Assembly: GCA_900318885.1 (NCBI GenBank)
Contig: ONMN01000002.1
Span: 1 to 64,000, forward strand
DNA from: an uncultured Prevotellaceae bacterium
Lineage (GTDB): Bacteria; Bacteroidota; Bacteroidia; Bacteroidales; Bacteroidaceae
DNA length: 64,000 nucleotides
Direction: 5' to 3'
The translations under genes and the position numbers were made by a program. The notes under the pieces were generated by a model. The model had not been told where the DNA came from, did not search any database, and saw only the letters and a list, made by a program, of their open reading frames with translations. Shown here piece after piece: positions 1 through 64,000 of the stretch; the stretch's first letter is position 1, and each line of letters opens with the position of its first letter.

Positions 1-36
1 CGCACACGCGCATGAGAGCTTGGAAAGACGTAAATC

Positions 37-70
37 GTCTGAACTCGTTGGAAAAACAACAAGTTCAGAC
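37..70. repeat. Imperfect inverted repeat (hairpin) at the left edge
   Basis: GTCTGAACT (37-45) pairs with AGTTCAGAC (62-70), and GTTG (47-50) pairs with CAAC (57-60) around a GAAAAA loop. An overlapping smaller hairpin, AGACG-taaat-CGTCT (26-40), competes for the same bases. No T-tract follows directly, so this is not a classic terminator. It may be the end of an RNA or of a mobile element lying outside the window. Nothing else is recognisable in 71-148. Confidence 0.4.
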
Positions 71-147
71 AGGTCTATCATGTTTAGCGGACAACAATAG
101 TTTTTTTTATGTTTTTCATATAGTTTTTCCTTTTACACAGATAAACG

Positions 148-171
148 AAAAAAGCCCCATAAACAGGGGCT
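148..171 (-). terminator. Rho-independent terminator after tRNA-Glu
   Basis: On the minus strand AGCCCC and GGGGCT form a 6-bp stem with a 7-nt loop, followed by a run of six T (148-153 on the plus strand are A). It lies a few bases past the tRNA-Glu 3' end. Confidence 0.8.
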
Positions 172-177
172 TTTAAG

Positions 178-249
178 TAGTCGATAGGGGAATCGAACCC
201 CTATGCCAAGATTGAGAATCTTGTATCCTAACCATTAGATGAATCGACC
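178..249 (-). tRNA. tRNA-Glu (CTC)
   Basis: The minus strand folds into a 72-nt cloverleaf. The acceptor stem is GGTCGAT/ATCGACT, the T arm is AGGGG-TTCGATT-CCCCT, and the anticodon arm is CAAGA-TTCTCAA-TCTTG, giving anticodon CTC for codon GAG. The 3' CCA is not encoded. The terminator at 148-171 follows directly. It is probably the last gene of the tRNA cluster. Confidence 0.93.
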
Positions 250-261
250 GAGTTGTGAGCG

Positions 262-283
262 TAATCAAGCATGCTTGAATTAC
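262..283. repeat. Palindrome between tRNA-Ser and tRNA-Glu
   Basis: TCAAGCATGCTTGA (265-278) is a perfect 14-bp palindrome, extended by GTAA/TTAC on the outside with one bulged A. It lies in the 132-bp spacer between two tRNA genes and could be an RNA-processing hairpin. The function is inferred only. Confidence 0.4.
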
Positions 284-381
284 CGAGCCACGAGGGAGAT
301 GACCTTTAGGTCAATCGACCGTGCAGCTTTATCTCACTTTGTTCAAAGAGCGCGCTTTTCGCAGAGAAATCCCACCGGCTG

Positions 382-468
382 CGGAAGGAGGGGGATTCGA
401 ACCCCCGGTACGGGAACCCGTACGGCAGTTTAGCAAACTGCTGGTTTCAGCCACTCACCCATCCTTCC
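382..468 (-). tRNA. tRNA-Ser (GCT)
   Basis: An 87-nt class II tRNA on the minus strand with acceptor GGAAGGA/TCCTTCC and discriminator G. The anticodon arm is GCAGT-TTGCTAA-ACTGC, giving anticodon GCT for AGC/AGU codons. The long variable arm CGTACGGG-tt-CCCGTAC is typical of tRNA-Ser. CCA is not encoded. Confidence 0.94.
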
Positions 469-528
469 AAACCTTCCAAAAGGAGGTTTTAAGCTTCAAC
501 CGTGGGGTTATCTCCTTGATTGCGGGTG

Positions 529-560
529 CAAAGGTACTACATTTATTTGAACCCTGCAAA
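529..560 (-). promoter_or_regulatory. Promoter for tRNA-Ser (and probably tRNA-Glu)
   Basis: The minus strand reads TTTG (557-560), 20 nt, then TACCTTTG (529-536), a match to the Bacteroidota -33/-7 consensus. The start site would fall about 55 nt upstream of the mature tRNA-Ser. Confidence 0.65.
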
Positions 561-628
561 TTTTTAAGCGACTTTTTTCACTTTTCCTTTTATTTTTCAG
601 TTTTGTCGCGAATGATTGGATGTTTTCG

Positions 629-701
629 AGCGGAATACGGGACTCGAACCCGCGACCCTCGGCTTGGGAAGCCAATGCTCTACCAACTGAGCTAATTCCG
701 C
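629..701 (-). tRNA. tRNA-Gly (CCC)
   Basis: A 73-nt cloverleaf on the minus strand with acceptor GCGGAAT/ATTCCGC and discriminator T. The anticodon arm is TTGGC-TTCCCAA-GCCGA, giving anticodon CCC for GGG codons. CCA is not encoded. Confidence 0.94.
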
Positions 702-722
702 CGGACACGACAAAATGTCATG

Positions 723-761
723 AAAAAAGAGTCAGTACCTTGTAGGGAAGATGACTGACTC
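723..761 (-). terminator. Terminator between tRNA-Thr and tRNA-Gly
   Basis: GAGTCAGT (729-736) and ACTGACTC (754-761) form an 8-bp stem. On the minus strand it is followed by six T (723-728). The loop is long (17 nt), so termination may be partial, or the hairpin may serve in processing. Confidence 0.55.
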
Positions 762-774
762 CTTATGGAAAGTG

Positions 775-847
<73 letters not shown>

Positions 848-915
848 AGCCTTTCAAAGAACTCTCTGCTCCGTATTTGTCGGCCTTGAGACCGTACATT
901 TTCCGAAAGCGAGTG

Positions 916-946
916 CAAAGGTAATACTTTTTTCTGTAACTGCAAA
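916..946 (-). promoter_or_regulatory. Promoter of the tRNA cluster
   Basis: On the minus strand TTTG (943-946), 19 nt, then TACCTTTG (916-923) match the Bacteroidota promoter consensus exactly. It reads toward tRNA-Thr and lies just downstream of the uvrA stop codon. Confidence 0.75.
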
Positions 947-982
947 ATATTTTCCGTGAAAGTTTTGCAGGTTGCGGTATTT

Positions 983-3931
983 TTACCCGTTCAGTTTCTC
1001 TTTCAGATATTTTCCTGTGATACTTTCCTCGCAGGCGGCTATCTGTTCGGGCGTGCCGCAGGCCACTAGCTGACCTCCGCGATCGCCTCCGTCAGGACCA
1101 ATGTCGATGATGTGGTCGGCACATTTGATGATTTCCATATTGTGCTCGATGATGAGGATGCTGTGGCCGCGTTCTATCAGTGCGTCGAAGGCGTGCAACA
1201 GGCGCTGGATGTCGTGGAAGTGAAGACCCGTCGTGGGCTCGTCGAAGATGAAGAGGGTAGGCTCTTGTTTCTCCTGTCCGATGAAGTAGGCCAGCTTTAC
1301 ACGCTGGTTTTCACCACCGGAGAGCGTAGAGGAGTTCTGACCGAGCTTGATGTATCCGAGGCCGACTTCTTCGAGCGGCTTCAGGCGCGAGACGATAGAC
1401 TTACACCCGTCGAAGAATTCAATGGCCTCGCTGATGGTCATATTGAGCACGTCGTAGATATTCTTGTCCTTGTAGCGGACGTCGAGGATGTCATGCTTGA
1501 AGCGGTGACCGTGACAGGCTTCACACTCGAGGACGAGGTCGGCCATAAACTGCATCTCGACGGTGATGACACCCGCACCCTTACACTCGTCGCAACGTCC
1601 ACCGTCGGCATTGAATGAGAAATACTGCGGCGTGAAACCCATCTGCTTGGCCAGCGGCTGGTCGGCAAAGAGGTCGCGGATGGCGTCGTAGGCTTTGACG
1701 TAAGTGGCAGGGTTGGAACGGGTGGATTTGCCGATGGGATTCTGGTCGACGAACTCAATGTGTTTGATGCTCTCGTAGTCGCCCTCCAGACCGATGTATT
1801 CTCCTGGTGCGTCGCATACGTCACCCATTCGACGCTTGAGGGCAGGGTAGAGGATGCCTTTGACGAGCGACGATTTGCCCGATCCGGATACGCCCGTGAC
1901 AACGGTCATGATGTTCAGCGGGAAGTCGACGTCGATACCCTTCAGATTGTTCATGCGGGCGCCCTTGATGGTGATGCGCTGATTCCAGGGGCGACGGCTG
2001 GCGGGGACGGGGATTTCGTCGGTATGCGAGAGGTAGCGGAGGGTGTAGCTTTTCCCGACGGCCGAACCGTCGGGCACAGTAGCGGCTGAGGAATCCCCGA
2101 CGGGGGAACCGTCGGGCACAGTCAACGGACCGGCGTAGACGATTTCACCACCGAGGCGGCCGGCATCAGGGCCGACGTCGATGAGGTAGTCGGCAGCACG
2201 CATGATTTCCTCGTCGTGTTCGACGATGACGACGGTATTGCCGAGGTCGCGCAACTCCTTGAGTACCTTGATGAGTCGGTCGGTGTCGCGTGAGTGCAGT
2301 CCGATGCTGGGCTCGTCGAGGATGTAAAGCGAACCTACGAGCGAAGAGCCTAAGGACGTCGTCAGATTGATGCGCTGACTCTCGCCACCAGACAGCGAAT
2401 TCGACATGCGGTTGAGCGTCAGATAGCCCAGTCCGACGTCGAGCAGGAATTGCAGGCGCGAATTGATTTCCGTCAGCAAGCGACGGCCAATCTCCTGTTC
2501 CTGTGGCGTCAGTTCCAGCTGGTCGAACCACTGCTTCAGCCGTACGACAGGCAGTTGTACGAGGTCGGTAATGCTGCGACCACCGATCTTGACGTATTCT
2601 GCCTCGGGCTTCAGTCGTGTGCCGTGACATTTGTGACACGTCGTCTTTCCACGATAACGCGCCAGCATGACACGATACTGAATCTTATACTGATTCTCCT
2701 GCAGCATCTGGAAGAAATTGTCGATGGATACACGGTCGTACTTGTCGCGGGTCTTATCGCTGGGCAGTCCGTGCCAAAGCATATCCTTCTGTTGCTGCGT
2801 CAGGTTATAGTACGGTTCGAAGATGGGAAAATCGTCTTGGGCAGCACGACGGCAGAATTCTTCCTGCCACATCTTCATCTTATCGCCGTGCCAAGGCTGC
2901 ACACAACCGTCGTAGACCGACAGTGTGGTATTGGGAATGACGAGGTGTTCGTCGATGCCGATAATCTTGCCGAAACCCTGACACTCAGGGCAGGCACCAG
3001 CAGGCGAATTGAAGGAGAACATCTGGTCGTTGGGCTCCTCGAACGTCATGCCGTCAGCCTCGAAACGCTGGGAGAAGTCGTAGGTCAGACCAGAGGGTGA
3101 AACCATTAGGCGCAGTTCGCCGTGACCCTCGTAGAAGGCTGTCTCAGCAGAGTCGACGAGACGCGAGACGGAGTCTTTGGAGTTGTCGACGGAGAGGCGG
3201 TCGATGACGAGGTACATCCCGTCGGCCGAACCGACGGGCACACTACTGGCGGCCGAACCGACGGGCACACTACTGGCGGGAGAACCGCTGGGTACACTAA
3301 TAGCAGGGGAGGCGCCAGACACACTGGATGACGACGAGGCGGTGGCGGCGTGTTCCTCCAGCCAGTCGTCAATGCGGACGATGTTGCCGCTGACGGACAT
3401 GCGGGCGTAGCCATTCTGGACATACATTTGAAGCTGGCGTTCCAGCGTGCGACCCTCGACGGGAATGATGGGTGCCAGGATGATGAATTTCGTGCCAGGC
3501 TGGAACCGCTGCACCTGTCGGACGATATCCTCAGTGGAGTGTTTCTTCACCTCCTGTCCGCTAATGGGCGAGTAGGTCCGTCCGATGCGGGCATAGAGCA
3601 GGCGCAGATACTCGTAGATTTCCGTCGTTGTGCCAACGGTACTTCTTGGATTGCGCGAGATGACCTTTTGTTCGATGGCGATGGCGGGCGGTATGCCGCG
3701 AATGTAGTCGCATTCGGGTTTGTTCATACGGCCCAGAAACTGGCGTGCATATGCCGACAGGCTCTCCACATAACGTCTCTGGCCCTCGGCATACAGTGTG
3801 TCGAAGGCCAAAGATGATTTGCCGGAGCCACTGACTCCGGCAATCACCACCAATTTGTTGCGGGGAATGGTGACGTCAATATTCTTCAGGTTATTGACTC
3901 TCGCCCCCTTTATTTCAATTGAATCGCTCAA
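983..3931 (-). CDS. uvrA: Excinuclease ABC subunit A (UvrA)
   Basis: The DNA-damage sensor of nucleotide excision repair, a cytosolic twin-ABC ATPase that loads UvrB. Walker A sequences GVSGSGKSS occur near residues 32-40 and again near 665. Both signatures (LSGGESQR, LSGGENQR) and both Walker B boxes (LDEPSIGL, FDEPTTGL) are present, as are CxxC zinc-binding pairs. At 982 aa it is longer than the usual ~940. A Ser/Pro/Val-rich insert (about 205-238) is built from a 27-bp tandem repeat, and a second insert (about 603-630) carries two palindromes. The start is TTG placed directly after the uxaB TAA, with no better ATG, so translation is probably coupled to uxaB. Confidence 0.97.
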   Translation of the reverse strand: MSDSIEIKGARVNNLKNIDVTIPRNKLVVIAGVSGSGKSSLAFDTLYAEGQRRYVESLSAYARQFLGRMNKPECDYIRGIPPAIAIEQKVISRNPRSTVGTTTEIYEYLRLLYARIGRTYSPISGQEVKKHSTEDIVRQVQRFQPGTKFIILAPIIPVEGRTLERQLQMYVQNGYARMSVSGNIVRIDDWLEEHAATASSSSSVSGASPAISVPSGSPASSVPVGSAASSVPVGSADGMYLVIDRLSVDNSKDSVSRLVDSAETAFYEGHGELRLMVSPSGLTYDFSQRFEADGMTFEEPNDQMFSFNSPAGACPECQGFGKIIGIDEHLVIPNTTLSVYDGCVQPWHGDKMKMWQEEFCRRAAQDDFPIFEPYYNLTQQQKDMLWHGLPSDKTRDKYDRVSIDNFFQMLQENQYKIQYRVMLARYRGKTTCHKCHGTRLKPEAEYVKIGGRSITDLVQLPVVRLKQWFDQLELTPQEQEIGRRLLTEINSRLQFLLDVGLGYLTLNRMSNSLSGGESQRINLTTSLGSSLVGSLYILDEPSIGLHSRDTDRLIKVLKELRDLGNTVVIVEHDEEIMRAADYLIDVGPDAGRLGGEIVYAGPLTVPDGSPVGDSSAATVPDGSAVGKSYTLRYLSHTDEIPVPASRRPWNQRITIKGARMNNLKGIDVDFPLNIMTVVTGVSGSGKSSLVKGILYPALKRRMGDVCDAPGEYIGLEGDYESIKHIEFVDQNPIGKSTRSNPATYVKAYDAIRDLFADQPLAKQMGFTPQYFSFNADGGRCDECKGAGVITVEMQFMADLVLECEACHGHRFKHDILDVRYKDKNIYDVLNMTISEAIEFFDGCKSIVSRLKPLEEVGLGYIKLGQNSSTLSGGENQRVKLAYFIGQEKQEPTLFIFDEPTTGLHFHDIQRLLHAFDALIERGHSILIIEHNMEIIKCADHIIDIGPDGGDRGGQLVACGTPEQIAACEESITGKYLKEKLNG
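2054..2116. repeat. Two in-frame palindromes inside uvrA
   Basis: Unit 1: CCCGACGG (2054-2061), loop CCGAA, CCGTCGGG (2067-2074). Unit 2: CCCGACGG (2096-2103), loop GGGAA, CCGTCGGG (2109-2116). Both are perfect 8-bp stems with 5-nt loops. They encode a Val-Pro-Asp-Gly-Ser segment in a variable part of UvrA between conserved blocks. Confidence 0.85.
3218..3303. repeat. 27-bp tandem repeat with palindrome inside uvrA
   Basis: A 27-bp unit occurs twice exactly (3223-3249, 3250-3276) and a third time degenerately (3277-3303). The first copy sits in a perfect palindrome, CCCGTCGG-CCGAA-CCGACGGG (3218-3238). The unit encodes a 9-residue Pro-Val-Gly-Ser-Ala-Ala-Ser-Ser-Val repeat, and 27 bp keeps the reading frame. 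Confidence 0.88.
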
Positions 3932-5374
3932 TTACAGAATAGTCTTTACGGCTTCCAGCATGCCCTTCTCCTGAATCAGGTCGAGGAACAGCTTCACCAT
4001 TGCGTTCAGGCCGGCAACCTTGTTGAGGTCCTCCTGCCAGATGAACTCGGCACCGAGTACACCGTCGGCAACCTTCTGCGTGTCGCCAGTAGCCCAGAGT
4101 TCCTTCAGCAGGGACATGATCTTCTCATCGTCGTTGGGGATAATCTCCACACCGTCGGCGCGCTTGCCGCCTTTATAATATGTAATGATAGCGGCCAGAC
4201 CGAATACCAGACCCTTAGGCAACTCGCCCTTGCGCTCCAAGTAAGTCTTCACGCCGGGCAGGTCGCGAGCCTGGAACTTGGGGAATGAGTTCAGCATGAT
4301 GCTGGTTACCTGGTGGTCTACGAACGGGTTGTCGAAGCGCTCGAGCACGTCGCCAGCAAACTTCTCAAGCTCGTCCATTGGCAGGTCGAGGGTCTGCATG
4401 AGTTCCTCAAACTGTACCTTGTGGATGTACTTGGAAATTACCTCGTGGTTGCAGGCGTCACGAACGATGTTGACACCAGAGAGGAATGCAACGGGCGAGA
4501 GTACGGTGTGCGGGCCATTCAGCAGGGTGACCTTACGCTTGTGGTAGGGCTCTTCTGAGGGAACGAACAGCACGTGCAGACCAGCCTTGTCTGCAGGGAA
4601 CTCCTGAGCAACCTCCTTTGGAGCCTCGATGACCCAGAGGTGGAAGTTCTCGGCCTGTACGACGAGGTTGTCGCGATAGCCGACCTTCTCCTGAATCTCA
4701 GCAATCTCCTTGCGGGGGAAGCCAGGCACGATACGGTCTACGAGGGTAGCGTAAACGCCGCAGCACTCGTCGAACCACTTCTTGAAGTCTGCGGGCAACT
4801 TCCACAGCTCGATGTACTTATTGATGCAATCCTTCAGCACGTGGCCGTTCAGGAAGATGAGCTCGCAGGGGAAGATGATAAGACCCTTCGTGGGATCGCC
4901 ATTGAACGTCTGGTAACGACGATACAGCAACTGTACCAGTTTGCCAGGATAGCTTGAAGCAGGCTTGTCCTCCAGCTTACAAGCGGGATCGAAAGCAATA
5001 CCAGCCTCGGTTGTGTTAGAAATCACGAAACGAATCTCGGGCTGGTCTGCCAGAGCCATGAAGGCATCATTCTGAGAGTAGGGGTTCAGCGCACGGCTGA
5101 TGACGTCGATACGCTCCAGGGTGTTGACGGGCTTGCCGTTCTCGCGACCCTGCAGATTGACGTGATACAGACAGTCCTGACCGTTGAGCCAGTCAACCAT
5201 ACCGCGGTCGATGGGCTGCACGACGACAACACTACCATTGAAATTGGTTTTCTGGTCCATGTTCCAGATAATCCAATCAACGAATGCACGGAGGAAATTA
5301 CCCTCACCAAACTGAATGACCTTCTCGGGCATCACGCTCTTCGGAGCGAACTTTTTGTTTAACGGTTTCAACAT
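3932..5374 (-). CDS. uxaB: Tagaturonate reductase / altronate oxidoreductase
   Basis: A cytosolic NAD-dependent polyol dehydrogenase of the mannitol dehydrogenase family. It interconverts D-tagaturonate and D-altronate in galacturonate (pectin) catabolism. The N-terminal GEGNFLRAFVDW motif (about residues 23-34) is typical of UxaB, and 480 aa is the family length. UxaA and UxaC are not in this window. It shares a transcript with uvrA, whose start codon follows its stop without a gap. Confidence 0.88.
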   Translation of the reverse strand: MLKPLNKKFAPKSVMPEKVIQFGEGNFLRAFVDWIIWNMDQKTNFNGSVVVVQPIDRGMVDWLNGQDCLYHVNLQGRENGKPVNTLERIDVISRALNPYSQNDAFMALADQPEIRFVISNTTEAGIAFDPACKLEDKPASSYPGKLVQLLYRRYQTFNGDPTKGLIIFPCELIFLNGHVLKDCINKYIELWKLPADFKKWFDECCGVYATLVDRIVPGFPRKEIAEIQEKVGYRDNLVVQAENFHLWVIEAPKEVAQEFPADKAGLHVLFVPSEEPYHKRKVTLLNGPHTVLSPVAFLSGVNIVRDACNHEVISKYIHKVQFEELMQTLDLPMDELEKFAGDVLERFDNPFVDHQVTSIMLNSFPKFQARDLPGVKTYLERKGELPKGLVFGLAAIITYYKGGKRADGVEIIPNDDEKIMSLLKELWATGDTQKVADGVLGAEFIWQEDLNKVAGLNAMVKLFLDLIQEKGMLEAVKTIL

Positions 5375-5414
5375 AATTCGTTATATTTTATAAATAGTTT
5401 GTTTTATTTCAGTG

Positions 5415-5422
5415 CAAAGATA
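5415..5422 (-). promoter_or_regulatory. -7 box for uxaB-uvrA
   Basis: TATCTTTG on the minus strand matches TAnnTTTG and lies about 40 nt upstream of uxaB. No convincing TTTG is visible 19-20 nt upstream, so the promoter may need an activator. The inverted repeat at 5454-5469 is at a suitable distance for one. Confidence 0.5.
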
Positions 5423-5453
5423 GTGAATATTTTCCGAATAACGTATCATTTTT

Positions 5454-5469
5454 ACGTAATTTATTACGT
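5454..5469. promoter_or_regulatory. Inverted repeat upstream of uxaB, possible operator
   Basis: ACGTAAT-tt-ATTACGT is a perfect 7-bp inverted repeat with extra AACGT/ACGTT motifs on both sides. It lies about 30-50 nt upstream of the uxaB -7 box and about 60 nt beyond the thrC 3' end. Regulator binding is inferred; no regulator gene is adjacent. Confidence 0.4.
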
Positions 5470-5527
5470 TAACGTTTGCAGCCACTTGTTTTTCTTTTGA
5501 CACTGATGGGATGGGTGGGACTATTTA

Positions 5528-6871
5528 TTACTGATTCATCAGGTAGGCCTTGAAGTCGGCGAAGTCCTTGGACAGTTCCACGCTTTGCTTCTCGCCTTCC
5601 ATGAATGCACGCAGACGGGCGGGTATCTCGATGTCGATGCCCAGAATGTCGTCCACCTTCTCCTTGAACTTAGCAGGATGGGCCGTCTCGCAGAATACGC
5701 CAACCTCGCCTGGCTTCAAGTTCTCTTGTAGTGCACGGAATCCGCAAGCGCCATGAGGATCAAGTATATAGCCCGTTTCGCTATAGCATTGCCGCATGGT
5801 TTCCTTAATCTGTTCATCGCTGTATGTTGCACCGCTAATGAGGTTGGTGATGCGATGATGTGTGGCTTCGGGAGTCAACGCATTGTTTTTAGAATAGAGG
5901 TTCAGAATACGTGCGAAGTTCGAGGGGTCGCCGACATCCATCGCGTTGGCTAATGTCTGTACTGAAGCTTTTGGCTCGTACTTGCCAGTCTGCAGATAGT
6001 TGTAGAAGACGTCGTTGGCATTGTTGGCGGCGATGAAGCGCTTGATGGGCAGTCCCATCTCGTGGCCGAACAGTGCCGAGCAGATGTTACCAAAGTTACC
6101 GCTGGGCACGCACATCACGAGCTCGTCGGCCAGACCAAGTGCTTTCATACGCGCATACGCATTAAAATAATAGAACGCCTGCGGGAGGAAACGTGCGACG
6201 TTGATGGAGTTTGCTGACGTCAGCTTCATGTGCTTGTTCAGTTCCTCGTCCATGAATGCCGACTTCACCAGTGCCTGGCAGTCGTCGAATACACCGTCGA
6301 CCTCGATGGCGGTGATGTTCTTGCCGAGCGTCGTGAATTGGCACTCCTGAATGGGGCTTACCTTGCCCTTGGGATATAAAACGTAAACATGGATGCCCTC
6401 AACACCGAGGAAACCATTAGCTACAGCACTTCCCGTGTCGCCGCTTGTGGCCACGAGGACGTTTACGGTCCCGTTAGTCGCGGTTTCCCCGCGACTACCC
6501 ATGCGCAAGAAATACCCCAGCAGGCGGGCCATGAAGCGGGCACCGACGTCCTTGAATGCCAGCGTCGGTCCGTGGAACAACTCCAGCGCATAGATGTTTT
6601 CCGTGACTTTTACCACAGGACAATCGAACGACAGCGTGTCGTAGACGATATCCTGCAAGGCGTCGCCGTCCACATCGTCGCCAAAGAAGTTTTGGGCTAC
6701 GTTGTAGGCGATATCCTGGAACTTCATGCCGGGCATGTCGTTGACGAATGCCTTTGGCAGCGTATAAATCTCTTCGGGCATATACAGACCGCGGTCCTCT
6801 GCCAATCCTTTCACTACTGCCTTCTGCAAATCTGCAATCGGCGCATTTCCGTTTGTGCTGTAGTATTTCAT
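5528..6871 (-). CDS. thrC: Threonine synthase
   Basis: A PLP enzyme converting O-phosphohomoserine to L-threonine. The PLP lysine lies in LAFKDVGARF (Lys107), and the phosphate-binding SGDTGSA loop is at about 143-149. At 447 aa it is a full-length fold type II protein. It carries an in-frame insert at about residues 124-137, just before the conserved VLVATSGDTG block, encoded by the palindrome at 6475-6497. Last gene of the thrA-apgM-thrC operon; its start overlaps the apgM stop (ATGA). Confidence 0.96.
   Translation of the reverse strand: MKYYSTNGNAPIADLQKAVVKGLAEDRGLYMPEEIYTLPKAFVNDMPGMKFQDIAYNVAQNFFGDDVDGDALQDIVYDTLSFDCPVVKVTENIYALELFHGPTLAFKDVGARFMARLLGYFLRMGSRGETATNGTVNVLVATSGDTGSAVANGFLGVEGIHVYVLYPKGKVSPIQECQFTTLGKNITAIEVDGVFDDCQALVKSAFMDEELNKHMKLTSANSINVARFLPQAFYYFNAYARMKALGLADELVMCVPSGNFGNICSALFGHEMGLPIKRFIAANNANDVFYNYLQTGKYEPKASVQTLANAMDVGDPSNFARILNLYSKNNALTPEATHHRITNLISGATYSDEQIKETMRQCYSETGYILDPHGACGFRALQENLKPGEVGVFCETAHPAKFKEKVDDILGIDIEIPARLRAFMEGEKQSVELSKDFADFKAYLMNQ
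6475..6497. repeat. In-frame palindrome in thrC
   Basis: TAGTCGCGG (6475-6483), loop TTTCC, CCGCGACTA (6489-6497): a perfect 9-bp stem with a 5-nt loop. It encodes the SRGET part of an insert absent from typical ThrC. The geometry matches the palindromes in uvrA, recQ and cobQ. Confidence 0.85.
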
Positions 6872-8130
6872 AAGCTCATAAATGTTTTCATAAATTCATC
6901 GAGTTTTAGCAGACCATAGGCCCCGCTGACGCAAGAAACCTCGTCGTACTGCTGCACGGCGTCTGGCTTGATGCCGCGGTGCCAGATAAGGAACGGCACG
7001 GGCTGTCCGACGTGGATGCGCTGTTCGACAGGCGTGAGGTGGTCAGGCAGTACGGCGATGCAGACGTCTTTGTCCTTTACCTTATTATATATAGGTGCGA
7101 TGAGTCGCTGGTCCAGATACTCGATGGTCTTCAGTTTCAGTTCCAAGTCGCCATCGTGACCTGCCTCGTCGCTGGCTTCTACATGAACGAAGACGAAGTC
7201 GTCGTGCTCCAATGCGTCAATGGCGGCTTGTGCCTTGCCTTCATAGTTGGTGTCGGCCAGTCCAGTGGCACCAGGCACCTTGACAATGCGCAGACCAGCG
7301 TACTTACCAATGCCCTGAATCAGATCGACAGCACTAATAACCGTACCGCTCTTGATTTGCGGGTACTGTTGCATGAGCGTCTCCATCGACGGACGATAGC
7401 CACCGCTCCAAGGCCAGATGCTGTTGGCCTGACGCTCACCCTTCTTAGCACGTTCGATGTTAAAGGGATGTTGAGATAACAGCTCTTGCGATTTCAGAAT
7501 CATCTCGTTGATGAGGTCGGCAGTTTGTTGGGGAGACAGACGGCGGGTGTCAGCGACGGAATCGCTGACCACACTATCAGGTTTTACCAACAATGGGCGC
7601 CAAGGCTCGTTGGGGTGATCGTGGGGTGGGGCACAGACGATGTGTTTGTTGCCACCTTTGATGACCAACAGATGGCGGTATTGTATGCCTGTGATGAACT
7701 TCACACGCTCGCAGCCCTCACGTTCGTTGATGGGCTTAGCGAGGTTTTCGTTCATATAGTCGATGAGCACACGGGCGTCGTCTGTCTCCAGATTACCGCC
7801 GTTGTGGGTGATAATCTTGCCGTCCTCCAACGTGATGATGTTGCAGCGAATTGCGAAGTCGTCATCGGCCATCTCGTAGCCAATAGAAGCCGCCTCTAAT
7901 GGTCCGCGGCCTTCGTAAACCTTGTTCAAATCATAACCCAAGATAGCGGTGTTGGCCACCTCGGAACCAGGAGGGAAACCTTCTGGAACAGTCACCAAGC
8001 GACCACAGCGACCTTCACGCGCCAGCTGGTCCATCATGGGCTTATGGGCATATTGCAGCAGGGTCTTCCCATCGAGTCGCTCGACGGGAAGATCTGCCAT
8101 GCCATCACCTAAAATGATAATATGTTTCAT
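6868..8130 (-). CDS. apgM: ApgM-family phosphoglycerate mutase-like enzyme, proposed homoserine kinase
   Basis: An alkaline-phosphatase-superfamily metalloenzyme resembling cofactor-independent phosphoglycerate mutase of the archaeal type. It has the N-terminal metal site GDGMAD, a PPGSEVAN active-site serine region and C-terminal metal ligands in EASDEAGHDG and LPDHLTP. It lies between aspartokinase/homoserine dehydrogenase and threonine synthase, where thrB is expected. This family has been proposed to act as a homoserine kinase. The role is inferred from context; mutase activity cannot be excluded from sequence. Confidence 0.88.
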   Translation of the reverse strand: MKHIIILGDGMADLPVERLDGKTLLQYAHKPMMDQLAREGRCGRLVTVPEGFPPGSEVANTAILGYDLNKVYEGRGPLEAASIGYEMADDDFAIRCNIITLEDGKIITHNGGNLETDDARVLIDYMNENLAKPINEREGCERVKFITGIQYRHLLVIKGGNKHIVCAPPHDHPNEPWRPLLVKPDSVVSDSVADTRRLSPQQTADLINEMILKSQELLSQHPFNIERAKKGERQANSIWPWSGGYRPSMETLMQQYPQIKSGTVISAVDLIQGIGKYAGLRIVKVPGATGLADTNYEGKAQAAIDALEHDDFVFVHVEASDEAGHDGDLELKLKTIEYLDQRLIAPIYNKVKDKDVCIAVLPDHLTPVEQRIHVGQPVPFLIWHRGIKPDAVQQYDEVSCVSGAYGLLKLDEFMKTFMSL

Positions 8131-8208
8131 AAAACTCCGTTTTATGCATCATCGGCTGCACCTCAGCATAAAGCAAGCTTTTGCCTTCGGTTTGCACGAT
8201 AATTCATA

Positions 8209-10689
8209 TTAAATATTAGCGATTGACATGATGTTGGCGAAGACACCTGCGGCCGTAACGGCAGCACCAGCGCCGTAGCCTTGAATCAGCATTGGATATT
8301 CCTTATAGCGCTCGGTGGTCAACAGCACGATGTTGTTCGAGCCCTCAAGTCCGTAGAACGGATGTCCGTAGGGAACCTCCTTTAATGCCACGCTGGTCTT
8401 GAAGTTCGTGGGGTCGTTCTCGTCAGCCTCCATCGTAGCCACGAAGCGCCAACGCTTGTTCTCGGCCTCCAATACCTTGCGGCGAGCCTCGAAGTCGGCA
8501 TCAAGTTCGGGCAGACGCTTCCAGAAGTCGTCAATGCTTCCCTCGAAGTAGCTGTCGGGCACAAAGAGATGCTTCTCGACGTCGTCCTGTTCTACCTTAT
8601 AACCAGCCTCACGGGTCAGGATGACCAACTTACGAATCACGTCCGTTCCGCTGAGGTCGATACGTGGGTCAGGCTCTGAGTAGCGCTGTTCCTTAGCACG
8701 ACGAACGGTCTCAGAGAAGGGCACGTCGGCAGCAATCTCGTTGAAGATGAAGTTCAGTGTACCTGAGAGGATAGCCTCAATCTTCAGAATCTTATCACCA
8801 GAGTTGCAGAGGTCGTTGATGGTACCGATAATAGGTAGACCAGCACCAACGTTGGTTTCATAACGGAACCACACGCCACGGTCGCGGGCTGTCTGGCGCA
8901 GTTTCACATAGCTGTCGTAGTCGCTTGAAGCAGCAATCTTGTTGGCTGCAACGACGGATATATTGTGCTCTAAGAAAGTCTGATATAATGTGGCAATCTG
9001 TTTGCTGGCGGTACAGTCGACGAAGACAGAATTGAAGATGTTCATCTTGATGATTTCCTCGCGCATGTGGTCGGTGTCGGCCTTGAAACCTGCACGCAGA
9101 ATCTTCTCATAGTTGTCGAGGTCGATGCCGTCACGGTCGAGCACGAAGTTGTCGACATCTGAAATGCCGACCACATTGAGCTTCAGGCGACGCGACTGCA
9201 TGAGGAACTGCTGCTGTGTACGAATCTGTTCGAGTAACATGCCACCCACCGTACCGATACCGCAGATGAAGATGTTGAGCACCTTGTATTCTGACAGGAA
9301 GAACGAGTCGTGCAGCACGTTGAGCGACTTGCGCAGGAACTTGCCATCGACAACAAACGAGATGTTGGTCTCCGAAGCACCCTGAGCACAAGCAATCACG
9401 CTGATACCTGAGCGACCCAATGTTCCAAATAGCTTACCTGCGATACCTGGTGTCTGCTTCATGTTCTCACCCACGATAGCGATGGTAGCGAGTCCGCTCT
9501 CCACCTGCATGGGGAACATAGCGCCCGTCTCAATCTCCTTGGCGAACTCAGCGTTCAGTACTTCTGCTGCAGCCTCGGCATCTTCGTCACGAACACCAAT
9601 AGAGGTAGAGTTCTCTGAAGAAGCCTGTGATACCATAAAGACAGAGATGCCCTTATTGGCAAGCGTCGTGAAGATACGGCGGTTGACACCAATGACTCCC
9701 ACCATCGACAGACCCGTGACGGTAATCAGCGAAGTGCCCTTGATACTTGAGATACCCTTGATGGGCTTCTGGTCGTTGTCAATTGTGGCCTTGATGAGTG
9801 TTCCCGGGTGTTCAGGATTGAATGTGTTCTTGACCTTAATAGGTATATTCTTGACACAAACGGGATAGATCGTCGGGGGGTAGATAACCTTGGCACCGAA
9901 GTTACACAGCTCCATCGCTTCTACGTACGAGAGCTCGTTGATGGTGTATGCACTCTTGATAACTTTCGGGTCGGCAGTCATGAAACCGTCGACGTCGGTC
10001 CATATTTCCAGAATTTCAGCGTCGAGAGCTGCAGCGATAATGGCTGCTGTATAGTCACTACCACCACGTCCGAGGTTTGTCGTCTCGTGGCTATCGCGGT
10101 CGCGGGCAATGAAGCCTGGCACTACGGCGACTGTCTTGCTGGCATTGGTATTGTTGTTCTGGAAGGTAGCAAAGGCTTCCTTCACCAGTTTGTTGGTCAG
10201 CTCGGTGTCGAGTACATGCTTGCCTTCCTTGGTCTCCGTGCGGATGAAGTCGCGGCTGTTCATGCGCATACCATTCTTAATCATGGCAGCAACAATATGA
10301 GAACTCAGACGCTCGCCATACGAGATGATGGTGTCTTGCGTCTTCTCGCTCAAGTCGTGAATCAAGAATACACCATAGTAGATGCTCCGCAATTGGTCGA
10401 AGAGCTGATCTACGTTATTGAATAAGTCGATGCGCTTTTTGTCGTCCTGAATAATGGCGTCAATCATCTGGTGGTGGCGCGTCACCATCGCTTCAAACTC
10501 CTCGCGATAGTGGCTGTCGCCATTCTTTGCCAATTCTGACGTTGCAATCAGTTTGTCGGTGATGCCGTTCAGGGCGCTAACTACTACTACGACAGGCCCC
10601 CGTCCGGCTTCTGCCTCCACAATCTCTTTTAAGCTCAAAATGCTTTTCACGGAACCTACGGACGTTCCGCCGAATTTCATTACTTTCAT
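8209..10689 (-). CDS. thrA: Bifunctional aspartokinase / homoserine dehydrogenase
   Basis: Catalyses the first and third steps from aspartate to homoserine. The N-terminal kinase starts KFGGTSVGS. Central ACT-type regulatory domains follow at about 310-460. The C-terminal NADP-binding dehydrogenase begins at IFICGIGTVGGM (about 465). Length is normal for ThrA. The start chosen is the ATG giving MKVMKFGG; an ATG four codons upstream (10701) is possible. First gene of thrA-apgM-thrC. The 5' leader can form a CCCC/GGGG hairpin that may allow attenuation. Confidence 0.96.
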   Translation of the reverse strand: MKVMKFGGTSVGSVKSILSLKEIVEAEAGRGPVVVVVSALNGITDKLIATSELAKNGDSHYREEFEAMVTRHHQMIDAIIQDDKKRIDLFNNVDQLFDQLRSIYYGVFLIHDLSEKTQDTIISYGERLSSHIVAAMIKNGMRMNSRDFIRTETKEGKHVLDTELTNKLVKEAFATFQNNNTNASKTVAVVPGFIARDRDSHETTNLGRGGSDYTAAIIAAALDAEILEIWTDVDGFMTADPKVIKSAYTINELSYVEAMELCNFGAKVIYPPTIYPVCVKNIPIKVKNTFNPEHPGTLIKATIDNDQKPIKGISSIKGTSLITVTGLSMVGVIGVNRRIFTTLANKGISVFMVSQASSENSTSIGVRDEDAEAAAEVLNAEFAKEIETGAMFPMQVESGLATIAIVGENMKQTPGIAGKLFGTLGRSGISVIACAQGASETNISFVVDGKFLRKSLNVLHDSFFLSEYKVLNIFICGIGTVGGMLLEQIRTQQQFLMQSRRLKLNVVGISDVDNFVLDRDGIDLDNYEKILRAGFKADTDHMREEIIKMNIFNSVFVDCTASKQIATLYQTFLEHNISVVAANKIAASSDYDSYVKLRQTARDRGVWFRYETNVGAGLPIIGTINDLCNSGDKILKIEAILSGTLNFIFNEIAADVPFSETVRRAKEQRYSEPDPRIDLSGTDVIRKLVILTREAGYKVEQDDVEKHLFVPDSYFEGSIDDFWKRLPELDADFEARRKVLEAENKRWRFVATMEADENDPTNFKTSVALKEVPYGHPFYGLEGSNNIVLLTTERYKEYPMLIQGYGAGAAVTAAGVFANIMSIANI

Positions 10690-10708
10690 ATTTCTATGCA
10701 ATTTATCT

Positions 10709-10754
10709 TGCCGCCGGTACCCCTACTTACAATGGGGGAATTCTCCAACGGCGT
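10709..10754 (-). promoter_or_regulatory. Structured leader of the thr operon
   Basis: On the minus strand an outer CGCCG/CGGCG pairing encloses an inner CCCC-attgtaagta-GGGG hairpin between the start site and thrA. No T-tract and no threonine-rich leader peptide is visible, so control by attenuation is only a suggestion. Confidence 0.3.
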
Positions 10755-10756
10755 TG

Positions 10757-10787
10757 CAAAAGTAATGCTTTTTTTTCATTCCACAAA
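10757..10787 (-). promoter_or_regulatory. Promoter of the thr operon
   Basis: On the minus strand TTTG (10784-10787), 19 nt, TACTTTTG (10757-10764): an exact consensus. The TTTG is the end of the T-tract of the preceding terminator, so terminator and promoter are fused. Confidence 0.75.
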
Positions 10788-10810
10788 AAAAAGCGAGGAA
10801 AAATCCTCGC
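10785..10810 (-). terminator. Rho-independent terminator of the acyl-CoA ligase genes
   Basis: GCGAGGA (10793-10799) and TCCTCGC (10804-10810) form a 7-bp stem with a 4-nt loop. Eight T follow on the minus strand. It lies just past the ligase stop codon. Confidence 0.85.
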
Positions 10811-10823
10811 CTTTTCTATGATT

Positions 10824-12485
10824 TTAAGTGTACAAGTATCGTTTGATGCTGCGTTTCGGCGTTTTTTCGAACTCCGTCTTGCGGATTTCAATCTCCGTAA
10901 TCTTTTCGTATGCAGGCAGCATTTCGTTCAAATGGTTTCGGTTCTGCTCCATAATGTTACGGATATCCTCATCGTTGAATCGCATGTTTTGGGCCTCGTC
11001 GTAGTCGGGATAAACCAGTCCGACGAGTTTGTTGTCGCGCTGAACGACAATGCTCTCGACTACCATTGTCATCGAGTTCAGCTTGTCCTCGATTTCTTCT
11101 GGATAGATGTTTTGTCCGCTGGGGCCAAGCAGCATGTTCTTGCTTCGACCATTGATAAAGACATTACCGTCGTAGTCCATCGTACCCAAGTCGCCGGTGT
11201 GGTACCAGCCATCCTTGTCCAATGTCTCACGCGTAGCCTCTTCGTTCTTGTAGTAACCCAACATCACGTTCGGACCCTTGGCCAAGATTTCGCCAGGAAT
11301 CTCTGCAGGATTGGTAGAATTGATCTTCACCTTCATGTGGTAAGCCTCCTGTCCGCACGAGCCCTGCACGAAGGTGTGCCAGTCGCGATAGCAGATGATA
11401 GGTGCACACTCAGTAGCGCCATAACCAACGGTGTAGGGAAATTCTATACGCTTGAGGAATGCCTCCACCTCCTGATTGAATGCTGCACCACCGATGATGA
11501 CTTCGTACAGTTCACCGCCAAAGGCCTTGACGACTTCCTTGCAGATGGTCTCGCGAACCTTCTTTGAGATGACAGGCATGGCCAGCAACAGACGCATACG
11601 GTTGTTCTGTATTTTGGGAAATACTTTCTTGCGAATGATTTTTTCTATTACCAGTGGAACTGCAATGATAATCTTCGGCTTGATGTCTGCAAAAGCCTGT
11701 GCGATGATGGCCGGTGACGGGATGCGGTTCAGGTAGTAGACGTGACAGCCGTGGATAAATTCGAAGATGAATTCGAAGGCCATACCATACATGTGAGCCA
11801 TTGGCAGAATGGAGATGATGCGGTCGCTGCGACCGATAATCTTACCCAGCACGTGGTCGGCAAAGTCGTAGTTCGACCACAATGCACGGTAGGGAATCAT
11901 CACGCCCTTCGAAAAACCCGTCGTTCCCGAGGTGTAGTTGATGAGTGCCAACTCGTCACCGTTCTCCTCAATATAATAATGTACGTGTTCCTTACGGAAA
12001 TACTTGGGAAATTTCTTTCCGTACAGCTCGTTCAAGTGCTCGCGGGCATAGGTCAGTTTGTCTGTTCGCGAAACCATCAGCGAGTAGTCGGGATTGTTGA
12101 TGATACCTTCCAAATTGGGCATCTGCATAGGGTCTATCTGCGTCGCCACATGGTCACCCACGAATAGCAATTTTGCGTCGGAATGGTTCACGATATTGTG
12201 AATCTGTTCGGCCATAAACTCATGCAAGATGGGTACGGCCACGGCTCCGTAAGTCAGTGTGGCAATAAAGGCCACCGCCCATTGGCTACTGTTACGTCCG
12301 CAGAGGGCTATCTTGTCGCCCTTTTCTACACCGCAGTTCTCAAACAGGATATGCAGTTTCTCTATTTTCCTGGCTACGTCGTGGAACTGTAGTGTTGCAC
12401 CCTTGTAGTCAGTCAGAGCGTCTAGGTCCCAGTTATTGATGATGCTCTGCTCTATCAGTTTGTTAAAACTTGGGTATGTTTCCAT
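10824..12485 (-). CDS. AMP-dependent acyl-CoA synthetase, copy 1
   Basis: An ANL-superfamily ligase that activates a carboxylic acid, probably a long-chain fatty acid, through an acyl-adenylate to acyl-CoA. The ATP-binding loop YTSGTTGFSKGV is at residues 184-195, YGATECAP near 350, and the YHTGDLG hinge near 430. At 553 aa it is a little short for FadD. It is clearly paralogous along its full length to the gene immediately upstream, from which it is separated by 6 bp, so the pair arose by tandem duplication. Substrate is not predictable from sequence. Confidence 0.88.
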   Translation of the reverse strand: METYPSFNKLIEQSIINNWDLDALTDYKGATLQFHDVARKIEKLHILFENCGVEKGDKIALCGRNSSQWAVAFIATLTYGAVAVPILHEFMAEQIHNIVNHSDAKLLFVGDHVATQIDPMQMPNLEGIINNPDYSLMVSRTDKLTYAREHLNELYGKKFPKYFRKEHVHYYIEENGDELALINYTSGTTGFSKGVMIPYRALWSNYDFADHVLGKIIGRSDRIISILPMAHMYGMAFEFIFEFIHGCHVYYLNRIPSPAIIAQAFADIKPKIIIAVPLVIEKIIRKKVFPKIQNNRMRLLLAMPVISKKVRETICKEVVKAFGGELYEVIIGGAAFNQEVEAFLKRIEFPYTVGYGATECAPIICYRDWHTFVQGSCGQEAYHMKVKINSTNPAEIPGEILAKGPNVMLGYYKNEEATRETLDKDGWYHTGDLGTMDYDGNVFINGRSKNMLLGPSGQNIYPEEIEDKLNSMTMVVESIVVQRDNKLVGLVYPDYDEAQNMRFNDEDIRNIMEQNRNHLNEMLPAYEKITEIEIRKTEFEKTPKRSIKRYLYT

Positions 12486-12491
12486 AATACC

Positions 12492-14150
12492 TTATTTATA
12501 TATATAACGTTTAATACTCTTTTTCGGGGTCTTCATAAACTCCTGTTTCTGCAGTTCGAAGGCCGAAATCTTGCTGTATACGGGAAGCTGGTTGTTCAGT
12601 TCCTGACGGTTTTGCTCCATCACATTCTGCAGGTCTTCCTCAGTGAATTCCATTGCCTTAGCCTCCTCCATGTCGGGATAGACCAATGCCACCAGTTTGT
12701 CACCACGCTGTACGATGATACATTCGCTGACCATTGCCATCGAGTTCAGTTTGTCCTCTATCTCCTCGGGATAGACGTTCTGTCCGTTGGCACCCAGCAA
12801 CATGTTCTTCAGGCGCCCGCGGATGAAGATATGTCCATCAGATGACATTGTGGCAAGGTCACCGGTGTGATACCAGCCGTCTTCGTCGATAGCAGCTTTC
12901 GTAGCTTCCTCGTTTTTGTAGTAGCCCAACATCAGATTGGTACCGCGTGTCACTATCTCACCGGCAACGTTTTGTGGGTCGCTGCTCAGTATCTTCACCT
13001 CCATGCAGGGCAGGGGAGTGCCGCACGAACCTGGCACGAAGTCGTGGAAGTCGCTATACGAGATAAGCGGCGCACACTCAGTCGTGCCGTAACCGACTGT
13101 CAACGGGAAATCGATACTCTTCATAAACTGCTCAATTTCCTGATTCAGGGGAGCTCCGCCCACGATGACTTCGTAAGCCCGTCCTCCAAAGGCCTTATAA
13201 ACCTCCTGACAGATACGCTCCTTCACCTTTTTCTGGACGACGGGCATCTGCAACAGCAATTTCATCGCGTTGTTCTGTATCTTTGGGAATACGCGTTTGC
13301 GGATAATCTTCTCAATAATCAGCGGTACGGCAACCACTACGTCAGGACACACTTCTTTGAAGGCCTCGGCAATGACGGCAGGCGAGGGCAGGCGTGTCAG
13401 GAAGTGCAGGTGATAGCCCGAACAGAACGGAAATAGGAACTCAATGGCCATACCGTACATGTGCGCCATTGGTAGAATGCTCAGCGTATTGCTGAACTTG
13501 GGCATATGGATGCCCAGTTGCTTCTGGCAGAAATCCACGTTTCCCCATAACGTACGATAGGGCAGCATGACTCCCTTCGAAAATCCTGTCGTTCCCGATG
13601 TGTAGTTAATCATGCAGAGTTCTTCGGAATCTCCCATGTACCAATGTACATCATCCCTGCGGAAAGCATTCGGATACTTCCGACCGAACAGCTCGTTCAG
13701 TCGTTCGCGGGCGTCCGTCAGTGCTTCGTTGTGAGAAACGTAAAGAGAGAAGTCAGGCAGGTTGAAGATTCCCTCCAAACCAGGCATCTGCTTCTCGTCT
13801 ATCATGTTTACTACGTAGTCACCTACAAACAACAGTCGGCTTTCCGAATGATTAACGATATTGTGGATTTGTTCGCCGTTGAATTCGTGTAGGATGGGTA
13901 CTATCACCGCTCCATAAGTCAGCGTGGCCAAAAACGCCACTGCCCAGTGGGCTGAGTTACGGCCACATACAGCTATGCGGTCTCCTTTCTCTATTCCGGC
14001 AGCATGCATCATGATGTGCAGCTTCTCTATCTTTCGGGCTACGTCGTGATACTGCAACGTAGCACCTTTGTAGTCTGTCAGAGCGTCTAGTAGCCAGTTG
14101 TCCTTGATCGATTTTTCGATGTAGGAATTAAAACTTGGTATATCGTTCAT
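12492..14150 (-). CDS. AMP-dependent acyl-CoA synthetase, copy 2
   Basis: Paralog of the downstream ligase, with the same motifs (YTSGTTGFSKGV, YGTTECAP, YHTGDLA). The start at MNDIPSFNSY is chosen because it aligns with METYPSFNKL of copy 1 and lies downstream of the promoter at 14174-14205. A longer frame beginning at 14204 would start upstream of the transcription start. The lipid role is inferred; its divergence from copy 1 suggests different chain-length preference or regulation. Confidence 0.88.
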   Translation of the reverse strand: MNDIPSFNSYIEKSIKDNWLLDALTDYKGATLQYHDVARKIEKLHIMMHAAGIEKGDRIAVCGRNSAHWAVAFLATLTYGAVIVPILHEFNGEQIHNIVNHSESRLLFVGDYVVNMIDEKQMPGLEGIFNLPDFSLYVSHNEALTDARERLNELFGRKYPNAFRRDDVHWYMGDSEELCMINYTSGTTGFSKGVMLPYRTLWGNVDFCQKQLGIHMPKFSNTLSILPMAHMYGMAIEFLFPFCSGYHLHFLTRLPSPAVIAEAFKEVCPDVVVAVPLIIEKIIRKRVFPKIQNNAMKLLLQMPVVQKKVKERICQEVYKAFGGRAYEVIVGGAPLNQEIEQFMKSIDFPLTVGYGTTECAPLISYSDFHDFVPGSCGTPLPCMEVKILSSDPQNVAGEIVTRGTNLMLGYYKNEEATKAAIDEDGWYHTGDLATMSSDGHIFIRGRLKNMLLGANGQNVYPEEIEDKLNSMAMVSECIIVQRGDKLVALVYPDMEEAKAMEFTEEDLQNVMEQNRQELNNQLPVYSKISAFELQKQEFMKTPKKSIKRYIYK

Positions 14151-14173
14151 TGCACAATTTTCAAATTTTTGTG

Positions 14174-14205
14174 CAAAGGTAATATCTTTTTTGCACATTC
14201 GCAAA
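14174..14205 (-). promoter_or_regulatory. Promoter of the acyl-CoA ligase pair
   Basis: On the minus strand TTTG (14202-14205), 20 nt, TACCTTTG (14174-14181). It fixes the downstream ATG at 14150 as the likely start. Confidence 0.7.
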
Positions 14206-14262
14206 ATTTTTGTGCAGTTTTTTGCAGTTTAGGGTGAAAAATAAAAATAATTGCGAATTTAT

Positions 14263-14293
14263 TTTGTATTTTGCGTAAATTGTAGTAATTTTG
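14263..14293 (+). promoter_or_regulatory. Promoter of infC-rpmI-rplT
   Basis: TTTG (14263-14266), 19 nt, TAATTTTG (14286-14293) is an exact match to the Bacteroidota consensus. The leader to the infC ATG is only about 20 nt, too short for the long autoregulatory leader known from E. coli. Confidence 0.75.
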
Positions 14294-14317
14294 CAGCCGA
14301 TTTCGAAAAATTGGTTA

Positions 14318-15013
14318 ATGAAGAACGACAACATGAAGAATCAGTACCGTATCAATGAGCAGATACGAGTACGTGAAGTGCGAATCGTTGGCGATGGTGG
14401 AAGCACCGTTGTTCCGACGCGTGAAGCATTGGATATGGCACGCGATCAGGGCGTTGATCTCGTCGAGATTTCACCGAACGCCAATCCTCCCGTTTGTCGT
14501 CTCATCGATTATTCCAAGTTCCTCTACCAGCAGAAAAAGCGCCAGAAGGAAATGAAGGCCAAGCAGGTGAAGGTCGAAGTCAAGGAGATACGTTTCGGAC
14601 CTCAGACCGACGAGCACGACTATCAGTTTAAGCTGAAGCATGCCAAGGAGTTCCTCGAAGAAGGGAATAAGGTACGCGCGTATGTATTCTTCCGTGGTCG
14701 CTCCATCCTGTTCAAGGAACAAGGCGAGGTGCTGTTGCTCCGTTTCGCCAATGACCTTGAGGAATATGGTAAGGTCGAAGGAATGCCGTCACTTGAAGGC
14801 AAGAAGATGTTCCTTTATCTGGCTCCCAAGAAAGCTGGTGTCGCCAAGAAGAGCCAACAGGCTCGCGACCGTGAGGCATCAAATGCCGAAACCAAGGATG
14901 CTCCCCGTCCACAGGCCGTTGAAGAGAAGCCATCAAACGGCGGACTCTTGGCCAATGCGAAAATCAGTGCCGATGCGCTGAAGAAACTGACCGAGGAGGC
15001 CGAAGACGAATAA
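14318..15013 (+). CDS. infC: Translation initiation factor IF-3
   Basis: Binds the 30S subunit and checks start-codon pairing. The N-domain YRINEQIR and the linker/C-domain ([29 protein letters not shown]) are conserved. A Lys/Glu/Ala-rich tail of about 45 residues is typical of Bacteroidota. The ATG at 14318 is chosen; a second in-frame ATG follows at 14333. The upstream TTG at 14291 lies inside the -7 box and is rejected. The start is an ordinary ATG, not the AUU used in E. coli. Followed by rpmI and rplT in the classic order. Confidence 0.96.
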
Positions 15014-15091
15014 AAAGAAAAAGAGAAGGCGTCGCGCCCGGTATATGCGTAGTCGCCGATTTATTAATAACAATTTAAATTTTTAAAAACA

Positions 15092-15289
15092 ATGCCAAAA
15101 GTAAAGACAAACTCCGGAGCGAAGAAAAGATTCGCGTTCACCGGTACGGGTAAGGTTAAGAGACACCACGCTTACCACAGTCACATTCTGACGAAAAAGA
15201 CTAAGAAGCAGAAGCGCAATCTGCAGGGTTCAACACTCGTTGATGTAACAAACATGAAGCAGGTTCGCGACCTGTTGTGTCTCCGTTAA
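15092..15289 (+). CDS. rpmI: 50S ribosomal protein L35
   Basis: A 65-aa basic protein with the L35 pattern [20 protein letters not shown] followed by the His- and Lys-rich centre. Second gene of infC-rpmI-rplT. The 78-nt gap before it ends in an A/T-rich stretch rather than a Shine-Dalgarno sequence. Confidence 0.97.
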
Positions 15290-15326
15290 TTCACCTATTG
15301 TCAAACATTTAAAGTAAAAGAAAACT

Positions 15327-15671
15327 ATGCCAAGATCAGTAAATCACGTAGCATCACGTGCAAAACGTAAGAGAATTCTTAAGCTCACTCGCGGTTACTT
15401 CGGTGCCCGCAAGAATGTTTGGACAGTAGCCAAGAACACTTGGGAGAAGGGTCTTACCTACGCTTACCGCGACCGTAAGAACAAGAAGCGCACATTCCGT
15501 GCTCTTTGGATTCAGCGTATCAACGCTGCCGCTCGCCAGGAGGGTATGAGCTATTCTGTACTCATGGGTAAGTTGGCCAAGGCTGGTATCGAGATCAACC
15601 GTAAGGTTCTCGCTGACCTCGCCCTCAACAACCCCGAGGCTTTCAAGGCTATCGTAGCTAAGGTAAAGTAA
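15327..15671 (+). CDS. rplT: 50S ribosomal protein L20
   Basis: 114 aa, full length, with the conserved start [19 protein letters not shown] and [15 protein letters not shown]-type RNA-binding centre. L20 nucleates 50S assembly. Last gene of the operon, followed by the hairpin at 15694-15724. Confidence 0.97.
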
Positions 15672-15693
15672 GAATCAGTTGATTACAACAAAT

Positions 15694-15729
15694 AAGAGGG
15701 GATGTCATAACGGCACCCCCTCTTGTTGT
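15694..15729 (+). terminator. Probable terminator after rplT
   Basis: AAGAGGGG (15694-15701) pairs with CCCCTCTT (15717-15724), and flanking ACAAC/GTTGT can extend the stem. The T-tract is weak (TTGTTGTATT), so the call is moderate. It may work in both directions for rplT and rpiB. Confidence 0.5.
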
Positions 15730-15731
15730 AT

Positions 15732-15824
15732 TCTCACTTAACTGGAATCTTGACCTTCGGTCGAGATTCCTCACGTTCGGCAGTAAGAACGAGCTCTTAC
15801 TGCTCTCACTTAACCGGAATCTTG
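15732..15824. repeat. Duplicated 3' end of rpiB flanking a hairpin
   Basis: TCTCACTTAACTGGAATCTTG (15732-15752) recurs with one change at 15804-15824, where it encodes the last residues and stop codon of rpiB. Between the copies, CAGTAAGA (15781-15788) and TCTTACTG (15795-15802) form an 8-bp hairpin around ACGAGC. Confidence 0.7.
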
Positions 15825-16246
15825 TCAATGCGCTTCTGGTGGCGACCGCCTTCGAACTCCGTAGTAAAGTACTCGTCCATAATTTTGCGGGCTGTATCTT
15901 CATCGATGAAACGTCCGGGCATTACCAATACGTTGGCATTGTTGTGCTGACGAATCAGATGGGCAATCTCGGGAATCCAGCAGAGACCGGCACGAATCGA
16001 CTGATGCTTGTTCAGCGTCATGTTGATACCCTCACCACTGCCGCAGATAGCAATACCAGGGAACACCTCGCCCTTCTCGATACCTTCGGCTAACGCGTGA
16101 CCGAAGTCGCTGTAGTCGCACGAATCCTCCGTATACGTGCCATAGTCCTTATACTCGTATCCCTTCTCTTCCAGATACTTCTTCACGAATTGTTTCAGTG
16201 CAAAGCCTGCATGGTCGCTGGCCAGTCCGATAATCTTTGTTTCCAT
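15806..16246 (-). CDS. rpiB: Ribose-5-phosphate isomerase B
   Basis: Interconverts ribose 5-phosphate and ribulose 5-phosphate in the pentose phosphate pathway. Conserved SDHAGF near the N-terminus and the active-site CGSGEGINM motif near residue 70 identify the RpiB/LacAB family; length is normal (~146 aa). The start at METKIIG is chosen because the promoter at 16279-16310 places the transcript start near 16272. Another ATG lies one codon upstream. Divergent from the cobalamin operon. Confidence 0.94.
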   Translation of the reverse strand: METKIIGLASDHAGFALKQFVKKYLEEKGYEYKDYGTYTEDSCDYSDFGHALAEGIEKGEVFPGIAICGSGEGINMTLNKHQSIRAGLCWIPEIAHLIRQHNNANVLVMPGRFIDEDTARKIMDEYFTTEFEGGRHQKRIDKIPVK

Positions 16247-16278
16247 CATTTCTTTCGCTTTAGGATTAAACATTGCTG

Positions 16279-16310
16279 CAAAGTTACAAATAAAATGTGA
16301 GCCCACCAAA
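16279..16310 (-). promoter_or_regulatory. Promoter of rpiB
   Basis: On the minus strand TTTG (16307-16310), 20 nt, TAACTTTG (16279-16286). The -33 TTTG lies in the loop between two direct TGGGCTCA copies (16298-16321), a module shared with btuB and ilvC. Confidence 0.7.
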
Positions 16311-16390
16311 CGATGAGCCCATTTTTTGTTATATAGTGCTTACATTGTAAAAAAGCTGTGCTGATGGTTGGTTAGTCCGCTTTTTTTGTG

Positions 16391-16398
16391 TATCTTTG
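16391..16398 (+). promoter_or_regulatory. -7 box of the cobJ operon
   Basis: TATCTTTG matches the consensus and lies 8 nt upstream of the cobJ ATG, so the leader is very short. The -33 position holds GTTG rather than TTTG and sits before a run of seven T. No cobalamin riboswitch fits in this space. Confidence 0.55.
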
Positions 16399-16406
16399 CA
16401 GCAGAT

Positions 16407-17807
16407 ATGGGAAAAATCATTGTAGCAGGCATTGGACCTGGCAGTAAGGAAGACATCACTCCCGCCGTGCTCGAAGCAGTACAGGAGGCTGATGCTGTCG
16501 TGGGGTATAAATACTACTTCCAGTTCATTGAGGCGTATGTGAAGCCTGGCTGTGAGTGTATCGACACGGGTATGAAGATGGAACGCGAACGGGCTGAACA
16601 GGCATTTCGTCTGGCAGAGCAGGGGAAAACTGTCTGCGTCATATCGAGTGGCGATGCGGGCTTGTATGGTATGGCTCCGTTGATCTATGAGATGAAACGA
16701 GAGCGACATGCTGACATCGAGGTTGTTACCCTCCCTGGCATCTCTGCTTTCCAAAAGGCGGCCTCATTGCTGGGAGCCCCCATCGGACATGACGTGTGTC
16801 TAATATCCCTTTCAGACTTAATGACGCCTTGGAACGTTATTGAACGACGCATCAAAGCTGCTGCTGTTGGTGACTTCGTGACGGCGGTTTATAATCCGAA
16901 GTCGCACGGCCGCTATTGGCAACTCTATCGTCTGCAGGAACTCTTTCTTCAAGAGCGTTCTGCCGACACTCCCGTCGGCTATGTCCGTCAGGCAGGGCGC
17001 GAGGAGCAAGAAGTGAAGGTTACGACATTGGGCACATTCAATCCCGAGGATGTGGATATGTTTACCGTTATCCTCATTGGTAATTCCCAGTCATACATCG
17101 CTGAAGGCAAGATAATTACGCCTCGCGGCTACTATCGTGAGGAGAAGCAGGAGGACGTAAAGCCTGGCCAGTCTATTATGATGGAAAGTTTCCGCACGAT
17201 ACTCTCTGAGATGCAACATCCCGATGTGCCGACGTGGCGCCTATGGCCGTTGTTGCACGCCATTCATACGACGGTTGACTTCAGCATGGAACGATGTCTT
17301 TGGATGGACAATCGTGCTACGGAGATACTATACGGGAAAGTGGTCGACGGCAGTCTGAAACATATTGTAACAGATGTCACGATGGCTGCCAGCGGTATCC
17401 GTAAGGGTGCTTTGGAGCGACTGGGCATTGAGGTGCATTGTTACATCAACGACCCGCGTTCCAAACAGATGGCCGACGAGAAAGGCATTACCCGCAGTCA
17501 GGCTTGCATGCAACTGGCAGCGGAGGAATATCCCGAGGCGCTCTATGTGGTGGGCAATGCCCCGACGGCACTCTTCGAGGTTTGCGACTTGGTGCGTAAG
17601 GGCAAGATGCATCCGGCGGGTATCATTGCCGCTCCGGTCGGCTTTGTGCATGTATGCGAAAGTAAACATGCCGTTAAGACGCTGAAGCAGATTCCTAAGT
17701 TAATCGTTGAGGGCAGAAAAGGTGGCAGCAATCTAGCTGCAACGCTGTGCAATGCTATACTTACTTTCGACGATGCCGAACAACTGAAACCAGGTCGCGA
17801 CTTATGA
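16407..17807 (+). CDS. cobJ: Precorrin-3B C17-methyltransferase / precorrin-8 methylmutase fusion (CobJ/CbiH-CbiC)
   Basis: Two cobalamin steps in one 466-aa protein. The N-terminal part is an SAM-dependent tetrapyrrole methylase (GIGPGS, SSGDAGLYG near 80) that methylates C17 and contracts the ring. From about residue 270 a CobH/CbiC methylmutase domain follows (AIHTTVDFSMERC, GNAPTALFEV), moving the C11 methyl to C12. The ATG at 16407 is chosen; the earlier TTG at 16368 lies upstream of the promoter. First gene of cobJC-cbiET-cbiGF, linked by ATGA and 13-nt overlaps. Confidence 0.94.
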   Translation: MGKIIVAGIGPGSKEDITPAVLEAVQEADAVVGYKYYFQFIEAYVKPGCECIDTGMKMERERAEQAFRLAEQGKTVCVISSGDAGLYGMAPLIYEMKRERHADIEVVTLPGISAFQKAASLLGAPIGHDVCLISLSDLMTPWNVIERRIKAAAVGDFVTAVYNPKSHGRYWQLYRLQELFLQERSADTPVGYVRQAGREEQEVKVTTLGTFNPEDVDMFTVILIGNSQSYIAEGKIITPRGYYREEKQEDVKPGQSIMMESFRTILSEMQHPDVPTWRLWPLLHAIHTTVDFSMERCLWMDNRATEILYGKVVDGSLKHIVTDVTMAASGIRKGALERLGIEVHCYINDPRSKQMADEKGITRSQACMQLAAEEYPEALYVVGNAPTALFEVCDLVRKGKMHPAGIIAAPVGFVHVCESKHAVKTLKQIPKLIVEGRKGGSNLAATLCNAILTFDDAEQLKPGRDL

Positions 17808-19006
17808 AGTTCATCGTTATAGGAATTACGGACAATCCCCAGCCGTTCTTTCCGCCAGAGGTGTTGGAGATTATTAGGAATGGCAAGGTGTTCTCAGGAG
17901 GCAAACGCCACCATGAGATAGTGGCGTCGTTGCTGCCTGCAGATACAGAGTGGATAGATATTATTGTTCCTTTGGATGCTGTTTTCAAGCGATATCATGA
18001 TGAAGTGGTGGTATTTGCTTCTGGAGATCCTTTGTTTTTTGGTTTTGCCAATACTTTACACCGTGAATTTCCTGATGCAACTATTACAATCTATCCCTCC
18101 TTTAACTCCCTGCAGATGTTGGCACACCGTCTGGTGATTCCATATCACGACATGCGTATCGTCTCGTTGACAGGCCGCCCTTGGCCTGAGTTCGATCGCG
18201 CGCTGATAGAAAGGGTAGGGAAGATAGGCATCCTTACCGATAAGGAACACACTCCTGCTGCTATCGCCCAGCGTATGCTGGATTACGGCTATAGCGATTA
18301 CACGATGCATGTGGGCGAACATCTGGGCAATCCTTCTCTTGAAAAGGTAATCACGCTTTCACTTGTAGAAGCCGCTCATCGTGAGTTCCCTATGCCCAAC
18401 TGTGTCATCCTCTGTCCAGCGTGCTGCGACGGTGTCACAGCTGCTACTCCCTTCGGTATTCCCGACTCCGAGTTTACGTTACTTGACGGTCGCGAAAAGA
18501 TGATTACCAAGATGCCGATTCGCCTGTTGACGCTTCAGGCCCTCGCCCTGCCTAAACGTCACGTCTTCTGGGACATTGGCTTCTGCACGGGTAGCATCTC
18601 TATCGAGGCGCGCTTGCAATTTCCACAACTACATATCGAAGCCTTCGAGATACGCCCCGAATGTGAGGCCATCATTCACGAGAATGCCCGCCGCTTGGGT
18701 ACCCCAGGCATTAGCGTACATATAGGCGACTTCCTCAAAACGGACATTGCTTCATTTCCGCGTCCTGATGCCGTCTTTATCGGGGGACATGGTGGGAAAT
18801 TAAAGGAAATGATTGCCAAAGTGTTGACGGTATTGGCTGATGACGGCGTTATCGTGATGAACAGCGTCAAGGCTCCTAAGGTGCTTACCGACAGTCAGCA
18901 ACTGTGGGACGAGACTTGTGAGGAATTTGGTTTACGGCAGGAGCCACCCATGAAGATAGTAATAGATGAACATCATCCTATAAAGATACTGAAATGCAGA
19001 AAATAG
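17804..19006 (+). CDS. cobL: Precorrin-6B C5,15-methyltransferase, decarboxylating (CbiE-CbiT fusion, CobL type)
   Basis: Methylates C5 and C15 and removes the acetate carboxylate at C12. The N-terminal CbiE-like tetrapyrrole methylase (FASGDPLFFG) spans about 1-200. The C-terminal CbiT-like Rossmann methyltransferase (DIGFCTGSISIEA, about 250-262) follows. The ATG overlaps the cobJ stop (ATGA), so the upstream TTG-type starts are discarded. The NCVILCPACCDG stretch in the middle is Cys-rich; no metal role is established. Confidence 0.94.
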   Translation: MKFIVIGITDNPQPFFPPEVLEIIRNGKVFSGGKRHHEIVASLLPADTEWIDIIVPLDAVFKRYHDEVVVFASGDPLFFGFANTLHREFPDATITIYPSFNSLQMLAHRLVIPYHDMRIVSLTGRPWPEFDRALIERVGKIGILTDKEHTPAAIAQRMLDYGYSDYTMHVGEHLGNPSLEKVITLSLVEAAHREFPMPNCVILCPACCDGVTAATPFGIPDSEFTLLDGREKMITKMPIRLLTLQALALPKRHVFWDIGFCTGSISIEARLQFPQLHIEAFEIRPECEAIIHENARRLGTPGISVHIGDFLKTDIASFPRPDAVFIGGHGGKLKEMIAKVLTVLADDGVIVMNSVKAPKVLTDSQQLWDETCEEFGLRQEPPMKIVIDEHHPIKILKCRK

Positions 19007-20775
19007 CGGTTATACAGATTAGTGAGGCTGGAGAGAATATCGCCAACAGACTCCAGCGTGAACTTGGTGCAAAGAGGATTCAGCGTACTGACGTAGGCAG
19101 GCAATGGACTGAATATGACGGCTTTGTCTTCGTCGGCGCTATGGGTATCTGCGTGCGCACCATTGCGCCATACATCAAGGACAAGCACGAAGACCCAGCC
19201 GTAGTATGTATCGACTCGTTGGGTCAGCATGTCATTTCCGTGCTCAGTGGACACGTAGGCGGTGCCAACGACCTGACAGGCCAGATGGCCGCTCTCTTTG
19301 ATGCCCATGAGGTCATCACCACACAAAGCGACAATGCTGGGCTATGGGCGCTCGACACTTTTGAGCAACGCTTCGACTGGCCCGTCGCCAGCGATATTGA
19401 GGATATGAACGACTGCATTTTTGCGTTCGTCAATCGCAAACCCACAGCCCTGTTGTTGGAGGCCCGTGACGAGGGTACTGACTATTTGGAAGCGACGAAG
19501 CCCGACCACGTTACCATCATCAACGACATCAGCGAGGCCGACCCCCGTAAATACAAACTGCTGATTATCGTGTCGCCCTACAATCGCTCTGCGCCCTATG
19601 GCATGTTGGAGTTGCATTTCGTGCCGATGATTGGAACGATAGGCTTTGGCCTGGCGCATCATCCTGACGACTATTATGCTATTTACGACCAGATAGATGA
19701 GGCTTTTGCCGAACGCGGCATTCTGCCTTGCGCCCATCGTTATTGCACCATCGACGTGAAAGAGGACGAGGAGTTCTGCGCGATGCTTGAAGATGAATAC
19801 GACGAAGAGGTCGTCTTCTATACCGCTGAAGAACTAGCAGCCGTCGATGTCCCTAATCCTAGCGACACCGTTGCCAAACATGTCGGCACGCCCAGCGTCT
19901 GCGAGGCTGCCGCCATCCTCGGCTCCAACAACGGAAAACTCATCATCCCTAAAGTAAAAGGCAAGAATTGGACTGCTGCTTTGGCGATTGACTATAATCA
20001 TCTGCGTCAAAAACAAGGTCATATAGAGATTGTCGGTGCAGGTCCTGGTGACCCAGATTTGGTATCCGTCCGAGGCCGTAAGATGCTGGAGAAGGCCGAC
20101 CTTATTCTTTATGCCGGCTCGTTGGTTCCCAAGGCTTTGACCGAATGCCACAAGCCTGGCGCCGTCGTCCGAAGCTCTGCTGACATGAATCTCGAAGAGC
20201 AATGCGCCCTGATGAAAGAGCACTACGACAAGGGTCATTTCATCGTCCGTCTGCATACTGGCGATCCCTGCATCTTCGGTGCTATTCAGGAGCAGATGGC
20301 CTTCTTCGACGCCAACCACATGTCGTATCACATCACCCCAGGCATTTCGTCGTTCCTCGCTGCTGCTGCCGAACTGCGCTCTCAGTTTACCATTCCCGAG
20401 CGCACGCAGACCATCATCCTGACACGAGGCGAGGGTAGGACACCCATGCCCGAAAAAGAACAACTGCACCTGCTTGCCAAGAGCCAGAGCACCATGTGCA
20501 TCTTCCTTTCTGCCGCCATTGTCGATGACGTCCAGCGCGAGCTCCTGCAGGAATATCCTGAGGATACGCCCGTTGCTGCCTGCTATCATCTGACGTGGCC
20601 CGACCAGAAGATCTATCGTGGCGTATTGAAAGACCTCGCGAAGATTGTTCACGACAATAACCTCACCCTCACTACGATGCTTGTGGTTGGAGAGGCTATC
20701 GACAATCGCGCCGGTCTCTCCGAACTATACAACAAACACTTCACCCACCTCTTCCGACAGGGTGACGCTTCATAA
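18994..20775 (+). CDS. cbiG: Cobalt-precorrin-5A hydrolase / precorrin-4 C11-methyltransferase fusion (CbiG-CbiF)
   Basis: Residues 1-340 are CbiG (VFVGAMGICVR, SGHVGGANDL), which opens the delta-lactone and releases acetaldehyde, a hallmark of the anaerobic route. Residues from about 345 are the SAM-dependent CbiF/CobM methylase (IVGAGPGDPDL, RLHTGDPCIFG). The start overlaps the end of cobL by 13 nt. The 593-aa fusion places two successive activities in one chain. Confidence 0.94.
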   Translation: MQKIAVIQISEAGENIANRLQRELGAKRIQRTDVGRQWTEYDGFVFVGAMGICVRTIAPYIKDKHEDPAVVCIDSLGQHVISVLSGHVGGANDLTGQMAALFDAHEVITTQSDNAGLWALDTFEQRFDWPVASDIEDMNDCIFAFVNRKPTALLLEARDEGTDYLEATKPDHVTIINDISEADPRKYKLLIIVSPYNRSAPYGMLELHFVPMIGTIGFGLAHHPDDYYAIYDQIDEAFAERGILPCAHRYCTIDVKEDEEFCAMLEDEYDEEVVFYTAEELAAVDVPNPSDTVAKHVGTPSVCEAAAILGSNNGKLIIPKVKGKNWTAALAIDYNHLRQKQGHIEIVGAGPGDPDLVSVRGRKMLEKADLILYAGSLVPKALTECHKPGAVVRSSADMNLEEQCALMKEHYDKGHFIVRLHTGDPCIFGAIQEQMAFFDANHMSYHITPGISSFLAAAAELRSQFTIPERTQTIILTRGEGRTPMPEKEQLHLLAKSQSTMCIFLSAAIVDDVQRELLQEYPEDTPVAACYHLTWPDQKIYRGVLKDLAKIVHDNNLTLTTMLVVGEAIDNRAGLSELYNKHFTHLFRQGDAS

Positions 20776-20804
20776 GGTTTAAAACTCGGTTATGGGCGGT
20801 CGGT

Positions 20805-20842
20805 CGCAATAATAAGCACGCTCGCCCGCAATAATAAGCACG
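20805..20842 (+). repeat. Direct repeat of 16 bp
   Basis: CGCAATAATAAGCACG occurs at 20805-20820 and 20827-20842 with a 22-bp period, in the spacer after cbiG-cbiF. It is followed by GGCCGTGC/GCACGGCC (about 20842-20868), an 8-bp hairpin. Confidence 0.75.
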
Positions 20843-20879
20843 GCCGTGCACATTGATGCGCACGGCCGCCCGAATCCAC

Positions 20880-20984
20880 TTACCTAGGCATTTGCTCCCT
20901 TTTACATAGGCACTTTCTCCCTGTTTGCACGGCACTTTTCCCCTTCAACTGCCCGCGAACACGCACGGAGGGAAACCTAGGTAA
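20880..20984. repeat. 105-bp segment bounded by a 9-bp inverted repeat
   Basis: TTACCTAGG (20880-20888) and CCTAGGTAA (20976-20984) are perfect inverted repeats. Inside are three degenerate copies of a ~22-bp unit ending in TTTGCTCCC, TTTCTCCC and TTTTCCCC. No coding frame is convincing. It may be a small non-autonomous element or a regulatory site. Confidence 0.5.
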
Positions 20985-20992
20985 TCTATTAT

Positions 20993-21469
20993 CTACTTAC
21001 TGATGTTCTGAGTGACTTCTACTTTGGCGTGGATGACGTAATCAGTAGGAATCATCAGTTTTTGTGAAGATACATACTTCAGGGGTGCAGCTTCTAAGTC
21101 GCCAGTCTTCTTGCTGGTGGTGAAACTTGCCACACCGTTACAGAGGGGAACAGTTGCGCCGTTCGGCATTTTTACTTCCTTGACGTCAATGATAAGACGC
21201 CTTTTCTGATTGGCAAGCACACGCTGTTTCAATGAGGTGCGTACACGTGCCGAGACCAGTGAACCTTTGGGAATAGCGATCTCGCCCGATTCCAGCTTCA
21301 CGTCGTCGGCCGTTGCCAGCTCTATCATCTGGCCTTCTTTCAAGTCATAGGCGTTGATTTCTTGAACTGCCACAACGGGAACCTCAGTACCAGCAGTGAG
21401 ATACTTTTGGGCGTCTGCCTGAGTGACTCCTGTCATCAGAGCCATCAAAAGGAATGCTATTTTCTTCAT
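20993..21469 (-). CDS. Exported protein of unknown function
   Basis: 158 aa with a clear signal peptide ending near VTQADAQ. The mature part is a small beta-rich domain (TEVPVVAVQEI, GEIAIPKGSLVSARV). No catalytic motif is recognised. It is 11 bp downstream of another exported unknown protein on the same strand, so the two are probably co-transcribed from the promoter at 22035-22066. Periplasmic or surface location is inferred from the signal peptide. Confidence 0.75.
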   Translation of the reverse strand: MKKIAFLLMALMTGVTQADAQKYLTAGTEVPVVAVQEINAYDLKEGQMIELATADDVKLESGEIAIPKGSLVSARVRTSLKQRVLANQKRRLIIDVKEVKMPNGATVPLCNGVASFTTSKKTGDLEAAPLKYVSSQKLMIPTDYVIHAKVEVTQNISK

Positions 21470-21480
21470 ATCCTATAATA

Positions 21481-21993
21481 TTAATAGGTGTAGATTTCTC
21501 CTGTCATAGAAGCATGTCCGTCTTGGAAGAATCCGCCCGACTGACTCTGCTGGCTCAACAGCAGTACGATACATCCGCCACGGGCTGCTGCCTCCTTACG
21601 AATCTTCTTCATCGTCTTCTCGCTGAAGTGACCAGCCGTAGTAGAGAACGACCATGTGCCAGTAGAGTGTTTCTCGACCTGTCCGAGCGACTTGAGTCCC
21701 AGCACCTCGTTCTTGTCGTTGACAATGCGCACCTTCTCCCAGTCTTTCTCAGACTCAATAAAGATTTTCTGCGACATCTGCTGTACACGTCCACTGGAGA
21801 AACGCACCTCGGAGATTGCTGCACGTCCAATGATGTTGTTGACATCCTCGTTCTCATAGCAGAACTTGATGAAGTAATCAGTCACTTCGCTAACCTTACC
21901 TTTGGCAATTGTGCCATTGTGGAATACCACTTCGTCCTGAGCAGCGCAATGAAGGCTGACAAAAAGGAACAAAACATAAAGTAATCTTTTCAT
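21481..21993 (-). CDS. Exported protein of unknown function
   Basis: 170 aa with signal peptide MKRLLYVLFLFVSLHCAAQ. The following segment (VVFHNGTIAKGKVSEVTDYFIKF) resembles small beta-barrel or SH3-like folds seen in Bacteroidota exported proteins. The C-terminus contains a hydrophobic RGGCIVLLLSQQSQSGGFF stretch. No function can be assigned. First of a two-gene unit between the two plus-strand cobalamin operons. Confidence 0.75.
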   Translation of the reverse strand: MKRLLYVLFLFVSLHCAAQDEVVFHNGTIAKGKVSEVTDYFIKFCYENEDVNNIIGRAAISEVRFSSGRVQQMSQKIFIESEKDWEKVRIVNDKNEVLGLKSLGQVEKHSTGTWSFSTTAGHFSEKTMKKIRKEAAARGGCIVLLLSQQSQSGGFFQDGHASMTGEIYTY

Positions 21994-22034
21994 AATCGTA
22001 ATTGTATTAATGCAGTTTATTTATATTTTGGCGA

Positions 22035-22066
22035 CAAAGATACGAATTAAAAAGCAATAGTGCAAA
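22035..22066 (-). promoter_or_regulatory. Promoter of the two exported unknown proteins
   Basis: On the minus strand TTTG (22063-22066), 20 nt, TATCTTTG (22035-22042), about 42 nt upstream of the gene starting at 21993. Confidence 0.7.
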
Positions 22067-22136
22067 TAAATGGATGTAATTTTTATATTATCGCTAAATT
22101 TCGGCACAGTATTGTGGCTATTCTGCAAAAAATGTT

Positions 22137-22144
22137 TATCTTTG
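22137..22144 (+). promoter_or_regulatory. -7 box of the cobK-cbiD gene
   Basis: TATCTTTG lies only 4 nt before the ATG at 22149. Transcription would begin at or within a few bases of the start codon, implying a leaderless or nearly leaderless mRNA and no room for a riboswitch. Confidence 0.55.
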
Positions 22145-22148
22145 CAGC

Positions 22149-23933
22149 ATGATATTGGTATTCGGCGGAACGACGGAGGGTCGCAGGGCAGCAGAGGTGC
22201 TGGAAGAAGTAGGTAGTAGCTATTATTACAGCACGAAGACGGGCGAGCAGGAGCTGACACTACATTACGGTGTGCGCACGGATGGAGCGATGGACGGTGA
22301 GGCTATGCGGCAGTTTATCCGTGAGCACGCGATACGGCTGATGGTGGATGCAGCCCATCCGTTTGCTGCGACGTTGCATCAGACGATAGGCGAGGTGGCA
22401 TCTGACATGCGGATTCCGGTCATCCGATATGAAAGAATCTATCCGCCAAGAGACCCTGATATCACGTGGATTGACGACTACCGGCAGGTGCCGACGGATA
22501 TCCATTCGTTGTTAGCAACGACTGGCGTGCAGAGCATCAGCAAGTTGAAATGGCTGGAGGCGGAAGGAGTAAAAGTAATATATAGGATACTGAATCGGGA
22601 GAGTAGCATCCGGTTGGCGCACGAGCAAGGCGCGACGGACGAACAGCTGTGCTTCTTTGAGGAGGAGAATATGCCCGAAGCCGATGCAATTCTTTTAAAA
22701 GAAAGCGGTCTCAGCGGCGGATTTGTAGAAAAGGTGGAAGAAGCACGCGAAAAAGGTATGCAGATTATCGCATTGAAGCGTCCGCAATGGTTAATGGTTA
22801 ATGGTCAATGGTCAATGGTCAATGGACCTTACGGACTGCGGCGGGCGGTGGAGAAACTGTTGCCGGAGTTCTTCCCTTTACATAGCGGTCTGACGACGGG
22901 GACTTGTGCAACAGCGGCGGCAATTGCTGCGACGAGGCGGATGCTGTATGGCGAGACGCCCGCGGAAGTGGCGGTGTTGTTGCCGAATGGCGAAACGATT
23001 CCTGTGACTGTGGGCTATGGCGACGGGTATGCGTATTGCGTAAAAGAGGCGGGCGACGATCCGGATGTGACGAACGGCATCGAGGTGAGGGCGAAGGTTG
23101 AGAAAGCTACTCAGTTTGAGATATGCGGAGGCAATGGAGTGGGGCGATTTACGCTGCTTGGGTTCGATTATCCGGTAGGCGAGGCCGCCATCAATAAAGG
23201 ACCGCGCGAGATGATTCGGAAGAATATTCTAGCGGTTATGAATCACGGGGACAGTCCCCATGATTCACTTCGAATTACCATCAGTGTGCCGAATGGCGAG
23301 GAGATTGCCAAGCGGACGTTTAATCCGCGGCTCGGCATTGAGGGCGGTATCTCGATTATTGGTGTGAGTGGTATTGTGAAGCCGTTCTCGGAGGAGGCGT
23401 TTATCGACAGCATCCGCAAATGTATGGAGGTGGCGAAGGCCAGCGGTTCTTTGACCGATGGTCAAAGTGTGGCGTTGCAATCGGAACGCGTGGTAATCAA
23501 TAGCGGTGGCAAGAGCGAGCGGTTTGTGAAGACGATGTATCCGGACTTGCCTCAGCAGGCATTTGTGGAGTACGGCAATTATATTGGTGATGCATTGAAA
23601 ATCGCCAACGAATTGGGTATCAAGAATATAACGCTTGGTGTGATGTTGGGTAAGGCCGTCAAATTAGCTGCTGGAAATCTGGACACGCATAGCCGTAAGA
23701 CGACGATGGACAAGGCGTTTGTTCAGCAGATGTTGCAGGAGGCAGGCATCAGCATCGACATCAGCGACATGACACTGGCACGGGAGCTATGGGAACGAAT
23801 CCCAGAGTGCGGGCGAATTCCGTTCGCCCATGTCGTCATTCACCATTGCTACGAGCATTGCGCCCCGCTGTTACCCAACGGCGAACTCACGATATTATTG
23901 ATTGACGACAATGGAAAGATATATGAAGTATAA
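22149..23933 (+). CDS. cbiD: Precorrin-6A reductase / cobalt-precorrin-5B C1-methyltransferase fusion (CobK/CbiJ-CbiD)
   Basis: Residues 1-240 are the CobK/CbiJ reductase (GGTTEGR, DAAHPFAATLH). From about 245 the CbiD methylase follows (HSGLTTGTCATAAAIAA). The 594-aa fusion combines two steps of the anaerobic pathway. Two odd insertions are in frame: a 7-bp tandem array encoding WLMVNGQWSMVNG at about 213-226, just before the last helix of CobK, and a palindrome encoding NHGDSPHDS at about 363-373 in CbiD. The ATG at 22149 is nearly at the transcript start. Confidence 0.94.
   Translation: MILVFGGTTEGRRAAEVLEEVGSSYYYSTKTGEQELTLHYGVRTDGAMDGEAMRQFIREHAIRLMVDAAHPFAATLHQTIGEVASDMRIPVIRYERIYPPRDPDITWIDDYRQVPTDIHSLLATTGVQSISKLKWLEAEGVKVIYRILNRESSIRLAHEQGATDEQLCFFEEENMPEADAILLKESGLSGGFVEKVEEAREKGMQIIALKRPQWLMVNGQWSMVNGPYGLRRAVEKLLPEFFPLHSGLTTGTCATAAAIAATRRMLYGETPAEVAVLLPNGETIPVTVGYGDGYAYCVKEAGDDPDVTNGIEVRAKVEKATQFEICGGNGVGRFTLLGFDYPVGEAAINKGPREMIRKNILAVMNHGDSPHDSLRITISVPNGEEIAKRTFNPRLGIEGGISIIGVSGIVKPFSEEAFIDSIRKCMEVAKASGSLTDGQSVALQSERVVINSGGKSERFVKTMYPDLPQQAFVEYGNYIGDALKIANELGIKNITLGVMLGKAVKLAAGNLDTHSRKTTMDKAFVQQMLQEAGISIDISDMTLARELWERIPECGRIPFAHVVIHHCYEHCAPLLPNGELTILLIDDNGKIYEV
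22785..22825 (+). repeat. 7-bp tandem array inside cobK-cbiD
   Basis: About 5.5 copies of AATGGTT/AATGGTC in tandem. The unit is not a multiple of 3, so gain or loss of one copy would shift the frame of the fused gene. Confidence 0.85.
23239..23267. repeat. In-frame palindrome in cbiD
   Basis: TGAATCA (23239-23245) pairs with TGATTCA (23261-23267), and GGGGAC with GTCCCC inside it, with one C/A mismatch. It encodes an extra NHGDSPHDS segment. The loop geometry differs from the 5-nt-loop palindromes in other genes. Confidence 0.7.
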
Positions 23934-24630
23934 AGACTTGTTTATTGATTTCGACGACACGCTGTATGATACCTACGGGAATGCCGTCATTGCCTTGCGG
24001 GAAACGTTTGAGGCATTTCATTTGGAGCGTTACTTTGCCGACCCGAAAGTGTTCTACGATGCCTATTGGGCTGCGAATATCGACCTGTGGACACGCTACT
24101 CGAAAGGAGAGATAGACCGCCCGTATCTCATCGTCGAACGTTTCCGTCGCCCTTTGTCCGCGGGTGACGGTTTGCCCGTCACCGAAGACCTTTGTCTGGA
24201 GATGAGCGACAAGTTTCTCGATTTTTGCTCGTCGAAGCCGGGCGTCATTGATGGTGCTCATGAGCTGATGGATTACCTCCGCAAAAAAGGTTATCGCATG
24301 CACATGACGAGCAATGGTTTTCATGAAGTGCAGTATAAGAAGTTGGCGGCCTGTGGACTGCGCGACTATTTCGATACCATTATCCTGAGTGAGGATGCGG
24401 GCGCCAACAAACCCTCGCCGATTTTCTTCGATTTTGCGATGGCGATGACGGGTGCCGAACGAGAGGCCACGCTGATGATTGGCGATAACCTGAATACCGA
24501 CGTCCTCGGAGCCTTGAATGCCGGCATCGACGCCATGCTCGTCAATCGCTGGAACATCGAAAAAACAGATATCCCGCAAACCGTGACGTTCGTTGTTAAC
24601 AGCCTGCGGGACATCATGAAAATCCTTTAA
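23923..24630 (+). CDS. HAD-superfamily hydrolase, YjjG type
   Basis: A cytosolic phosphatase. HAD motifs are in order: FIDFDDT (nucleophile Asp near residue 9), TSNG, KPSP and IGDNLNTDVLGA. An alpha-helical cap of about 80 residues follows motif I. It resembles YjjG nucleotidases. The ATG at 23923 overlaps the end of cobK-cbiD by 11 nt, so it is in the cobalamin operon. No alpha-ribazole phosphatase (CobC) is present in the window, so that role is possible but unproven. Confidence 0.85.
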   Translation: MKYKDLFIDFDDTLYDTYGNAVIALRETFEAFHLERYFADPKVFYDAYWAANIDLWTRYSKGEIDRPYLIVERFRRPLSAGDGLPVTEDLCLEMSDKFLDFCSSKPGVIDGAHELMDYLRKKGYRMHMTSNGFHEVQYKKLAACGLRDYFDTIILSEDAGANKPSPIFFDFAMAMTGAEREATLMIGDNLNTDVLGALNAGIDAMLVNRWNIEKTDIPQTVTFVVNSLRDIMKIL

Positions 24631-24639
24631 TCCGTGGTC

Positions 24640-25668
24640 TTATTCCCCTACGTCATTCTTCCTACGACCAAAGAGCACGGCGGCAATGACAGGGGCACCG
24701 ACGAGGGCCGTGACGCTGTTGACGGGTAGGGCTCCCTCGAAGCCCGGCATGCGGGCAATGAAGTTGCATACCAGAGCCAAGGCCGCTCCACATAGGGCAG
24801 TGGCGGGCAATAGTACGCGATGATCGCTGGTGCGGAATAGGGCTCGCGCCAAATGAGGCACGGCCAGTCCGATGAACATGATGGGGCCGCAGTAGGCGGT
24901 GACGATAGCCACCAGAACGCCCGAGCAGACGATAATCAGCATGCGCGCCCGTTGTACATTGAGGCCGAGATTGGCAGCATAGCGTTCGCCCAACAACAGC
25001 ATATTCATGGGTTTTACCAGCAGGAAACTGATGGGCAGCAGGATGCACATCAATACCACGAAAAGCACCATCTCGTCACCCGACACGCGTGAGAAAGAGC
25101 CCAGTCCCCAGACAACGAAAGACTTTACGTCTTCCTCTGGCGACAGGAACTTCAGTACACCGATGATGGCGTTGGCCAGATAGCCGATCATTACACCTAT
25201 TATTAATAAGGTGACGTTGCCCTTCACCTTTTGTGATATCCAAACGATGAGCAGCATCACGGCCAGTGCACCCACGATGGCTGCTACCGACATAGCGGCA
25301 TCGCCAAGGTAACCGAGTCGGCTTAGTGCCACACCGCCAATCTTTCCTGACAGCAGGACCACAAAGGCGACACCAAGTGCTGAACCGTTGCTGATGCCAA
25401 GAACTGACGGACCAGCCAACGGGTTGCGGAAGACGGTTTGCATCTGTAGTCCGCTGACGGCAAGCCCCGCACCGGCTACGATAGCCGTCAACACCTGTGG
25501 CAGGCGTGAACTGATGACGATATTGGTCCATATCTCAGAGTCGGAGCCCGCACCAATCAGGATGCTGCAGACTTCGCCGACAGGGATGCGCACCGTGCCG
25601 AGCAGCAGATTGATGACTACCAGCACGACGATGGATATTAACAGGATGATGAATTTCGATGCTTTCAT
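24640..25668 (-). CDS. FecCD/BtuC-family ABC transporter permease
   Basis: 342 aa, about ten hydrophobic segments, with the FecCD signatures NPLAGPSVLGISNGSALG and GPIMFIGLAVPHLAR. It forms the inner-membrane channel for iron complexes or cobalamin. It overlaps the binding-lipoprotein gene upstream (ATGA), so the two form one unit. No ATPase gene is adjacent. Location inside the cobalamin cluster favours corrinoids as substrate; siderophore or haem uptake is the alternative. Confidence 0.88.
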   Translation of the reverse strand: MKASKFIILLISIVVLVVINLLLGTVRIPVGEVCSILIGAGSDSEIWTNIVISSRLPQVLTAIVAGAGLAVSGLQMQTVFRNPLAGPSVLGISNGSALGVAFVVLLSGKIGGVALSRLGYLGDAAMSVAAIVGALAVMLLIVWISQKVKGNVTLLIIGVMIGYLANAIIGVLKFLSPEEDVKSFVVWGLGSFSRVSGDEMVLFVVLMCILLPISFLLVKPMNMLLLGERYAANLGLNVQRARMLIIVCSGVLVAIVTAYCGPIMFIGLAVPHLARALFRTSDHRVLLPATALCGAALALVCNFIARMPGFEGALPVNSVTALVGAPVIAAVLFGRRKNDVGE

Positions 25669-26783
25669 TTCAACAGGCGGTAGTACTTCGGGGTGTAGTC
25701 GGATTCGACAAGTTCCGGGTGGAAGATAGCCACAAAGTCTTTCAGCAGCACGTCGGGTTCTACGGGAGCAATCTCGTAGTAGGGCTGCTGCTTCATGTTG
25801 CAGTAGATAACCTTTTTCTCCTTAAAGGCCTTGAAGAGTTCGTTACGAGGCTCGCTGGCTTTCAAGGCTTCGTACGAGAACTCACCGGGATAGCTGTTCA
25901 GGATGCGCCAGTAGTCGGCATTGGCCGAGAGGGCATACATCTTTTCAAACTCCAGATTCTCGCCACTAGTCTCTTCGTCGTTGATGACGTAGTCAGCACC
26001 GGCATCGCGGAAAATCTGCGCCAGATAGTTTTTGCCACCTACGGCATGCCATGTGCCGTAATGCATCTCGCCGCTAGTAACGGTGGGCTTTTGGCCATTA
26101 GCTGTTAGCTGTTGGCATTTTGCCTTTAGGTCGTTATAGCGCTTTTCGATACCGGCAAACAGTTCGTTGGCCTCGCGTTCCTTGCCGATAAACATGCCGA
26201 CGAACTTCACCCATTCAGCCTGTCCCAGTGGGTCGAGCTCCTTATAGCCCAAGTGGGGCACTAGCGTGATTTTCGTCTCCTTGATGGCATCGTAGCCGCC
26301 ACGCTTTGAGGGCGAAATGAAGATGACGTCGGGATTAGCTGCCAGCACCAGTTCGGTATCGAACTCTCCCTCCATACCAATTTTTACTATCTTGCCGTCT
26401 TTTACGCGCTGCAGGATGTCTTTGTCGAACAGGTTCTTTGTGCCCGTAATGCCCTTTACAACATCGTGGGCATCAAGCACGGTGAAGTTCGACAATTGCA
26501 AGGCCGTCATACAGATGGTGTTCTTGATAGGTACACGCACCTTCGTATAACCGTTGGGCACTTCTGCGTCGTAGGCACTAACCAAGGCAAAGTGCTCGTG
26601 CTTGCCCACATCCACCAAACGAATGTCAGCGGAGTCGCGAACGCTGAACCCCGTGGCGTACTTTACGTCGATAGTGACAATGGAATCACTCGAAGCCTCG
26701 TCGGCATTTTGCGATGTGGCTTTCTTGCCCGAACAGGCGCAAAGTAGGGCAGCAATTGCCAAGAAAATGACAGATTTCTTCAT
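25665..26783 (-). CDS. Periplasmic substrate-binding lipoprotein of the FecCD transporter (BtuF-like)
   Basis: Lipoprotein signal MKKSVIFLAIAALLCAC, then a class III binding-protein fold (VVKGITGTKNLF, NPDVIFISPSKRGG, GGKNYLAQIF). It should capture the ligand and deliver it to the permease encoded next. The ATG giving MKKS is chosen over one four codons upstream. A 7-bp repeat (26091-26124) inserts LTANGQKPT near residue 225. It is divergent from cobS with a palindromic promoter region between, supporting a corrinoid role. Confidence 0.85.
   Translation of the reverse strand: MKKSVIFLAIAALLCACSGKKATSQNADEASSDSIVTIDVKYATGFSVRDSADIRLVDVGKHEHFALVSAYDAEVPNGYTKVRVPIKNTICMTALQLSNFTVLDAHDVVKGITGTKNLFDKDILQRVKDGKIVKIGMEGEFDTELVLAANPDVIFISPSKRGGYDAIKETKITLVPHLGYKELDPLGQAEWVKFVGMFIGKEREANELFAGIEKRYNDLKAKCQQLTANGQKPTVTSGEMHYGTWHAVGGKNYLAQIFRDAGADYVINDEETSGENLEFEKMYALSANADYWRILNSYPGEFSYEALKASEPRNELFKAFKEKKVIYCNMKQQPYYEIAPVEPDVLLKDFVAIFHPELVESDYTPKYYRLLK
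26091..26124 (+). repeat. 7-bp repeat inside the binding-lipoprotein gene
   Basis: TAGCTGT occurs twice in tandem with degenerate flanking units (GGCCAT, TGGCAT). It encodes a hydrophilic insert between two helices. Confidence 0.6.
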
Positions 26784-26812
26784 TTCTATTTGCATATATT
26801 TCGTATTTACCT

Positions 26813-26846
26813 TGCAAAGTTACGAATTTATTTTGTAACTTTGCAA
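26813..26846. promoter_or_regulatory. Palindromic divergent promoters of btuF-like gene and cobS
   Basis: TTGCAAAGTTAC (26813-26824) and GTAACTTTGCAA (26835-26846) form a perfect 12-bp inverted repeat. Each arm contains a -7 box TAACTTTG: 26836-26843 on plus for cobS, 26815-26822 on minus for the binding protein. Their centres are 21 bp apart, so each polymerase would cover the other promoter. Confidence 0.7.
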
Positions 26847-26861
26847 ACAAATAGCAACAAT

Positions 26862-27641
26862 ATGCAAATAAATATTGACCAGACACGATGGTATGACCGC
26901 ATTTGGGCGTCGTTTATCTTTTTTACACGACTGCCTTTCTGGCGACTGCACCAACCAGCGCAGGAGTGTTATAAGACGGTGGTGGAGCATTGGCCGCTGA
27001 CGGGTTGGCTCACGGGTGGGCTGATGGCTGCAACGCTATGGGTGGGCAGCATGTATCTGCCTTACGCGGTGGCAGTGCTATTGGCAATCGTTGTCCGCTT
27101 GCTTGTGACAGGTGCCTTGCATGAAGACGGACTGGCGGATTTCCTTGATGGCTTTGGGGGCGGAGGCTCTGACCGCGACCGCATCCTCACCATCATGAAA
27201 GACTCGCACATTGGCACGTATGGTGTCATCGGACTCATCCTATACCATCTTTTATTAGCGGCAACGCTCCTGTCGATGACGCCCACGATGGCGGCACTGA
27301 CGATTCTGGCAGCATCACCTTATGCACGCATGGTGACGGCACAGCTCATCATGATGATGCCATATGCCCGACGGGAAGAAGACGCGAAGGCCAAGACCGT
27401 TTATCGCAAGATGGACTGGCGTGCAGGCGTCGGCCTCGCCATACAAGGACTGTTGCCGATGGGGCTATATCTGTGGTATACAGAGCTGCCTTGGGAACTG
27501 GTCATCTTCCTGCCTTGCATCGTGATGTATTTCCTCTATCTGCTTATTTGGAACAAGCTTCGTGGCTATACGGGTGACTGTTGTGGAGCGGTGTGCCTGT
27601 TGGTAGAACTGGCAGTTTATTTAGTTGTTTGTGCCCTATGA
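26862..27641 (+). CDS. cobS: Adenosylcobinamide-GDP ribazoletransferase
   Basis: The last assembly step: joins alpha-ribazole (phosphate) to adenosylcobinamide-GDP. An integral membrane protein with about six to eight hydrophobic segments and the conserved TGALHEDGLADFLDGFGGG region. The ATG at 26862 follows the promoter; the longer frame from 26790 would begin upstream of it and is rejected. cobS-cobU-cobT form one unit; the stop overlaps the cobU ATG. Confidence 0.94.
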   Translation: MQINIDQTRWYDRIWASFIFFTRLPFWRLHQPAQECYKTVVEHWPLTGWLTGGLMAATLWVGSMYLPYAVAVLLAIVVRLLVTGALHEDGLADFLDGFGGGGSDRDRILTIMKDSHIGTYGVIGLILYHLLLAATLLSMTPTMAALTILAASPYARMVTAQLIMMMPYARREEDAKAKTVYRKMDWRAGVGLAIQGLLPMGLYLWYTELPWELVIFLPCIVMYFLYLLIWNKLRGYTGDCCGAVCLLVELAVYLVVCAL

Positions 27642-28147
27642 AAAAGATCATTCTAATTACTGGCGGCCAACGTTCGGGCAAAAGTACAAAAGCCGAGGAA
27701 TTGGCGTTAAGCCTATCGGATAGTCCCGTGTATGTGGCTACTGCCAAGGTGTGGGACGACGAGTTCCGTGAACGCGTCCGCCGTCACCAAGAGCGACGTG
27801 GCCCTCAATGGACGAATATCGAGGAGGAAATCCATCTGAGCCGTCACAACCTGACGGGTAGGGTGGTGGTCATCGATTGTGTGACGTTGTGGCTTACGAA
27901 CTTCTTCTTTGCAAACGACTCCAACGTCGACAAATCGTTAGAGTTGGCAAAGGCTGAGTTTGACGCCTTTACCAATCACGATGCTACCTATATATTTGTA
28001 ACCAACGAGATAGGTTTGGGTGGCGTCAGCGAGAATGCCCTTCAGCGCAGGTTTACTGACCTACAGGGTTGGATGAATCAGTATATTGCGCAGAAGGCTG
28101 ATGAAGTTATACTGATGGTGAGTGGAATACCTGTAAAGGTAAAATAA
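27638..28147 (+). CDS. cobU: Adenosylcobinamide kinase / guanylyltransferase
   Basis: Phosphorylates cobinamide and transfers GMP from GTP. P-loop GGQRSGKSTKAEELA near the N-terminus, the RVRRHQERR segment containing the GMP-accepting histidine region, and TNEIGLGGVSENALQRRF near residue 125. At 169 aa it is slightly shorter than the ~180 of enterobacteria. The ATG at 27638 is in an ATGA overlap with cobS. Confidence 0.95.
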   Translation: MKKIILITGGQRSGKSTKAEELALSLSDSPVYVATAKVWDDEFRERVRRHQERRGPQWTNIEEEIHLSRHNLTGRVVVIDCVTLWLTNFFFANDSNVDKSLELAKAEFDAFTNHDATYIFVTNEIGLGGVSENALQRRFTDLQGWMNQYIAQKADEVILMVSGIPVKVK

Positions 28148-28181
28148 GGACGTGATTACGTTATAACGATATAACGACAAC
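28148..28181 (+). repeat. 8-bp degenerate repeat in the cobU-cobT spacer
   Basis: TTATAACG and ATATAACG are adjacent, with CGTTAT/ATAACG able to form a small hairpin. It resembles the array at 31621-31680. Confidence 0.4.
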
Positions 28182-29231
28182 ATGAATAGAACATTCGACA
28201 TTCATCCTGTAGACCGCTCGATGCAGGCGGCGATACAAGCAAAGATCGATAACCTGAATAAACCCAAAGGTTCGTTAGGACGATTGGAAGAGTTGGCGAT
28301 GCAGGTGTGTCTGATTCAGCAGACCTTAGAGCCTTCGTTGGCGCATCCTTGTCATCTGCTTTTGGGTGGCGATCATGGTATTGAACGCGAGGGCGTGAGT
28401 GTATCGCCCCGTGAAGTCACCTGGCAACAGATGATTAATTTCACCCGTGGCGGTGGCGGCGTCAATATGTTTTGCCGTCAGCATGGCTTTAAGTTGCGTG
28501 TTGTGGATGTGGGTGTTGACTACGACCTGTCGAACGTTCCAGGAATTATTGACCGTAAGATAGCCTGCGGCACCAAGAACTTCCTGTATGAACCCGCCAT
28601 GGGTGAAGAGGAATTTAATCAGGCGATTGCCGTGGGCGTCGATTTAGTTGACGATTGCATTGCTGAGGGTTGTCGCATCCTTTGCATTGGAGAAATGGGC
28701 ATTGGCAATACCTCGCCTTCGAGCATCTGGATGAGTCTGTTTGGTGATATTCCGTTGAAGGAGTGCATCGGTGCTGGCGCTGGTCTTAATAACGATGGCA
28801 TTCGACATAAATACGAGGTACTTTCGAAGACCCTCAAAAACTATCGCGCTGCCATACCTCAACCGTCAGCCATCAGCCCTCTTGCATATTTCGGTGGTTT
28901 CGAAATGATTGCTGCTATTGGCGCCATGCTTCGCGCTGCCGAGCAACACCTTGTTATATTAGTTGACGGCTTTATCATGACGGCCTGTGCTCTGGCGACT
29001 ATCCGTCTCTATCCTGACTCGCAAGACTACATGATATTCACGCATTGTGGCGACGAGAGCGGTCACAAGATGATGCTTGACATGGTGGATGCCAAGCCCT
29101 TGTTGCATTTGGGACTGCGATTAGGCGAAGGAACAGGTGCCTTATGCGCGTTTCCCATCATTGATTCCGCTGTTCGGATGATGAACGAGATGAACAACTT
29201 CCAGAACGCGAAGATTACGAAATACTTCTAA
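28182..29231 (+). CDS. cobT: Nicotinate-nucleotide-dimethylbenzimidazole phosphoribosyltransferase
   Basis: Makes alpha-ribazole 5'-phosphate from a lower-ligand base and nicotinate mononucleotide. Motifs: NKPKGSLGRLEELA, GGDHGIEREGVS, GEMGIGNTS and the C-terminal LGEGTGALCAFP with the catalytic glutamate. 349 aa is the normal length. A short QPSAISP insert near residue 228 is encoded by two copies of a TCAGCCN heptamer (28866-28881). The specificity for dimethylbenzimidazole or another base cannot be told from sequence. Confidence 0.95.
   Translation: MNRTFDIHPVDRSMQAAIQAKIDNLNKPKGSLGRLEELAMQVCLIQQTLEPSLAHPCHLLLGGDHGIEREGVSVSPREVTWQQMINFTRGGGGVNMFCRQHGFKLRVVDVGVDYDLSNVPGIIDRKIACGTKNFLYEPAMGEEEFNQAIAVGVDLVDDCIAEGCRILCIGEMGIGNTSPSSIWMSLFGDIPLKECIGAGAGLNNDGIRHKYEVLSKTLKNYRAAIPQPSAISPLAYFGGFEMIAAIGAMLRAAEQHLVILVDGFIMTACALATIRLYPDSQDYMIFTHCGDESGHKMMLDMVDAKPLLHLGLRLGEGTGALCAFPIIDSAVRMMNEMNNFQNAKITKYF
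28866..28881 (+). repeat. 16-bp repeat shared with the phosphatase gene
   Basis: TCAGCCATCAGCCCTC is identical to 44833-44848 in the inositol monophosphatase gene. In both genes it encodes Ser-Ala-Ile-Ser-Pro in a variable segment. Confidence 0.7.
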
Positions 29232-29234
29232 CCG

Positions 29235-30194
29235 CTATAACTTTACACTCGAGATGTCCACGAGGCCATTCACGATGGCATAGATGGTGAGGCCCGCTGG
29301 AGAGTGGATCTGTAATTTGCGCGCAATGTTGCGGCGATGGGTGATGACGGTATTGACGGAGATGCACAATCGATCGGCAATTTCCTTGTTCTGCAGTCCT
29401 TGCACAACACCGATGATGACATCGCGTTCGCGGTCGCTGAGTGCCTCGTTGGCGTCCTGTCCGCTCTTGAACACCATTTGCGAAATGTTCTTCGAGACGT
29501 CCTCCCGATTGGTGGTGCGTTCAAGACGCTTGATGGCAGGTGTGAAGATATGGTCCTCGACCTCTGCGTGTTGGCGCAACCATTCCTCGTTGTTGTAGAT
29601 GTCGTACAGCGTTGCCGTCAGTTGGTTGTTACGATGTGCATCGGCTGGCAAGTACTTGATAATCATGAGTTTCAGTTCGCGCAGCTTCTTGTCCGTCTGT
29701 TCGTGGTGCTTCGAGAAGGTCTCGACGTTATAGTCGTTCATAGGACGGCCCTCGAGCAGTGATTCGACATAGGGGAAGAGCGTTTTCTCCTCGTATTTCA
29801 TGTGGCGACGAATCTCCTGTGCATACTCCTCATACAGTTTCATGATGAGCATGCCCAGTGCATCGTTCTCGCTGATGCTTTCCTGTAACTCGCGACGGAT
29901 GAAGGGCAGTTGGAAGTCAAGATAATATGTGTGGCTGGCTTTCAGATAATGCAACAGCGTAGGCACGTTGATTTGTTCGTCATCCTCATAAGTGGTGATG
30001 TCGTTCAGTTGTGCGTTGACTACTGCCAGGAAGGTGTAGGTATCCACTCCGTTCATCTGGCATGTCTCGCTGACCGTCTTGTCGCCAAAACCCAGGTTAA
30101 TGCCAAACGAACCCAATGCCTGCAACACACTGTAGTTGTCCTTGATGAGCGTTATCATCTTGTCGCCCGCCTCATACATCTTCACGTTCTTCAT
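29235..30194 (-). CDS. Hemerythrin-domain protein with LuxR-type DNA-binding domain
   Basis: A cytosolic regulator that probably senses oxygen or nitric oxide through a di-iron hemerythrin fold. An N-terminal ScdA/DUF542-like segment (about 10-60) has GINLGFGDKTV where that family usually has a Cys pair. The hemerythrin domain (about 80-240) has candidate ligands in ASHTYYLD, RRHMKYEEKTLFPY, KHHEQTD and RQHAEVEDHIF. The C-terminal helix-turn-helix (LSDRERDVIIGVVQGLQNKEIADRL) is of LuxR type. The ATG at 30194 is chosen because the upstream one overlaps the -7 box. Divergent from the porin-imelysin operon. Confidence 0.85.
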   Translation of the reverse strand: MKNVKMYEAGDKMITLIKDNYSVLQALGSFGINLGFGDKTVSETCQMNGVDTYTFLAVVNAQLNDITTYEDDEQINVPTLLHYLKASHTYYLDFQLPFIRRELQESISENDALGMLIMKLYEEYAQEIRRHMKYEEKTLFPYVESLLEGRPMNDYNVETFSKHHEQTDKKLRELKLMIIKYLPADAHRNNQLTATLYDIYNNEEWLRQHAEVEDHIFTPAIKRLERTTNREDVSKNISQMVFKSGQDANEALSDRERDVIIGVVQGLQNKEIADRLCISVNTVITHRRNIARKLQIHSPAGLTIYAIVNGLVDISSVKL

Positions 30195-30224
30195 CTTGCG
30201 TACCTTATTAATAATTTGACGGTG

Positions 30225-30232
30225 CAAAATTA
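30225..30232 (-). promoter_or_regulatory. -7 box of the hemerythrin-LuxR regulator
   Basis: TAATTTTG on the minus strand, with ATTG (30253-30256) 20 nt upstream as an imperfect -33. The start would give a leader of about 25 nt. Confidence 0.55.
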
Positions 30233-30310
30233 ATCATTTTCCATGAAACATGCAATAGTCCTGAAGGCATTTCATTATTTTTAGGTATTGTGGTTTTTGT
30301 TGAAACTCCT

Positions 30311-30318
30311 TACCTTTG
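30311..30318 (+). promoter_or_regulatory. -7 box of the porin-imelysin operon
   Basis: TACCTTTG, 27 nt before the ATG, with ATTG (30287-30290) 20 nt upstream as an imperfect -33. It is divergent from the regulator promoter, with about 80 bp between the two -7 boxes. Confidence 0.55.
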
Positions 30319-30345
30319 CAGCCGGAATTGAAAGTGTATGTGAAA

Positions 30346-31620
30346 ATGAAAAGAATTGGATTCGCATTATTTGTATTTGTTAGTTTAAACTGCTGGGCGG
30401 GAAACGACGGAGACAGTATCCGTCGCTCACGCCTTAGCGTAGGAGGCTATGGCGAGGCGGTGTTCTCGCGTAATTTCTATAGTGACCATGTAAGCCGCTA
30501 CAGTCAACCCGAGGAACACAAGAACGACCCCAGTCACGGACGTTTCGACATTCCCCACGCAGTCATCTATTTAGGTTACGACTTCGGCAAGGGCTGGACG
30601 TTCGGTACCGAGATAGAGTTCGAACACGGAGGCAACGGCATTGCTTACGAGAAGGAAGACGAGGAAGGCGGAGAATGGGAACAGGAGACCGAGAAAGGCG
30701 GTGAGGTAGAACTGGAACAATTCTGGATTCAGAAGTCGTTCTCTCGTGCCGTCAATGTCCGCGCTGGACATATCGTGGTGCCTGTCGGCTTGACCAACGC
30801 CCACCACGAACCGCTGAGTTTCTTTACCGTCTATCGTCCTGAGGGCGAGAGCACTATTATGCCCTGTACGTGGCACCAGACGGGCGTATCGCTGTGGGGC
30901 CGATATAAGGACTTCCGCTACGAGGCGCAGTTCGTGGCAGGTCTGAATGCCGACAACTTCACCAACGTCGGGTGGATTAAGAAAGGCCATAAGTCACCAC
31001 TGGAGTTCGACGTTGCCAATAAGTATGGCGTATCTCTTCGTCTGGATAACTACACTGTTCCTGGCTTGCGCATAGGACTCAGCGGATACTATGGTCATAG
31101 CATCGGAAACAGCTATCCGCGCAATGCCAATGGCGTGGATGCGGAATACAAAGGCGTAGTGGCTATTGGTGCCTTCGACTTCACGTATAAAGCCCACAAC
31201 TGGATTGTTCGCGGACAGGCCGACTATGGCTATCTGGGTGATGCAGAACAACTGAAATATGTGTATAACCGCCTGAACTCGAAGTCGCCTTACAAGCACT
31301 CGGCCTTTGTGTCGAAGAATGCCTATGCTGTGGGTATCGAAGCTGGTTACGACGTGTTCTCGCAGATTGCATCGATGCGTGAGGACAATCAGAAACTGTA
31401 TGTCTTCGGTCGCTACGAAGCATATAACCCCTACGCCAGCAATACCAAGGGTACGGCCTACGACTATACTGCCGTAAAGCGTATGGCATTTGGTGTGAAC
31501 TATCATCCCGTGCCGCAAGTAGTCATCAAGGCCGAATACTCGAAGCGGTTTCTCAAGTCCATCTACAACGATGAACCCAGCATCAATATCGGAGTGGCGT
31601 ATGAGGGATTTTTCCTTTAA
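30346..31620 (+). CDS. Outer-membrane porin-like beta-barrel protein
   Basis: 424 aa with a signal peptide ending at LNCWAG. The rest is a run of amphipathic strands (SVGGYGEAVFSRNF, HAVIYLGYDFGKGWTFGTEIEFEHG) ending in a terminal aromatic residue pair, as in OprP/OprO-like or generic Bacteroidota porins. An acidic insert (KEDEEGGEWEQETEKGGE) is in an early loop and could bind cations. First gene of the operon with imelysin, di-haem lipoprotein and CcsA; substrate unknown. Confidence 0.8.
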   Translation: MKRIGFALFVFVSLNCWAGNDGDSIRRSRLSVGGYGEAVFSRNFYSDHVSRYSQPEEHKNDPSHGRFDIPHAVIYLGYDFGKGWTFGTEIEFEHGGNGIAYEKEDEEGGEWEQETEKGGEVELEQFWIQKSFSRAVNVRAGHIVVPVGLTNAHHEPLSFFTVYRPEGESTIMPCTWHQTGVSLWGRYKDFRYEAQFVAGLNADNFTNVGWIKKGHKSPLEFDVANKYGVSLRLDNYTVPGLRIGLSGYYGHSIGNSYPRNANGVDAEYKGVVAIGAFDFTYKAHNWIVRGQADYGYLGDAEQLKYVYNRLNSKSPYKHSAFVSKNAYAVGIEAGYDVFSQIASMREDNQKLYVFGRYEAYNPYASNTKGTAYDYTAVKRMAFGVNYHPVPQVVIKAEYSKRFLKSIYNDEPSINIGVAYEGFFL

Positions 31621-31680
31621 TCGGAATCACGAAATAATCGGAATAACGAAATAACGAAATCACGGAATAACGAAATAATA
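31621..31680 (+). repeat. 8-bp degenerate tandem array between porin and imelysin genes
   Basis: About six copies of an 8-bp unit close to AATAACGA or AATCACGG. It fills the 75-bp spacer and has no coding role. Confidence 0.75.
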
Positions 31681-31695
31681 ATAATAGAAAAAGAA

Positions 31696-32955
31696 ATGAA
31701 AAAGATTATTTACTCTTTGGCCCTGATGATGGGCATGATGACATTCGCTGCCTGTAGCAGTGACAGCGACAACAACAACGACAATGTCGACAAGTACAAA
31801 GACCGCTCATATGGTACAGCGGCCATTGATGCCTGTGGTGATGTCGTAAACCAGTTTGAGGCAGCCAATAAGGTGATTGCTCAGGCAAATCTGACCGCAG
31901 AGCAGGAGGAATATCTGCGTCAGGTACTGACAGGATTGGTTAGCAATGTAATCATTCCTACATACACCAATCTGGCTAATGACGTGGAAGATTTGGAGAA
32001 GACCCTCAACGGTCTGACCGTCAATACCATTACCCAGGCACAGATTGATAAGGCGTGCACAGACTTCAAGGCTGCACGACTGAACTGGGAACAATCGGAG
32101 GCTTTCCTTATGGGTGCTGCCAGCGATTTCGACATCGACCCCACCATCGATTCTTGGCCTTTGAACCGTACGCTGTTGCTGAGCTATTTCAACAACGGCA
32201 TGGACGAAGAGATGCTTGAAGATGCCACCATTCTCGGTTTCCACGCTCTGGAGTTCATCCTGTTCCGCGACGGTCAGCCTCGTAAGGTTGCCGAGTTGCA
32301 GGGTAACGACACCTACAAGAATTTCGAGAAGGTCAGCGGTGCTCAGGAATTGGCATACGCCCAGACCATCTGCAAGCTTCTGAAAGAGCGTTGCTTCCAG
32401 TTGCAGGTCGCCTGGGAGGGAGAAACCGCTCAGAATGCCAACCGCGTCAATGTTGTCAAGGCTGCCGGACTCGACTACACCACTGAGGCCGGTCTGAGCT
32501 ATGGCACCAATCTTATTACGGCAGGCTTTGATGGCAGTAAGAGTACGTTCAGCTCACTGAAGGCCGCTGTTGCACAGGTGTTGAGTAATGATGAGGGTTC
32601 GTGTGTGGCTATTGCCAACGAGGTTGGTACTGCCAAGATTGCCAATCCTTTCTCTGCTGGCGACGTGTCTTACGTGGAGTCCCCCTATAGCTACAACTCC
32701 ATCAAGGACTTCCAGGACAACATCCGCTCTATCCGTAATGTGTGGTATGGCAGCACCAACGGCAATGCAGCCAGCGTTTGTTTCAATGGCTTCTTTGCCA
32801 GTGTCAACAAGAATGATGTTAACACCAAGGTTACTGGTGCTTTCAATGATGCCATCAATAAGATTGGTGCGATGCCAGCTCCTTTCGTGAAGTACTGCTG
32901 CACCATCTGGAACATCAACTTCGAGGATGATGAGGATTGGGAGACAGAAGAATAA
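31696..32955 (+). CDS. Imelysin-family (M75) lipoprotein
   Basis: Lipoprotein signal MKKIIYSLALMMGMMTFAAC with lipidated Cys20 and an Asp/Asn/Ser-rich linker. The helical imelysin fold carries the family GxHxxE motif as GFHALEF (about residues 181-187). Imelysin proteins are iron-regulated and are thought to bind iron or haem at the cell surface; peptidase activity is doubtful. Followed after 19 bp by a di-haem protein, the same pairing known from iron-regulated operons in Pseudomonas and Vibrio. Confidence 0.9.
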   Translation: MKKIIYSLALMMGMMTFAACSSDSDNNNDNVDKYKDRSYGTAAIDACGDVVNQFEAANKVIAQANLTAEQEEYLRQVLTGLVSNVIIPTYTNLANDVEDLEKTLNGLTVNTITQAQIDKACTDFKAARLNWEQSEAFLMGAASDFDIDPTIDSWPLNRTLLLSYFNNGMDEEMLEDATILGFHALEFILFRDGQPRKVAELQGNDTYKNFEKVSGAQELAYAQTICKLLKERCFQLQVAWEGETAQNANRVNVVKAAGLDYTTEAGLSYGTNLITAGFDGSKSTFSSLKAAVAQVLSNDEGSCVAIANEVGTAKIANPFSAGDVSYVESPYSYNSIKDFQDNIRSIRNVWYGSTNGNAASVCFNGFFASVNKNDVNTKVTGAFNDAINKIGAMPAPFVKYCCTIWNINFEDDEDWETEE

Positions 32956-32974
32956 TCATTAACAGACATCAAAT

Positions 32975-34726
32975 ATGAACAAACTATCACGACTATTTTT
33001 CGTGAGCATGCTGGCAGCCCCAATGCTGTCAGCATGTTCCGACGATAACGACAACCTGTCGAATCTAGGCCCTTTGACGCCTGAAGAACAGACGTTTGGC
33101 AAGGCCACAGGCAATTTTACTGCCGAGGAATGGTATCCTGGTGGACAGTTGGGAACGACAGAGAAAGCCAGCTATTCGGCTCCTGCTCCGGCAGTGACCA
33201 ATCAGGCTGGTATGGAGGAAGACTTCATTGTTGGTGAGGGTTTCTTCGAGAAACTCTACACTTTCGAACAGGAGCCTCGAAAGGGTCTTGGTCCTGCTTG
33301 GGTTCGTAACTCTTGCATTGCCTGTCACCCCAGCTATGGTCACGGCAAGCGCCAGACGGAGTATCGTGCCAACACCATCGGCAACGGTTATCTGCTGGTC
33401 ATCTATCATCCCGACACCAATGGTTATATCACGGAAGTGACGGGAATGCCTCAGACGCAGGCCATGTCACCTTTTAAGGCACCCATCGATGAGAGTCAGA
33501 TTTCCATTGAGTGGAAGAACGTAACCGAGATGGAGAGCGGGTTGCCCATGCAGTTTGCGGACGGCGAGACGTATGCCCTTATTTATCCGGAGGTGCGCAT
33601 TCCGCAGGAGGCGTTCAACACCAATCCGAAGCCATCGAACTACGACGTTCGCTTGGAATCGACCATCGGCGTTTATGGCACAGGTCTGCTCGATGCCATT
33701 GATGACGAAGAGATCGAGGCACAGTGGAAGGCTGAGGCACCATATGTCGAACTGAATCCCGCCATGTGGGACAAGGAGGCTGGTAAGTTCAAGGCTTCTG
33801 CCTACTATTCTGCCGGTTATAATGACACAGGTACCTTCCATGGCGACCACGGTCCTTTGAAGCGTTTTACCTATGCTATGACGCGTGGTACATTGCAGGA
33901 CGGAGCTGGTGCTAACGCCATTTGGAACATCACCAACGTCACCCGCAGCGACCGTCATTGGCTTTACACCACTCCCGCTTGGGCAAAGGCACAGAGCGAG
34001 GATGAGGATGTGCTCAAATATATCAAGGAACACGGCGCTTCGGAGTCGAGCATCCTGCATCCTTACTATGCCGACGGCACCAACGAAGGTATTGCCAATC
34101 GTGTGAACGAGATTCTGAGCTGTTCGTCGATTGCCAAAAAGGAGACCTTCGACAAGTATCTCTACTTCGGTGCGCCTTACAATGGCAAAGATGAGATGAC
34201 CGACAAACAGTATTATCAGTTTATGGTTTGGCACCGTGGCCTCGCAGTTCCTGCTGCCCGTAATCTGAACGACACGAAGGTACAGCGCGGCAAGGAGCTT
34301 TTCTCGAAGATGGGTTGTGCTCAGTGTCACCGTCCGTCATGGAAGACCGGCAAGGACGATATGTGGGTGGATGCTTCGACGAAGGCCTACGCCCAGAGCG
34401 TCGGCAAGGATGTAAGCAAGATGCTGCCGAAATATCCCAACCAAACCATATGGCCCTATACCGATATGGTGCAGCATCGTCTGTTTATGAAGAACGATAT
34501 CCGCACGGGCTGGTGTCGCACCACGCCGTTGTGGGGTCGCGGACTGAGCCGTTTGCTGACAGGTGCTGACGATCGGTTGCACGACTGCCGCGCACGCACC
34601 GTCCTTGAGGCGATTATGTGGCACGGCTACTCGAAACAGTCGGATGGCTACCGCGCCACCGAACAGTTCTTCCATTTGTCGAAGGACGATCGTGATGCCG
34701 TCATTAAATTCATCGAAGCGATATAA
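32975..34726 (+). CDS. Di-haem cytochrome c lipoprotein (DHOR / thiol oxidoreductase-like, DUF1111)
   Basis: Lipoprotein signal with lipidated Cys21 (LSACSDDND). Two CxxCH haem-attachment sites are visible: CIACH near residue 114 and CAQCH near 448. The C-terminal half matches the DUF1111 di-haem family (HRGLAVPAARNL, TPLWGRGLS), related to MauG and cytochrome c peroxidases. A surface or periplasmic redox enzyme is expected; the substrate is unknown. It needs covalent haem insertion, which the next gene may provide. Confidence 0.9.
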   Translation: MNKLSRLFFVSMLAAPMLSACSDDNDNLSNLGPLTPEEQTFGKATGNFTAEEWYPGGQLGTTEKASYSAPAPAVTNQAGMEEDFIVGEGFFEKLYTFEQEPRKGLGPAWVRNSCIACHPSYGHGKRQTEYRANTIGNGYLLVIYHPDTNGYITEVTGMPQTQAMSPFKAPIDESQISIEWKNVTEMESGLPMQFADGETYALIYPEVRIPQEAFNTNPKPSNYDVRLESTIGVYGTGLLDAIDDEEIEAQWKAEAPYVELNPAMWDKEAGKFKASAYYSAGYNDTGTFHGDHGPLKRFTYAMTRGTLQDGAGANAIWNITNVTRSDRHWLYTTPAWAKAQSEDEDVLKYIKEHGASESSILHPYYADGTNEGIANRVNEILSCSSIAKKETFDKYLYFGAPYNGKDEMTDKQYYQFMVWHRGLAVPAARNLNDTKVQRGKELFSKMGCAQCHRPSWKTGKDDMWVDASTKAYAQSVGKDVSKMLPKYPNQTIWPYTDMVQHRLFMKNDIRTGWCRTTPLWGRGLSRLLTGADDRLHDCRARTVLEAIMWHGYSKQSDGYRATEQFFHLSKDDRDAVIKFIEAI

Positions 34727-34755
34727 TAATCGGGCGGTTTTTCCGTTAGAATAGT

Positions 34756-35865
34756 ATGAAGAAGACCGTCGTTATTCTATATATTGTGGTGGTTGCCGTC
34801 ATGGCAGCCGCCACAATCGTTGAGAACAGTCAAGGCACGGAGTTTGTCGCAGAAAACATCTATGGTGCATGGTGGTTTTCTGCTTTGTGGGCTTTGCTGG
34901 CGGCGGCAGGCATCTTTTGGTTTGTCAAGAGCAAGGTTCGCCGCCCGTCGATCGTGGTGCTTCATCTGTCGTTCTTGGTCATCCTTGCCGGCGCCCTGTT
35001 GACGCATCTGACCGCCGTGCAGGGTGTTGTTCCTTTGCGTAAGGGAATACCTACAAATGAGTATCTCACGCGCGACATGCGCCTTCACCATTTGCCGTTC
35101 ACCATCAGTCTTGATGACTTCGAAATCAAATATTACGACGACAGCAACGATCCGTCCGACTATATCTCCCGCGTCACGATTGACGGTGAGCCCGTTACCA
35201 TCTCGATGAACCATATTGCCAGTTGTAGCGGTGTCCGTCTTTATCAGATGGATTTTGACCCCGACCTGCAGGGTAGCATCCTCGCCATGAACAGCGACCC
35301 GTGGGGTATTCCCGTTACCTATTGCGGCTATGCGCTGCTCTTCGTGGCGTTGCTATGGATACTCATCGACCCCAAGGGCCAGTTCCGCAATCAGTTATCC
35401 GAACTGCGAGGGCGTCGCTACCAGCTGTTGTCCGTTCTCCTCCTGTTCGTTTACTCCTTCTTGCTCTACCACTTCCTGGGCAAGTATTCTTCGGCCAATC
35501 ATCCGTTGCCGGTGCTCAACTCCTGGCTGTTGCCCGTCCACGTGTCTACTATCATCATGGCCTATCTGTTGCTGTTCGTTGCCATCTTTGTGCGCGCCAT
35601 GCTTTATCCGGCACTCGCGTTCCTTGGTTATGGCATCTTCATTGGCGCCATTTGGGCCAACGTGTCGTGGGGCAACTACTGGTCGTGGGATCCGAAAGAG
35701 ACGTGGGCGCTCATCACCTTCATGGTCTATGCTGTTCCTGCCCATAAATCCTTCCACTTGTCAAACAGGTCTTTCCGCCTCTACATGGCGTTGGCATTCC
35801 TCACCATTCTCATGACCTATTTCGGTGTGAACTACCTGTTGGGAGGCATGCATTCATACGCTTAG
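34756..35865 (+). CDS. ccsA: Compact cytochrome c biogenesis protein (ResB-like/CcsA fusion)
   Basis: An integral membrane haem-handling protein of cytochrome c maturation system II. The N-terminal ResB-like part has two to three membrane segments and an extracytoplasmic loop (about 95-165). The C-terminal CcsA-like part has the tryptophan-rich haem motif WGNYWSWDPKETW (about 305-317). At 369 aa it is about half of typical CcsBA fusions. It follows the di-haem gene by 29 bp, suggesting a dedicated maturase. Its 3' end overlaps the convergent cobQ by 12 bp. Confidence 0.88.
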   Translation: MKKTVVILYIVVVAVMAAATIVENSQGTEFVAENIYGAWWFSALWALLAAAGIFWFVKSKVRRPSIVVLHLSFLVILAGALLTHLTAVQGVVPLRKGIPTNEYLTRDMRLHHLPFTISLDDFEIKYYDDSNDPSDYISRVTIDGEPVTISMNHIASCSGVRLYQMDFDPDLQGSILAMNSDPWGIPVTYCGYALLFVALLWILIDPKGQFRNQLSELRGRRYQLLSVLLLFVYSFLLYHFLGKYSSANHPLPVLNSWLLPVHVSTIIMAYLLLFVAIFVRAMLYPALAFLGYGIFIGAIWANVSWGNYWSWDPKETWALITFMVYAVPAHKSFHLSNRSFRLYMALAFLTILMTYFGVNYLLGGMHSYA

Positions 35866-37308
35866 AATATCGTAGATACGATTGATATCGACATGCTGGC
35901 GGACGTGAGCCGCCAGTTTGTTGTATTGCTCATTCTTAAAGGTTTGCAGGTCTGACTGATTGTTCAGCGGGGAACGCTGAACTGCGAACTTACTTAGCAA
36001 GTGCTCAATGACGGGTGCATTATCGAGGAAACCATGAATGTATGTGCCGATGCAATGATCTGTCTGCAGGATGGACTCATCGGTATCGCTGACACCCTGA
36101 TGGATTTCATACCCTTGACATTCCTGGCCTTCAAACGCAAACGTCACCTGACGGGTGGTTTTATCCGTAGTCATCGTGGTGTTGATGGGCAATAGTCCAA
36201 GACCAGGCAGACTCGTGATGCTACCCTCGATGCCATCAGGGTCGTCGACCGTCTGACCTAACATCTGATAACCTCCACAGATACCTACCACCATCTTCCC
36301 GTCACGATGAGCACGCTGAATGGCCTGTGCACAACCGTTACGACGCAACTCCATCAAGTCGTCGAGCGTAGCCTTTGTGCCAGGCAGAATAATGATGTCG
36401 GCCTGTTGGATATCAGCGACGTTGTTGGTATAGAAAAGATTGACGCGGGGGTCGCGCTCTAATGTATCGAAATCGGTATAATTGCTGATATGTCGTAAGA
36501 GGATGACTGCCACGTTCACTTTGCCCTCAGCCAATTGACGGCGCTTCTGTTCCAATGCCACGCTATCCTCTTCATCAATATAGATGTCTTTGTAATAGGG
36601 TATCACACCCAAGACCGGTACGCCACAAATATCTTCGAGCATCTTGCGACCCTCGTCGAAGAGGCGCATATCGCCACGAAACTTGTTGATGATGATACCT
36701 TTGATGAGTTTCCTGTCTTCGGGTGTCTGCAACATGATGCTGCCATAAACCGAAGCAAAGACGCCACCGCGGTCAATATCGCCCACAAGGATGACGTCAG
36801 CCTTCGCGTGACGGGCCATCGACATGTTCACCAAATCGCGGTCCTTTAGGTTTATCTCTGCAATACTGCCTGCACCCTCCATCACAATGGGGTTATAGCG
36901 TCTTGCCAAACGGTCGAAGGCGTCGCAAACTTCCTGCCTATAATCTATTCTCTCACCTCTTACCTCTGACCTCTCACCTCCTTTTCTCCAATAGTCGTAG
37001 GCATCCTTATTGCCGATAGGTTTGCCGTTCAGAACCACCTGAGAAGTATGGTCACTCTGAGGCTTCAGGAGCAATGGATTCATATCCGTATGACAAGGAA
37101 TGCCTGCCGCTTCCGCCTGTACAGCCTGCGCACGGCCAATCTCGAAACCCTCGGGTGTGGCATATGAGTTCAGCGCCATGTTCTGTGCCTTAAAAGGTGC
37201 GGGCTGGTAGCCGTCCTGCTTGAAGATGCGACAAAACGCTGCTGCCACGATGCTCTTGCCGACATCGCTGCCTGTTCCGGCAAACATGATGGGATGGAGA
37301 TGCTTCAT
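35854..37308 (-). CDS. cobQ: Adenosylcobyric acid synthase
   Basis: Amidates four side chains of adenosylcobyrinate a,c-diamide using glutamine. N-terminal P-loop synthetase (GTGSDVGKSIVAAAFCR) and C-terminal type 1 glutamine amidotransferase (MVVGICGGYQMLG with catalytic Cys, and YIHGFLDN His). Two in-frame repeat inserts: GGERSEVRGER near residue 112, from a 7-bp array, and VQRSPLN near 443, from the palindrome at 35962-35982. The start overlaps the cobB C-part stop (ATGA). Confidence 0.95.
   Translation of the reverse strand: MKHLHPIMFAGTGSDVGKSIVAAAFCRIFKQDGYQPAPFKAQNMALNSYATPEGFEIGRAQAVQAEAAGIPCHTDMNPLLLKPQSDHTSQVVLNGKPIGNKDAYDYWRKGGERSEVRGERIDYRQEVCDAFDRLARRYNPIVMEGAGSIAEINLKDRDLVNMSMARHAKADVILVGDIDRGGVFASVYGSIMLQTPEDRKLIKGIIINKFRGDMRLFDEGRKMLEDICGVPVLGVIPYYKDIYIDEEDSVALEQKRRQLAEGKVNVAVILLRHISNYTDFDTLERDPRVNLFYTNNVADIQQADIIILPGTKATLDDLMELRRNGCAQAIQRAHRDGKMVVGICGGYQMLGQTVDDPDGIEGSITSLPGLGLLPINTTMTTDKTTRQVTFAFEGQECQGYEIHQGVSDTDESILQTDHCIGTYIHGFLDNAPVIEHLLSKFAVQRSPLNNQSDLQTFKNEQYNKLAAHVRQHVDINRIYDILSV
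35962..35982. repeat. In-frame palindrome in cobQ
   Basis: GTTCAGCG (35962-35969), loop GGGAA, CGCTGAAC (35975-35982): a perfect 8-bp stem. The loop is identical to palindromes in uvrA and recQ although the stem sequence differs. Confidence 0.8.
36948..36981 (+). repeat. 7-bp tandem array in cobQ
   Basis: Units TCTCACC, TCTTACC, TCTGACC, TCTCACC in tandem. It encodes GGERSEVRGER on the minus strand. Nearly the same array is found 460 bp away in cobB. Confidence 0.85.
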
Positions 37309-37886
37309 AGTTGATAGAGATGCGTATAACTGGCTAATACATTCTTATATCTGAATACAGGCGTATCGACGGGTTCGCCTTTGGCATCGTAGACTTGGGC
37401 GGCAGAAGGTATTCTCTCACCTCTCACCTCTGACCCCTCACCTCTGTAAAATTGCGTATAGTGGAACTCATGTCCACGATATTCTTTGCCGTCGAGCTCG
37501 AAACGTCGGTAGCCCAGCGAGAGTTTGCGGTCTGCCTTGTGGGCGGTGATAGAGTAGGGCAGTACGCCACACATCTCATACTCGCCGTCGTCCGTCACGA
37601 TGCTTTGGCAGAGGTACATCATACCACCGCACTCTGCTACAATCCTACCGCCTCGTTCCGCATAGTCCTTGATGGCCCTGCGACAAGCCTCGTTTCTCAC
37701 CAAAGCATCCAAATGTTTCTCAGGATACCCTCCTGGCAGATACAACAGGTCGATACCTTCAAACGAAGGCACCTCCGTCTCAGGGTCGAAGAACCGAACC
37801 TGTGCGAAGCTGTCAATCGTCTCTTGATACAGAAACGAGAACGATTCCTTATTGCGGGCTATCAAAGCGCTAACAGTTCCTGCCAT
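37305..37886 (-). pseudogene. cobB: Cobyrinate a,c-diamide synthase, C-terminal part (split cobB)
   Basis: The glutamine amidotransferase half of CobB/CbiA (PGGYPEKHL, IVAECGGMMYL with catalytic Cys, GHEFHYTQF). Conserved sequence resumes at ALIARNKESFSFLYQE, in the -1 frame relative to the N-terminal part and just where the N-part stops. The internal ATG used here overlaps the N-part by 25 nt. A 7-bp array at 37412-37446 inserts GEGSEVRGER. It could be a one-base deletion in the CTTTGA context, an assembly error, or a working two-subunit form made by coupled translation. Confidence 0.7.
37412..37446 (+). repeat. 7-bp tandem array in cobB
   Basis: Units TCTCACC, TCTCACC, TCTGACC, CCTCACC, then TCTG. 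Differs from the cobQ array by a few bases. It encodes a Gly/Glu/Arg-rich loop in the amidotransferase domain. Confidence 0.85.
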
Positions 37887-38515
37887 TTTACGTGTTCCTC
37901 CAATAGTTTAATGAGTGACTGATGCTCCATATTCTCTGAAAAGTCCAGTCCCAAATAGCGCGAGCCTTGTTCGAGCGAAGCATCCTTAGGCAGATACCCT
38001 AGACACTCGACGCCCAAGTCCGTGCACACCTGCTGGAGCATGGCGAAATGCCGTTCCGAGCCCACCTTATTGAATATCACGCCTGCGATGCGGACGTCCT
38101 TTCTGAAGTTGATAAACCCCGATAGCAATGCCGCCATCGAATAGGCTGCCGACTTCGCATCCACCACCAACACCACAGGAATATCCAGCACGCGGGCTAT
38201 CTCATACGACGAACCCCGTTCGCGGTCATAACCGTCGAACAAGCCCATCATACCCTCCACGATACACACATCTGCAGCCTTTCCATAGCGCTCAAACAAT
38301 TCTCTCACATGTTCTGGCGTCGCCATAAACGTGTCGAGGTTGATGCTCGGCCTTCCGCACACCGCCTCGTGGAACTTCGTGTCGATATAGTCTGGCCCGC
38401 ACTTGAACGGTTGCACCTTCATGCCCTTCTGTGTCATCAACGCCATCAACCCTCTGGCAATCGTCGTTTTGCCAGAGCCGCTCATCGGTGCTGCTATCAG
38501 AAATGCTGCTTTCAT
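37862..38515 (-). pseudogene. cobB: Cobyrinate a,c-diamide synthase, N-terminal part (split cobB)
   Basis: The ATP-dependent synthetase half of CobB/CbiA, which amidates the a and c acetate groups. P-loop APMSGSGKTTIARGLM near residue 9, VEGMMGLFDGYD near 86 and EEHVKWQELLAL at the end. It stops at TGA where homologs run on into the amidotransferase domain. Adding the overlapping downstream frame gives a chain of about 400 aa, close to normal CobB. The start is 2 bp after the btuB stop in the operon. Confidence 0.72.
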
Positions 38516-38517
38516 CG

Positions 38518-40590
38518 TTATTTGAATCTTACCTTCAGTCCTACCATTAACATTCGTCCAGGCGAATAGAGCGCATATTTCCTCGTCGACGAGTCGATGC
38601 GACGGTCCACCTTATTGAATATGTTATCCACACCGATGCTGGGTTCCAAATAGGCCCACTTCGTCACGTCGAAAGCGTGGGTCGTATTCAGGTTCCACAG
38701 TCCGAAACCTGGTGCATCCTCGTAAGTCCCCGTGTAATAGGTCTTCGACTGCAACCGTCCGTTCACATTGGCGTTCAGCGTGTAGCGTCCCCATGTGTGA
38801 CGGTAGTTCGCAGCAATCGTTGCCGCATGGCGGATGCTACGTTCCAACACCGACCATTCGTCGCCCGTCTTCGTGCGTGCATAGGTGTAGGCGTAATTGC
38901 CCGACAAGTTGAAGCCCTTGAAGATGTTGGCCGATACGTTTGCCTGCACGCCCTTCACGTCACCCTCGTCGCTGTTCTGATAGAGCGCATAGCTCACCAT
39001 CTTGTCAGCCTGGTCCTGCGTCATTTCCGGAAACTCCTGCATCAGCATCTGGCGACTGGCGTCGTCCACGGGAACATTCTCCTTGACAATCATATCGTTG
39101 ATGCGGTTGATGTAACCCGTCACGCTGACGGCAATCACGTCGTCGCGATATTCGGCATTCAGCGCGAAATAGTTGCTCTTCTCAGGATTCAGGTCCTTGT
39201 TGCCAAAACTGATTTGCGCCTTACCGCGATTCACGGAGAAGTAGTGGTAGTAGAGCTCGTCGAGTCCGGGAGCACGGAAGCCCGCCGAGTAGGTGGCGCG
39301 GAAACGGAAATTGCCCGGGGCATACATCAGCGTCGCTTTCGGCGTCAAATGGGTACCGAAAGTCTCGTGGTTGTTTAGTCGCAAACCGACGGTGGCCGTA
39401 GCAAACCCTCTTCCCACGCGAACCTTCGCCTCGTGCTGGGCGTAGGCTGCCAGCGAATACACATGCTGGTCGATGTTGCCACTGGTGGCGGTCAGGTAAT
39501 CCTTGCGCCAGTCGGCTCCGAAGATGGTCGTCGAGTTGCTGGTCAGACCGAGGATGGCCTTCGCCTGTCCCTCCATCATGCGCTGCTTCTTCGACTCCAC
39601 GTAGTCGCCAACGGCATTCGTCTTGGTCTCCGCGTCATACTCCTTTCCGTAGCGGAAACGGTCCACCGTGAAGTCGGCCTGCAGCGAGTTCTTCTGCGTA
39701 AACTTATAGATGCCGCCCACGTTCCATCGCAGTCCTTTGTAGCGCATCTCGTAGTCGGTGCCGCCAGTGACGTCGGGATTGGTGTTAGGGCGGTCGGTGA
39801 TTTTGTACGAATAGTCCAGACCCGCGTTCAGCGCCAGATGCTGATTGGGGGCATAGATGAATTTCTGTCCCAGAATGCTTGCGCGATAGCCCGTAAACAG
39901 CGGTGCTATCGACCGTTGCGTCTCGGTGTCCGAGCCCTTCACGTATTCCAGGTCGTTGTTGCGATAGCTGTCGGCGCGGTCGTGGGTAAACGACGTGTAC
40001 GAGCCGAAACCGTCCTTGTAGATGTCGAGCGTCGCACTCTCCGTCAGCACGCCGTGACCGCTAATACGGAGGTCGTTGGCGACACTGACAAACGACTCCG
40101 TAGGCTGGTCGGTGATGATGTTGATGACACCCGCAATGGCGTCGCTGCCGTATAGCGACGATGCCGCACCGTCGAGCACCTCGATACGTTTTACGCGCGA
40201 CATGTTGATGCGGTTCAGGTCCACGTTATTCGAGATGTCGCCTGACAGCTTCTGACCGTTAATCAAGATGAGGATATACTTGTTGCCCAGTCCGTTCAAC
40301 CGCAGTTGCGAGCCCATGCTGTTCGGGGCCATCGACACCTGTGGCATCAGGCGCGTCAGTGCACCGTCAAACGTCTTAATGCCCTGTTCCCGAATCTCCT
40401 GACTGCTGATGACGCTGACCGGTGTCGACGTGCTCTTCAGTCGCTGGTGATGCCCTGAACCCGTCACTACCACGGGGTTCAGATTATACGTCCTGTCTAC
40501 CGAGTCGCGCCGCTCCATCTTGTGAATCTGCGCAGAAGCGCTAATGGCCGACAGAAACGCTATCATCAAGGTTAAAGCAATCTTGTTCAT
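38518..40590 (-). CDS. TonB-dependent outer-membrane receptor (BtuB-like)
   Basis: Outer-membrane gated channel of about 690 aa. A signal peptide ends near ISASAQ; the plug domain (about 30-165) has VVVTGSG, GDISNNVDLNRINMSRVKRIEVLDG and GSDAIAGVINI, followed by a 22-strand-type barrel. The MNKIALT start is chosen; the longer frame runs back through the promoter. It is the first gene of an operon with cobB and cobQ, so a corrinoid ligand is likely. No cobalamin riboswitch fits into its ~30-nt leader. Confidence 0.88.
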   Translation of the reverse strand: MNKIALTLMIAFLSAISASAQIHKMERRDSVDRTYNLNPVVVTGSGHHQRLKSTSTPVSVISSQEIREQGIKTFDGALTRLMPQVSMAPNSMGSQLRLNGLGNKYILILINGQKLSGDISNNVDLNRINMSRVKRIEVLDGAASSLYGSDAIAGVINIITDQPTESFVSVANDLRISGHGVLTESATLDIYKDGFGSYTSFTHDRADSYRNNDLEYVKGSDTETQRSIAPLFTGYRASILGQKFIYAPNQHLALNAGLDYSYKITDRPNTNPDVTGGTDYEMRYKGLRWNVGGIYKFTQKNSLQADFTVDRFRYGKEYDAETKTNAVGDYVESKKQRMMEGQAKAILGLTSNSTTIFGADWRKDYLTATSGNIDQHVYSLAAYAQHEAKVRVGRGFATATVGLRLNNHETFGTHLTPKATLMYAPGNFRFRATYSAGFRAPGLDELYYHYFSVNRGKAQISFGNKDLNPEKSNYFALNAEYRDDVIAVSVTGYINRINDMIVKENVPVDDASRQMLMQEFPEMTQDQADKMVSYALYQNSDEGDVKGVQANVSANIFKGFNLSGNYAYTYARTKTGDEWSVLERSIRHAATIAANYRHTWGRYTLNANVNGRLQSKTYYTGTYEDAPGFGLWNLNTTHAFDVTKWAYLEPSIGVDNIFNKVDRRIDSSTRKYALYSPGRMLMVGLKVRFK

Positions 40591-40611
40591 GTTGTTCTTG
40601 TTTAACATAAT

Positions 40612-40624
40612 CGCACTTAGTGCG
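40612..40624. promoter_or_regulatory. Palindrome at the transcription start of btuB-like gene
   Basis: CGCACTTAGTGCG is a perfect 6-bp inverted repeat around one base. It lies directly after the -7 box. The same arms (CGCACT/AGTGCG) follow the -7 box of the orphan TonB-like gene at 41476-41490. It could be a shared operator. Confidence 0.5.
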
Positions 40625-40656
40625 CAAAGGTACGAAAAAAAAACGAGCCCACCAAA
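40625..40656 (-). promoter_or_regulatory. Promoter of btuB-cobB-cobQ
   Basis: On the minus strand TTTG (40653-40656), 20 nt including nine T, TACCTTTG (40625-40632). The TTTG lies in the loop of a hairpin formed by GGGCTCA and TGGGCTC (40645-40666). Confidence 0.75.
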
Positions 40657-40690
40657 CGATGAGCCCGAATTTTCTGTTGCGCTTTCCGGC

Positions 40691-41075
40691 GAACGCCCTG
40701 CAAAAGACAAAAAGATAAAAAGATAAATCTCTCGCAATACCTTTATTTAGGGCAATTCCGAGATACAACAAAATCCACGCCATGCTATTATGACGTGCAT
40801 TTTTGTTGGTCCACAAATCTCCCGACCGGTGGAGGATATTGCCGGAAAAAACATAATTTTCCTTAATACTTTTTTACCCCTGTTAACACTTCGCGAGGCG
40901 AATTTATCTTTTTATCTTTTTGTCTTTTCCCGGGTGTTTGCACGGGGGCCAATATATGTATAAGGGGGATTACTTAAATATATTTTTAAATACCTATTTA
41001 TATTTACATACATTATTATAAAAGGGCTTTCTCTGGTGAACGCCCTGCAAAAGACAAAAAGATAAAAAGATAAAT
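40691..41075. repeat. 38-bp direct repeats with an inverted copy between them
   Basis: 40691-40728 and 41038-41075 are identical (GAACGCCCTGCAAAAGAC followed by AAAAAGAT units). 40902-40928 carries 27 bp of the same sequence inverted. The 3' part is itself a short AAAAGAT tandem. The element may be mobile or a recombination product. Confidence 0.8.
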
Positions 41076-41176
41076 TTCAAAAAAGCCGTTAAAATGTTCG
41101 GCATTGGCACACATTCGGTATTTTTTTGAAGTGTCAAAATGTCCCGAATTTTCATTGTCGTTCCAAAAATTCTTCA

Positions 41177-41265
41177 TACTTTTGCACCGTCAAGCGCTGA
41201 CAAGGGTTGCTCCCGCTCTCCTCAAGGGTTGCTCCAAGGATGTTCCGAGTTTATGACGGCTTTTA
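41177..41265 (+). promoter_or_regulatory. Promoter and structured leader of unknown role
   Basis: TACTTTTG (41177-41184) with ATTG (41154-41157) 19 nt upstream. The transcript would begin with CCGTCA, which can pair with TGACGG about 65 nt later. Inside are two CAAGGGTTGCTCC direct repeats. No full gene follows, only a 51-codon frame (41328-41483) of unknown value, so this may be an orphan leader or a small RNA. Confidence 0.4.
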
Positions 41266-41443
41266 GGGGTTGGGCGCGGTAAAACCGAAAGTTTTTTATT
41301 CGTTTAACAATTTAAATTTTTACAACTATGCTTTGGTACTTTACTCACTTATTCGTAATTTTCTCCAGGAGAAGTTTTTGGACGAGCCAAGCGAACAAGT
41401 TCGAGTCCTTTCGCTCGAAAGAACAAAGAAAAACTCGTTTTCC

Positions 41444-41475
41444 TTTGGTTCTTTGCTCACTTTTTCGTACCTTTG
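41444..41475 (+). promoter_or_regulatory. Promoter of the orphan TonB-like gene
   Basis: TTTG (41444-41447), 20 nt, TACCTTTG (41468-41475). The sequence from CACTTTTTCGTACC to the inverted repeat CGCACT-gat-AGTGCG closely resembles the btuB promoter. Confidence 0.7.
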
Positions 41476-41571
41476 CGCACTGATAGTGCGAGAGACTGCT
41501 CACACTTGGCCATTGATACAAGTATCATGGCTCTCGCTTAACCGCAGCCTTCGCAGGCAAATTTCAATAGT

Positions 41572-43314
41572 ATGCTAACTCCTGTAACAAGATACCTGCT
41601 CTGTATGATGTTCATTTGGACGGTGGGCACGGGGTGTCTTTGTGCGCAAGAGATCGTGGAGCATCAGGGCAACCATTACACCATTCACGCAGATGCGCTG
41701 GAGCCTGACGCGGAGATGACATTGCTCGACGTGCTGCAGATTTGTCCGGAATTCATGACCACCGACGGCAAGAACATCACGGCCGACTATGTGCTCACCA
41801 TCGACGACATCTCTGTCGGTGGGAATTGGGAAGGCATGCTGCAGAATATCAAAGCCGTAGAACTGGACGAAGTACACATCTATAACTATTCGACTGTGGC
41901 TAATGGCGACGACGGCATCAGTGGCGAAATCAACATCACGTTTAGGGATGCAAAACAGCGCGATGCGAAGATTGCCCTGACAGGCAGTACCTACGGCAAT
42001 GGCAGGATGTTTGTCTCGTATGCCGAGAGTGGCGAAAAGGTGAGCGTAAGGGGGATGCTGAACACGGAGTTCCGCTATGGCAAGGGAAGCATCAATGATG
42101 GTATGCGTGTGACGTCGCGCAGAGGAATAGAAAACGCAACGGCATTCCTGAACTGGCAACCGACGGAGCGCGACAAACTGGAATTCAAGCTGATACAAGG
42201 TTATCTGGATCAGGCCGACCGTTTCTATGTTGACGGGGAAAGTGGGCAGGATGCAAGCCGGGAACGTCTTGGGGAGTTTTCGGCTACCTACGAGCGGACG
42301 CTGAATGACCGTGGGGCTTATCTCTACTTAGAAGGCGGGCTTGACTATATGAATATGACGGAAAACACATTGGACGTGCAGACCTGGGCACCCATCTGGA
42401 ATGTGGAAGCAGGATTCCCGCTCTTTACGGATCACCTGACGGTAACAGCAGGTTGGGAAATAGACTACATCAGTAATGAAACCAAGACCCTCGACCGGGA
42501 ACAATATCTCTACAACGACCTCTATCTGCAATTCGACTATGCGATGGGGCCGTGGTTGCTGACCGTTGGCGACCGACTGAGACTGATTGGTATCTGGGAC
42601 AAGTATGAGGCCAACATGGAAGCTGGGCAACAGGAATGGTCGCACAGTCGTAACGACCATGCACTCCACGCGAGTGTAGGTTACAAGGCAGGGCGACACT
42701 TCCTGCAAGGCAACTTAGGACGTAATTTCTATACCCCCTCGATAAGCGACTTCTTCCACATGGAGGAGCAAACGAACCTGCGCCTGTACACCACAGATAT
42801 CGAAGATAACCTCGTCTGGCAGGTGGAGGGGCGTTATGCCTATCAGACATCAAAGTTGTTTGCGTCAGCCAGTGTGCTGCGTCAATGGGAGAGAGATGAA
42901 ACTTCCGGCGATGAACAGGTGACTGGCATCAGGACTTCGGTCACCTGGCGTCACGGACCGCTAAGGCTCACGGCAGGTGCGGATTATTATCACCAGCATG
43001 TAGATGAAGGAGCGTTTAGCGACGGCTTCCATGATAATTACTATCATCTGAAACTGGCTCCCACGCTGACCCTCGGTGGCGGCTGGCGACTGTCATCGCT
43101 GCTGCTTTACAGTAGCCGAAAGAGACGGTACGACGAGCACCCCTGGCTCTATGCCTCCCTCAAAGTGAACAAAGACCTGGGGCGCTACTGCAATGTGTTT
43201 GGCGATTTCCACGACATAGCAGGCTCGCCTATAGCATTGACGTCTGACCTCAGCGGCTATTTCAAGAACCGTGCCCTCACCATCGGCATTACCATCTATC
43301 CTTTCCGCAAATAG
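41572..43314 (+). CDS. TonB-dependent-receptor-like outer-membrane protein of unknown ligand
   Basis: 580 aa, with a signal peptide ending near GCLCAQ. A short plug-like segment (MTLLDVLQICPEF, then DDGISGEINITF) is followed by alternating amphipathic strands ending in ITIYPFRK, typical of a TonB-type barrel. It is much smaller than a normal receptor, and a TonB box is not evident. Its promoter resembles that of the BtuB-like gene, which hints at shared control. Ligand unknown; an outer-membrane protein assembly or signalling role is also possible. Confidence 0.75.
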   Translation: MLTPVTRYLLCMMFIWTVGTGCLCAQEIVEHQGNHYTIHADALEPDAEMTLLDVLQICPEFMTTDGKNITADYVLTIDDISVGGNWEGMLQNIKAVELDEVHIYNYSTVANGDDGISGEINITFRDAKQRDAKIALTGSTYGNGRMFVSYAESGEKVSVRGMLNTEFRYGKGSINDGMRVTSRRGIENATAFLNWQPTERDKLEFKLIQGYLDQADRFYVDGESGQDASRERLGEFSATYERTLNDRGAYLYLEGGLDYMNMTENTLDVQTWAPIWNVEAGFPLFTDHLTVTAGWEIDYISNETKTLDREQYLYNDLYLQFDYAMGPWLLTVGDRLRLIGIWDKYEANMEAGQQEWSHSRNDHALHASVGYKAGRHFLQGNLGRNFYTPSISDFFHMEEQTNLRLYTTDIEDNLVWQVEGRYAYQTSKLFASASVLRQWERDETSGDEQVTGIRTSVTWRHGPLRLTAGADYYHQHVDEGAFSDGFHDNYYHLKLAPTLTLGGGWRLSSLLLYSSRKRRYDEHPWLYASLKVNKDLGRYCNVFGDFHDIAGSPIALTSDLSGYFKNRALTIGITIYPFRK

Positions 43315-43334
43315 TCCTAAAACAAAAAAAATCC

Positions 43335-43375
43335 GGCTCATCGTTTGGTGGGCTCGAAAATTTTTCGTACTTTTG
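43335..43375 (+). promoter_or_regulatory. Terminator-like hairpin and promoter of ilvC
   Basis: GGCTCA and TGGGCTC pair with G-U wobbles around TCGTTTGG. The loop TTTG (43344-43347) is followed after 20 nt by TACTTTTG (43368-43375). The hairpin and the AAAATTTTT run may end the upstream transcript. Confidence 0.7.
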
Positions 43376-43379
43376 CGTG

Positions 43380-43508
43380 CGATTTTATAAGTTAACCCCC
43401 TCGTCGGCGTTTCGAGTAAGCACCGAGCGGACAGCAAGAGGACGGCTCTCGGGTTAGGGCTGGCATGGTACGCAAGGGATATGTATAACATTTAAATTTT
43501 AAGCTAAT
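43380..43508 (+). promoter_or_regulatory. Structured 5' leader of ilvC
   Basis: About 130 nt between the start site and the ATG. TTAACCC near 43392 can pair with GGGTTA near 43452, enclosing smaller hairpins. No leader peptide rich in Ile, Leu or Val is seen, so classic attenuation is unlikely. It ends in an A/T-rich ATTTAAATTTT run before the ATG, like the leader at 41300. Confidence 0.4.
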
Positions 43509-44558
43509 ATGGCAGAAATGAATTTTGGTGGCGTTATGGAGACTGTAGTCACCAGCAAGGAGTTCTCTTTGGAGAAAGCACGTGAAGTATTGAAGGATGA
43601 GGTTATCGCCGTCATCGGTTATGGTGTTCAGGGTCCTGGACAGGCTTGCAACCTGCGCGACAATGGTTTCAACGTCATTGTCGGTCAGCGTCAGGGTAAG
43701 ACCTACGACAAGGCTGTGGCCGACGGTTGGGTACCTGGCAAGACGCTGTTCAGCATCGAGGAGGCTGCCGAGAAGGGTACTATCCTCTGCATGTTGCTCT
43801 CTGACGCTGGTCAGATGCAGCAGTGGCCTACCATCAAGAAATATCTGAAGCCCGGCAAGACGCTGTATTACAGCCACGGCTTCGCCATCAACTGGAACGA
43901 CCGCACAGGTGTTGTTCCTCCCAAGGATATCGACGTCATCATGGTGGCTCCTAAGGGAAGCGGTACCAGCCTGCGCACGATGTTCTGCGAGGGTCGCGGA
44001 CTGAACTGCTCGTATGCCGTTTATCAGGACGCTACGGGTAAGGCTAAGGAGAAGACACTGGCCTTCGGTATCGGTATCGGTGCAGGTTATCTGTTTGAGA
44101 CGACCTTCCAGCGCGAGGCTACCTCTGACCTGACTGGTGAGCGTGGTTCGCTGATGGGTGCTATCCAGGGCTTGCTGCTGGCTCAGTATGAAGTACTGCG
44201 TGAGAATGGTCACACACCTTCTGAGGCTTTCAACGAGACCGTTGAGGAGCTGACCCAGAGCCTTGGCCCGTTGTTCGGTGCTAAGGGTATGGACTGGATG
44301 TACGCTAACTGTTCGACCACCGCTCAGCGTGGTGCACTGGATTGGGCTCCCCGTTTCCACGATGCAATCAAGCCTGTCATGGAGTGGCTGTACTACTCAG
44401 TAAAGACTGGTAACGAGGCTCAGATTACCATCGACGCCAACTCGAAGCCCGACTATCGTGCCGGACTGGAGAAGGAGCTGGAGGCTATGCGCAACCAGGA
44501 GATGTGGCGCGCTGGTGAGACCGTTCGTAAGCTGCGTCCTGAGTATCAGGAAGACTAA
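43509..44558 (+). CDS. ilvC: Ketol-acid reductoisomerase (NADP+)
   Basis: Second step of valine, leucine and isoleucine synthesis. N-terminal Rossmann domain (VIGYGVQGPGQACNLRDNG, about 32-50) and C-terminal helical domain with acidic metal ligands. The GQRQGK turn has the basic residues expected for NADPH. 349 aa fits class I. Other ilv genes are not adjacent. Translation starts directly after an A/T-rich leader without a strong ribosome-binding site. Confidence 0.95.
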   Translation: MAEMNFGGVMETVVTSKEFSLEKAREVLKDEVIAVIGYGVQGPGQACNLRDNGFNVIVGQRQGKTYDKAVADGWVPGKTLFSIEEAAEKGTILCMLLSDAGQMQQWPTIKKYLKPGKTLYYSHGFAINWNDRTGVVPPKDIDVIMVAPKGSGTSLRTMFCEGRGLNCSYAVYQDATGKAKEKTLAFGIGIGAGYLFETTFQREATSDLTGERGSLMGAIQGLLLAQYEVLRENGHTPSEAFNETVEELTQSLGPLFGAKGMDWMYANCSTTAQRGALDWAPRFHDAIKPVMEWLYYSVKTGNEAQITIDANSKPDYRAGLEKELEAMRNQEMWRAGETVRKLRPEYQED

Positions 44559-44569
44559 ACGAGGTCTGA

Positions 44570-44594
44570 TGTAAGACGTAAGAAGTAAGATTTT
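44570..44594 (+). repeat. 7-bp tandem array before the phosphatase gene
   Basis: GTAAGAC, GTAAGAA, GTAAGAT in tandem in the 37-bp spacer between ilvC and the phosphatase gene. Confidence 0.6.
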
Positions 44595-44595
44595 C

Positions 44596-45417
44596 ATGGA
44601 GAATCTTGAACAGATAACCCGCCTTGTGTGTCAAGTGGCACGCGAGGCGGGTGCTTATATAAGAAAGGAACGCGCGAGCTTTTCGGTAGAGAAGGTGGAA
44701 CGCAAGCATGCCCACGACTATGTGTCGTATGTGGACAAGGGTTCGGAAACGTTCATCGTCAGCAAACTGCGTGAGATAGTGCCCGAGGCGGGATTTATCA
44801 CCGAAGAGGGGACGACGAAGAAGGAAGATGGTTCAGCCATCAGCCCTCAGACCTCAGACCTCACGTGGGTGGTTGACCCGTTGGATGGTACCACGAACTT
44901 CATTCACGGCTTTGCACCTTATGCCGTCTCGATAGCCTTGTGTAAGGGTAGGGAGATTGTTGTTGGCGTGGTTTATGAAATCATCAGCGACGAGTGCTTC
45001 TATGCCTGGCAGGGTGGAGGCGCATGGGTGAATGAAAAGCCTTTGCACGTTGGCAAGAGCGAGATCAACGATGCGCTGTTGTGCTTGCAGTTACCGTATA
45101 ACAGCGACGCGTATAAGCCTGTCATCAAGCGACTTATCGACCATTTCTATGGCAATGTCGGCAGCATTCGGATGATTGGTTCTGCTGCGATTGCATTGTG
45201 CTATGTTGCTGCAGGACGGTTGGACGCCTATGCTGAGCGGTACATCGGACAATGGGACTACATGGCCGGTGCACTCATCGTGAAAGAGGCTGGGGGGCGC
45301 GTCACCAACTATGATGGCGAGGACTATTTCATGGAAGGTGACAGCGTGGTGGCTACGAACGGTGTCGTGCATCAAGCGTTGCAGGATGCCGTCAGAGCGG
45401 CACAAGATGCTTGTTAG
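44596..45417 (+). CDS. Inositol monophosphatase family protein
   Basis: A Mg-dependent phosphatase with motifs FITEEGTT, WVVDPLDGTTNF (metal-binding Asp pair) and GQWDYMAGALIVKEAGG. 273 aa, the family length. Substrate may be inositol phosphate, 3'-phosphoadenosine 5'-phosphate or a related sugar phosphate; sequence does not decide. A 7-bp array (44833-44863) adds SAISPQTSD near residue 85, between motif I and the Asp pair. Its end overlaps the convergent recQ stop by 4 bp. Confidence 0.9.
   Translation: MENLEQITRLVCQVAREAGAYIRKERASFSVEKVERKHAHDYVSYVDKGSETFIVSKLREIVPEAGFITEEGTTKKEDGSAISPQTSDLTWVVDPLDGTTNFIHGFAPYAVSIALCKGREIVVGVVYEIISDECFYAWQGGGAWVNEKPLHVGKSEINDALLCLQLPYNSDAYKPVIKRLIDHFYGNVGSIRMIGSAAIALCYVAAGRLDAYAERYIGQWDYMAGALIVKEAGGRVTNYDGEDYFMEGDSVVATNGVVHQALQDAVRAAQDAC
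44833..44863 (+). repeat. 7-bp tandem array inside the phosphatase gene
   Basis: TCAGCCA, TCAGCCC, TCAGACC, TCAGACC, TCA. The first 16 bp equal 28866-28881 in cobT. Confidence 0.85.
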
Positions 45418-47372
45418 ACAATCGTGATAAATCCGTCGTCCTGACGGATTTTTTCGTTTTCAATCAGGGTTTTGAGGGCTGCATTGAGCGCTTCCGCAGG
45501 CAACGGCAGGCGGTAGAGCTCGGTGATGTGGTGGCGCTGGCGGTCGGACAACAGGGTGAGAATCTGCTGGCTGGCATCGTGCTGCTCTGCAGGAGTCATC
45601 GGCTGACCGTGTTCCTGGAGACAGACGTCGCACTGGCCGCAATCCTTTGTGGTCTCCTCGCCAAAGTATTCGAGCAGCATGCGACTGCGACAACGGTCTG
45701 TCGTCTGTGCGTAGTTCGTCATGGCCTCGATGCGCTTGCGGTATTGTTCCTGACGGTCCTCGTAGATAGCGCGTGGCAGTTGGATGTGTTCCTTGTCCTC
45801 GCGACGCTGCAAGTAGCGGATGTAGGGCACCTGTTTGCGGGGAATAAAGCTGATGAGATGGCGCAGCGACAGGGCTTTCAGGATGTCGTAAGCCACGGGT
45901 TGGGGGATTCCGGCCTGCTGGGCAATGACACTCTCGTCGACGTAGCCGTAGTCGGCAAAGAGTCCGCCATAGTTGCGTAGAAGGGCAACGATGACGCGTT
46001 CCTCGACGGGCGTCACCTGATCGAGGCGGTAGAGTTCGTCGCGACTGACCAGAAAGCGCACGCGGGCTTCGTGGTCGGCATCTTGGTCGTAGTCGATATA
46101 GCCTGCACGCATGAGGATCTGCAGGGCGGAATGGACGCGGATGGGGAAATGGTGGAAACGCTGGCAGAACTCCTCGATATTGAACTCGCGGTTGACACCA
46201 TAGCCGTCGCCGGTGGCAATCTGGTAGTAGTAGGCCAGATGTTCGTACACCTCTTTAATATATTCGCGCGGGGGGAAGGTGTCGTCGACGCGCTTCGACA
46301 GTTTGCCGTTGTCGCTGCCATTGAAGAGCAGGATGGCACGGGCGGGCTTGCCGTCGCGTCCGGCACGACCCGCCTCCTGGAAATAGGCCTCGATGGAATC
46401 GGGGCTGTCGTAATGGATGACCAGACGGACATCGGGCTTATCGATGCCCATACCGAAGGCGTTGGTGGCTACCATGACACGCACGCGGTCGTGTTGCCAG
46501 TCGCGCTGACGACGGTCCTTGTCGGCATGGTCGAGCCCGGCATGATAAAAGGTGGCCGAGAGACCGGCGTCGGAGAGGTGTTCAGCAATCTCGCGAGCAT
46601 GGCGACGGCTACGCACATAAACGATGGCCGAGCCTGTTGTCTCGCTGAGCATACGCACCAGTTCGCCGTATTTGTCGGGGGCGTAGTGAACGAGATAGGC
46701 AAGGTTCTTGCGTTCGAAGGACATGCGAAACACGTTGAAACCGTGTTTCCCCGCGTGGCATCCGGTTTCCCCGGATGCGCTTGTGGATTCGGGGGAACCG
46801 AATCCCACGGACAGCTTCGCGCAGATGTCGTCGACGACCTGTGGTGTGGCGGTAGCCGTCAGTGCCAGCACGGGTACGTCGGGATGGATGTTGCGGATGT
46901 TGGCGATTTCGAGATAGGACGGTCGGAAATCGTAGCCCCATTGCGAGATGCAGTGTGCCTCGTCGACGGTGATGAAACTCACCTGCATGTGGCGTAGCTT
47001 GGTCTGAAAGAGACTGCTGCCCAGACGTTCGGGTGAGACATAAAGTATCTTGGTATTTCCCAAGATGCAGTTCTCCAGCGTTCGCATGACGTCATCGTGC
47101 TGCATGCCGCTATAGATAGCTGCCGCCTGTATATTGAGCTGGCGCAGGTGGTGCACCTGGTCCTTCATGAGTGCGATGAGGGGCGTGATGACGATGCAGA
47201 CACCCTCCTTGGCCATTGCCGGCACTTGAAAGGTGATGGATTTTCCACCACCCGTAGGCATCAGTCCCAGCGTGTCATGGCCGGAACCGATGGACTCGAT
47301 GATGTCACGCTGGATGCCGCGAAAATCGTCGTAGCCCCAGTAGCGCTTGAGGATGTCCTGATACTTACTCAT
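45414..47372 (-). CDS. recQ: ATP-dependent DNA helicase RecQ
   Basis: A 3'-5' helicase for recombination and fork repair. Helicase motifs include LMPTGGGKSITFQVPA, VDEAHC and FQEAGRAGRDG (motif VI). The RQC zinc site is in CGQCDVC near residue 600. A C-terminal HRDC domain is not apparent. An insert of about 25 residues (about 190-213), encoded by palindromes at 46758-46805, lies where RecQ normally connects helicase subdomains. The start overlaps recJ by 8 bp, so they are one operon. Confidence 0.95.
   Translation of the reverse strand: MSKYQDILKRYWGYDDFRGIQRDIIESIGSGHDTLGLMPTGGGKSITFQVPAMAKEGVCIVITPLIALMKDQVHHLRQLNIQAAAIYSGMQHDDVMRTLENCILGNTKILYVSPERLGSSLFQTKLRHMQVSFITVDEAHCISQWGYDFRPSYLEIANIRNIHPDVPVLALTATATPQVVDDICAKLSVGFGSPESTSASGETGCHAGKHGFNVFRMSFERKNLAYLVHYAPDKYGELVRMLSETTGSAIVYVRSRRHAREIAEHLSDAGLSATFYHAGLDHADKDRRQRDWQHDRVRVMVATNAFGMGIDKPDVRLVIHYDSPDSIEAYFQEAGRAGRDGKPARAILLFNGSDNGKLSKRVDDTFPPREYIKEVYEHLAYYYQIATGDGYGVNREFNIEEFCQRFHHFPIRVHSALQILMRAGYIDYDQDADHEARVRFLVSRDELYRLDQVTPVEERVIVALLRNYGGLFADYGYVDESVIAQQAGIPQPVAYDILKALSLRHLISFIPRKQVPYIRYLQRREDKEHIQLPRAIYEDRQEQYRKRIEAMTNYAQTTDRCRSRMLLEYFGEETTKDCGQCDVCLQEHGQPMTPAEQHDASQQILTLLSDRQRHHITELYRLPLPAEALNAALKTLIENEKIRQDDGFITIV
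46758..46805. repeat. Two in-frame palindromes inside recQ
   Basis: GCATCCGG-TTTCC-CCGGATGC (46758-46778) and GGATTCGG-GGGAA-CCGAATCC (46785-46805). Both are perfect 8-bp stems with 5-nt loops. A third degenerate unit precedes them (about 46741-46757). Confidence 0.85.
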
Positions 47373-49089
47373 CCTCCGAGGGACGTATATCCTCTATCTG
47401 CAGCTGTACCTCGCCACGCTTGTAGGTATTCTCCTCGATGGTGTAGACGATGTCGAACGAGCGTTTCGACTTTATATAACGTGCTGCTGCCGACTGTCCG
47501 AAAGCGATGCCGTTCATGACCACTGCCGACTTGGAGTCGACGAGTTCGAGTTTGATATGTTCCTGATGGCGACCAACGACTTTCGACGTACCATAGTCAT
47601 AGACGTTGCGTGTCAGGAACAACGGTTTCTCGTTGGCAGGTCCGTGGGGAGCCAGTTTCTTCAGCTCGTTGAGCAGACGTTTGTTGACTTGATGGAAGTC
47701 CACTTCGGCATCAATGTCCAAGGTCTGTTGCGTCTGTTCGGGCATGATATGGTTGCTGACATATTCCTGGAAGCGACGACGGAACTCTGGGATGTTCTCC
47801 TGACGGAGCGTCAGACCTACGGCATAGGTGTGACCACCGAAGTTTTCGAGCAGGTCGCGACACGACTTGATAGCCTCGTAGATGTCGAAGCCAGCCACCG
47901 AACGGGCAGAACCCGAGGCAACGCCGTTGATGATAGTCAACACGACGGTAGGACGGAAATAGAGTTCCGTCAGTCGTGAGGCAACGATACCCACCACGCC
48001 TTTCTTCCAGTCCTGGTCGTAGAGCACGATGGATTTCTGGTGTTGCTGACTTTCCAGTCGGGACACAATCTCGTTGGCCTCTTCCGTCATCTGTTTGTCG
48101 ACGTCGCGGCGTTGGTCGTTATACTCATTGATGCGCGTGGCTTCCATCAACGCCTTCTTCAGGTCTTTCTCCACCAACAGGGTAACCGTCTCCGTACCGT
48201 TCTGCATACGTCCTGAGGCGTTGATGCGTGGCCCAATCTTGAACATGATGTCACTCATGGTCAGTTCACGGCCTGTGAGTCCGCAAATCTCGATGATGGC
48301 CTTCAGACCTATCGACGGACTAATGTTCAGTTGCTTCAGCCCGTGGAAGGCCAGAATGCGGTTCTCACCGTCGATAGGTACCATGTCGGCAGCTATGCTC
48401 AACGCACAGAAGTCGAGTAGGGGTATCAATCGCGAGAAGGGAATGCCGTTGTTCTTGGCAAAGGCCTGCATGAGTTTGAAACCTACGCCACATCCCGACA
48501 GGTGGTGATAGGGGTAGGTAGAGTCCGTGCGTTTGGGGTTGAGGATGGCCACTGCGGGCGGCATCACGTCGTCAGGAACATGATGGTCGCAGATAATGAA
48601 GTCGATACCCAACTCCTTCGCATAAGTTATTTCATCGATTGCCTTGATACCGCAATCGAGCACGATAATCAGTTTCACACCGTTCTCAGCAGCATAGTCT
48701 ATTCCCTTTTGGCTCACACCATATCCCTCCTCGTAGCGGTCGGGAATGTAGTATTCCACATTGGAATAGAATTGCTGTAAGAATTTATACACCAGAGCTA
48801 CTGCTGTGCATCCGTCCACGTCGTAATCGCCCCAAACCATGATGCGCTCCTTGCGGCCCATAGCATCATTCAGGCGGTCGACGGCCACGTCCATATCATT
48901 CATCAGGAACGGATCTATCAGCTCGTTCAGCATCGGACGGAAGAAGCGCTTGGCAGCACTCTCAGTCTTGATGCCTCGCTGGATGAGCAGATTGGCCATG
49001 ACAGGACTCATGCCTATCTTCTCGGCCAGTTCCTTAGCCGCTTGCAGTCTTTCGGGTGTAGGTGGTTCGTAATTCCATTTAAACTGCAT
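47365..49089 (-). CDS. recJ: Single-stranded-DNA-specific exonuclease RecJ
   Basis: A 5'-3' exonuclease of the DHH family for recombination and mismatch repair. Metal motifs WGDYDVDGCTA (about 85-95) and CDHHVPDD (about 165), then the DHHA1 domain (GPRINASGRM). 574 aa is normal. RecJ and RecQ act together on gaps and stalled forks, and the 8-bp gene overlap suggests matched expression. Confidence 0.95.
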   Translation of the reverse strand: MQFKWNYEPPTPERLQAAKELAEKIGMSPVMANLLIQRGIKTESAAKRFFRPMLNELIDPFLMNDMDVAVDRLNDAMGRKERIMVWGDYDVDGCTAVALVYKFLQQFYSNVEYYIPDRYEEGYGVSQKGIDYAAENGVKLIIVLDCGIKAIDEITYAKELGIDFIICDHHVPDDVMPPAVAILNPKRTDSTYPYHHLSGCGVGFKLMQAFAKNNGIPFSRLIPLLDFCALSIAADMVPIDGENRILAFHGLKQLNISPSIGLKAIIEICGLTGRELTMSDIMFKIGPRINASGRMQNGTETVTLLVEKDLKKALMEATRINEYNDQRRDVDKQMTEEANEIVSRLESQQHQKSIVLYDQDWKKGVVGIVASRLTELYFRPTVVLTIINGVASGSARSVAGFDIYEAIKSCRDLLENFGGHTYAVGLTLRQENIPEFRRRFQEYVSNHIMPEQTQQTLDIDAEVDFHQVNKRLLNELKKLAPHGPANEKPLFLTRNVYDYGTSKVVGRHQEHIKLELVDSKSAVVMNGIAFGQSAAARYIKSKRSFDIVYTIEENTYKRGEVQLQIEDIRPSEDE

Positions 49090-49124
49090 TTTAGTCGAGT
49101 TTATTGGTTACCACACTATTGCCC

Positions 49125-50327
49125 TTACAGCCCCAGCTTCTTGCGAATGTCCTTAGGAATGGCGTTCTTGTTGACGAGGAAGTCCATCGTGTTGGCAGCG
49201 ATGTAGGTCTTGGTCATATACCAGATGCCCTTGTAGTCGCCGGTCTCGCCCCACGAATTCTGTACCATATAGTATTCCTTGCCGTTTTGGTCCTTGGCAA
49301 TGCCGAAGATGTGCATGCCGTGGTCGTCGGTCAGTTCCCAGTTGTCGAAATGCTCCTGACGCATCTCCTGTGTCGGAATGATTTCAGGAACGTTGCAACC
49401 CAGCGAATCGATGATGTCACGTTTTTTTGTGGTGGTCAGTTTCAGCCATTTAGCCATATCACTGCCACGAAGGCTCTGCGTAGCCTTGCTGTCGATGGCG
49501 TAGGCAAGACCGCTGCGGGTGAAGCCGTCCTCCGAGACGTCACCGCCCCAAGCGATGGTGTAACCGTTCATCACGGCATTGTCGATAATCTGCATCATTT
49601 CGTCCATCGGTACGTTATACGACAGGGGGAAGCGCCAGTTGTCCTGTACCTCTACAGCGAAGCCCGTGTAGAAAGGATGGTGCGTGTAGCTGGTGATGCT
49701 GACATAATCGTCGAGGTTGATGCCCAATGAAGCCATGAAGGTCTTCGGGGTGTACTCCTTGCCTTCGTAGGTGAACTTCTCAGGACACTTACCCAGATAG
49801 GCGTCGAGAATGCCCTGCAATCCGACCTTCCACTGGTTTGAAATCTTCTTGGCAGTGCTCTTGGCGATAGCTGCAACGTATGGCTCCAGCACGCCGAAGA
49901 ACTCGTTGAAGTTGTTCAGTGAGTCGCCATACAGCGAGCCAGGGAATGGCATTGCTTCAAGCGGACAGATACCGTGATTCTTCAGCGTTGAGAGCACGTC
50001 CTCAGCGCTGCCGCCTTGTGCAAACTGGCAATCGCCATGATAGCGAACCACCTGAATGGCGCGTTCCATGTACGTCTTGTTAGCTACGAAAGCCTCGCAG
50101 AGGTTGTACTTCTTGCCCGTCTTCTTCAGGATTTCAGCCTCGAAGAACGAAAGGGTAGAGTAGTCCCAACACGTACCGCTGCGGTTCTGGTCCTTGATGC
50201 GCGTGATGGGGTTCTCCTTGACGACCGTAAACACGGGTTTGTTTTTGTTGACAGAGTCTTTCTTTTCCTCTGCCTGTGCACCGAGGGCAAATAGCGCCAG
50301 CAGTGCCAAAGTCATTACTTTTCTCAT
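49125..50327 (-). CDS. Secreted papain-like (C1) cysteine peptidase
   Basis: Signal peptide from MRKVMTLALLALFALGAQAE. The catalytic Cys is in NRSGTCWDYSTLSF, the His in DDHGMHIFGIA, and the Asn in QNSWGETG. It resembles bleomycin hydrolase / aminopeptidase C (PepC) but is exported. The chosen start discards a longer frame whose N-terminus is not signal-like. It is 56 bp after the Xaa-Pro aminopeptidase gene; both probably degrade peptides. Confidence 0.88.
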   Translation of the reverse strand: MRKVMTLALLALFALGAQAEEKKDSVNKNKPVFTVVKENPITRIKDQNRSGTCWDYSTLSFFEAEILKKTGKKYNLCEAFVANKTYMERAIQVVRYHGDCQFAQGGSAEDVLSTLKNHGICPLEAMPFPGSLYGDSLNNFNEFFGVLEPYVAAIAKSTAKKISNQWKVGLQGILDAYLGKCPEKFTYEGKEYTPKTFMASLGINLDDYVSITSYTHHPFYTGFAVEVQDNWRFPLSYNVPMDEMMQIIDNAVMNGYTIAWGGDVSEDGFTRSGLAYAIDSKATQSLRGSDMAKWLKLTTTKKRDIIDSLGCNVPEIIPTQEMRQEHFDNWELTDDHGMHIFGIAKDQNGKEYYMVQNSWGETGDYKGIWYMTKTYIAANTMDFLVNKNAIPKDIRKKLGL

Positions 50328-50383
50328 TACTTGTCTCTTTTTTTTGTTATTATTGTTTTTTAATTGTTTTCTTCTTGTGGTCG

Positions 50384-51784
50384 TCAAATGCGATTCTCCA
50401 TAAACGCCTCCAACTCCTGTGGATGATACGGGATGCGCTTCTGACCGAGGAAACGGCAACCGTCCTTCGTAATCAGCACGTCGTCCTCAATGCGGATGCC
50501 TCCGAAGTCCTTGTAGGTTTCGAGCTTGTCGAAGTTCAGGAATTCCTTGCAATGTCCGCTGGCACGCCACTCGTCAATGAGCTGGGGAATGAAATAGATA
50601 CCCGGCTCGTCAGTGACGACAAAGCCTTCCTCCAGACGGCGTCCCATGCGCAGACAATTGGTACCGAACTGCTCTAAATTCGGATGTGTCTCCTCATCGA
50701 AGCCGACGTAGATCTGTCCGAGACCTTCCATATCGTGAACGTCCATACCCATCATGTGCCCTAAACCGTGAGGCAGGAACATGGCGTGAGCTCCAGCGCG
50801 GACAGCTTCGTCCGTATCGCCTTTCATGAGTCCGAGTTCCTTCAGCCGTTCAGTCATCATACGGCAGACGGCAAAGTGTACGTCCATGTATTTCACTCCG
50901 GGCTTGGCTACGTCCAATACGTAGTCGTGACAGGCCTCGACGATGCTGTATATTTCCAACTGTCGCTGGTCGAATTTACCCGTGACAGGCATTGTGCGCG
51001 TGTGATCCGAACAATAGTCGTCCAGTTCGCAACCAGCGTCACACAGTGCCAGACGCCCTGCTTCGAGCTTGGCTGCCGAGGGATTGCCGTGCATGATTTC
51101 CCCATGTTGCGAGAAGATGGTGGCGAAACTCGTGCCTTGTGCCAGACTACGGGCAATACCGTCCACCTGACCGCCGATGAAACGTTCCGTCACACCGGGC
51201 TTGATGAGCAGCTGTGCCGTTGTGTGCATCACGTAACCGATGTCGCAAGCACGGTCGATAGCGTCTATCTCCTGTTGTTCCTTCGTCGCGCGTTGCTTCA
51301 CCACCGCCTGGATAAGTTTCAGCGAGGCAGCTTCCTTCTGTTTCGACGGTTGTATGCCCAGCAGATCCATGATTTGTATCTTGGTGTCGTGACGATATGG
51401 CGGCAGGAAGTGCACCATTCTGTTTGTTGCGATGGCATCGCAACAAACCTTTGAGAGAGCCGCCATTGGGGCAGTCTTTGTGATACCCACTTCTGCTGCA
51501 AGGTCAGCTACGGATGGTACGAAACCCATCCACACGATATCCTCAATGTCGATGTCGTCGCCAAACAGCCATTCTTCGTTGTTGTCAATGTCGATAACGC
51601 CTACCAGTCCGTCGCGGTGTTGACCGAAGTAGTAGAGGAATGAGGAATCCTGACGCATGGGAGCATACGCATTGGCAGGGTAGTTACATGGTGCCTCGTT
51701 GTTGCCAAACAGGACGATGACGCCCTCGCCAACCAGTTTTTTCAGTTCCGCTCTACGACGGATATAGGTGTTTTTATCGAACAT
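50384..51784 (-). CDS. pepP: Xaa-Pro aminopeptidase (M24B)
   Basis: Removes N-terminal residues preceding proline. A 466-aa pita-bread metallopeptidase: an N-terminal AMP_N domain (1-160) and ligands in CDAGCELDDYCSDHTRT, LPHGLGHMMGMDVHD, TDEPGIYF and GGIRIEDD. No signal peptide. Its leader holds the hairpin at 51808-51826. Confidence 0.93.
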   Translation of the reverse strand: MFDKNTYIRRRAELKKLVGEGVIVLFGNNEAPCNYPANAYAPMRQDSSFLYYFGQHRDGLVGVIDIDNNEEWLFGDDIDIEDIVWMGFVPSVADLAAEVGITKTAPMAALSKVCCDAIATNRMVHFLPPYRHDTKIQIMDLLGIQPSKQKEAASLKLIQAVVKQRATKEQQEIDAIDRACDIGYVMHTTAQLLIKPGVTERFIGGQVDGIARSLAQGTSFATIFSQHGEIMHGNPSAAKLEAGRLALCDAGCELDDYCSDHTRTMPVTGKFDQRQLEIYSIVEACHDYVLDVAKPGVKYMDVHFAVCRMMTERLKELGLMKGDTDEAVRAGAHAMFLPHGLGHMMGMDVHDMEGLGQIYVGFDEETHPNLEQFGTNCLRMGRRLEEGFVVTDEPGIYFIPQLIDEWRASGHCKEFLNFDKLETYKDFGGIRIEDDVLITKDGCRFLGQKRIPYHPQELEAFMENRI

Positions 51785-51807
51785 AATCTTTCAGCGTTTT
51801 AGTGTTA

Positions 51808-51826
51808 GTACCTATTTATTAGGTAC
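51808..51826. promoter_or_regulatory. Hairpin in the pepP leader
   Basis: GTACCTA-tttat-TAGGTAC, a 7-bp inverted repeat, about 25 nt upstream of the pepP start. Role unknown. Confidence 0.4.
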
Positions 51827-51836
51827 ATAATCGGGG

Positions 51837-51868
51837 CAAAGTTACGAAAAAACGAACAAAATACCAAA
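51837..51868 (-). promoter_or_regulatory. Promoter of pepP
   Basis: On the minus strand TTTG (51865-51868), 20 nt, TAACTTTG (51837-51844). Confidence 0.7.
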
Positions 51869-51917
51869 GAAAATCGACTTTTATTTGAGTTTTCTTTCCT
51901 TTTCCGAAAAAAATTCG

Positions 51918-51925
51918 TACCTTCG
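51918..51925 (+). promoter_or_regulatory. -7 box of truA
   Basis: TACCTTCG, one base from TAnnTTTG, 9 nt before the ATG. The TTCGTACCTTCGC context matches the cstA promoter. No clear -33 is seen. Confidence 0.45.
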
Positions 51926-51934
51926 CGGACTGTT

Positions 51935-52663
51935 ATGAGGTACTTTATCTGGTTTGGTTACGACGGAACGCAGTATCACGGTTGGCAAATCCAGCCCAAT
52001 GGCATCACGGTGCAGAGCGAATTGCAGCGCTGTCTGTCGTTGCTGTTGCGCGAGGAAGTCAGCATCACCGGTGCTGGGCGTACGGACACGGGTGTTCACG
52101 CCCGTCGCATGGCGGCTCATTTTGATACCGAACAGCCTGTCGATACGCTCATGTTAGCAAAAAAACTGAATGGTCTGTTGCATCACGACATTGCTGTTTA
52201 CAGCATCGAACCTGTTGCCGCCGACCTTCACGCCCGTTTCTCAGCACTTTCCCGTACTTATCGCTATTATGTGCACACTCGCAAGGATCCGTTTCTTTGT
52301 GCGTATTCCCTTGAACTGCACTACCAGCTTGACTATGCGCTGATGAACGAAGCCGGGCGTATCCTGATGGAGTACGACGATTTCGGTGCCTTCTGTAAGG
52401 CGGGGAGTGATGTCAAGACGACACTCTGTCATGTGACTCACGCCCAGTGGCACCAGACGTCGCCTACGACGTGGTATTTCGAGATTACTGCCAACCGCTT
52501 CCTGCGTAACATGGTGCGTGCCGTCGTGGGTACCCTTGTTGAGGTCGGACGCGGACGTATGACGCTCGACGATTTCCGTCAAGTGATTGAGGGAAAACAA
52601 CGTACTCAGGCGGGCGAATCGATGCCTGCAAAGGCGTTATTTCTTGAAGATGTAAGTTATTGA
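51935..52663 (+). CDS. truA: tRNA pseudouridine(38-40) synthase
   Basis: Isomerises uridines in the tRNA anticodon arm. Catalytic Asp in GAGRTDTGVHA; RNA-binding ARFSALSRTYRYYV; RFLRNMVRAVVGTLVEVG at the C-terminus. 242 aa is full length. Followed by a transporter gene 2 bp after the stop. Confidence 0.95.
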   Translation: MRYFIWFGYDGTQYHGWQIQPNGITVQSELQRCLSLLLREEVSITGAGRTDTGVHARRMAAHFDTEQPVDTLMLAKKLNGLLHHDIAVYSIEPVAADLHARFSALSRTYRYYVHTRKDPFLCAYSLELHYQLDYALMNEAGRILMEYDDFGAFCKAGSDVKTTLCHVTHAQWHQTSPTTWYFEITANRFLRNMVRAVVGTLVEVGRGRMTLDDFRQVIEGKQRTQAGESMPAKALFLEDVSY

Positions 52664-52665
52664 TT

Positions 52666-53583
52666 ATGTGGTTAATACTCGCTTTTATGTCAGCAGCACT
52701 TTTAGGCTGCTACGACTCACTGAAGAAGAAGGCACTGCGCGACAATGCTGTACTGCCAATCTTGTTTCTCAACACGCTTTTTTCGTCGCTCATCTTCCTG
52801 CCGTTCATTGTGCTCAGTGCCACCACTGACACCCTCGACGGCACGATGGTTCACGTGACCTCGGGCGGATGGGACATGCACAAATTCATACTTCTCAAGG
52901 CATTCATCGTTCTTTCCAGTTGGCTGTTGGGCTATTTCGGCATGAAACACCTGCCGCTGACTATTGTCGGACCGATCAATGCCACACGGCCCGTCATGGT
53001 GCTCGTGGGTGCCTTGCTGGTGTTTGGCGAACGGCTCAACGCGTGGCAGTGGGCTGGTGTGCTATTGACCATCGTCTCCTATATCTTACTCAGGCGAAGT
53101 GGCAAGAAAGAGGGCATCGACTTCCGTCATGACCACTGGATATGGATGATTATCGGTGCCGCAGTTCTTGGTGCCGTCAGTGGACTCTACGATAAATTCC
53201 TCATGGCGCCTGTCAGCGAGGGTGGCATCGGTCTCGACCGCATGATGGTGCAGTCGTGGTACAACATCTACCAATGTTTCATCATGCTGACCATGTTGCT
53301 GGTATTATGGTGGCCTAAGCATCACGAGACGACTCCCTTCCGCTGGGACTGGGCTATCATTGGTGTCAGCATATTCCTCTCTACGGCCGATTTCATGTAT
53401 TTCTATTCCTTGTCGGAACCCGATGCCATGATCAGTATTGTTTCCATGATTCGTCGTGGTAGTGTGTTGGTCAGTTTCCTCTTCGGAGCCATATTCTTTC
53501 ATGAGAAGAATCTCAAGGCAAAGGCTCTCGACTTGGCACTGGTATTCATCGGTTTGGTGCTTCTGTACATCGGTTCAGAGTAA
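52666..53583 (+). CDS. DMT-superfamily (EamA) transporter
   Basis: Inner-membrane carrier with about ten membrane segments in two EamA repeats ([17 protein letters not shown] in the first and [20 protein letters not shown] in the second). The ATG at 52666, 2 nt after the truA stop, is chosen over a TTG two codons upstream. Substrate unknown; amino acids or other metabolites are typical for the family. Confidence 0.88.
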
Positions 53584-53598
53584 AAAGCACACTTTTTA

Positions 53599-53630
53599 TT
53601 TGGCTGTTCGCTGAATTATTCGTACTTTTG
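53599..53630 (+). promoter_or_regulatory. Promoter of trpS
   Basis: TTTG (53599-53602), 20 nt, TACTTTTG (53623-53630). The leader to the ATG is about 25 nt. Confidence 0.7.
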
Positions 53631-53660
53631 CAGTCAGTTTTAAATATTGTATATAGAATT

Positions 53661-54752
53661 ATGGGAAAAATTATACTTACAGGCGACCGTCCGACAGGTA
53701 AACTTCACCTCGGACATTATATTGGCTCGCTGCGTCGTCGTGTGGAACTTCAGAATGCCGGCGACTTTGACAAAATGTTTGTGTTTATGGCCGACGTACA
53801 GGCTCTGACGGATAATGCCGACAATCCTGAGAAGATTCGTCAGAACATTATTGAGGTGGCACTCGACTACCTCGCTGCAGGTCTCGATCCAGAGAAATGC
53901 ACGCTGTTCATACAAAGCCAGATTACTGAATTGGCCGAGCTCACCACTTACCTGATGAACCTCGTCTCCGTCAGCCGCGTGCAGCGCAATCCGACGGTGA
54001 AGACCGAAGTGAAGATGCGTGGCTTCGAGGGCGAGAGCATACCCCTCGGCTTCTTCTGCTACCCCGTGTCGCAGGCAGCCGACATCACGTTGTTCAAGGC
54101 GACCACCGTTCCTGCCGGTGAGGACCAGGAACCCATGCTTGAGGTTACGCGCGAACTAGTTCGCCGTTTCAATCAGGTCTATGCTCCCGTGCTGGTCGAG
54201 CCCAATATCATGCTGCCTGAGAACGCTACCGCCCGTCGTTTGCCAGGAACTGATGGCAAGGAGAAGATGTCGAAGTCGCTGGGTAATTGTATCTACCTCT
54301 CGGACGATGCTGACAGCGTATGGCAGAAAGTGCGCTCGATGTACACTGACCCTGAGCACATCAACCTGAATGACCCGGGTCACGTGGAAGGCAATGCTGT
54401 GTTTACCTATCTCGACGCCTTCTCGAAGCCTGAACATTTCGCACAGTACTGGCCCGAGTACCAGAACCTCGATGAGTTGAAGGACCACTACCGTCGCGGT
54501 GGTCTAGGCGATATGAAGTGCAAGAAGTTCCTCAACCAGATTCTCAACGAGTTCCTGGAGCCCATGCGTCAGCGCCGTCATGAGTTCGAACAGGACATCC
54601 CTGAAATCTATAATATATTAAAGAAAGGTACGGAGAAGGCTCGTGAGACTGCCGCTCATACCATGGACGAGGTGCGACGCGCTATGCAGATCAACTATTT
54701 CGACGATGCTGAGCTCATCCGCAGTCAGGCCGAGCGTTTCCGTGCAAAATAA
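53661..54752 (+). CDS. trpS: Tryptophan-tRNA ligase
   Basis: Charges tRNA-Trp. Class I motifs LHLGH (about 16-20) and KMSKS (about 201), with the usual [17 protein letters not shown] start. 363 aa after choosing MGKIIL as start; an upstream TTG at 53628 overlaps the -7 box. Confidence 0.96.
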
Positions 54753-54783
54753 CGTAATAATTAATTCCTAAAATTGATAAGGT

Positions 54784-55380
54784 ATGAAAAAGTTTTTAGT
54801 ATCAATCATTGCTGCTCTGATGGCAGCACCTTCCTTCGCTCAGTTCTCGAGCGGTGGATTCGAACTCGACAAAGAGAGCCTGTATTATGGTGTACGTTTC
54901 GGTGGTACCGTAGCTTCGCTCAATGGTGACGTCTCTGTAGGCTCCAAGTTCGGCATAACTCTTGCCGGTGTCATCGGCCTGCGTCTGTCCAACTCAACTC
55001 CTGTATTCCTCGAGTCAGGTCTTTACTATACCCAGCGTGGTGCCAAGGAAGGGAATATCGAAATTACCCACAACAACCTTGAAATCCCCCTTGTAATCAA
55101 GTATGGTTTCAAGGCCAACGAACATATCGCCGTCCTTCCCTTCGTCGGACCCTACTTCGCCTATGCTGTCAGCTCTGAGTGGAAAGTCAAGAATGGGGGC
55201 AATGATATAAGTTACCGTCCCAAACGCAACAACATGGGCTTCAAGCTCGGTTGTGGTGCTGAATATAATAAGATTTATGCTGAGGTCGGCTATCAGTTTG
55301 CTGCGACGAACTTCCTCGACGACGACGATCACTCCGCCCACAACAACGCCTTCTTCTTCAACCTCGGCGTAAATTTCTAA
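54784..55380 (+). CDS. Small outer-membrane beta-barrel protein (PorT-like)
   Basis: 198 aa with signal peptide ending in APSFAQ. Eight to ten amphipathic strands (YYGVRFGGTVASL, VFLESGLYYTQRG, FGLNLGVNF-type end with terminal Phe) match the beta-barrel OMP domain common in Bacteroidota. Function unknown. It is 31 bp after trpS and is followed by the terminator hairpin at 55409-55441. Confidence 0.8.
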   Translation: MKKFLVSIIAALMAAPSFAQFSSGGFELDKESLYYGVRFGGTVASLNGDVSVGSKFGITLAGVIGLRLSNSTPVFLESGLYYTQRGAKEGNIEITHNNLEIPLVIKYGFKANEHIAVLPFVGPYFAYAVSSEWKVKNGGNDISYRPKRNNMGFKLGCGAEYNKIYAEVGYQFAATNFLDDDDHSAHNNAFFFNLGVNF

Positions 55381-55408
55381 CAAGATAACGGTTAAGAGTT
55401 GAAAAAAG

Positions 55409-55441
55409 GTGGGCTGATGTTTGGTCAGCTCACTTTTTTTT
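55409..55441 (+). terminator. Rho-independent terminator that also carries the cstA -33 box
   Basis: GTGGGCTGA and TCAGCTCAC form a 9-bp stem with one G-U pair around TGTTTGG, followed by eight T. The loop TTTG (55420-55423) is exactly 20 nt from the cstA -7 box. Confidence 0.85.
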
Positions 55442-55451
55442 CGTACCTTCG
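55420..55451 (+). promoter_or_regulatory. Promoter of cstA
   Basis: TTTG (55420-55423), 20 nt, TACCTTCG (55444-55451), one base from the -7 consensus. Embedded in the terminator hairpin. Confidence 0.6.
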
Positions 55452-55484
55452 CAGGCAAATTGGTAAATAAACAAAAGAGAAAAG

Positions 55485-56948
55485 ATGATTTCATTTAGTG
55501 TGAGCCTGGTGGCTCTGATTCTGGGTTATCTGTTGTACGGGCGCTTTGTGGAAAAGGTGTTCGGCCCTGATGACCGCACAACTCCAGCTGTGGCAATGGC
55601 CGATGGATTGGACTACATCGTGATGCCGAACTGGAAGGTTTTCATGATTCAATTCCTGAACATTGCCGGTACGGGCCCGATTTTCGGTGCTATCATGGGT
55701 GCGAAGTTCGGACCGGTGGCGTATCTGTGGATTGTGTTCGGCTGTATCTTTGCCGGTGCGACGCACGACTATCTGTGTGGCATGCTGTCAATGAGAAACG
55801 CCGGCGCGGGACTGCCCAAGCTGATTGGCAAATATCTGGGCAACGTTACGCGAAGGGTGATGCTGGTGTTCACGGTGCTGCTGCTGATTATGGTCGGCAC
55901 GGTATTTGTGTATTCGCCCGCCGAAATCCTGCACTCCATAGGGGGTGACACCATGATATGGGTGGCCATCATCTTCGTCTATTACGTGATTGCGACGATG
56001 CTGCCCATCGACAAGATTATCGGCAAGATTTATCCGTTGTTTGCCATCTCGCTGCTGTTCATGGCTGCTGCGCTGATGGTGTGGCTGTTCGTCCATTGGC
56101 CATCGGTGCCGGAATTGTGGACGAATTTCTATAACATGGGTGCTGCTGCGGAGCCTGAAACGTGGAAGGACGCGATATTCCCCGCATTGTTTATCACCGT
56201 TGCCTGCGGAGCAATTTCCGGTTTCCACGCTACACAGAGTCCGCTGATGGCCCGTTGCGTGAAGTCTGAAAAAATGGGGCGCCCCATCTTTTACGGTGCG
56301 ATGATTACCGAGGGTATCGTGGCATTGATTTGGGCTACGGTGTCGGCATGGTTCTTCTATGGCGACCCTGCTCCCGGCTACGAACTGATAGCATCGGCTA
56401 CGGCTGGTTTCCACACGTCGGCTCCGGCAGTGGTGAACCTGGTATGTAACGACTGGTTGGGCGTGGTTGGTGCCATTCTCGCCATGTTGGGGGTGGTGGC
56501 CGCGCCGATAACAAGTGGCGATACGGCATTCCGCAGCGCTCGACTGATTGTAGCCGAAGTCCTGAAGTCGGATCAGCGTTCCATCGTGAAGCGCCTGTAC
56601 ATTTGCATCCCGCTGTTTGCCGCTTCCATCGTCATGCTGATCTGGCAGATTGACAATCCCGACGGGTTCAACACCATCTGGCAGTATTTCGGCTGGTCAA
56701 ACCAGGCATTGTCAGTATTCACATTGTGGACAATAACGGTTTATCTGGCCCGTGAGCACAAGCCATACTGGATTACGCTGATTCCGGCGCTGTTTATGAC
56801 TACGGTTTGTACGACGTTCCTGTTCGTGTCAAAGCAGGCATTTGAACTGCCGGGCGAGAAAGGCTATTCTCTCGGTATTGCCTGTCTTGTCGTTGCCTGC
56901 GTATGGTTTGCAGTGTGGTACAGAAGGAATGTGAAAGTTAATAGTTAA
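55485..56948 (+). CDS. cstA: Carbon starvation protein A (peptide/pyruvate transporter family)
   Basis: An inner-membrane protein of about 14-16 hydrophobic segments, 487 aa. CstA signatures: FLNIAGTGPIFGAIMGAKFG, CGAISGFHATQSPL and TSGDTAFRSARLI. Members import peptides or pyruvate; the substrate here is undetermined. The compact length is typical for anaerobes. It is followed by an outer-membrane barrel and nadC on the same strand with short gaps. Confidence 0.93.
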   Translation: MISFSVSLVALILGYLLYGRFVEKVFGPDDRTTPAVAMADGLDYIVMPNWKVFMIQFLNIAGTGPIFGAIMGAKFGPVAYLWIVFGCIFAGATHDYLCGMLSMRNAGAGLPKLIGKYLGNVTRRVMLVFTVLLLIMVGTVFVYSPAEILHSIGGDTMIWVAIIFVYYVIATMLPIDKIIGKIYPLFAISLLFMAAALMVWLFVHWPSVPELWTNFYNMGAAAEPETWKDAIFPALFITVACGAISGFHATQSPLMARCVKSEKMGRPIFYGAMITEGIVALIWATVSAWFFYGDPAPGYELIASATAGFHTSAPAVVNLVCNDWLGVVGAILAMLGVVAAPITSGDTAFRSARLIVAEVLKSDQRSIVKRLYICIPLFAASIVMLIWQIDNPDGFNTIWQYFGWSNQALSVFTLWTITVYLAREHKPYWITLIPALFMTTVCTTFLFVSKQAFELPGEKGYSLGIACLVVACVWFAVWYRRNVKVNS

Positions 56949-56970
56949 AAGATAAAATATAATAATGACT

Positions 56971-57468
56971 ATGAAGAAAATTGCATTTATCGTGGTGGCG
57001 CTGGTGATGAGCATTGCTGCCAACGCACAGTTTGAACAGGGTAAGGGATACATTGGTGCATCGATGTCGGGCCTCGACATCAGTAACCAGACCAAGGAGT
57101 TCCATTTTGGACTGAACGCCAAGTTGGGCTACATGTTTGAGGACAACCTGATGGCTTTGGGCGAGTTTGGCTTCGACCATTGGGATAAAAGTCCCGACGC
57201 GCTGGTGGTGGGTGCCGGAGCACGCTACTACATCGTGCAGAATGGCCTGTACCTTGGTGCCGGACTGAAATTTAAGCATAGTAACGATAGCTACAACGAC
57301 CTGCTGCCGTCGTTCCAGTTGGGCTACGCCTTCTTCCTGAGTCGTACGGTGACGCTGGAGCCAGAGCTTTATTTCGACATCTCGACGAAGAAGTTCGACT
57401 ATACGTGCTATGGCCTGCGTGTGGGCATCGGCGTGTATCTGTTTAAGGATCAATACATGAAGAAGTAA
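56971..57468 (+). CDS. Small outer-membrane beta-barrel protein
   Basis: 165 aa from the ATG at 56971, with signal MKKIAFIVVALVMSIAANAQ. Repeated amphipathic strands (KGYIGASMSGLDIS, YLGAGLKFKHSN, YGLRVGIGVYLF) form an OmpX/OmpA-like eight-strand barrel. Function unknown. It lies 22 bp after cstA and 18 bp before nadC. Confidence 0.8.
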   Translation: MKKIAFIVVALVMSIAANAQFEQGKGYIGASMSGLDISNQTKEFHFGLNAKLGYMFEDNLMALGEFGFDHWDKSPDALVVGAGARYYIVQNGLYLGAGLKFKHSNDSYNDLLPSFQLGYAFFLSRTVTLEPELYFDISTKKFDYTCYGLRVGIGVYLFKDQYMKK

Positions 57469-57486
57469 TCTAATCATTCAAGGCTT

Positions 57487-58335
57487 ATGTTAAGTGTAGA
57501 AGAATTGGTTGACAGACTGATAGATCTGTCGTTTGCAGAGGATATCGGCGACGGTGACCATACCACCTTGTGTTGTATTCCCGAGGACGCGATGGGCAAG
57601 TCGCACCTGCTCATCAAGGAGGATGGCATCTTGGCGGGTGTGGAGATAGCCAAGGAAGTGTTCCGTCGCTTTGACCCCGACATGCAGGTCGAGGTGTTGA
57701 TGGGCGACGGTTCACGTGTCAAGAAGGGCGACATCGCCATGATTGTCACCGGCCGCGTGCGCTCACTGTTACAGACGGAGCGCCTTATGTTGAACATCAT
57801 GCAGCGCATGAGTGGTATTGCCACCATGACGGACAAGTATGTGGAGCGCCTGAAGGGTACGAAGACCCGCGTGCTTGACACTCGCAAGACGACGCCGGGC
57901 ATGCGCATGCTGGAGAAGCAGGCCGTGAAGATTGGCGGTGGCTGCAACCATCGCATCGGATTGTTTGACATGATACTGCTGAAGGACAACCATGTGGATT
58001 TCGCTGGCGGTATTGTGAACGCCATCGACCGCTGTCATAAGTACTTGGACGAGAAGGGTTTGAAGCTGAAGATTGAAATAGAGGTTCGGTCGTTTGACGA
58101 ACTGCAGCAGGTGTTGGATCACGGAGGCGTAGACCGTATTATGTTGGACAATTTCAGCGTTCCCGACACGAAGAAGGCCGTAGATATTATTGGCGGTCGC
58201 TTTGAAACGGAGTCGAGTGGCGGCATCACGTTTGACACCATCCGCGACTATGCGGAGCAGGGCGTCGACTTTATCTCAGTGGGCGCTTTAACCCACTCGG
58301 TAAAGGGATTGGATATGAGCTTTAAGGCATGCTGA
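57487..58335 (+). CDS. nadC: Nicotinate-nucleotide pyrophosphorylase (carboxylating)
   Basis: Makes nicotinate mononucleotide from quinolinate in NAD synthesis. Conserved EDIGDGDHTT, RMSGIATMT, LDTRKTTPGMRMLEK and ESSGGITFDTIRDYAEQGVDFISVGALTHS. 282 aa is full length. nadA and nadB are not in the window. It shares a transcript region with cstA and the M23 lipoprotein. Confidence 0.96.
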   Translation: MLSVEELVDRLIDLSFAEDIGDGDHTTLCCIPEDAMGKSHLLIKEDGILAGVEIAKEVFRRFDPDMQVEVLMGDGSRVKKGDIAMIVTGRVRSLLQTERLMLNIMQRMSGIATMTDKYVERLKGTKTRVLDTRKTTPGMRMLEKQAVKIGGGCNHRIGLFDMILLKDNHVDFAGGIVNAIDRCHKYLDEKGLKLKIEIEVRSFDELQQVLDHGGVDRIMLDNFSVPDTKKAVDIIGGRFETESSGGITFDTIRDYAEQGVDFISVGALTHSVKGLDMSFKAC

Positions 58336-58340
58336 TAAAG

Positions 58341-58372
58341 TTTAAAGTTGAAAATTGAAAGTTAAAAGTTAT
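58341..58372 (+). repeat. 7-bp tandem array that supplies the start of the M23 gene
   Basis: Units close to AGTTAAA/AGTTGAA/AATTGAA in tandem. The TTG start and first codons of the next gene lie inside the array. Confidence 0.6.
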
Positions 58373-59521
58373 TTTTTAGCGTGCTGTTTTCTATTGCTGA
58401 CAGGCTGTGGCGACGATGCCGAGCCTGTCAGTAATCATAGCGTGGACTATCAGTCGCCGGTGGATTACGACATCGTGCTGGCAGGAAATTTCGGTGAGCC
58501 TCGCCCGTGGCATTTCCACGGAGGAATAGATGTGAAGACGGATAATCAGGAGGGCAAGCAGATTTTTTCCATTGCCGATGGTTATGTCAGCCGCATCACC
58601 GTTAACAAGTACGGTTTCGGCAATGCCATCTACGTGAACCATCCTGACGGACTGACGAGCGTGTATTGCCATTTGAAGCGCTTTGCTGACAAATATGAAC
58701 AGTTGTTTGAACGCACAGGATGGCGCGACACGCTGGATTTCCGTTATGCTGCGGACCAACTGCCCGTGAAAGGTGGCGACCTGATTGCCCTTAGCGGCAA
58801 TACCGGTCACTCGACGGGGCCGCATCTGCATCTGGAACTGCACGATACGAAGACGTGGGTGATGATAGATCCGATGGAGAAACTGGCGCAGTTTATTGCT
58901 GACACGGTGGCTCCGCAGGCACATTCGTTTATGGCTGTTCCCGTGGTGGGTGAAGGTCTGTTTAACGGCGGTGCGACGAAACAGACGTTCGGTTTCGGAC
59001 AGCCTGACGTCAAGAAACACAGCACGACGTGGACGCTCTCCCGCGAATTTACAGCATGGGGCAGGGTAGGCTTTGCATTGTGGGCCGACGACTATTCCGA
59101 GGCGACATACAATCACTATGGTGTGCGTCATGTGCAGTTATTGGTGGACGGTCGGGAGGTGTTCTCTGCTGATGTGTCGGGCATTCCCATCAGTTGTCAG
59201 CCGGAAGTAAACCAATGGGGCGACTACGACCATTGGCGCCATACCCGTATCTGGTATATGAAGTCGTACAAGGAACCTGGCATGCGACTGCCCATCCTGC
59301 ATACCGACTTCAGCGACGGTATTGTCACGTTTGACGAAGAGCGTCCGTATCACCTTACCTATTTGTTGCGCGACTACCAGGGAAACACGTCACGATATGA
59401 TTTTACCGTTACCGGCCAGCGTGATGCAAGGATTCGGAAACCGCAACGTCGTTGTCAGTTGCTGAATCCGTATCTGCTATACGAACAGGTGCTGTGGCCG
59501 TTGCACGAACGGCGGCGTTAA
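58355..59521 (+). CDS. M23-family (LytM) peptidase lipoprotein
   Basis: Peptidoglycan-type metallopeptidase or regulator. Lipoprotein signal with Cys18 (LLLTGCGDD). The zinc motifs HFHGGIDVK (HxxxD) and HSTGPHLHLEL (HxH) are complete, so it may be active. A long C-terminal beta-rich extension (about 190-388) is of unknown role. The start is TTG inside the 7-bp repeat; no in-frame ATG is close enough to keep the signal. It converges on ygiQ with 1 bp between stops. Confidence 0.88.
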   Translation: MKVKSYFLACCFLLLTGCGDDAEPVSNHSVDYQSPVDYDIVLAGNFGEPRPWHFHGGIDVKTDNQEGKQIFSIADGYVSRITVNKYGFGNAIYVNHPDGLTSVYCHLKRFADKYEQLFERTGWRDTLDFRYAADQLPVKGGDLIALSGNTGHSTGPHLHLELHDTKTWVMIDPMEKLAQFIADTVAPQAHSFMAVPVVGEGLFNGGATKQTFGFGQPDVKKHSTTWTLSREFTAWGRVGFALWADDYSEATYNHYGVRHVQLLVDGREVFSADVSGIPISCQPEVNQWGDYDHWRHTRIWYMKSYKEPGMRLPILHTDFSDGIVTFDEERPYHLTYLLRDYQGNTSRYDFTVTGQRDARIRKPQRRCQLLNPYLLYEQVLWPLHERRR

Positions 59522-59522
59522 G

Positions 59523-61382
59523 TCAGCGGCGACGGCGATTGAAAGGACAGAGTTCGTTGATAAGGTCTGCACGGCCAATGCGACGCAGACTCTGTTCGAT
59601 GCCGCGACGTTCCTCCGGTTTATACCAGAAGAAGAACTGTCGTTGGGCGAGCTTCTCCTGTTGGGTCTTGGCGCTCTTGACGGGTTCAAGGGTATAGGGG
59701 TCGTAGCCCGTATACCATGTCTCTGTGGAGACGGTCATGGGGGTCGGCGTAAAGTCCTGTACTTGCTCCAGTTGGAAATCGAGATGTTTGGTCTTTACAG
59801 CTAAATCGGCCATATCAGCCTCGCTGCAGCCCGGATGACTGGAGATGAAGTAGGGGATGATTTGCTGATTGAGATGTTCCTCGCGACAGATGCGGTCGAA
59901 GATGCGCTTGAACTCGTAGAACTGCTGGAACGAGGGTTTGCGCATCAGTCGCAACACGCGGTCGGAGGTGTGTTCAGGGGCCACCTTCAGGCGTCCGCTG
60001 ACGTGTCTTTTAATCAGTTCGCGGGTGTATTCCATCGCAGCTTTGTTCGCCTTCTCGTCTTTGCTGCGATGCAGAAGCAGGTCATAGCGCACACCACTGC
60101 CGATGAAGCTTTTCTTGATGCCAGGCAGGGCATCGACAGCGCGATATATCTCGAGCAATTTCGAGTGGTCGGTATTCAGATTCGGACAAATCTGCGGATG
60201 GATGCATGATGGCCGTTTGCACTTCTCGCAGGCATTGAGGTTACGCCCGTGCATGCCGTACATATTGGCCGACGGACCACCCAAGTCGCTGAGGTAGCCT
60301 TTGAAATCGGGCATTTGCATCACTTGTTTGACCTCACGCAGGATGCTCTCCTTTGAGCGACACGAAATGAACTTGCCCTGATGGGCGGAGATGGTGCAGA
60401 AGGCACAACCGCCGAAACAGCCGCGATGGATATTTACGCTGAACTTGATCATCTCGTAGGCGGGAATGTGTTTGCCTTTATATTTAATATGAGGTACGCG
60501 CGTGTAAGGCAGGTCGAACGAGGCGTCAATCTCATCGGTGGTCATAGGCGGATAGGGTGGGTTGACGACGACGCAGGTGCCCGACAGTGACCCATCGGGA
60601 GTTTTGGATGAAGACAAGGGCTGGAGCAGGCGCTGGGCGTGCATCATGTTCGACTGTTCCTCGATATACCTGAAGTTCTCGGCTTGCGAGCGTTTGTTGC
60701 GCAAGCACTCTTCGTGGGAATGCAGCACAATATCGCCCTCACGACGAGTTACTTTGTCAGCGAGATAGACTGTTTGTGGAATGTCGTGGCAGGCGCTGAC
60801 GGGAAGACCGTCGGCAATACGACGCGTTAACTCAACCATTGGTTTTTCCCCCATGCCATAAACAAGGATGTCGGCAGGAGCATCGCAAAGAATACACGGA
60901 CGAAGCTTGTCCTGCCAATAGTCATAATGGGTGAGTCGGCGCAGCGAGGCTTCGATACCGCCTAGGACGATGGGCACATCGGGATAGAGTTGGCGCAGAA
61001 TCTGGGAATAGACGACGGAAGGATAGTCAGGACGAAGACCGTGACGTCCGTCAGGCGAATAGGCATCCTCGGAGCGCAGACGACGGTTGGCGGTGTACTT
61101 ATTCACCATCGAGTCCATATTGCCGGGCGAAATGGCAAAATAGAGGCGGGGGCGTCCGAGTTTCTTGAAATCGCGGAAATCACCGTGCCAGTCGGGTTGT
61201 GGGACGATAGCCACGCGATAGCCAGCGGCCTCGAGTGTGCGTCCGATGACAGCATTGGCAAAGGAAGGATGGTCAACATAGGCATCGGCTGAGAAGAGGA
61301 TGATGTCAACCTCATCCCATCCGCGCAGTTCCATCTCCTTCTTTGTCGTGGGGAGAAAATCCGTCAGTCTATACTCGGCCAT
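59523..61382 (-). CDS. YgiQ-family radical SAM protein
   Basis: 619 aa with an N-terminal B12-binding-like domain (DVDIILFSADAYVDHPSFANAVIGR) and a radical SAM core. The iron-sulfur motif CFGGCAFC is near residue 318, and a C-terminal UPF0313 domain ends in an Arg-rich tail (RRRR). Function is not established. A short insert (KTPDGSLSG near 262) is encoded by a CCCGA/TCGGG palindrome and resembles those in uvrA. Confidence 0.9.
   Translation of the reverse strand: MAEYRLTDFLPTTKKEMELRGWDEVDIILFSADAYVDHPSFANAVIGRTLEAAGYRVAIVPQPDWHGDFRDFKKLGRPRLYFAISPGNMDSMVNKYTANRRLRSEDAYSPDGRHGLRPDYPSVVYSQILRQLYPDVPIVLGGIEASLRRLTHYDYWQDKLRPCILCDAPADILVYGMGEKPMVELTRRIADGLPVSACHDIPQTVYLADKVTRREGDIVLHSHEECLRNKRSQAENFRYIEEQSNMMHAQRLLQPLSSSKTPDGSLSGTCVVVNPPYPPMTTDEIDASFDLPYTRVPHIKYKGKHIPAYEMIKFSVNIHRGCFGGCAFCTISAHQGKFISCRSKESILREVKQVMQMPDFKGYLSDLGGPSANMYGMHGRNLNACEKCKRPSCIHPQICPNLNTDHSKLLEIYRAVDALPGIKKSFIGSGVRYDLLLHRSKDEKANKAAMEYTRELIKRHVSGRLKVAPEHTSDRVLRLMRKPSFQQFYEFKRIFDRICREEHLNQQIIPYFISSHPGCSEADMADLAVKTKHLDFQLEQVQDFTPTPMTVSTETWYTGYDPYTLEPVKSAKTQQEKLAQRQFFFWYKPEERRGIEQSLRRIGRADLINELCPFNRRRR
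60580..60599. repeat. Short palindrome in ygiQ
   Basis: CCCGA (60580-60584) and TCGGG (60595-60599) around CAGTGACCCA. It encodes Pro-Asp-Gly-Ser, like the uvrA inserts, but the stem is only 5 bp. Confidence 0.4.
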
Positions 61383-61383
61383 A

Positions 61384-61420
61384 TCTCTTACCTCTTACTT
61401 CTTACCTCTCACCTCTTCTT
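61384..61420 (+). repeat. 7-bp tandem array between ygiQ and the next gene
   Basis: Units TCTCTTA, CCTCTTA, CTTCTTA, CCTCTCA, CCTCTT in tandem. Related to the cobQ and cobB arrays but outside coding sequence. Confidence 0.8.
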
Positions 61421-61769
61421 AATTGAACGGGGTTCCTTGGAAAGCGCGCGTGGTCGTTCCGAGATTATCGTTGCCACGATCCTTCCAGTTGATAAACAGT
61501 AGTACGAGCTGTTGGAGACCGTAAGCCTTCATGTTAGGATGATAGACAACATCGAGGCAGAGGTCGAGCAGTTGCTTGTCCTTGCCAGCATCAGACTCCA
61601 GCAACGAACGGATGTTCAATTTCAATTTGTTTAATACGTCCTCGTCGACATAGCCATTAGAGTCGATAAGGTCACGGAACAGCTGATACTGTTCTATGGT
61701 CTGCAGGTGCTCTTCAGAGATTTCGATACTGCGTGTACCACTTGAATTACTTTGAATTTTGTACTTCAT
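61419..61769 (-). CDS. Conserved-looking protein of unknown function
   Basis: 116 aa, no signal peptide, mainly helical, with acidic (ISEEHLQTIEQYQLFRDLIDS) and a C-terminal FINWKDRG segment. No family recognised. It is 15 bp after the stop of the large amidase-like gene, so it is probably co-transcribed. The coding frame is supported by length and position only. Confidence 0.6.
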   Translation of the reverse strand: MKYKIQSNSSGTRSIEISEEHLQTIEQYQLFRDLIDSNGYVDEDVLNKLKLNIRSLLESDAGKDKQLLDLCLDVVYHPNMKAYGLQQLVLLFINWKDRGNDNLGTTTRAFQGTPFN

Positions 61770-61784
61770 AAAATTGTATTTTAG

Positions 61785-64000
61785 TTATTTGATGAGAAAG
61801 CTTAATAGTCCGCGCATGATGGAGCTCCGCTTCTGGGCGTCTGTGATGCACTCGAAGGGGAATCCCATGGTGAAACAGCTATAGTCGGTTCCCTTGTATG
61901 CAACGGCAGCGTCCTGACCGTCTGCATATTGCATGGCGGGATATGCCTGTCCGACAGGTTGCAGGATATCAGTAGAAACAGCGGCATAATGTTCTGCATT
62001 CAACTGGTTCCAATATTGGAATGTCGTGCCCAGTCCATTGATACTGTTGACACCACATGTATTGTGACCGGTATAGCGGCACTTCAGGACGTTCTGCATG
62101 AATAGCTGTTCGGCATCACTCATCATGTCGCAACCGACATAGGCACCGCTGACGAGTAGCGAGCCGCCATTGGAAGTATAGTGTTGCAGGGTGTTGCGCA
62201 TGGTGGAAGTAAACGTCTTGTAATACTGGAGACTATGCTTGTCGTCCCGTTCCAATCCCAATAACAGGTCGATGACGGGATATCGGGCAGGCGAGGGGAT
62301 AATGGTCTCCAAGGCTTCGCTGGAACAACTGACAAGGTTATATCGTCCGGCAGACGCTATGGCCTCGGCGTGGGTCTTGACGTAATTGAAGTCGTTGCCA
62401 GCAATGAGCCGTCCAGCAAGTTCTTCACCGCTATCGCCCAGTCCGCCGTTTTCGTTGCCCATCTGTTTGCGGTCGAAATTAATCTGGCGTCCAACCCATC
62501 CAAGCGTAGGACCATAAGTCACTCCCGGGTCTTCATCGAGGTCGAAGCCTTGCTCGGTTGATGTGTTACGAATGGCAGGCGATGAGAGTCGGTGGAAACC
62601 GTTCACCACCATGACCGTCCTTTTGGCTTTGGGATTGTAGAGTGCGGAGAGTACCTCCGTGGGGAAACTCTCGCCACCGCGATTAACGGCCGTTACTTTG
62701 AAATGATAGAGCAGATTGGGTTCCAGTTCCAGTTCATAGCTGGTCTTTGAGCGGATGTAGGTTCCGTTGTCGAAATCTGCATCGCCAATGGCGGTATAGA
62801 CGATATATCCAGTCGGTTTTGATGTCAGTTCCTGGGGGTCGTCAACGGCATTCCAATTCAGTTGGACGGTATTCTTTCCCGTAAATTCGATGCGGAAATA
62901 GTTGGGAGCCAGCGGAGAGACGATGAACGGTGTCCCGTGCTGGTCGTTGACGTAGCGAAGGATGGTTTTGTAGATAGAACGCGCCAAAGTGAAACGGAAA
63001 TTGGGATCTTGCCCGTAGCGCATATCCGGGAAATTCTGGTGTGACATTGTTTCAAGTATGGCACTTGGAACTTCAGGCAAACGGGTTTCGGAATAGTTGC
63101 GGTCGAAGAGCTCGCGACGGTTCCAGTCCTTATACTTATATTTAAGATCGAGCACCTCGTTTGAGAGCAGGGCATCAGCAAAGTCACGCGATGCCATCCT
63201 GGAAATGCCAGCATTCAACTTGCCATCGTGAAAATTGGTGGTACAGATAGACAGCGAACCAATGAGTCCGACACCTTCTTTGTCATATCCAGCGTCACTA
63301 TGCACGGCCAGCGAGAGTTCAATAGGAACCTTGCGGCCTTCAACGGTAGGCATAAAGCATGAACCACCGCCTAAAAGATTGGTCATGTGGGAACGAACAT
63401 TGATGTCGTCGCCATAGTCGTCCTGTCCGTCCTTACTGCTATAGACAGCGTAAGGCATTCCGGCCCATTGTCCGTAGTAGCGTGCGCCTTCAACTGCACG
63501 GGGCATGCCGCTGGTCTCGCCAAAACGCTCGATATTGCCCATACCGCCACCGAAACGTACGGCATCGGTAGTGACAACGCCTCGATGGTCGCTTTGGTTT
63601 GTCAATGTCACACGATTGAACTCGCTATAGCCAGCGTCGAAGTCGAAAGTGCCAAGATAGACCCATGTACTTCCACCCATCTGCTGATTCACGCGGAATT
63701 GGGTGCACTCTCCCTTGTGCCAGACAGTATATAATGCGTCTTCAATGCTGTTGGGCATTGTCTGATAACTGACATAGACGGCATAACGTCCGGCTTTCTT
63801 GAAATCAGGTTGGTAAGTAGCTACCGAATAGCGCGACTTGCTATTTGTCGTCATGGTCATACGTGCACTGCCAGCCTCGAAAGGATTCTCACCATCCGAA
63901 TAGGTTCCCGTGTGCCAGGCAAATCCGGGAAAGGATGTCGTTTGCCATTTGCCATGAGCGGTGACCTCGAAGTAGTTACGCTTAGGACCGTCGTTGTCGA
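61785..64000 (-). CDS. Secreted amidase-like protein with golvesin-type and fibronectin-like domains (5' end outside window)
   Basis: The frame is open to the window edge, so the start and any signal peptide are missing. Visible order: a golvesin C-terminal-like beta domain (RYSVATYQPDFKKAGRYAVYVSY), an N-acetylmuramoyl-L-alanine amidase-like region with possible zinc ligands (LSLAVHSDAG, AILETMSHQNFPDMRYG), a fibronectin type III-like domain (about 62.6-62.9 kb), and a C-terminal domain ending in LSFLIK. Often annotated as xanthan lyase. A wall or polysaccharide role outside the cytoplasm is inferred. Confidence 0.8.
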   Translation of the reverse strand, partial: DNDGPKRNYFEVTAHGKWQTTSFPGFAWHTGTYSDGENPFEAGSARMTMTTNSKSRYSVATYQPDFKKAGRYAVYVSYQTMPNSIEDALYTVWHKGECTQFRVNQQMGGSTWVYLGTFDFDAGYSEFNRVTLTNQSDHRGVVTTDAVRFGGGMGNIERFGETSGMPRAVEGARYYGQWAGMPYAVYSSKDGQDDYGDDINVRSHMTNLLGGGSCFMPTVEGRKVPIELSLAVHSDAGYDKEGVGLIGSLSICTTNFHDGKLNAGISRMASRDFADALLSNEVLDLKYKYKDWNRRELFDRNYSETRLPEVPSAILETMSHQNFPDMRYGQDPNFRFTLARSIYKTILRYVNDQHGTPFIVSPLAPNYFRIEFTGKNTVQLNWNAVDDPQELTSKPTGYIVYTAIGDADFDNGTYIRSKTSYELELEPNLLYHFKVTAVNRGGESFPTEVLSALYNPKAKRTVMVVNGFHRLSSPAIRNTSTEQGFDLDEDPGVTYGPTLGWVGRQINFDRKQMGNENGGLGDSGEELAGRLIAGNDFNYVKTHAEAIASAGRYNLVSCSSEALETIIPSPARYPVIDLLLGLERDDKHSLQYYKTFTSTMRNTLQHYTSNGGSLLVSGAYVGCDMMSDAEQLFMQNVLKCRYTGHNTCGVNSINGLGTTFQYWNQLNAEHYAAVSTDILQPVGQAYPAMQYADGQDAAVAYKGTDYSCFTMGFPFECITDAQKRSSIMRGLLSFLIK

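Follow-up and report, generated by a model that had tools for sequence, protein, structure and literature searches.

Rickettsia palindromic elements (RPEs) fall into families, and the members of a family have a sequence in common. They are palindromic units lying in frame in many unrelated genes, as cited in the accessible portion of PMC3733652, and the same portion describes, for the REPs of the GTAG and CGTC superfamilies, an intragenic subset that is also found in uvrA and other repair genes. These REPs are hairpins of 20-40 bp with a tag at the foot and alternative complementary residues in the stem, which form inverted dimers and are thought to be tolerable in linkers; Prevotella is not named in that portion of the paper, and Bacteroidetes is named once. 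REPINs, which are extragenic and tied to a transposase gene (RAYT), are hairpin units in inverted doublets for which compensatory changes have been reported (PMC3116915, accessible part). The Y1 (HUH) transposase genes of subclass 2.6 in Bacteroidetes are flanked by atypical secondary structures that have copies elsewhere in the host genome (PMC6006769, accessible part). Finally, coding sequences of nematomorph mitochondria contain long, perfect inverted repeats that vary in length; these have identical arms and are gained and lost between species (PMC6649704, accessible part).

The DNA considered here, referred to as the window, is a stretch of 64,000 nucleotides from a 3.34 Mb draft genome (G000). 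Among named organisms, rumen Bacteroidales and Prevotella have the RecQ proteins nearest to its own; the host genus is probably Prevotella in the sense of GTDB. An initial annotation had pointed out small palindromes in its coding genes and had likened them to RPEs, a likeness that stands as an analogy in that both are in-frame palindromes of unrelated genes. We find that these palindromes belong to a hairpin family that is maintained for its structure, with letters varying between copies. Our preferred reading, to which we assign a probability of roughly 45%, is that one genus has a REP-like hairpin family in which shape, tag and loop are what is recognised, most likely in mRNA.

Hairpins of the window and their common design

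All seven palindromes initially reported are present, with perfect stems of 8-9 bp and 5-nt loops. Two of them form an inverted pair with outward tags and a gap of 6 nt in recQ. Hairpin 1 (46785..46805, minus strand; GGATTCGG-TTCCC-CCGAATCC) is sense and in codon phase 0, with a GTG tag at 46806-46808 on the minus strand, and hairpin 2 (46758..46778, plus strand; GCATCCGG-TTTCC-CCGGATGC), with its GTG tag at 46755-46757, is antisense to recQ. Beside them lies an older hairpin (46727..46749, minus strand; GAAACACG..CGTGTTTC) with a loop of 7 nt, whose right arm consists of the ancestral V-F codons and which has relatives in two other genomes (G007 and G235). In other species the recQ linker is filled by in-frame repeats of the RGERSEV type (GAGAGGTGAGAGG), the ANSQEPKA type (GCTAATAGCCAA) or the TSTTS type (ACTAGT).

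The uvrA gene has three members on the minus strand: one at 2054..2074 (CCCGACGG-TTCGG-CCGTCGGG; tag ACTGTG; phase 0), with an identical site and stem in genome G097; a second copy at 2096..2116 (CCCGACGG-TTCCC-CCGTCGGG; tag ACTGTG), which is a gain of 42 nt relative to the sister genome G411; and one at 3218..3238 (CCCGTCGG-TTCGG-CCGACGGG; tag AGTGTG), in a linker with further repeats of the left arm and loop. The thrC hairpin (6475..6497, plus strand; TAGTCGCGG-TTTCC-CCGCGACTA) is antisense, with a degenerate tag (GTT). By eye, its linker is a site of turnover, at which other species have different hairpins with other loops (7-5-7 in G273, 8-3-8 in G022). The cobQ hairpin (35962..35982, minus strand; GTTCAGCG-TTCCC-CGCTGAAC) lacks the full tag and is an atypical member; the length of the site is unchanged relative to relatives, and the hairpin is no net insertion. 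The same gene (35854-37308) carries a GGERSEVRGERID insert, another in-frame linker filler.

Three members had been missed. One lies at 7549..7569 on the minus strand (GTCAGCGA-TTCCG-TCGCTGAC; tag AGTGTG), in an apgM-type gene (6868-8130) identified by Pfam as a phosphoglycerate mutase; another, with one stem mismatch, lies at 9151..9171 on the minus strand (GTCGGCAT-TTCAG-ATGTCGAC; tag AATGTG), in an aspartokinase/homoserine dehydrogenase gene. The third (24163..24183, plus strand; GGTGACGG-TTTGC-CCGTCACC; tag GCG) is sense and in phase 0 in a HAD-hydrolase gene (23902-24630, plus strand), the strand of this host being taken from Pfam over the longest-ORF call. The surrounding stretch of 111 bp looks identical in G273, despite a genome divergence of about 7%. 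Beyond these seven host genes, trpA, release factor 3 and Sua5/YrdC are further hosts in the genome. The seven original members are real, with cobQ and thrC lacking the full 5' tag, and their position in coding genes, within variable linkers of the proteins, is upheld. Outside the genes, window positions 40617-41569 are intergenic and built of dispersed repeats, pieces of which (about 50-120 bp) match tens of places in the sister genomes.

The members have a fixed design: a tag A[CG]TGTG, an 8-bp stem closing in CG(G/A), a 5-nt loop TTYNN, the complementary 8-bp arm and usually a final A. The loops GGGAA and TTTCC were correctly recognised as shared; CCGAA, thought to be merely related, is TTCGG on the opposite strand, and all three are one class, TTYNN. 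We aligned 28 copies on their loops (23 perfect and 5 with one mismatch, picked by loop and stem, so that TT in 28/28 loops is by selection). The 5' foot of these copies is mostly G[TC]G, with G at -2 in 27, T or C at -1 in all 28 and G at 0 in 24; stem position 6 is C in 20 and position 7 is G in 24. Ahead of TG[TC]G stand A in 49 and then G or C in 57 of 67 perfect copies, which come from the loci read, were selected for TG[TC]G and include some mutual orthologues. The letters of the outer five stem pairs are nearly free, yet pairing is retained: 94 perfect copies have 51 distinct outer-five sequences, and stems carry no mismatch in 95 copies, one in 29 and two in 10. Thus, the original statement that stems differ while loop and geometry are common holds for the family, which has no stem consensus and shares the tag, the CG closing pairs and the loop only. 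Among nine close pairs, three have outward tags (6-12 nt apart), two have inward tags and four are in tandem. Rfam 15 covariance models run on five element-bearing loci gave one match, off the element and far below the gathering score (E 0.66). A family in G008 (CGGTTCCCCCG) was considered as a relative and rejected as an unrelated dispersed intergenic repeat; the loci L229-L240 of that genome hold a dispersed repeat family, CCCCCTTCGGTTCCCCCGTTTCGCGGGGGAC, different from the hairpins.

Abundance, distribution and upkeep

The window contains 11 hairpins with a stem of at least 8 bp and a 5-nt loop, whereas an order-3 Markov model predicts 1.5. Hairpins with TTY../..RAA loops number 8; when codons are shuffled within 41 ORFs (55,467 bases, 200 shuffles), the mean is 0.03 and the highest count 1, so that the shuffled control that the initial annotation had proposed as a check fails to reproduce them. 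In a 301-kb sample of the host genome, TTY/RAA loops carry 23, 5, 2, 17 and 2 stems of 5, 6, 7, 8 and 9 bp, with one more of 11 bp, against 12.3, 3.0, 1.3, 0.0 and 0.0 at 5-9 bp in the Markov control. Because the counts spike at 8 bp, where the control gives 0.0, we regard the stem length as sharply set at 8 bp; the same 301 kb have no such spike for other 5-nt loops or other loop lengths. A 630-kb sample of the host genome has 21, 2 and 1 stems at 8, 9 and 11 bp, and as its second half yields just 4 of these 24, the density is uneven.

We searched 398 genomes of the genus, nearly all the sequence compared in this work being draft, with a pattern that fixes the tag, CGR, TTY, YCG and the final A, leaves the outer stem letters unconstrained and does not require pairing. 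At least one match was found in 162 genomes and 8-29 matches each in 29, whereas a reversed-pattern control gave 0-2 per genome. Pairing was counted in 163 of the matches listed, 13 of them from G000. Among these, the outer five positions pair with 0-1 mismatch in 113/121 matches (82 perfectly) from genomes with at least four matches, and in 21/42 from genomes with one to three. In a control of 294 other genomes of the order, which includes 3 of the same family, 61 have one to three matches and 0/79 matches pair with fewer than two mismatches. Loop-class hairpins are rare, though present, in named and other relatives: the recQ surroundings of 80 named genomes (1.41 Mb) have six such stems of 8, three of 9 and two of 12 bp, and 785 kb of other relatives have five of 8 bp, three of them in G007. 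In viral contigs two loop-specific patterns match 22 and 43 stretches, with 13/66 matches perfectly paired, and one contig (L438:3152-4967) has four identical ACTGTG/AGTGTG-CCTTGCGG-TTTTG-CCGCAAGG copies on a single strand within 1.8 kb.

The phosphoglycerate mutase site (7549) bears on how the hairpins are kept. A hairpin is present at the orthologous position in 15 of the 24 orthologues seen, mostly from genomes chosen as element-rich, two of the hairpins being imperfect. In the alignment of these 15 species 99.0% of cells are paired, against 85.8% after shuffling; five of the eight pairs have altered on both sides, and compensatory changes number 12 cells against 3.0 in shuffles, none of 500 of which reaches 12. 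Among 11 species with the residues VS..AD, which were picked for their shared stem, the four arm codons are identical in 220/220 same-residue comparisons. Outside the arms, such comparisons across the gene show a matching codon in 10,855/19,445 cases, and the codon is invariant in just 19/279 invariant columns. The arm codons are therefore frozen, a statement conditional on these residues. Four species have a leader hairpin right before the phosphoglycerate mutase gene; its stem, CTGGACGG, is common to all four while the loop differs in each, and two of these species also have the internal hairpin.

A further account would treat the hairpins as chance, as a codon-usage artefact or as tolerated low-complexity linker without function. 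The position of copies in variable linkers that other repeat types fill in other species suits it, but the codon shuffles, the covariation and frozen arm codons, and the lack of paired matches outside the genus (0/79) refute it as a full explanation and make it very improbable.

Gain, placement and candidate readings

Three sister genomes (G411, G309 and G273), at 92-93% DNA identity to the host, record gains of hairpins. The initial annotation had regarded the palindromes as recent in-frame inserts, and recQ hairpin 2 bears this out: it is an exact 24-nt gain, comprising tag and hairpin, over G411, the close relative without the insert, at a locus 96% identical, with no visible target duplication. 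Its stem has no second place, at one mismatch or fewer, in G000, G411, G309 or G273, assemblies that are 86-94% complete and may lack the donor. From these comparisons we judge that recQ hairpin 2 was gained recently and in frame, and that its stem is unique. Several other members are older, such as the one present in 15/24 orthologues with its compensatory changes, and cobQ has no net insertion. Hairpin 1 of recQ is common to G411 and absent in G309 and G273. A gene that by eye looks like a cobalamin-pathway gene has two inverted copies in G273 and G411, a gain of 63 nt relative to G000 and 69 nt relative to G309. In G273 the phosphoglycerate mutase gene holds another copy in inverted orientation (+48 nt), its stem almost identical to that of the first, beside which (L331:17676-17750) stands a third, partial arm (CAAACCGCTGAC), as if copied repeatedly. 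Copying of arms from host sequence seems to apply to the older recQ hairpin; it was not seen for the cobalamin-type pair, neither arm being found in the empty sites of G000 and G309.

The origin first put forward for these palindromes was template switching or self-copying rather than one mobile sequence. Template switching at quasi-palindromes would have replication errors copy arm onto arm, making and correcting palindromes without any element. The unique stem of the newborn recQ copy, the match of the older recQ arm to ancestral host codons and the perfection of most stems speak for it. Undirected switching nevertheless falls short, because an 8-bp spike, one loop and one tag, common to unrelated genes and species, are not expected from it. 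Further, the order-wide sample has no paired matches, and the stem of the phosphoglycerate mutase site does not drift at the synonymous rate but is conserved. We thus have one family, defined by its tag, 8-bp stem, CG closing pairs and loop motif, and consider template switching alone improbable, while it may help to keep arms identical.

The placement of copies was studied in 60 loci from eight genomes, taken from the first of the matches listed, which gave 66 strict copies (at most one outer mismatch); host ORFs were read stop to stop, and strands were then checked with Pfam. In the work as a whole, some sites were hand-picked. In this set 54 copies are intragenic and 12 stand ahead of genes. 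The intragenic copies are in phase 0 in 52 cases (48 sense, 4 antisense), and the remaining two, in phase 2, are in one DUF2851 gene of two species. The TTY strand is the mRNA sense strand in 62/66 copies, leaving four antisense. Of the 50 sense in-gene copies, 46 have a gene strand backed by Pfam and four have one assigned by ORF length; by Pfam the copies at L485 and L487 are sense and that at L296 is antisense. All 12 pre-gene copies are sense to the downstream gene, with an ATG 8-20 nt past the stem in nine; of the other three, the first is followed by a GTG after 14 nt, the second forms the outer member of a tandem, with its ATG at 42, and the third sits further upstream. The copies at L465 and L502 (2063) precede a start codon, though the ORF places them in-gene. 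In a glycoside hydrolase family 2 gene (G277 L482:1996-4101) a copy encodes, by eye, the apparent end of a signal peptide (MKKIITTLVALFIVVSGFAAD).

Phase 0 can be explained by tolerance of the peptide, as the other sense frames force Cys, Arg and Phe. Sense phase 0 has stops in 0/66 copies, partly since this is the frame from which the copies were drawn. In antisense phase 2, just 2/66 would have a stop, with peptides rich in T, S, A, P and E, yet this phase is unused; hence, peptide tolerance alone fails to explain the sense bias. In our judgement this bias, together with the position ahead of start codons, favours the mRNA level. Under the preferred mRNA reading, a candidate RNA-binding protein or nuclease would touch the UUYNG loop and the GUG tag, the latter single-stranded, and the 8-bp helix would serve solely as a ruler, so that stem letters would drift while pairing is selected. 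Within genes, mainly those copies that encode a harmless peptide (V-x-x-[GD]-[SFL]-..) would survive, which would result in phase 0. Against the mRNA reading, stem mismatches on the TTY strand are G-U (G-T) in 17 cases and A-C in 12, without the clear preference that RNA pairing might predict, and the few antisense copies retain tag and loop. RbpB of Bacteroides was considered as the partner and is not an obvious one, as it prefers single-stranded regions of small RNAs (PMC11697453, accessible part). A bolder form of the mRNA reading is a genus-wide hairpin code, in which a global RNA-binding protein or nuclease would read tag, 8-bp helix and loop in dozens of targets per genome, in frame in housekeeping genes and in leaders, spread by repeated small gains where a copy can get its own newly made self-complementary stem; we think this rather unlikely.

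The main competitor to the mRNA reading is a REP-like mobile DNA, in which a single-strand-specific endonuclease (of the HUH/Y1 type or other) would cut at the tag and insert copies, recognition being structural, stems drifting and genes filtering by frame. We hold it to be a tentative possibility. It accommodates the tag at the 5' foot of the hairpin, the inverted pairs with outward tags (3/9 close pairs), as in REP/BIME, the clean gain of 24 nt in recQ, the identical-stem copies of phage contigs, the patchy distribution over genomes and the structures around the subclass 2.6 Y1 genes of Bacteroidetes (PMC6006769, accessible part). The transposase itself points the other way. The Y1 family (PF01797) is found in 17/29 element-rich and 13/28 element-free genomes, a test weakened by the lesser completeness of the rich assemblies, and no tagged member lies beside 30 Y1 loci (about 1.5 kb per side); the sole hairpin there is an untagged AT-rich 8-5-8 hairpin near a Y1 gene of G000 (L383). 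On these grounds we rejected a Y1/RAYT transposase as the driver. Moreover, the 62:4 sense bias would have to come from transcription-coupled insertion or some other cause of strand preference, the copies are mostly intragenic unlike REPs, stems vary within one genome and the tag is neither GTAG nor CGTC.

These are short insertions in conserved proteins that are apparently kept for nucleic-acid shape, rather than for their letters or peptide, and they provide a candidate target set for an RNA- or DNA-binding factor in a genus whose bacteria abound in gut and rumen. In uvrA, recQ, thrC and others, such linkers confront protein annotators as insertions that lack an explanation, and the sister genomes, with their gains and losses, let the birth and upkeep of hairpins be tested.

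Comparison with described elements

No paper listed in our searches of an open-access library had described elements of this kind from Prevotella or Bacteroidales before, subscription papers and preprints being outside the search. Of the systems considered, PARCELs do not fit, being tandem protein repeats of 25 residues (PMC2996958, accessible part). The coding palindromes of nematomorph mitochondria resemble the hairpins in their identical arms and in their gain and loss, but vary in length, and a tag or loop motif is not described for them in the accessible part of PMC6649704. RPEs, like the present family, enter many unrelated genes in frame; here, the outer stem sequence is not common to the copies and the unit is about 24 nt. 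The Y1 subclass 2.6 hairpins also have copies in Bacteroidetes genomes, but flank the transposase gene, beside which none of our tagged hairpins was seen; this comparison is by description in the accessible part of PMC6006769, and the sequences may overlap. REPINs share the inverted doublets and compensatory changes, whereas their extragenic location and tie to a transposase gene do not apply here (PMC3116915, accessible part). The REPs differ in that their terminal tag is GTAG or CGTC, in contrast to A[CG]TGTG, and in being mainly extragenic, in contrast to 54/66 strict copies within genes, mostly in phase 0. Further, the stems here are almost wholly variable within a genome at a fixed 8 bp, around a 5-nt TTYNN loop, and no RAYT association was found among 29 rich and 28 poor genomes, the rich ones being less complete. 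As tag, stem consensus, location and transposase association all fail, we do not file the family as REP; nevertheless, with its tagged foot, alternative complementary stem residues, inverted pairs and place in the linkers of genes such as uvrA, its closest known kind is the intragenic subset of the REPs.
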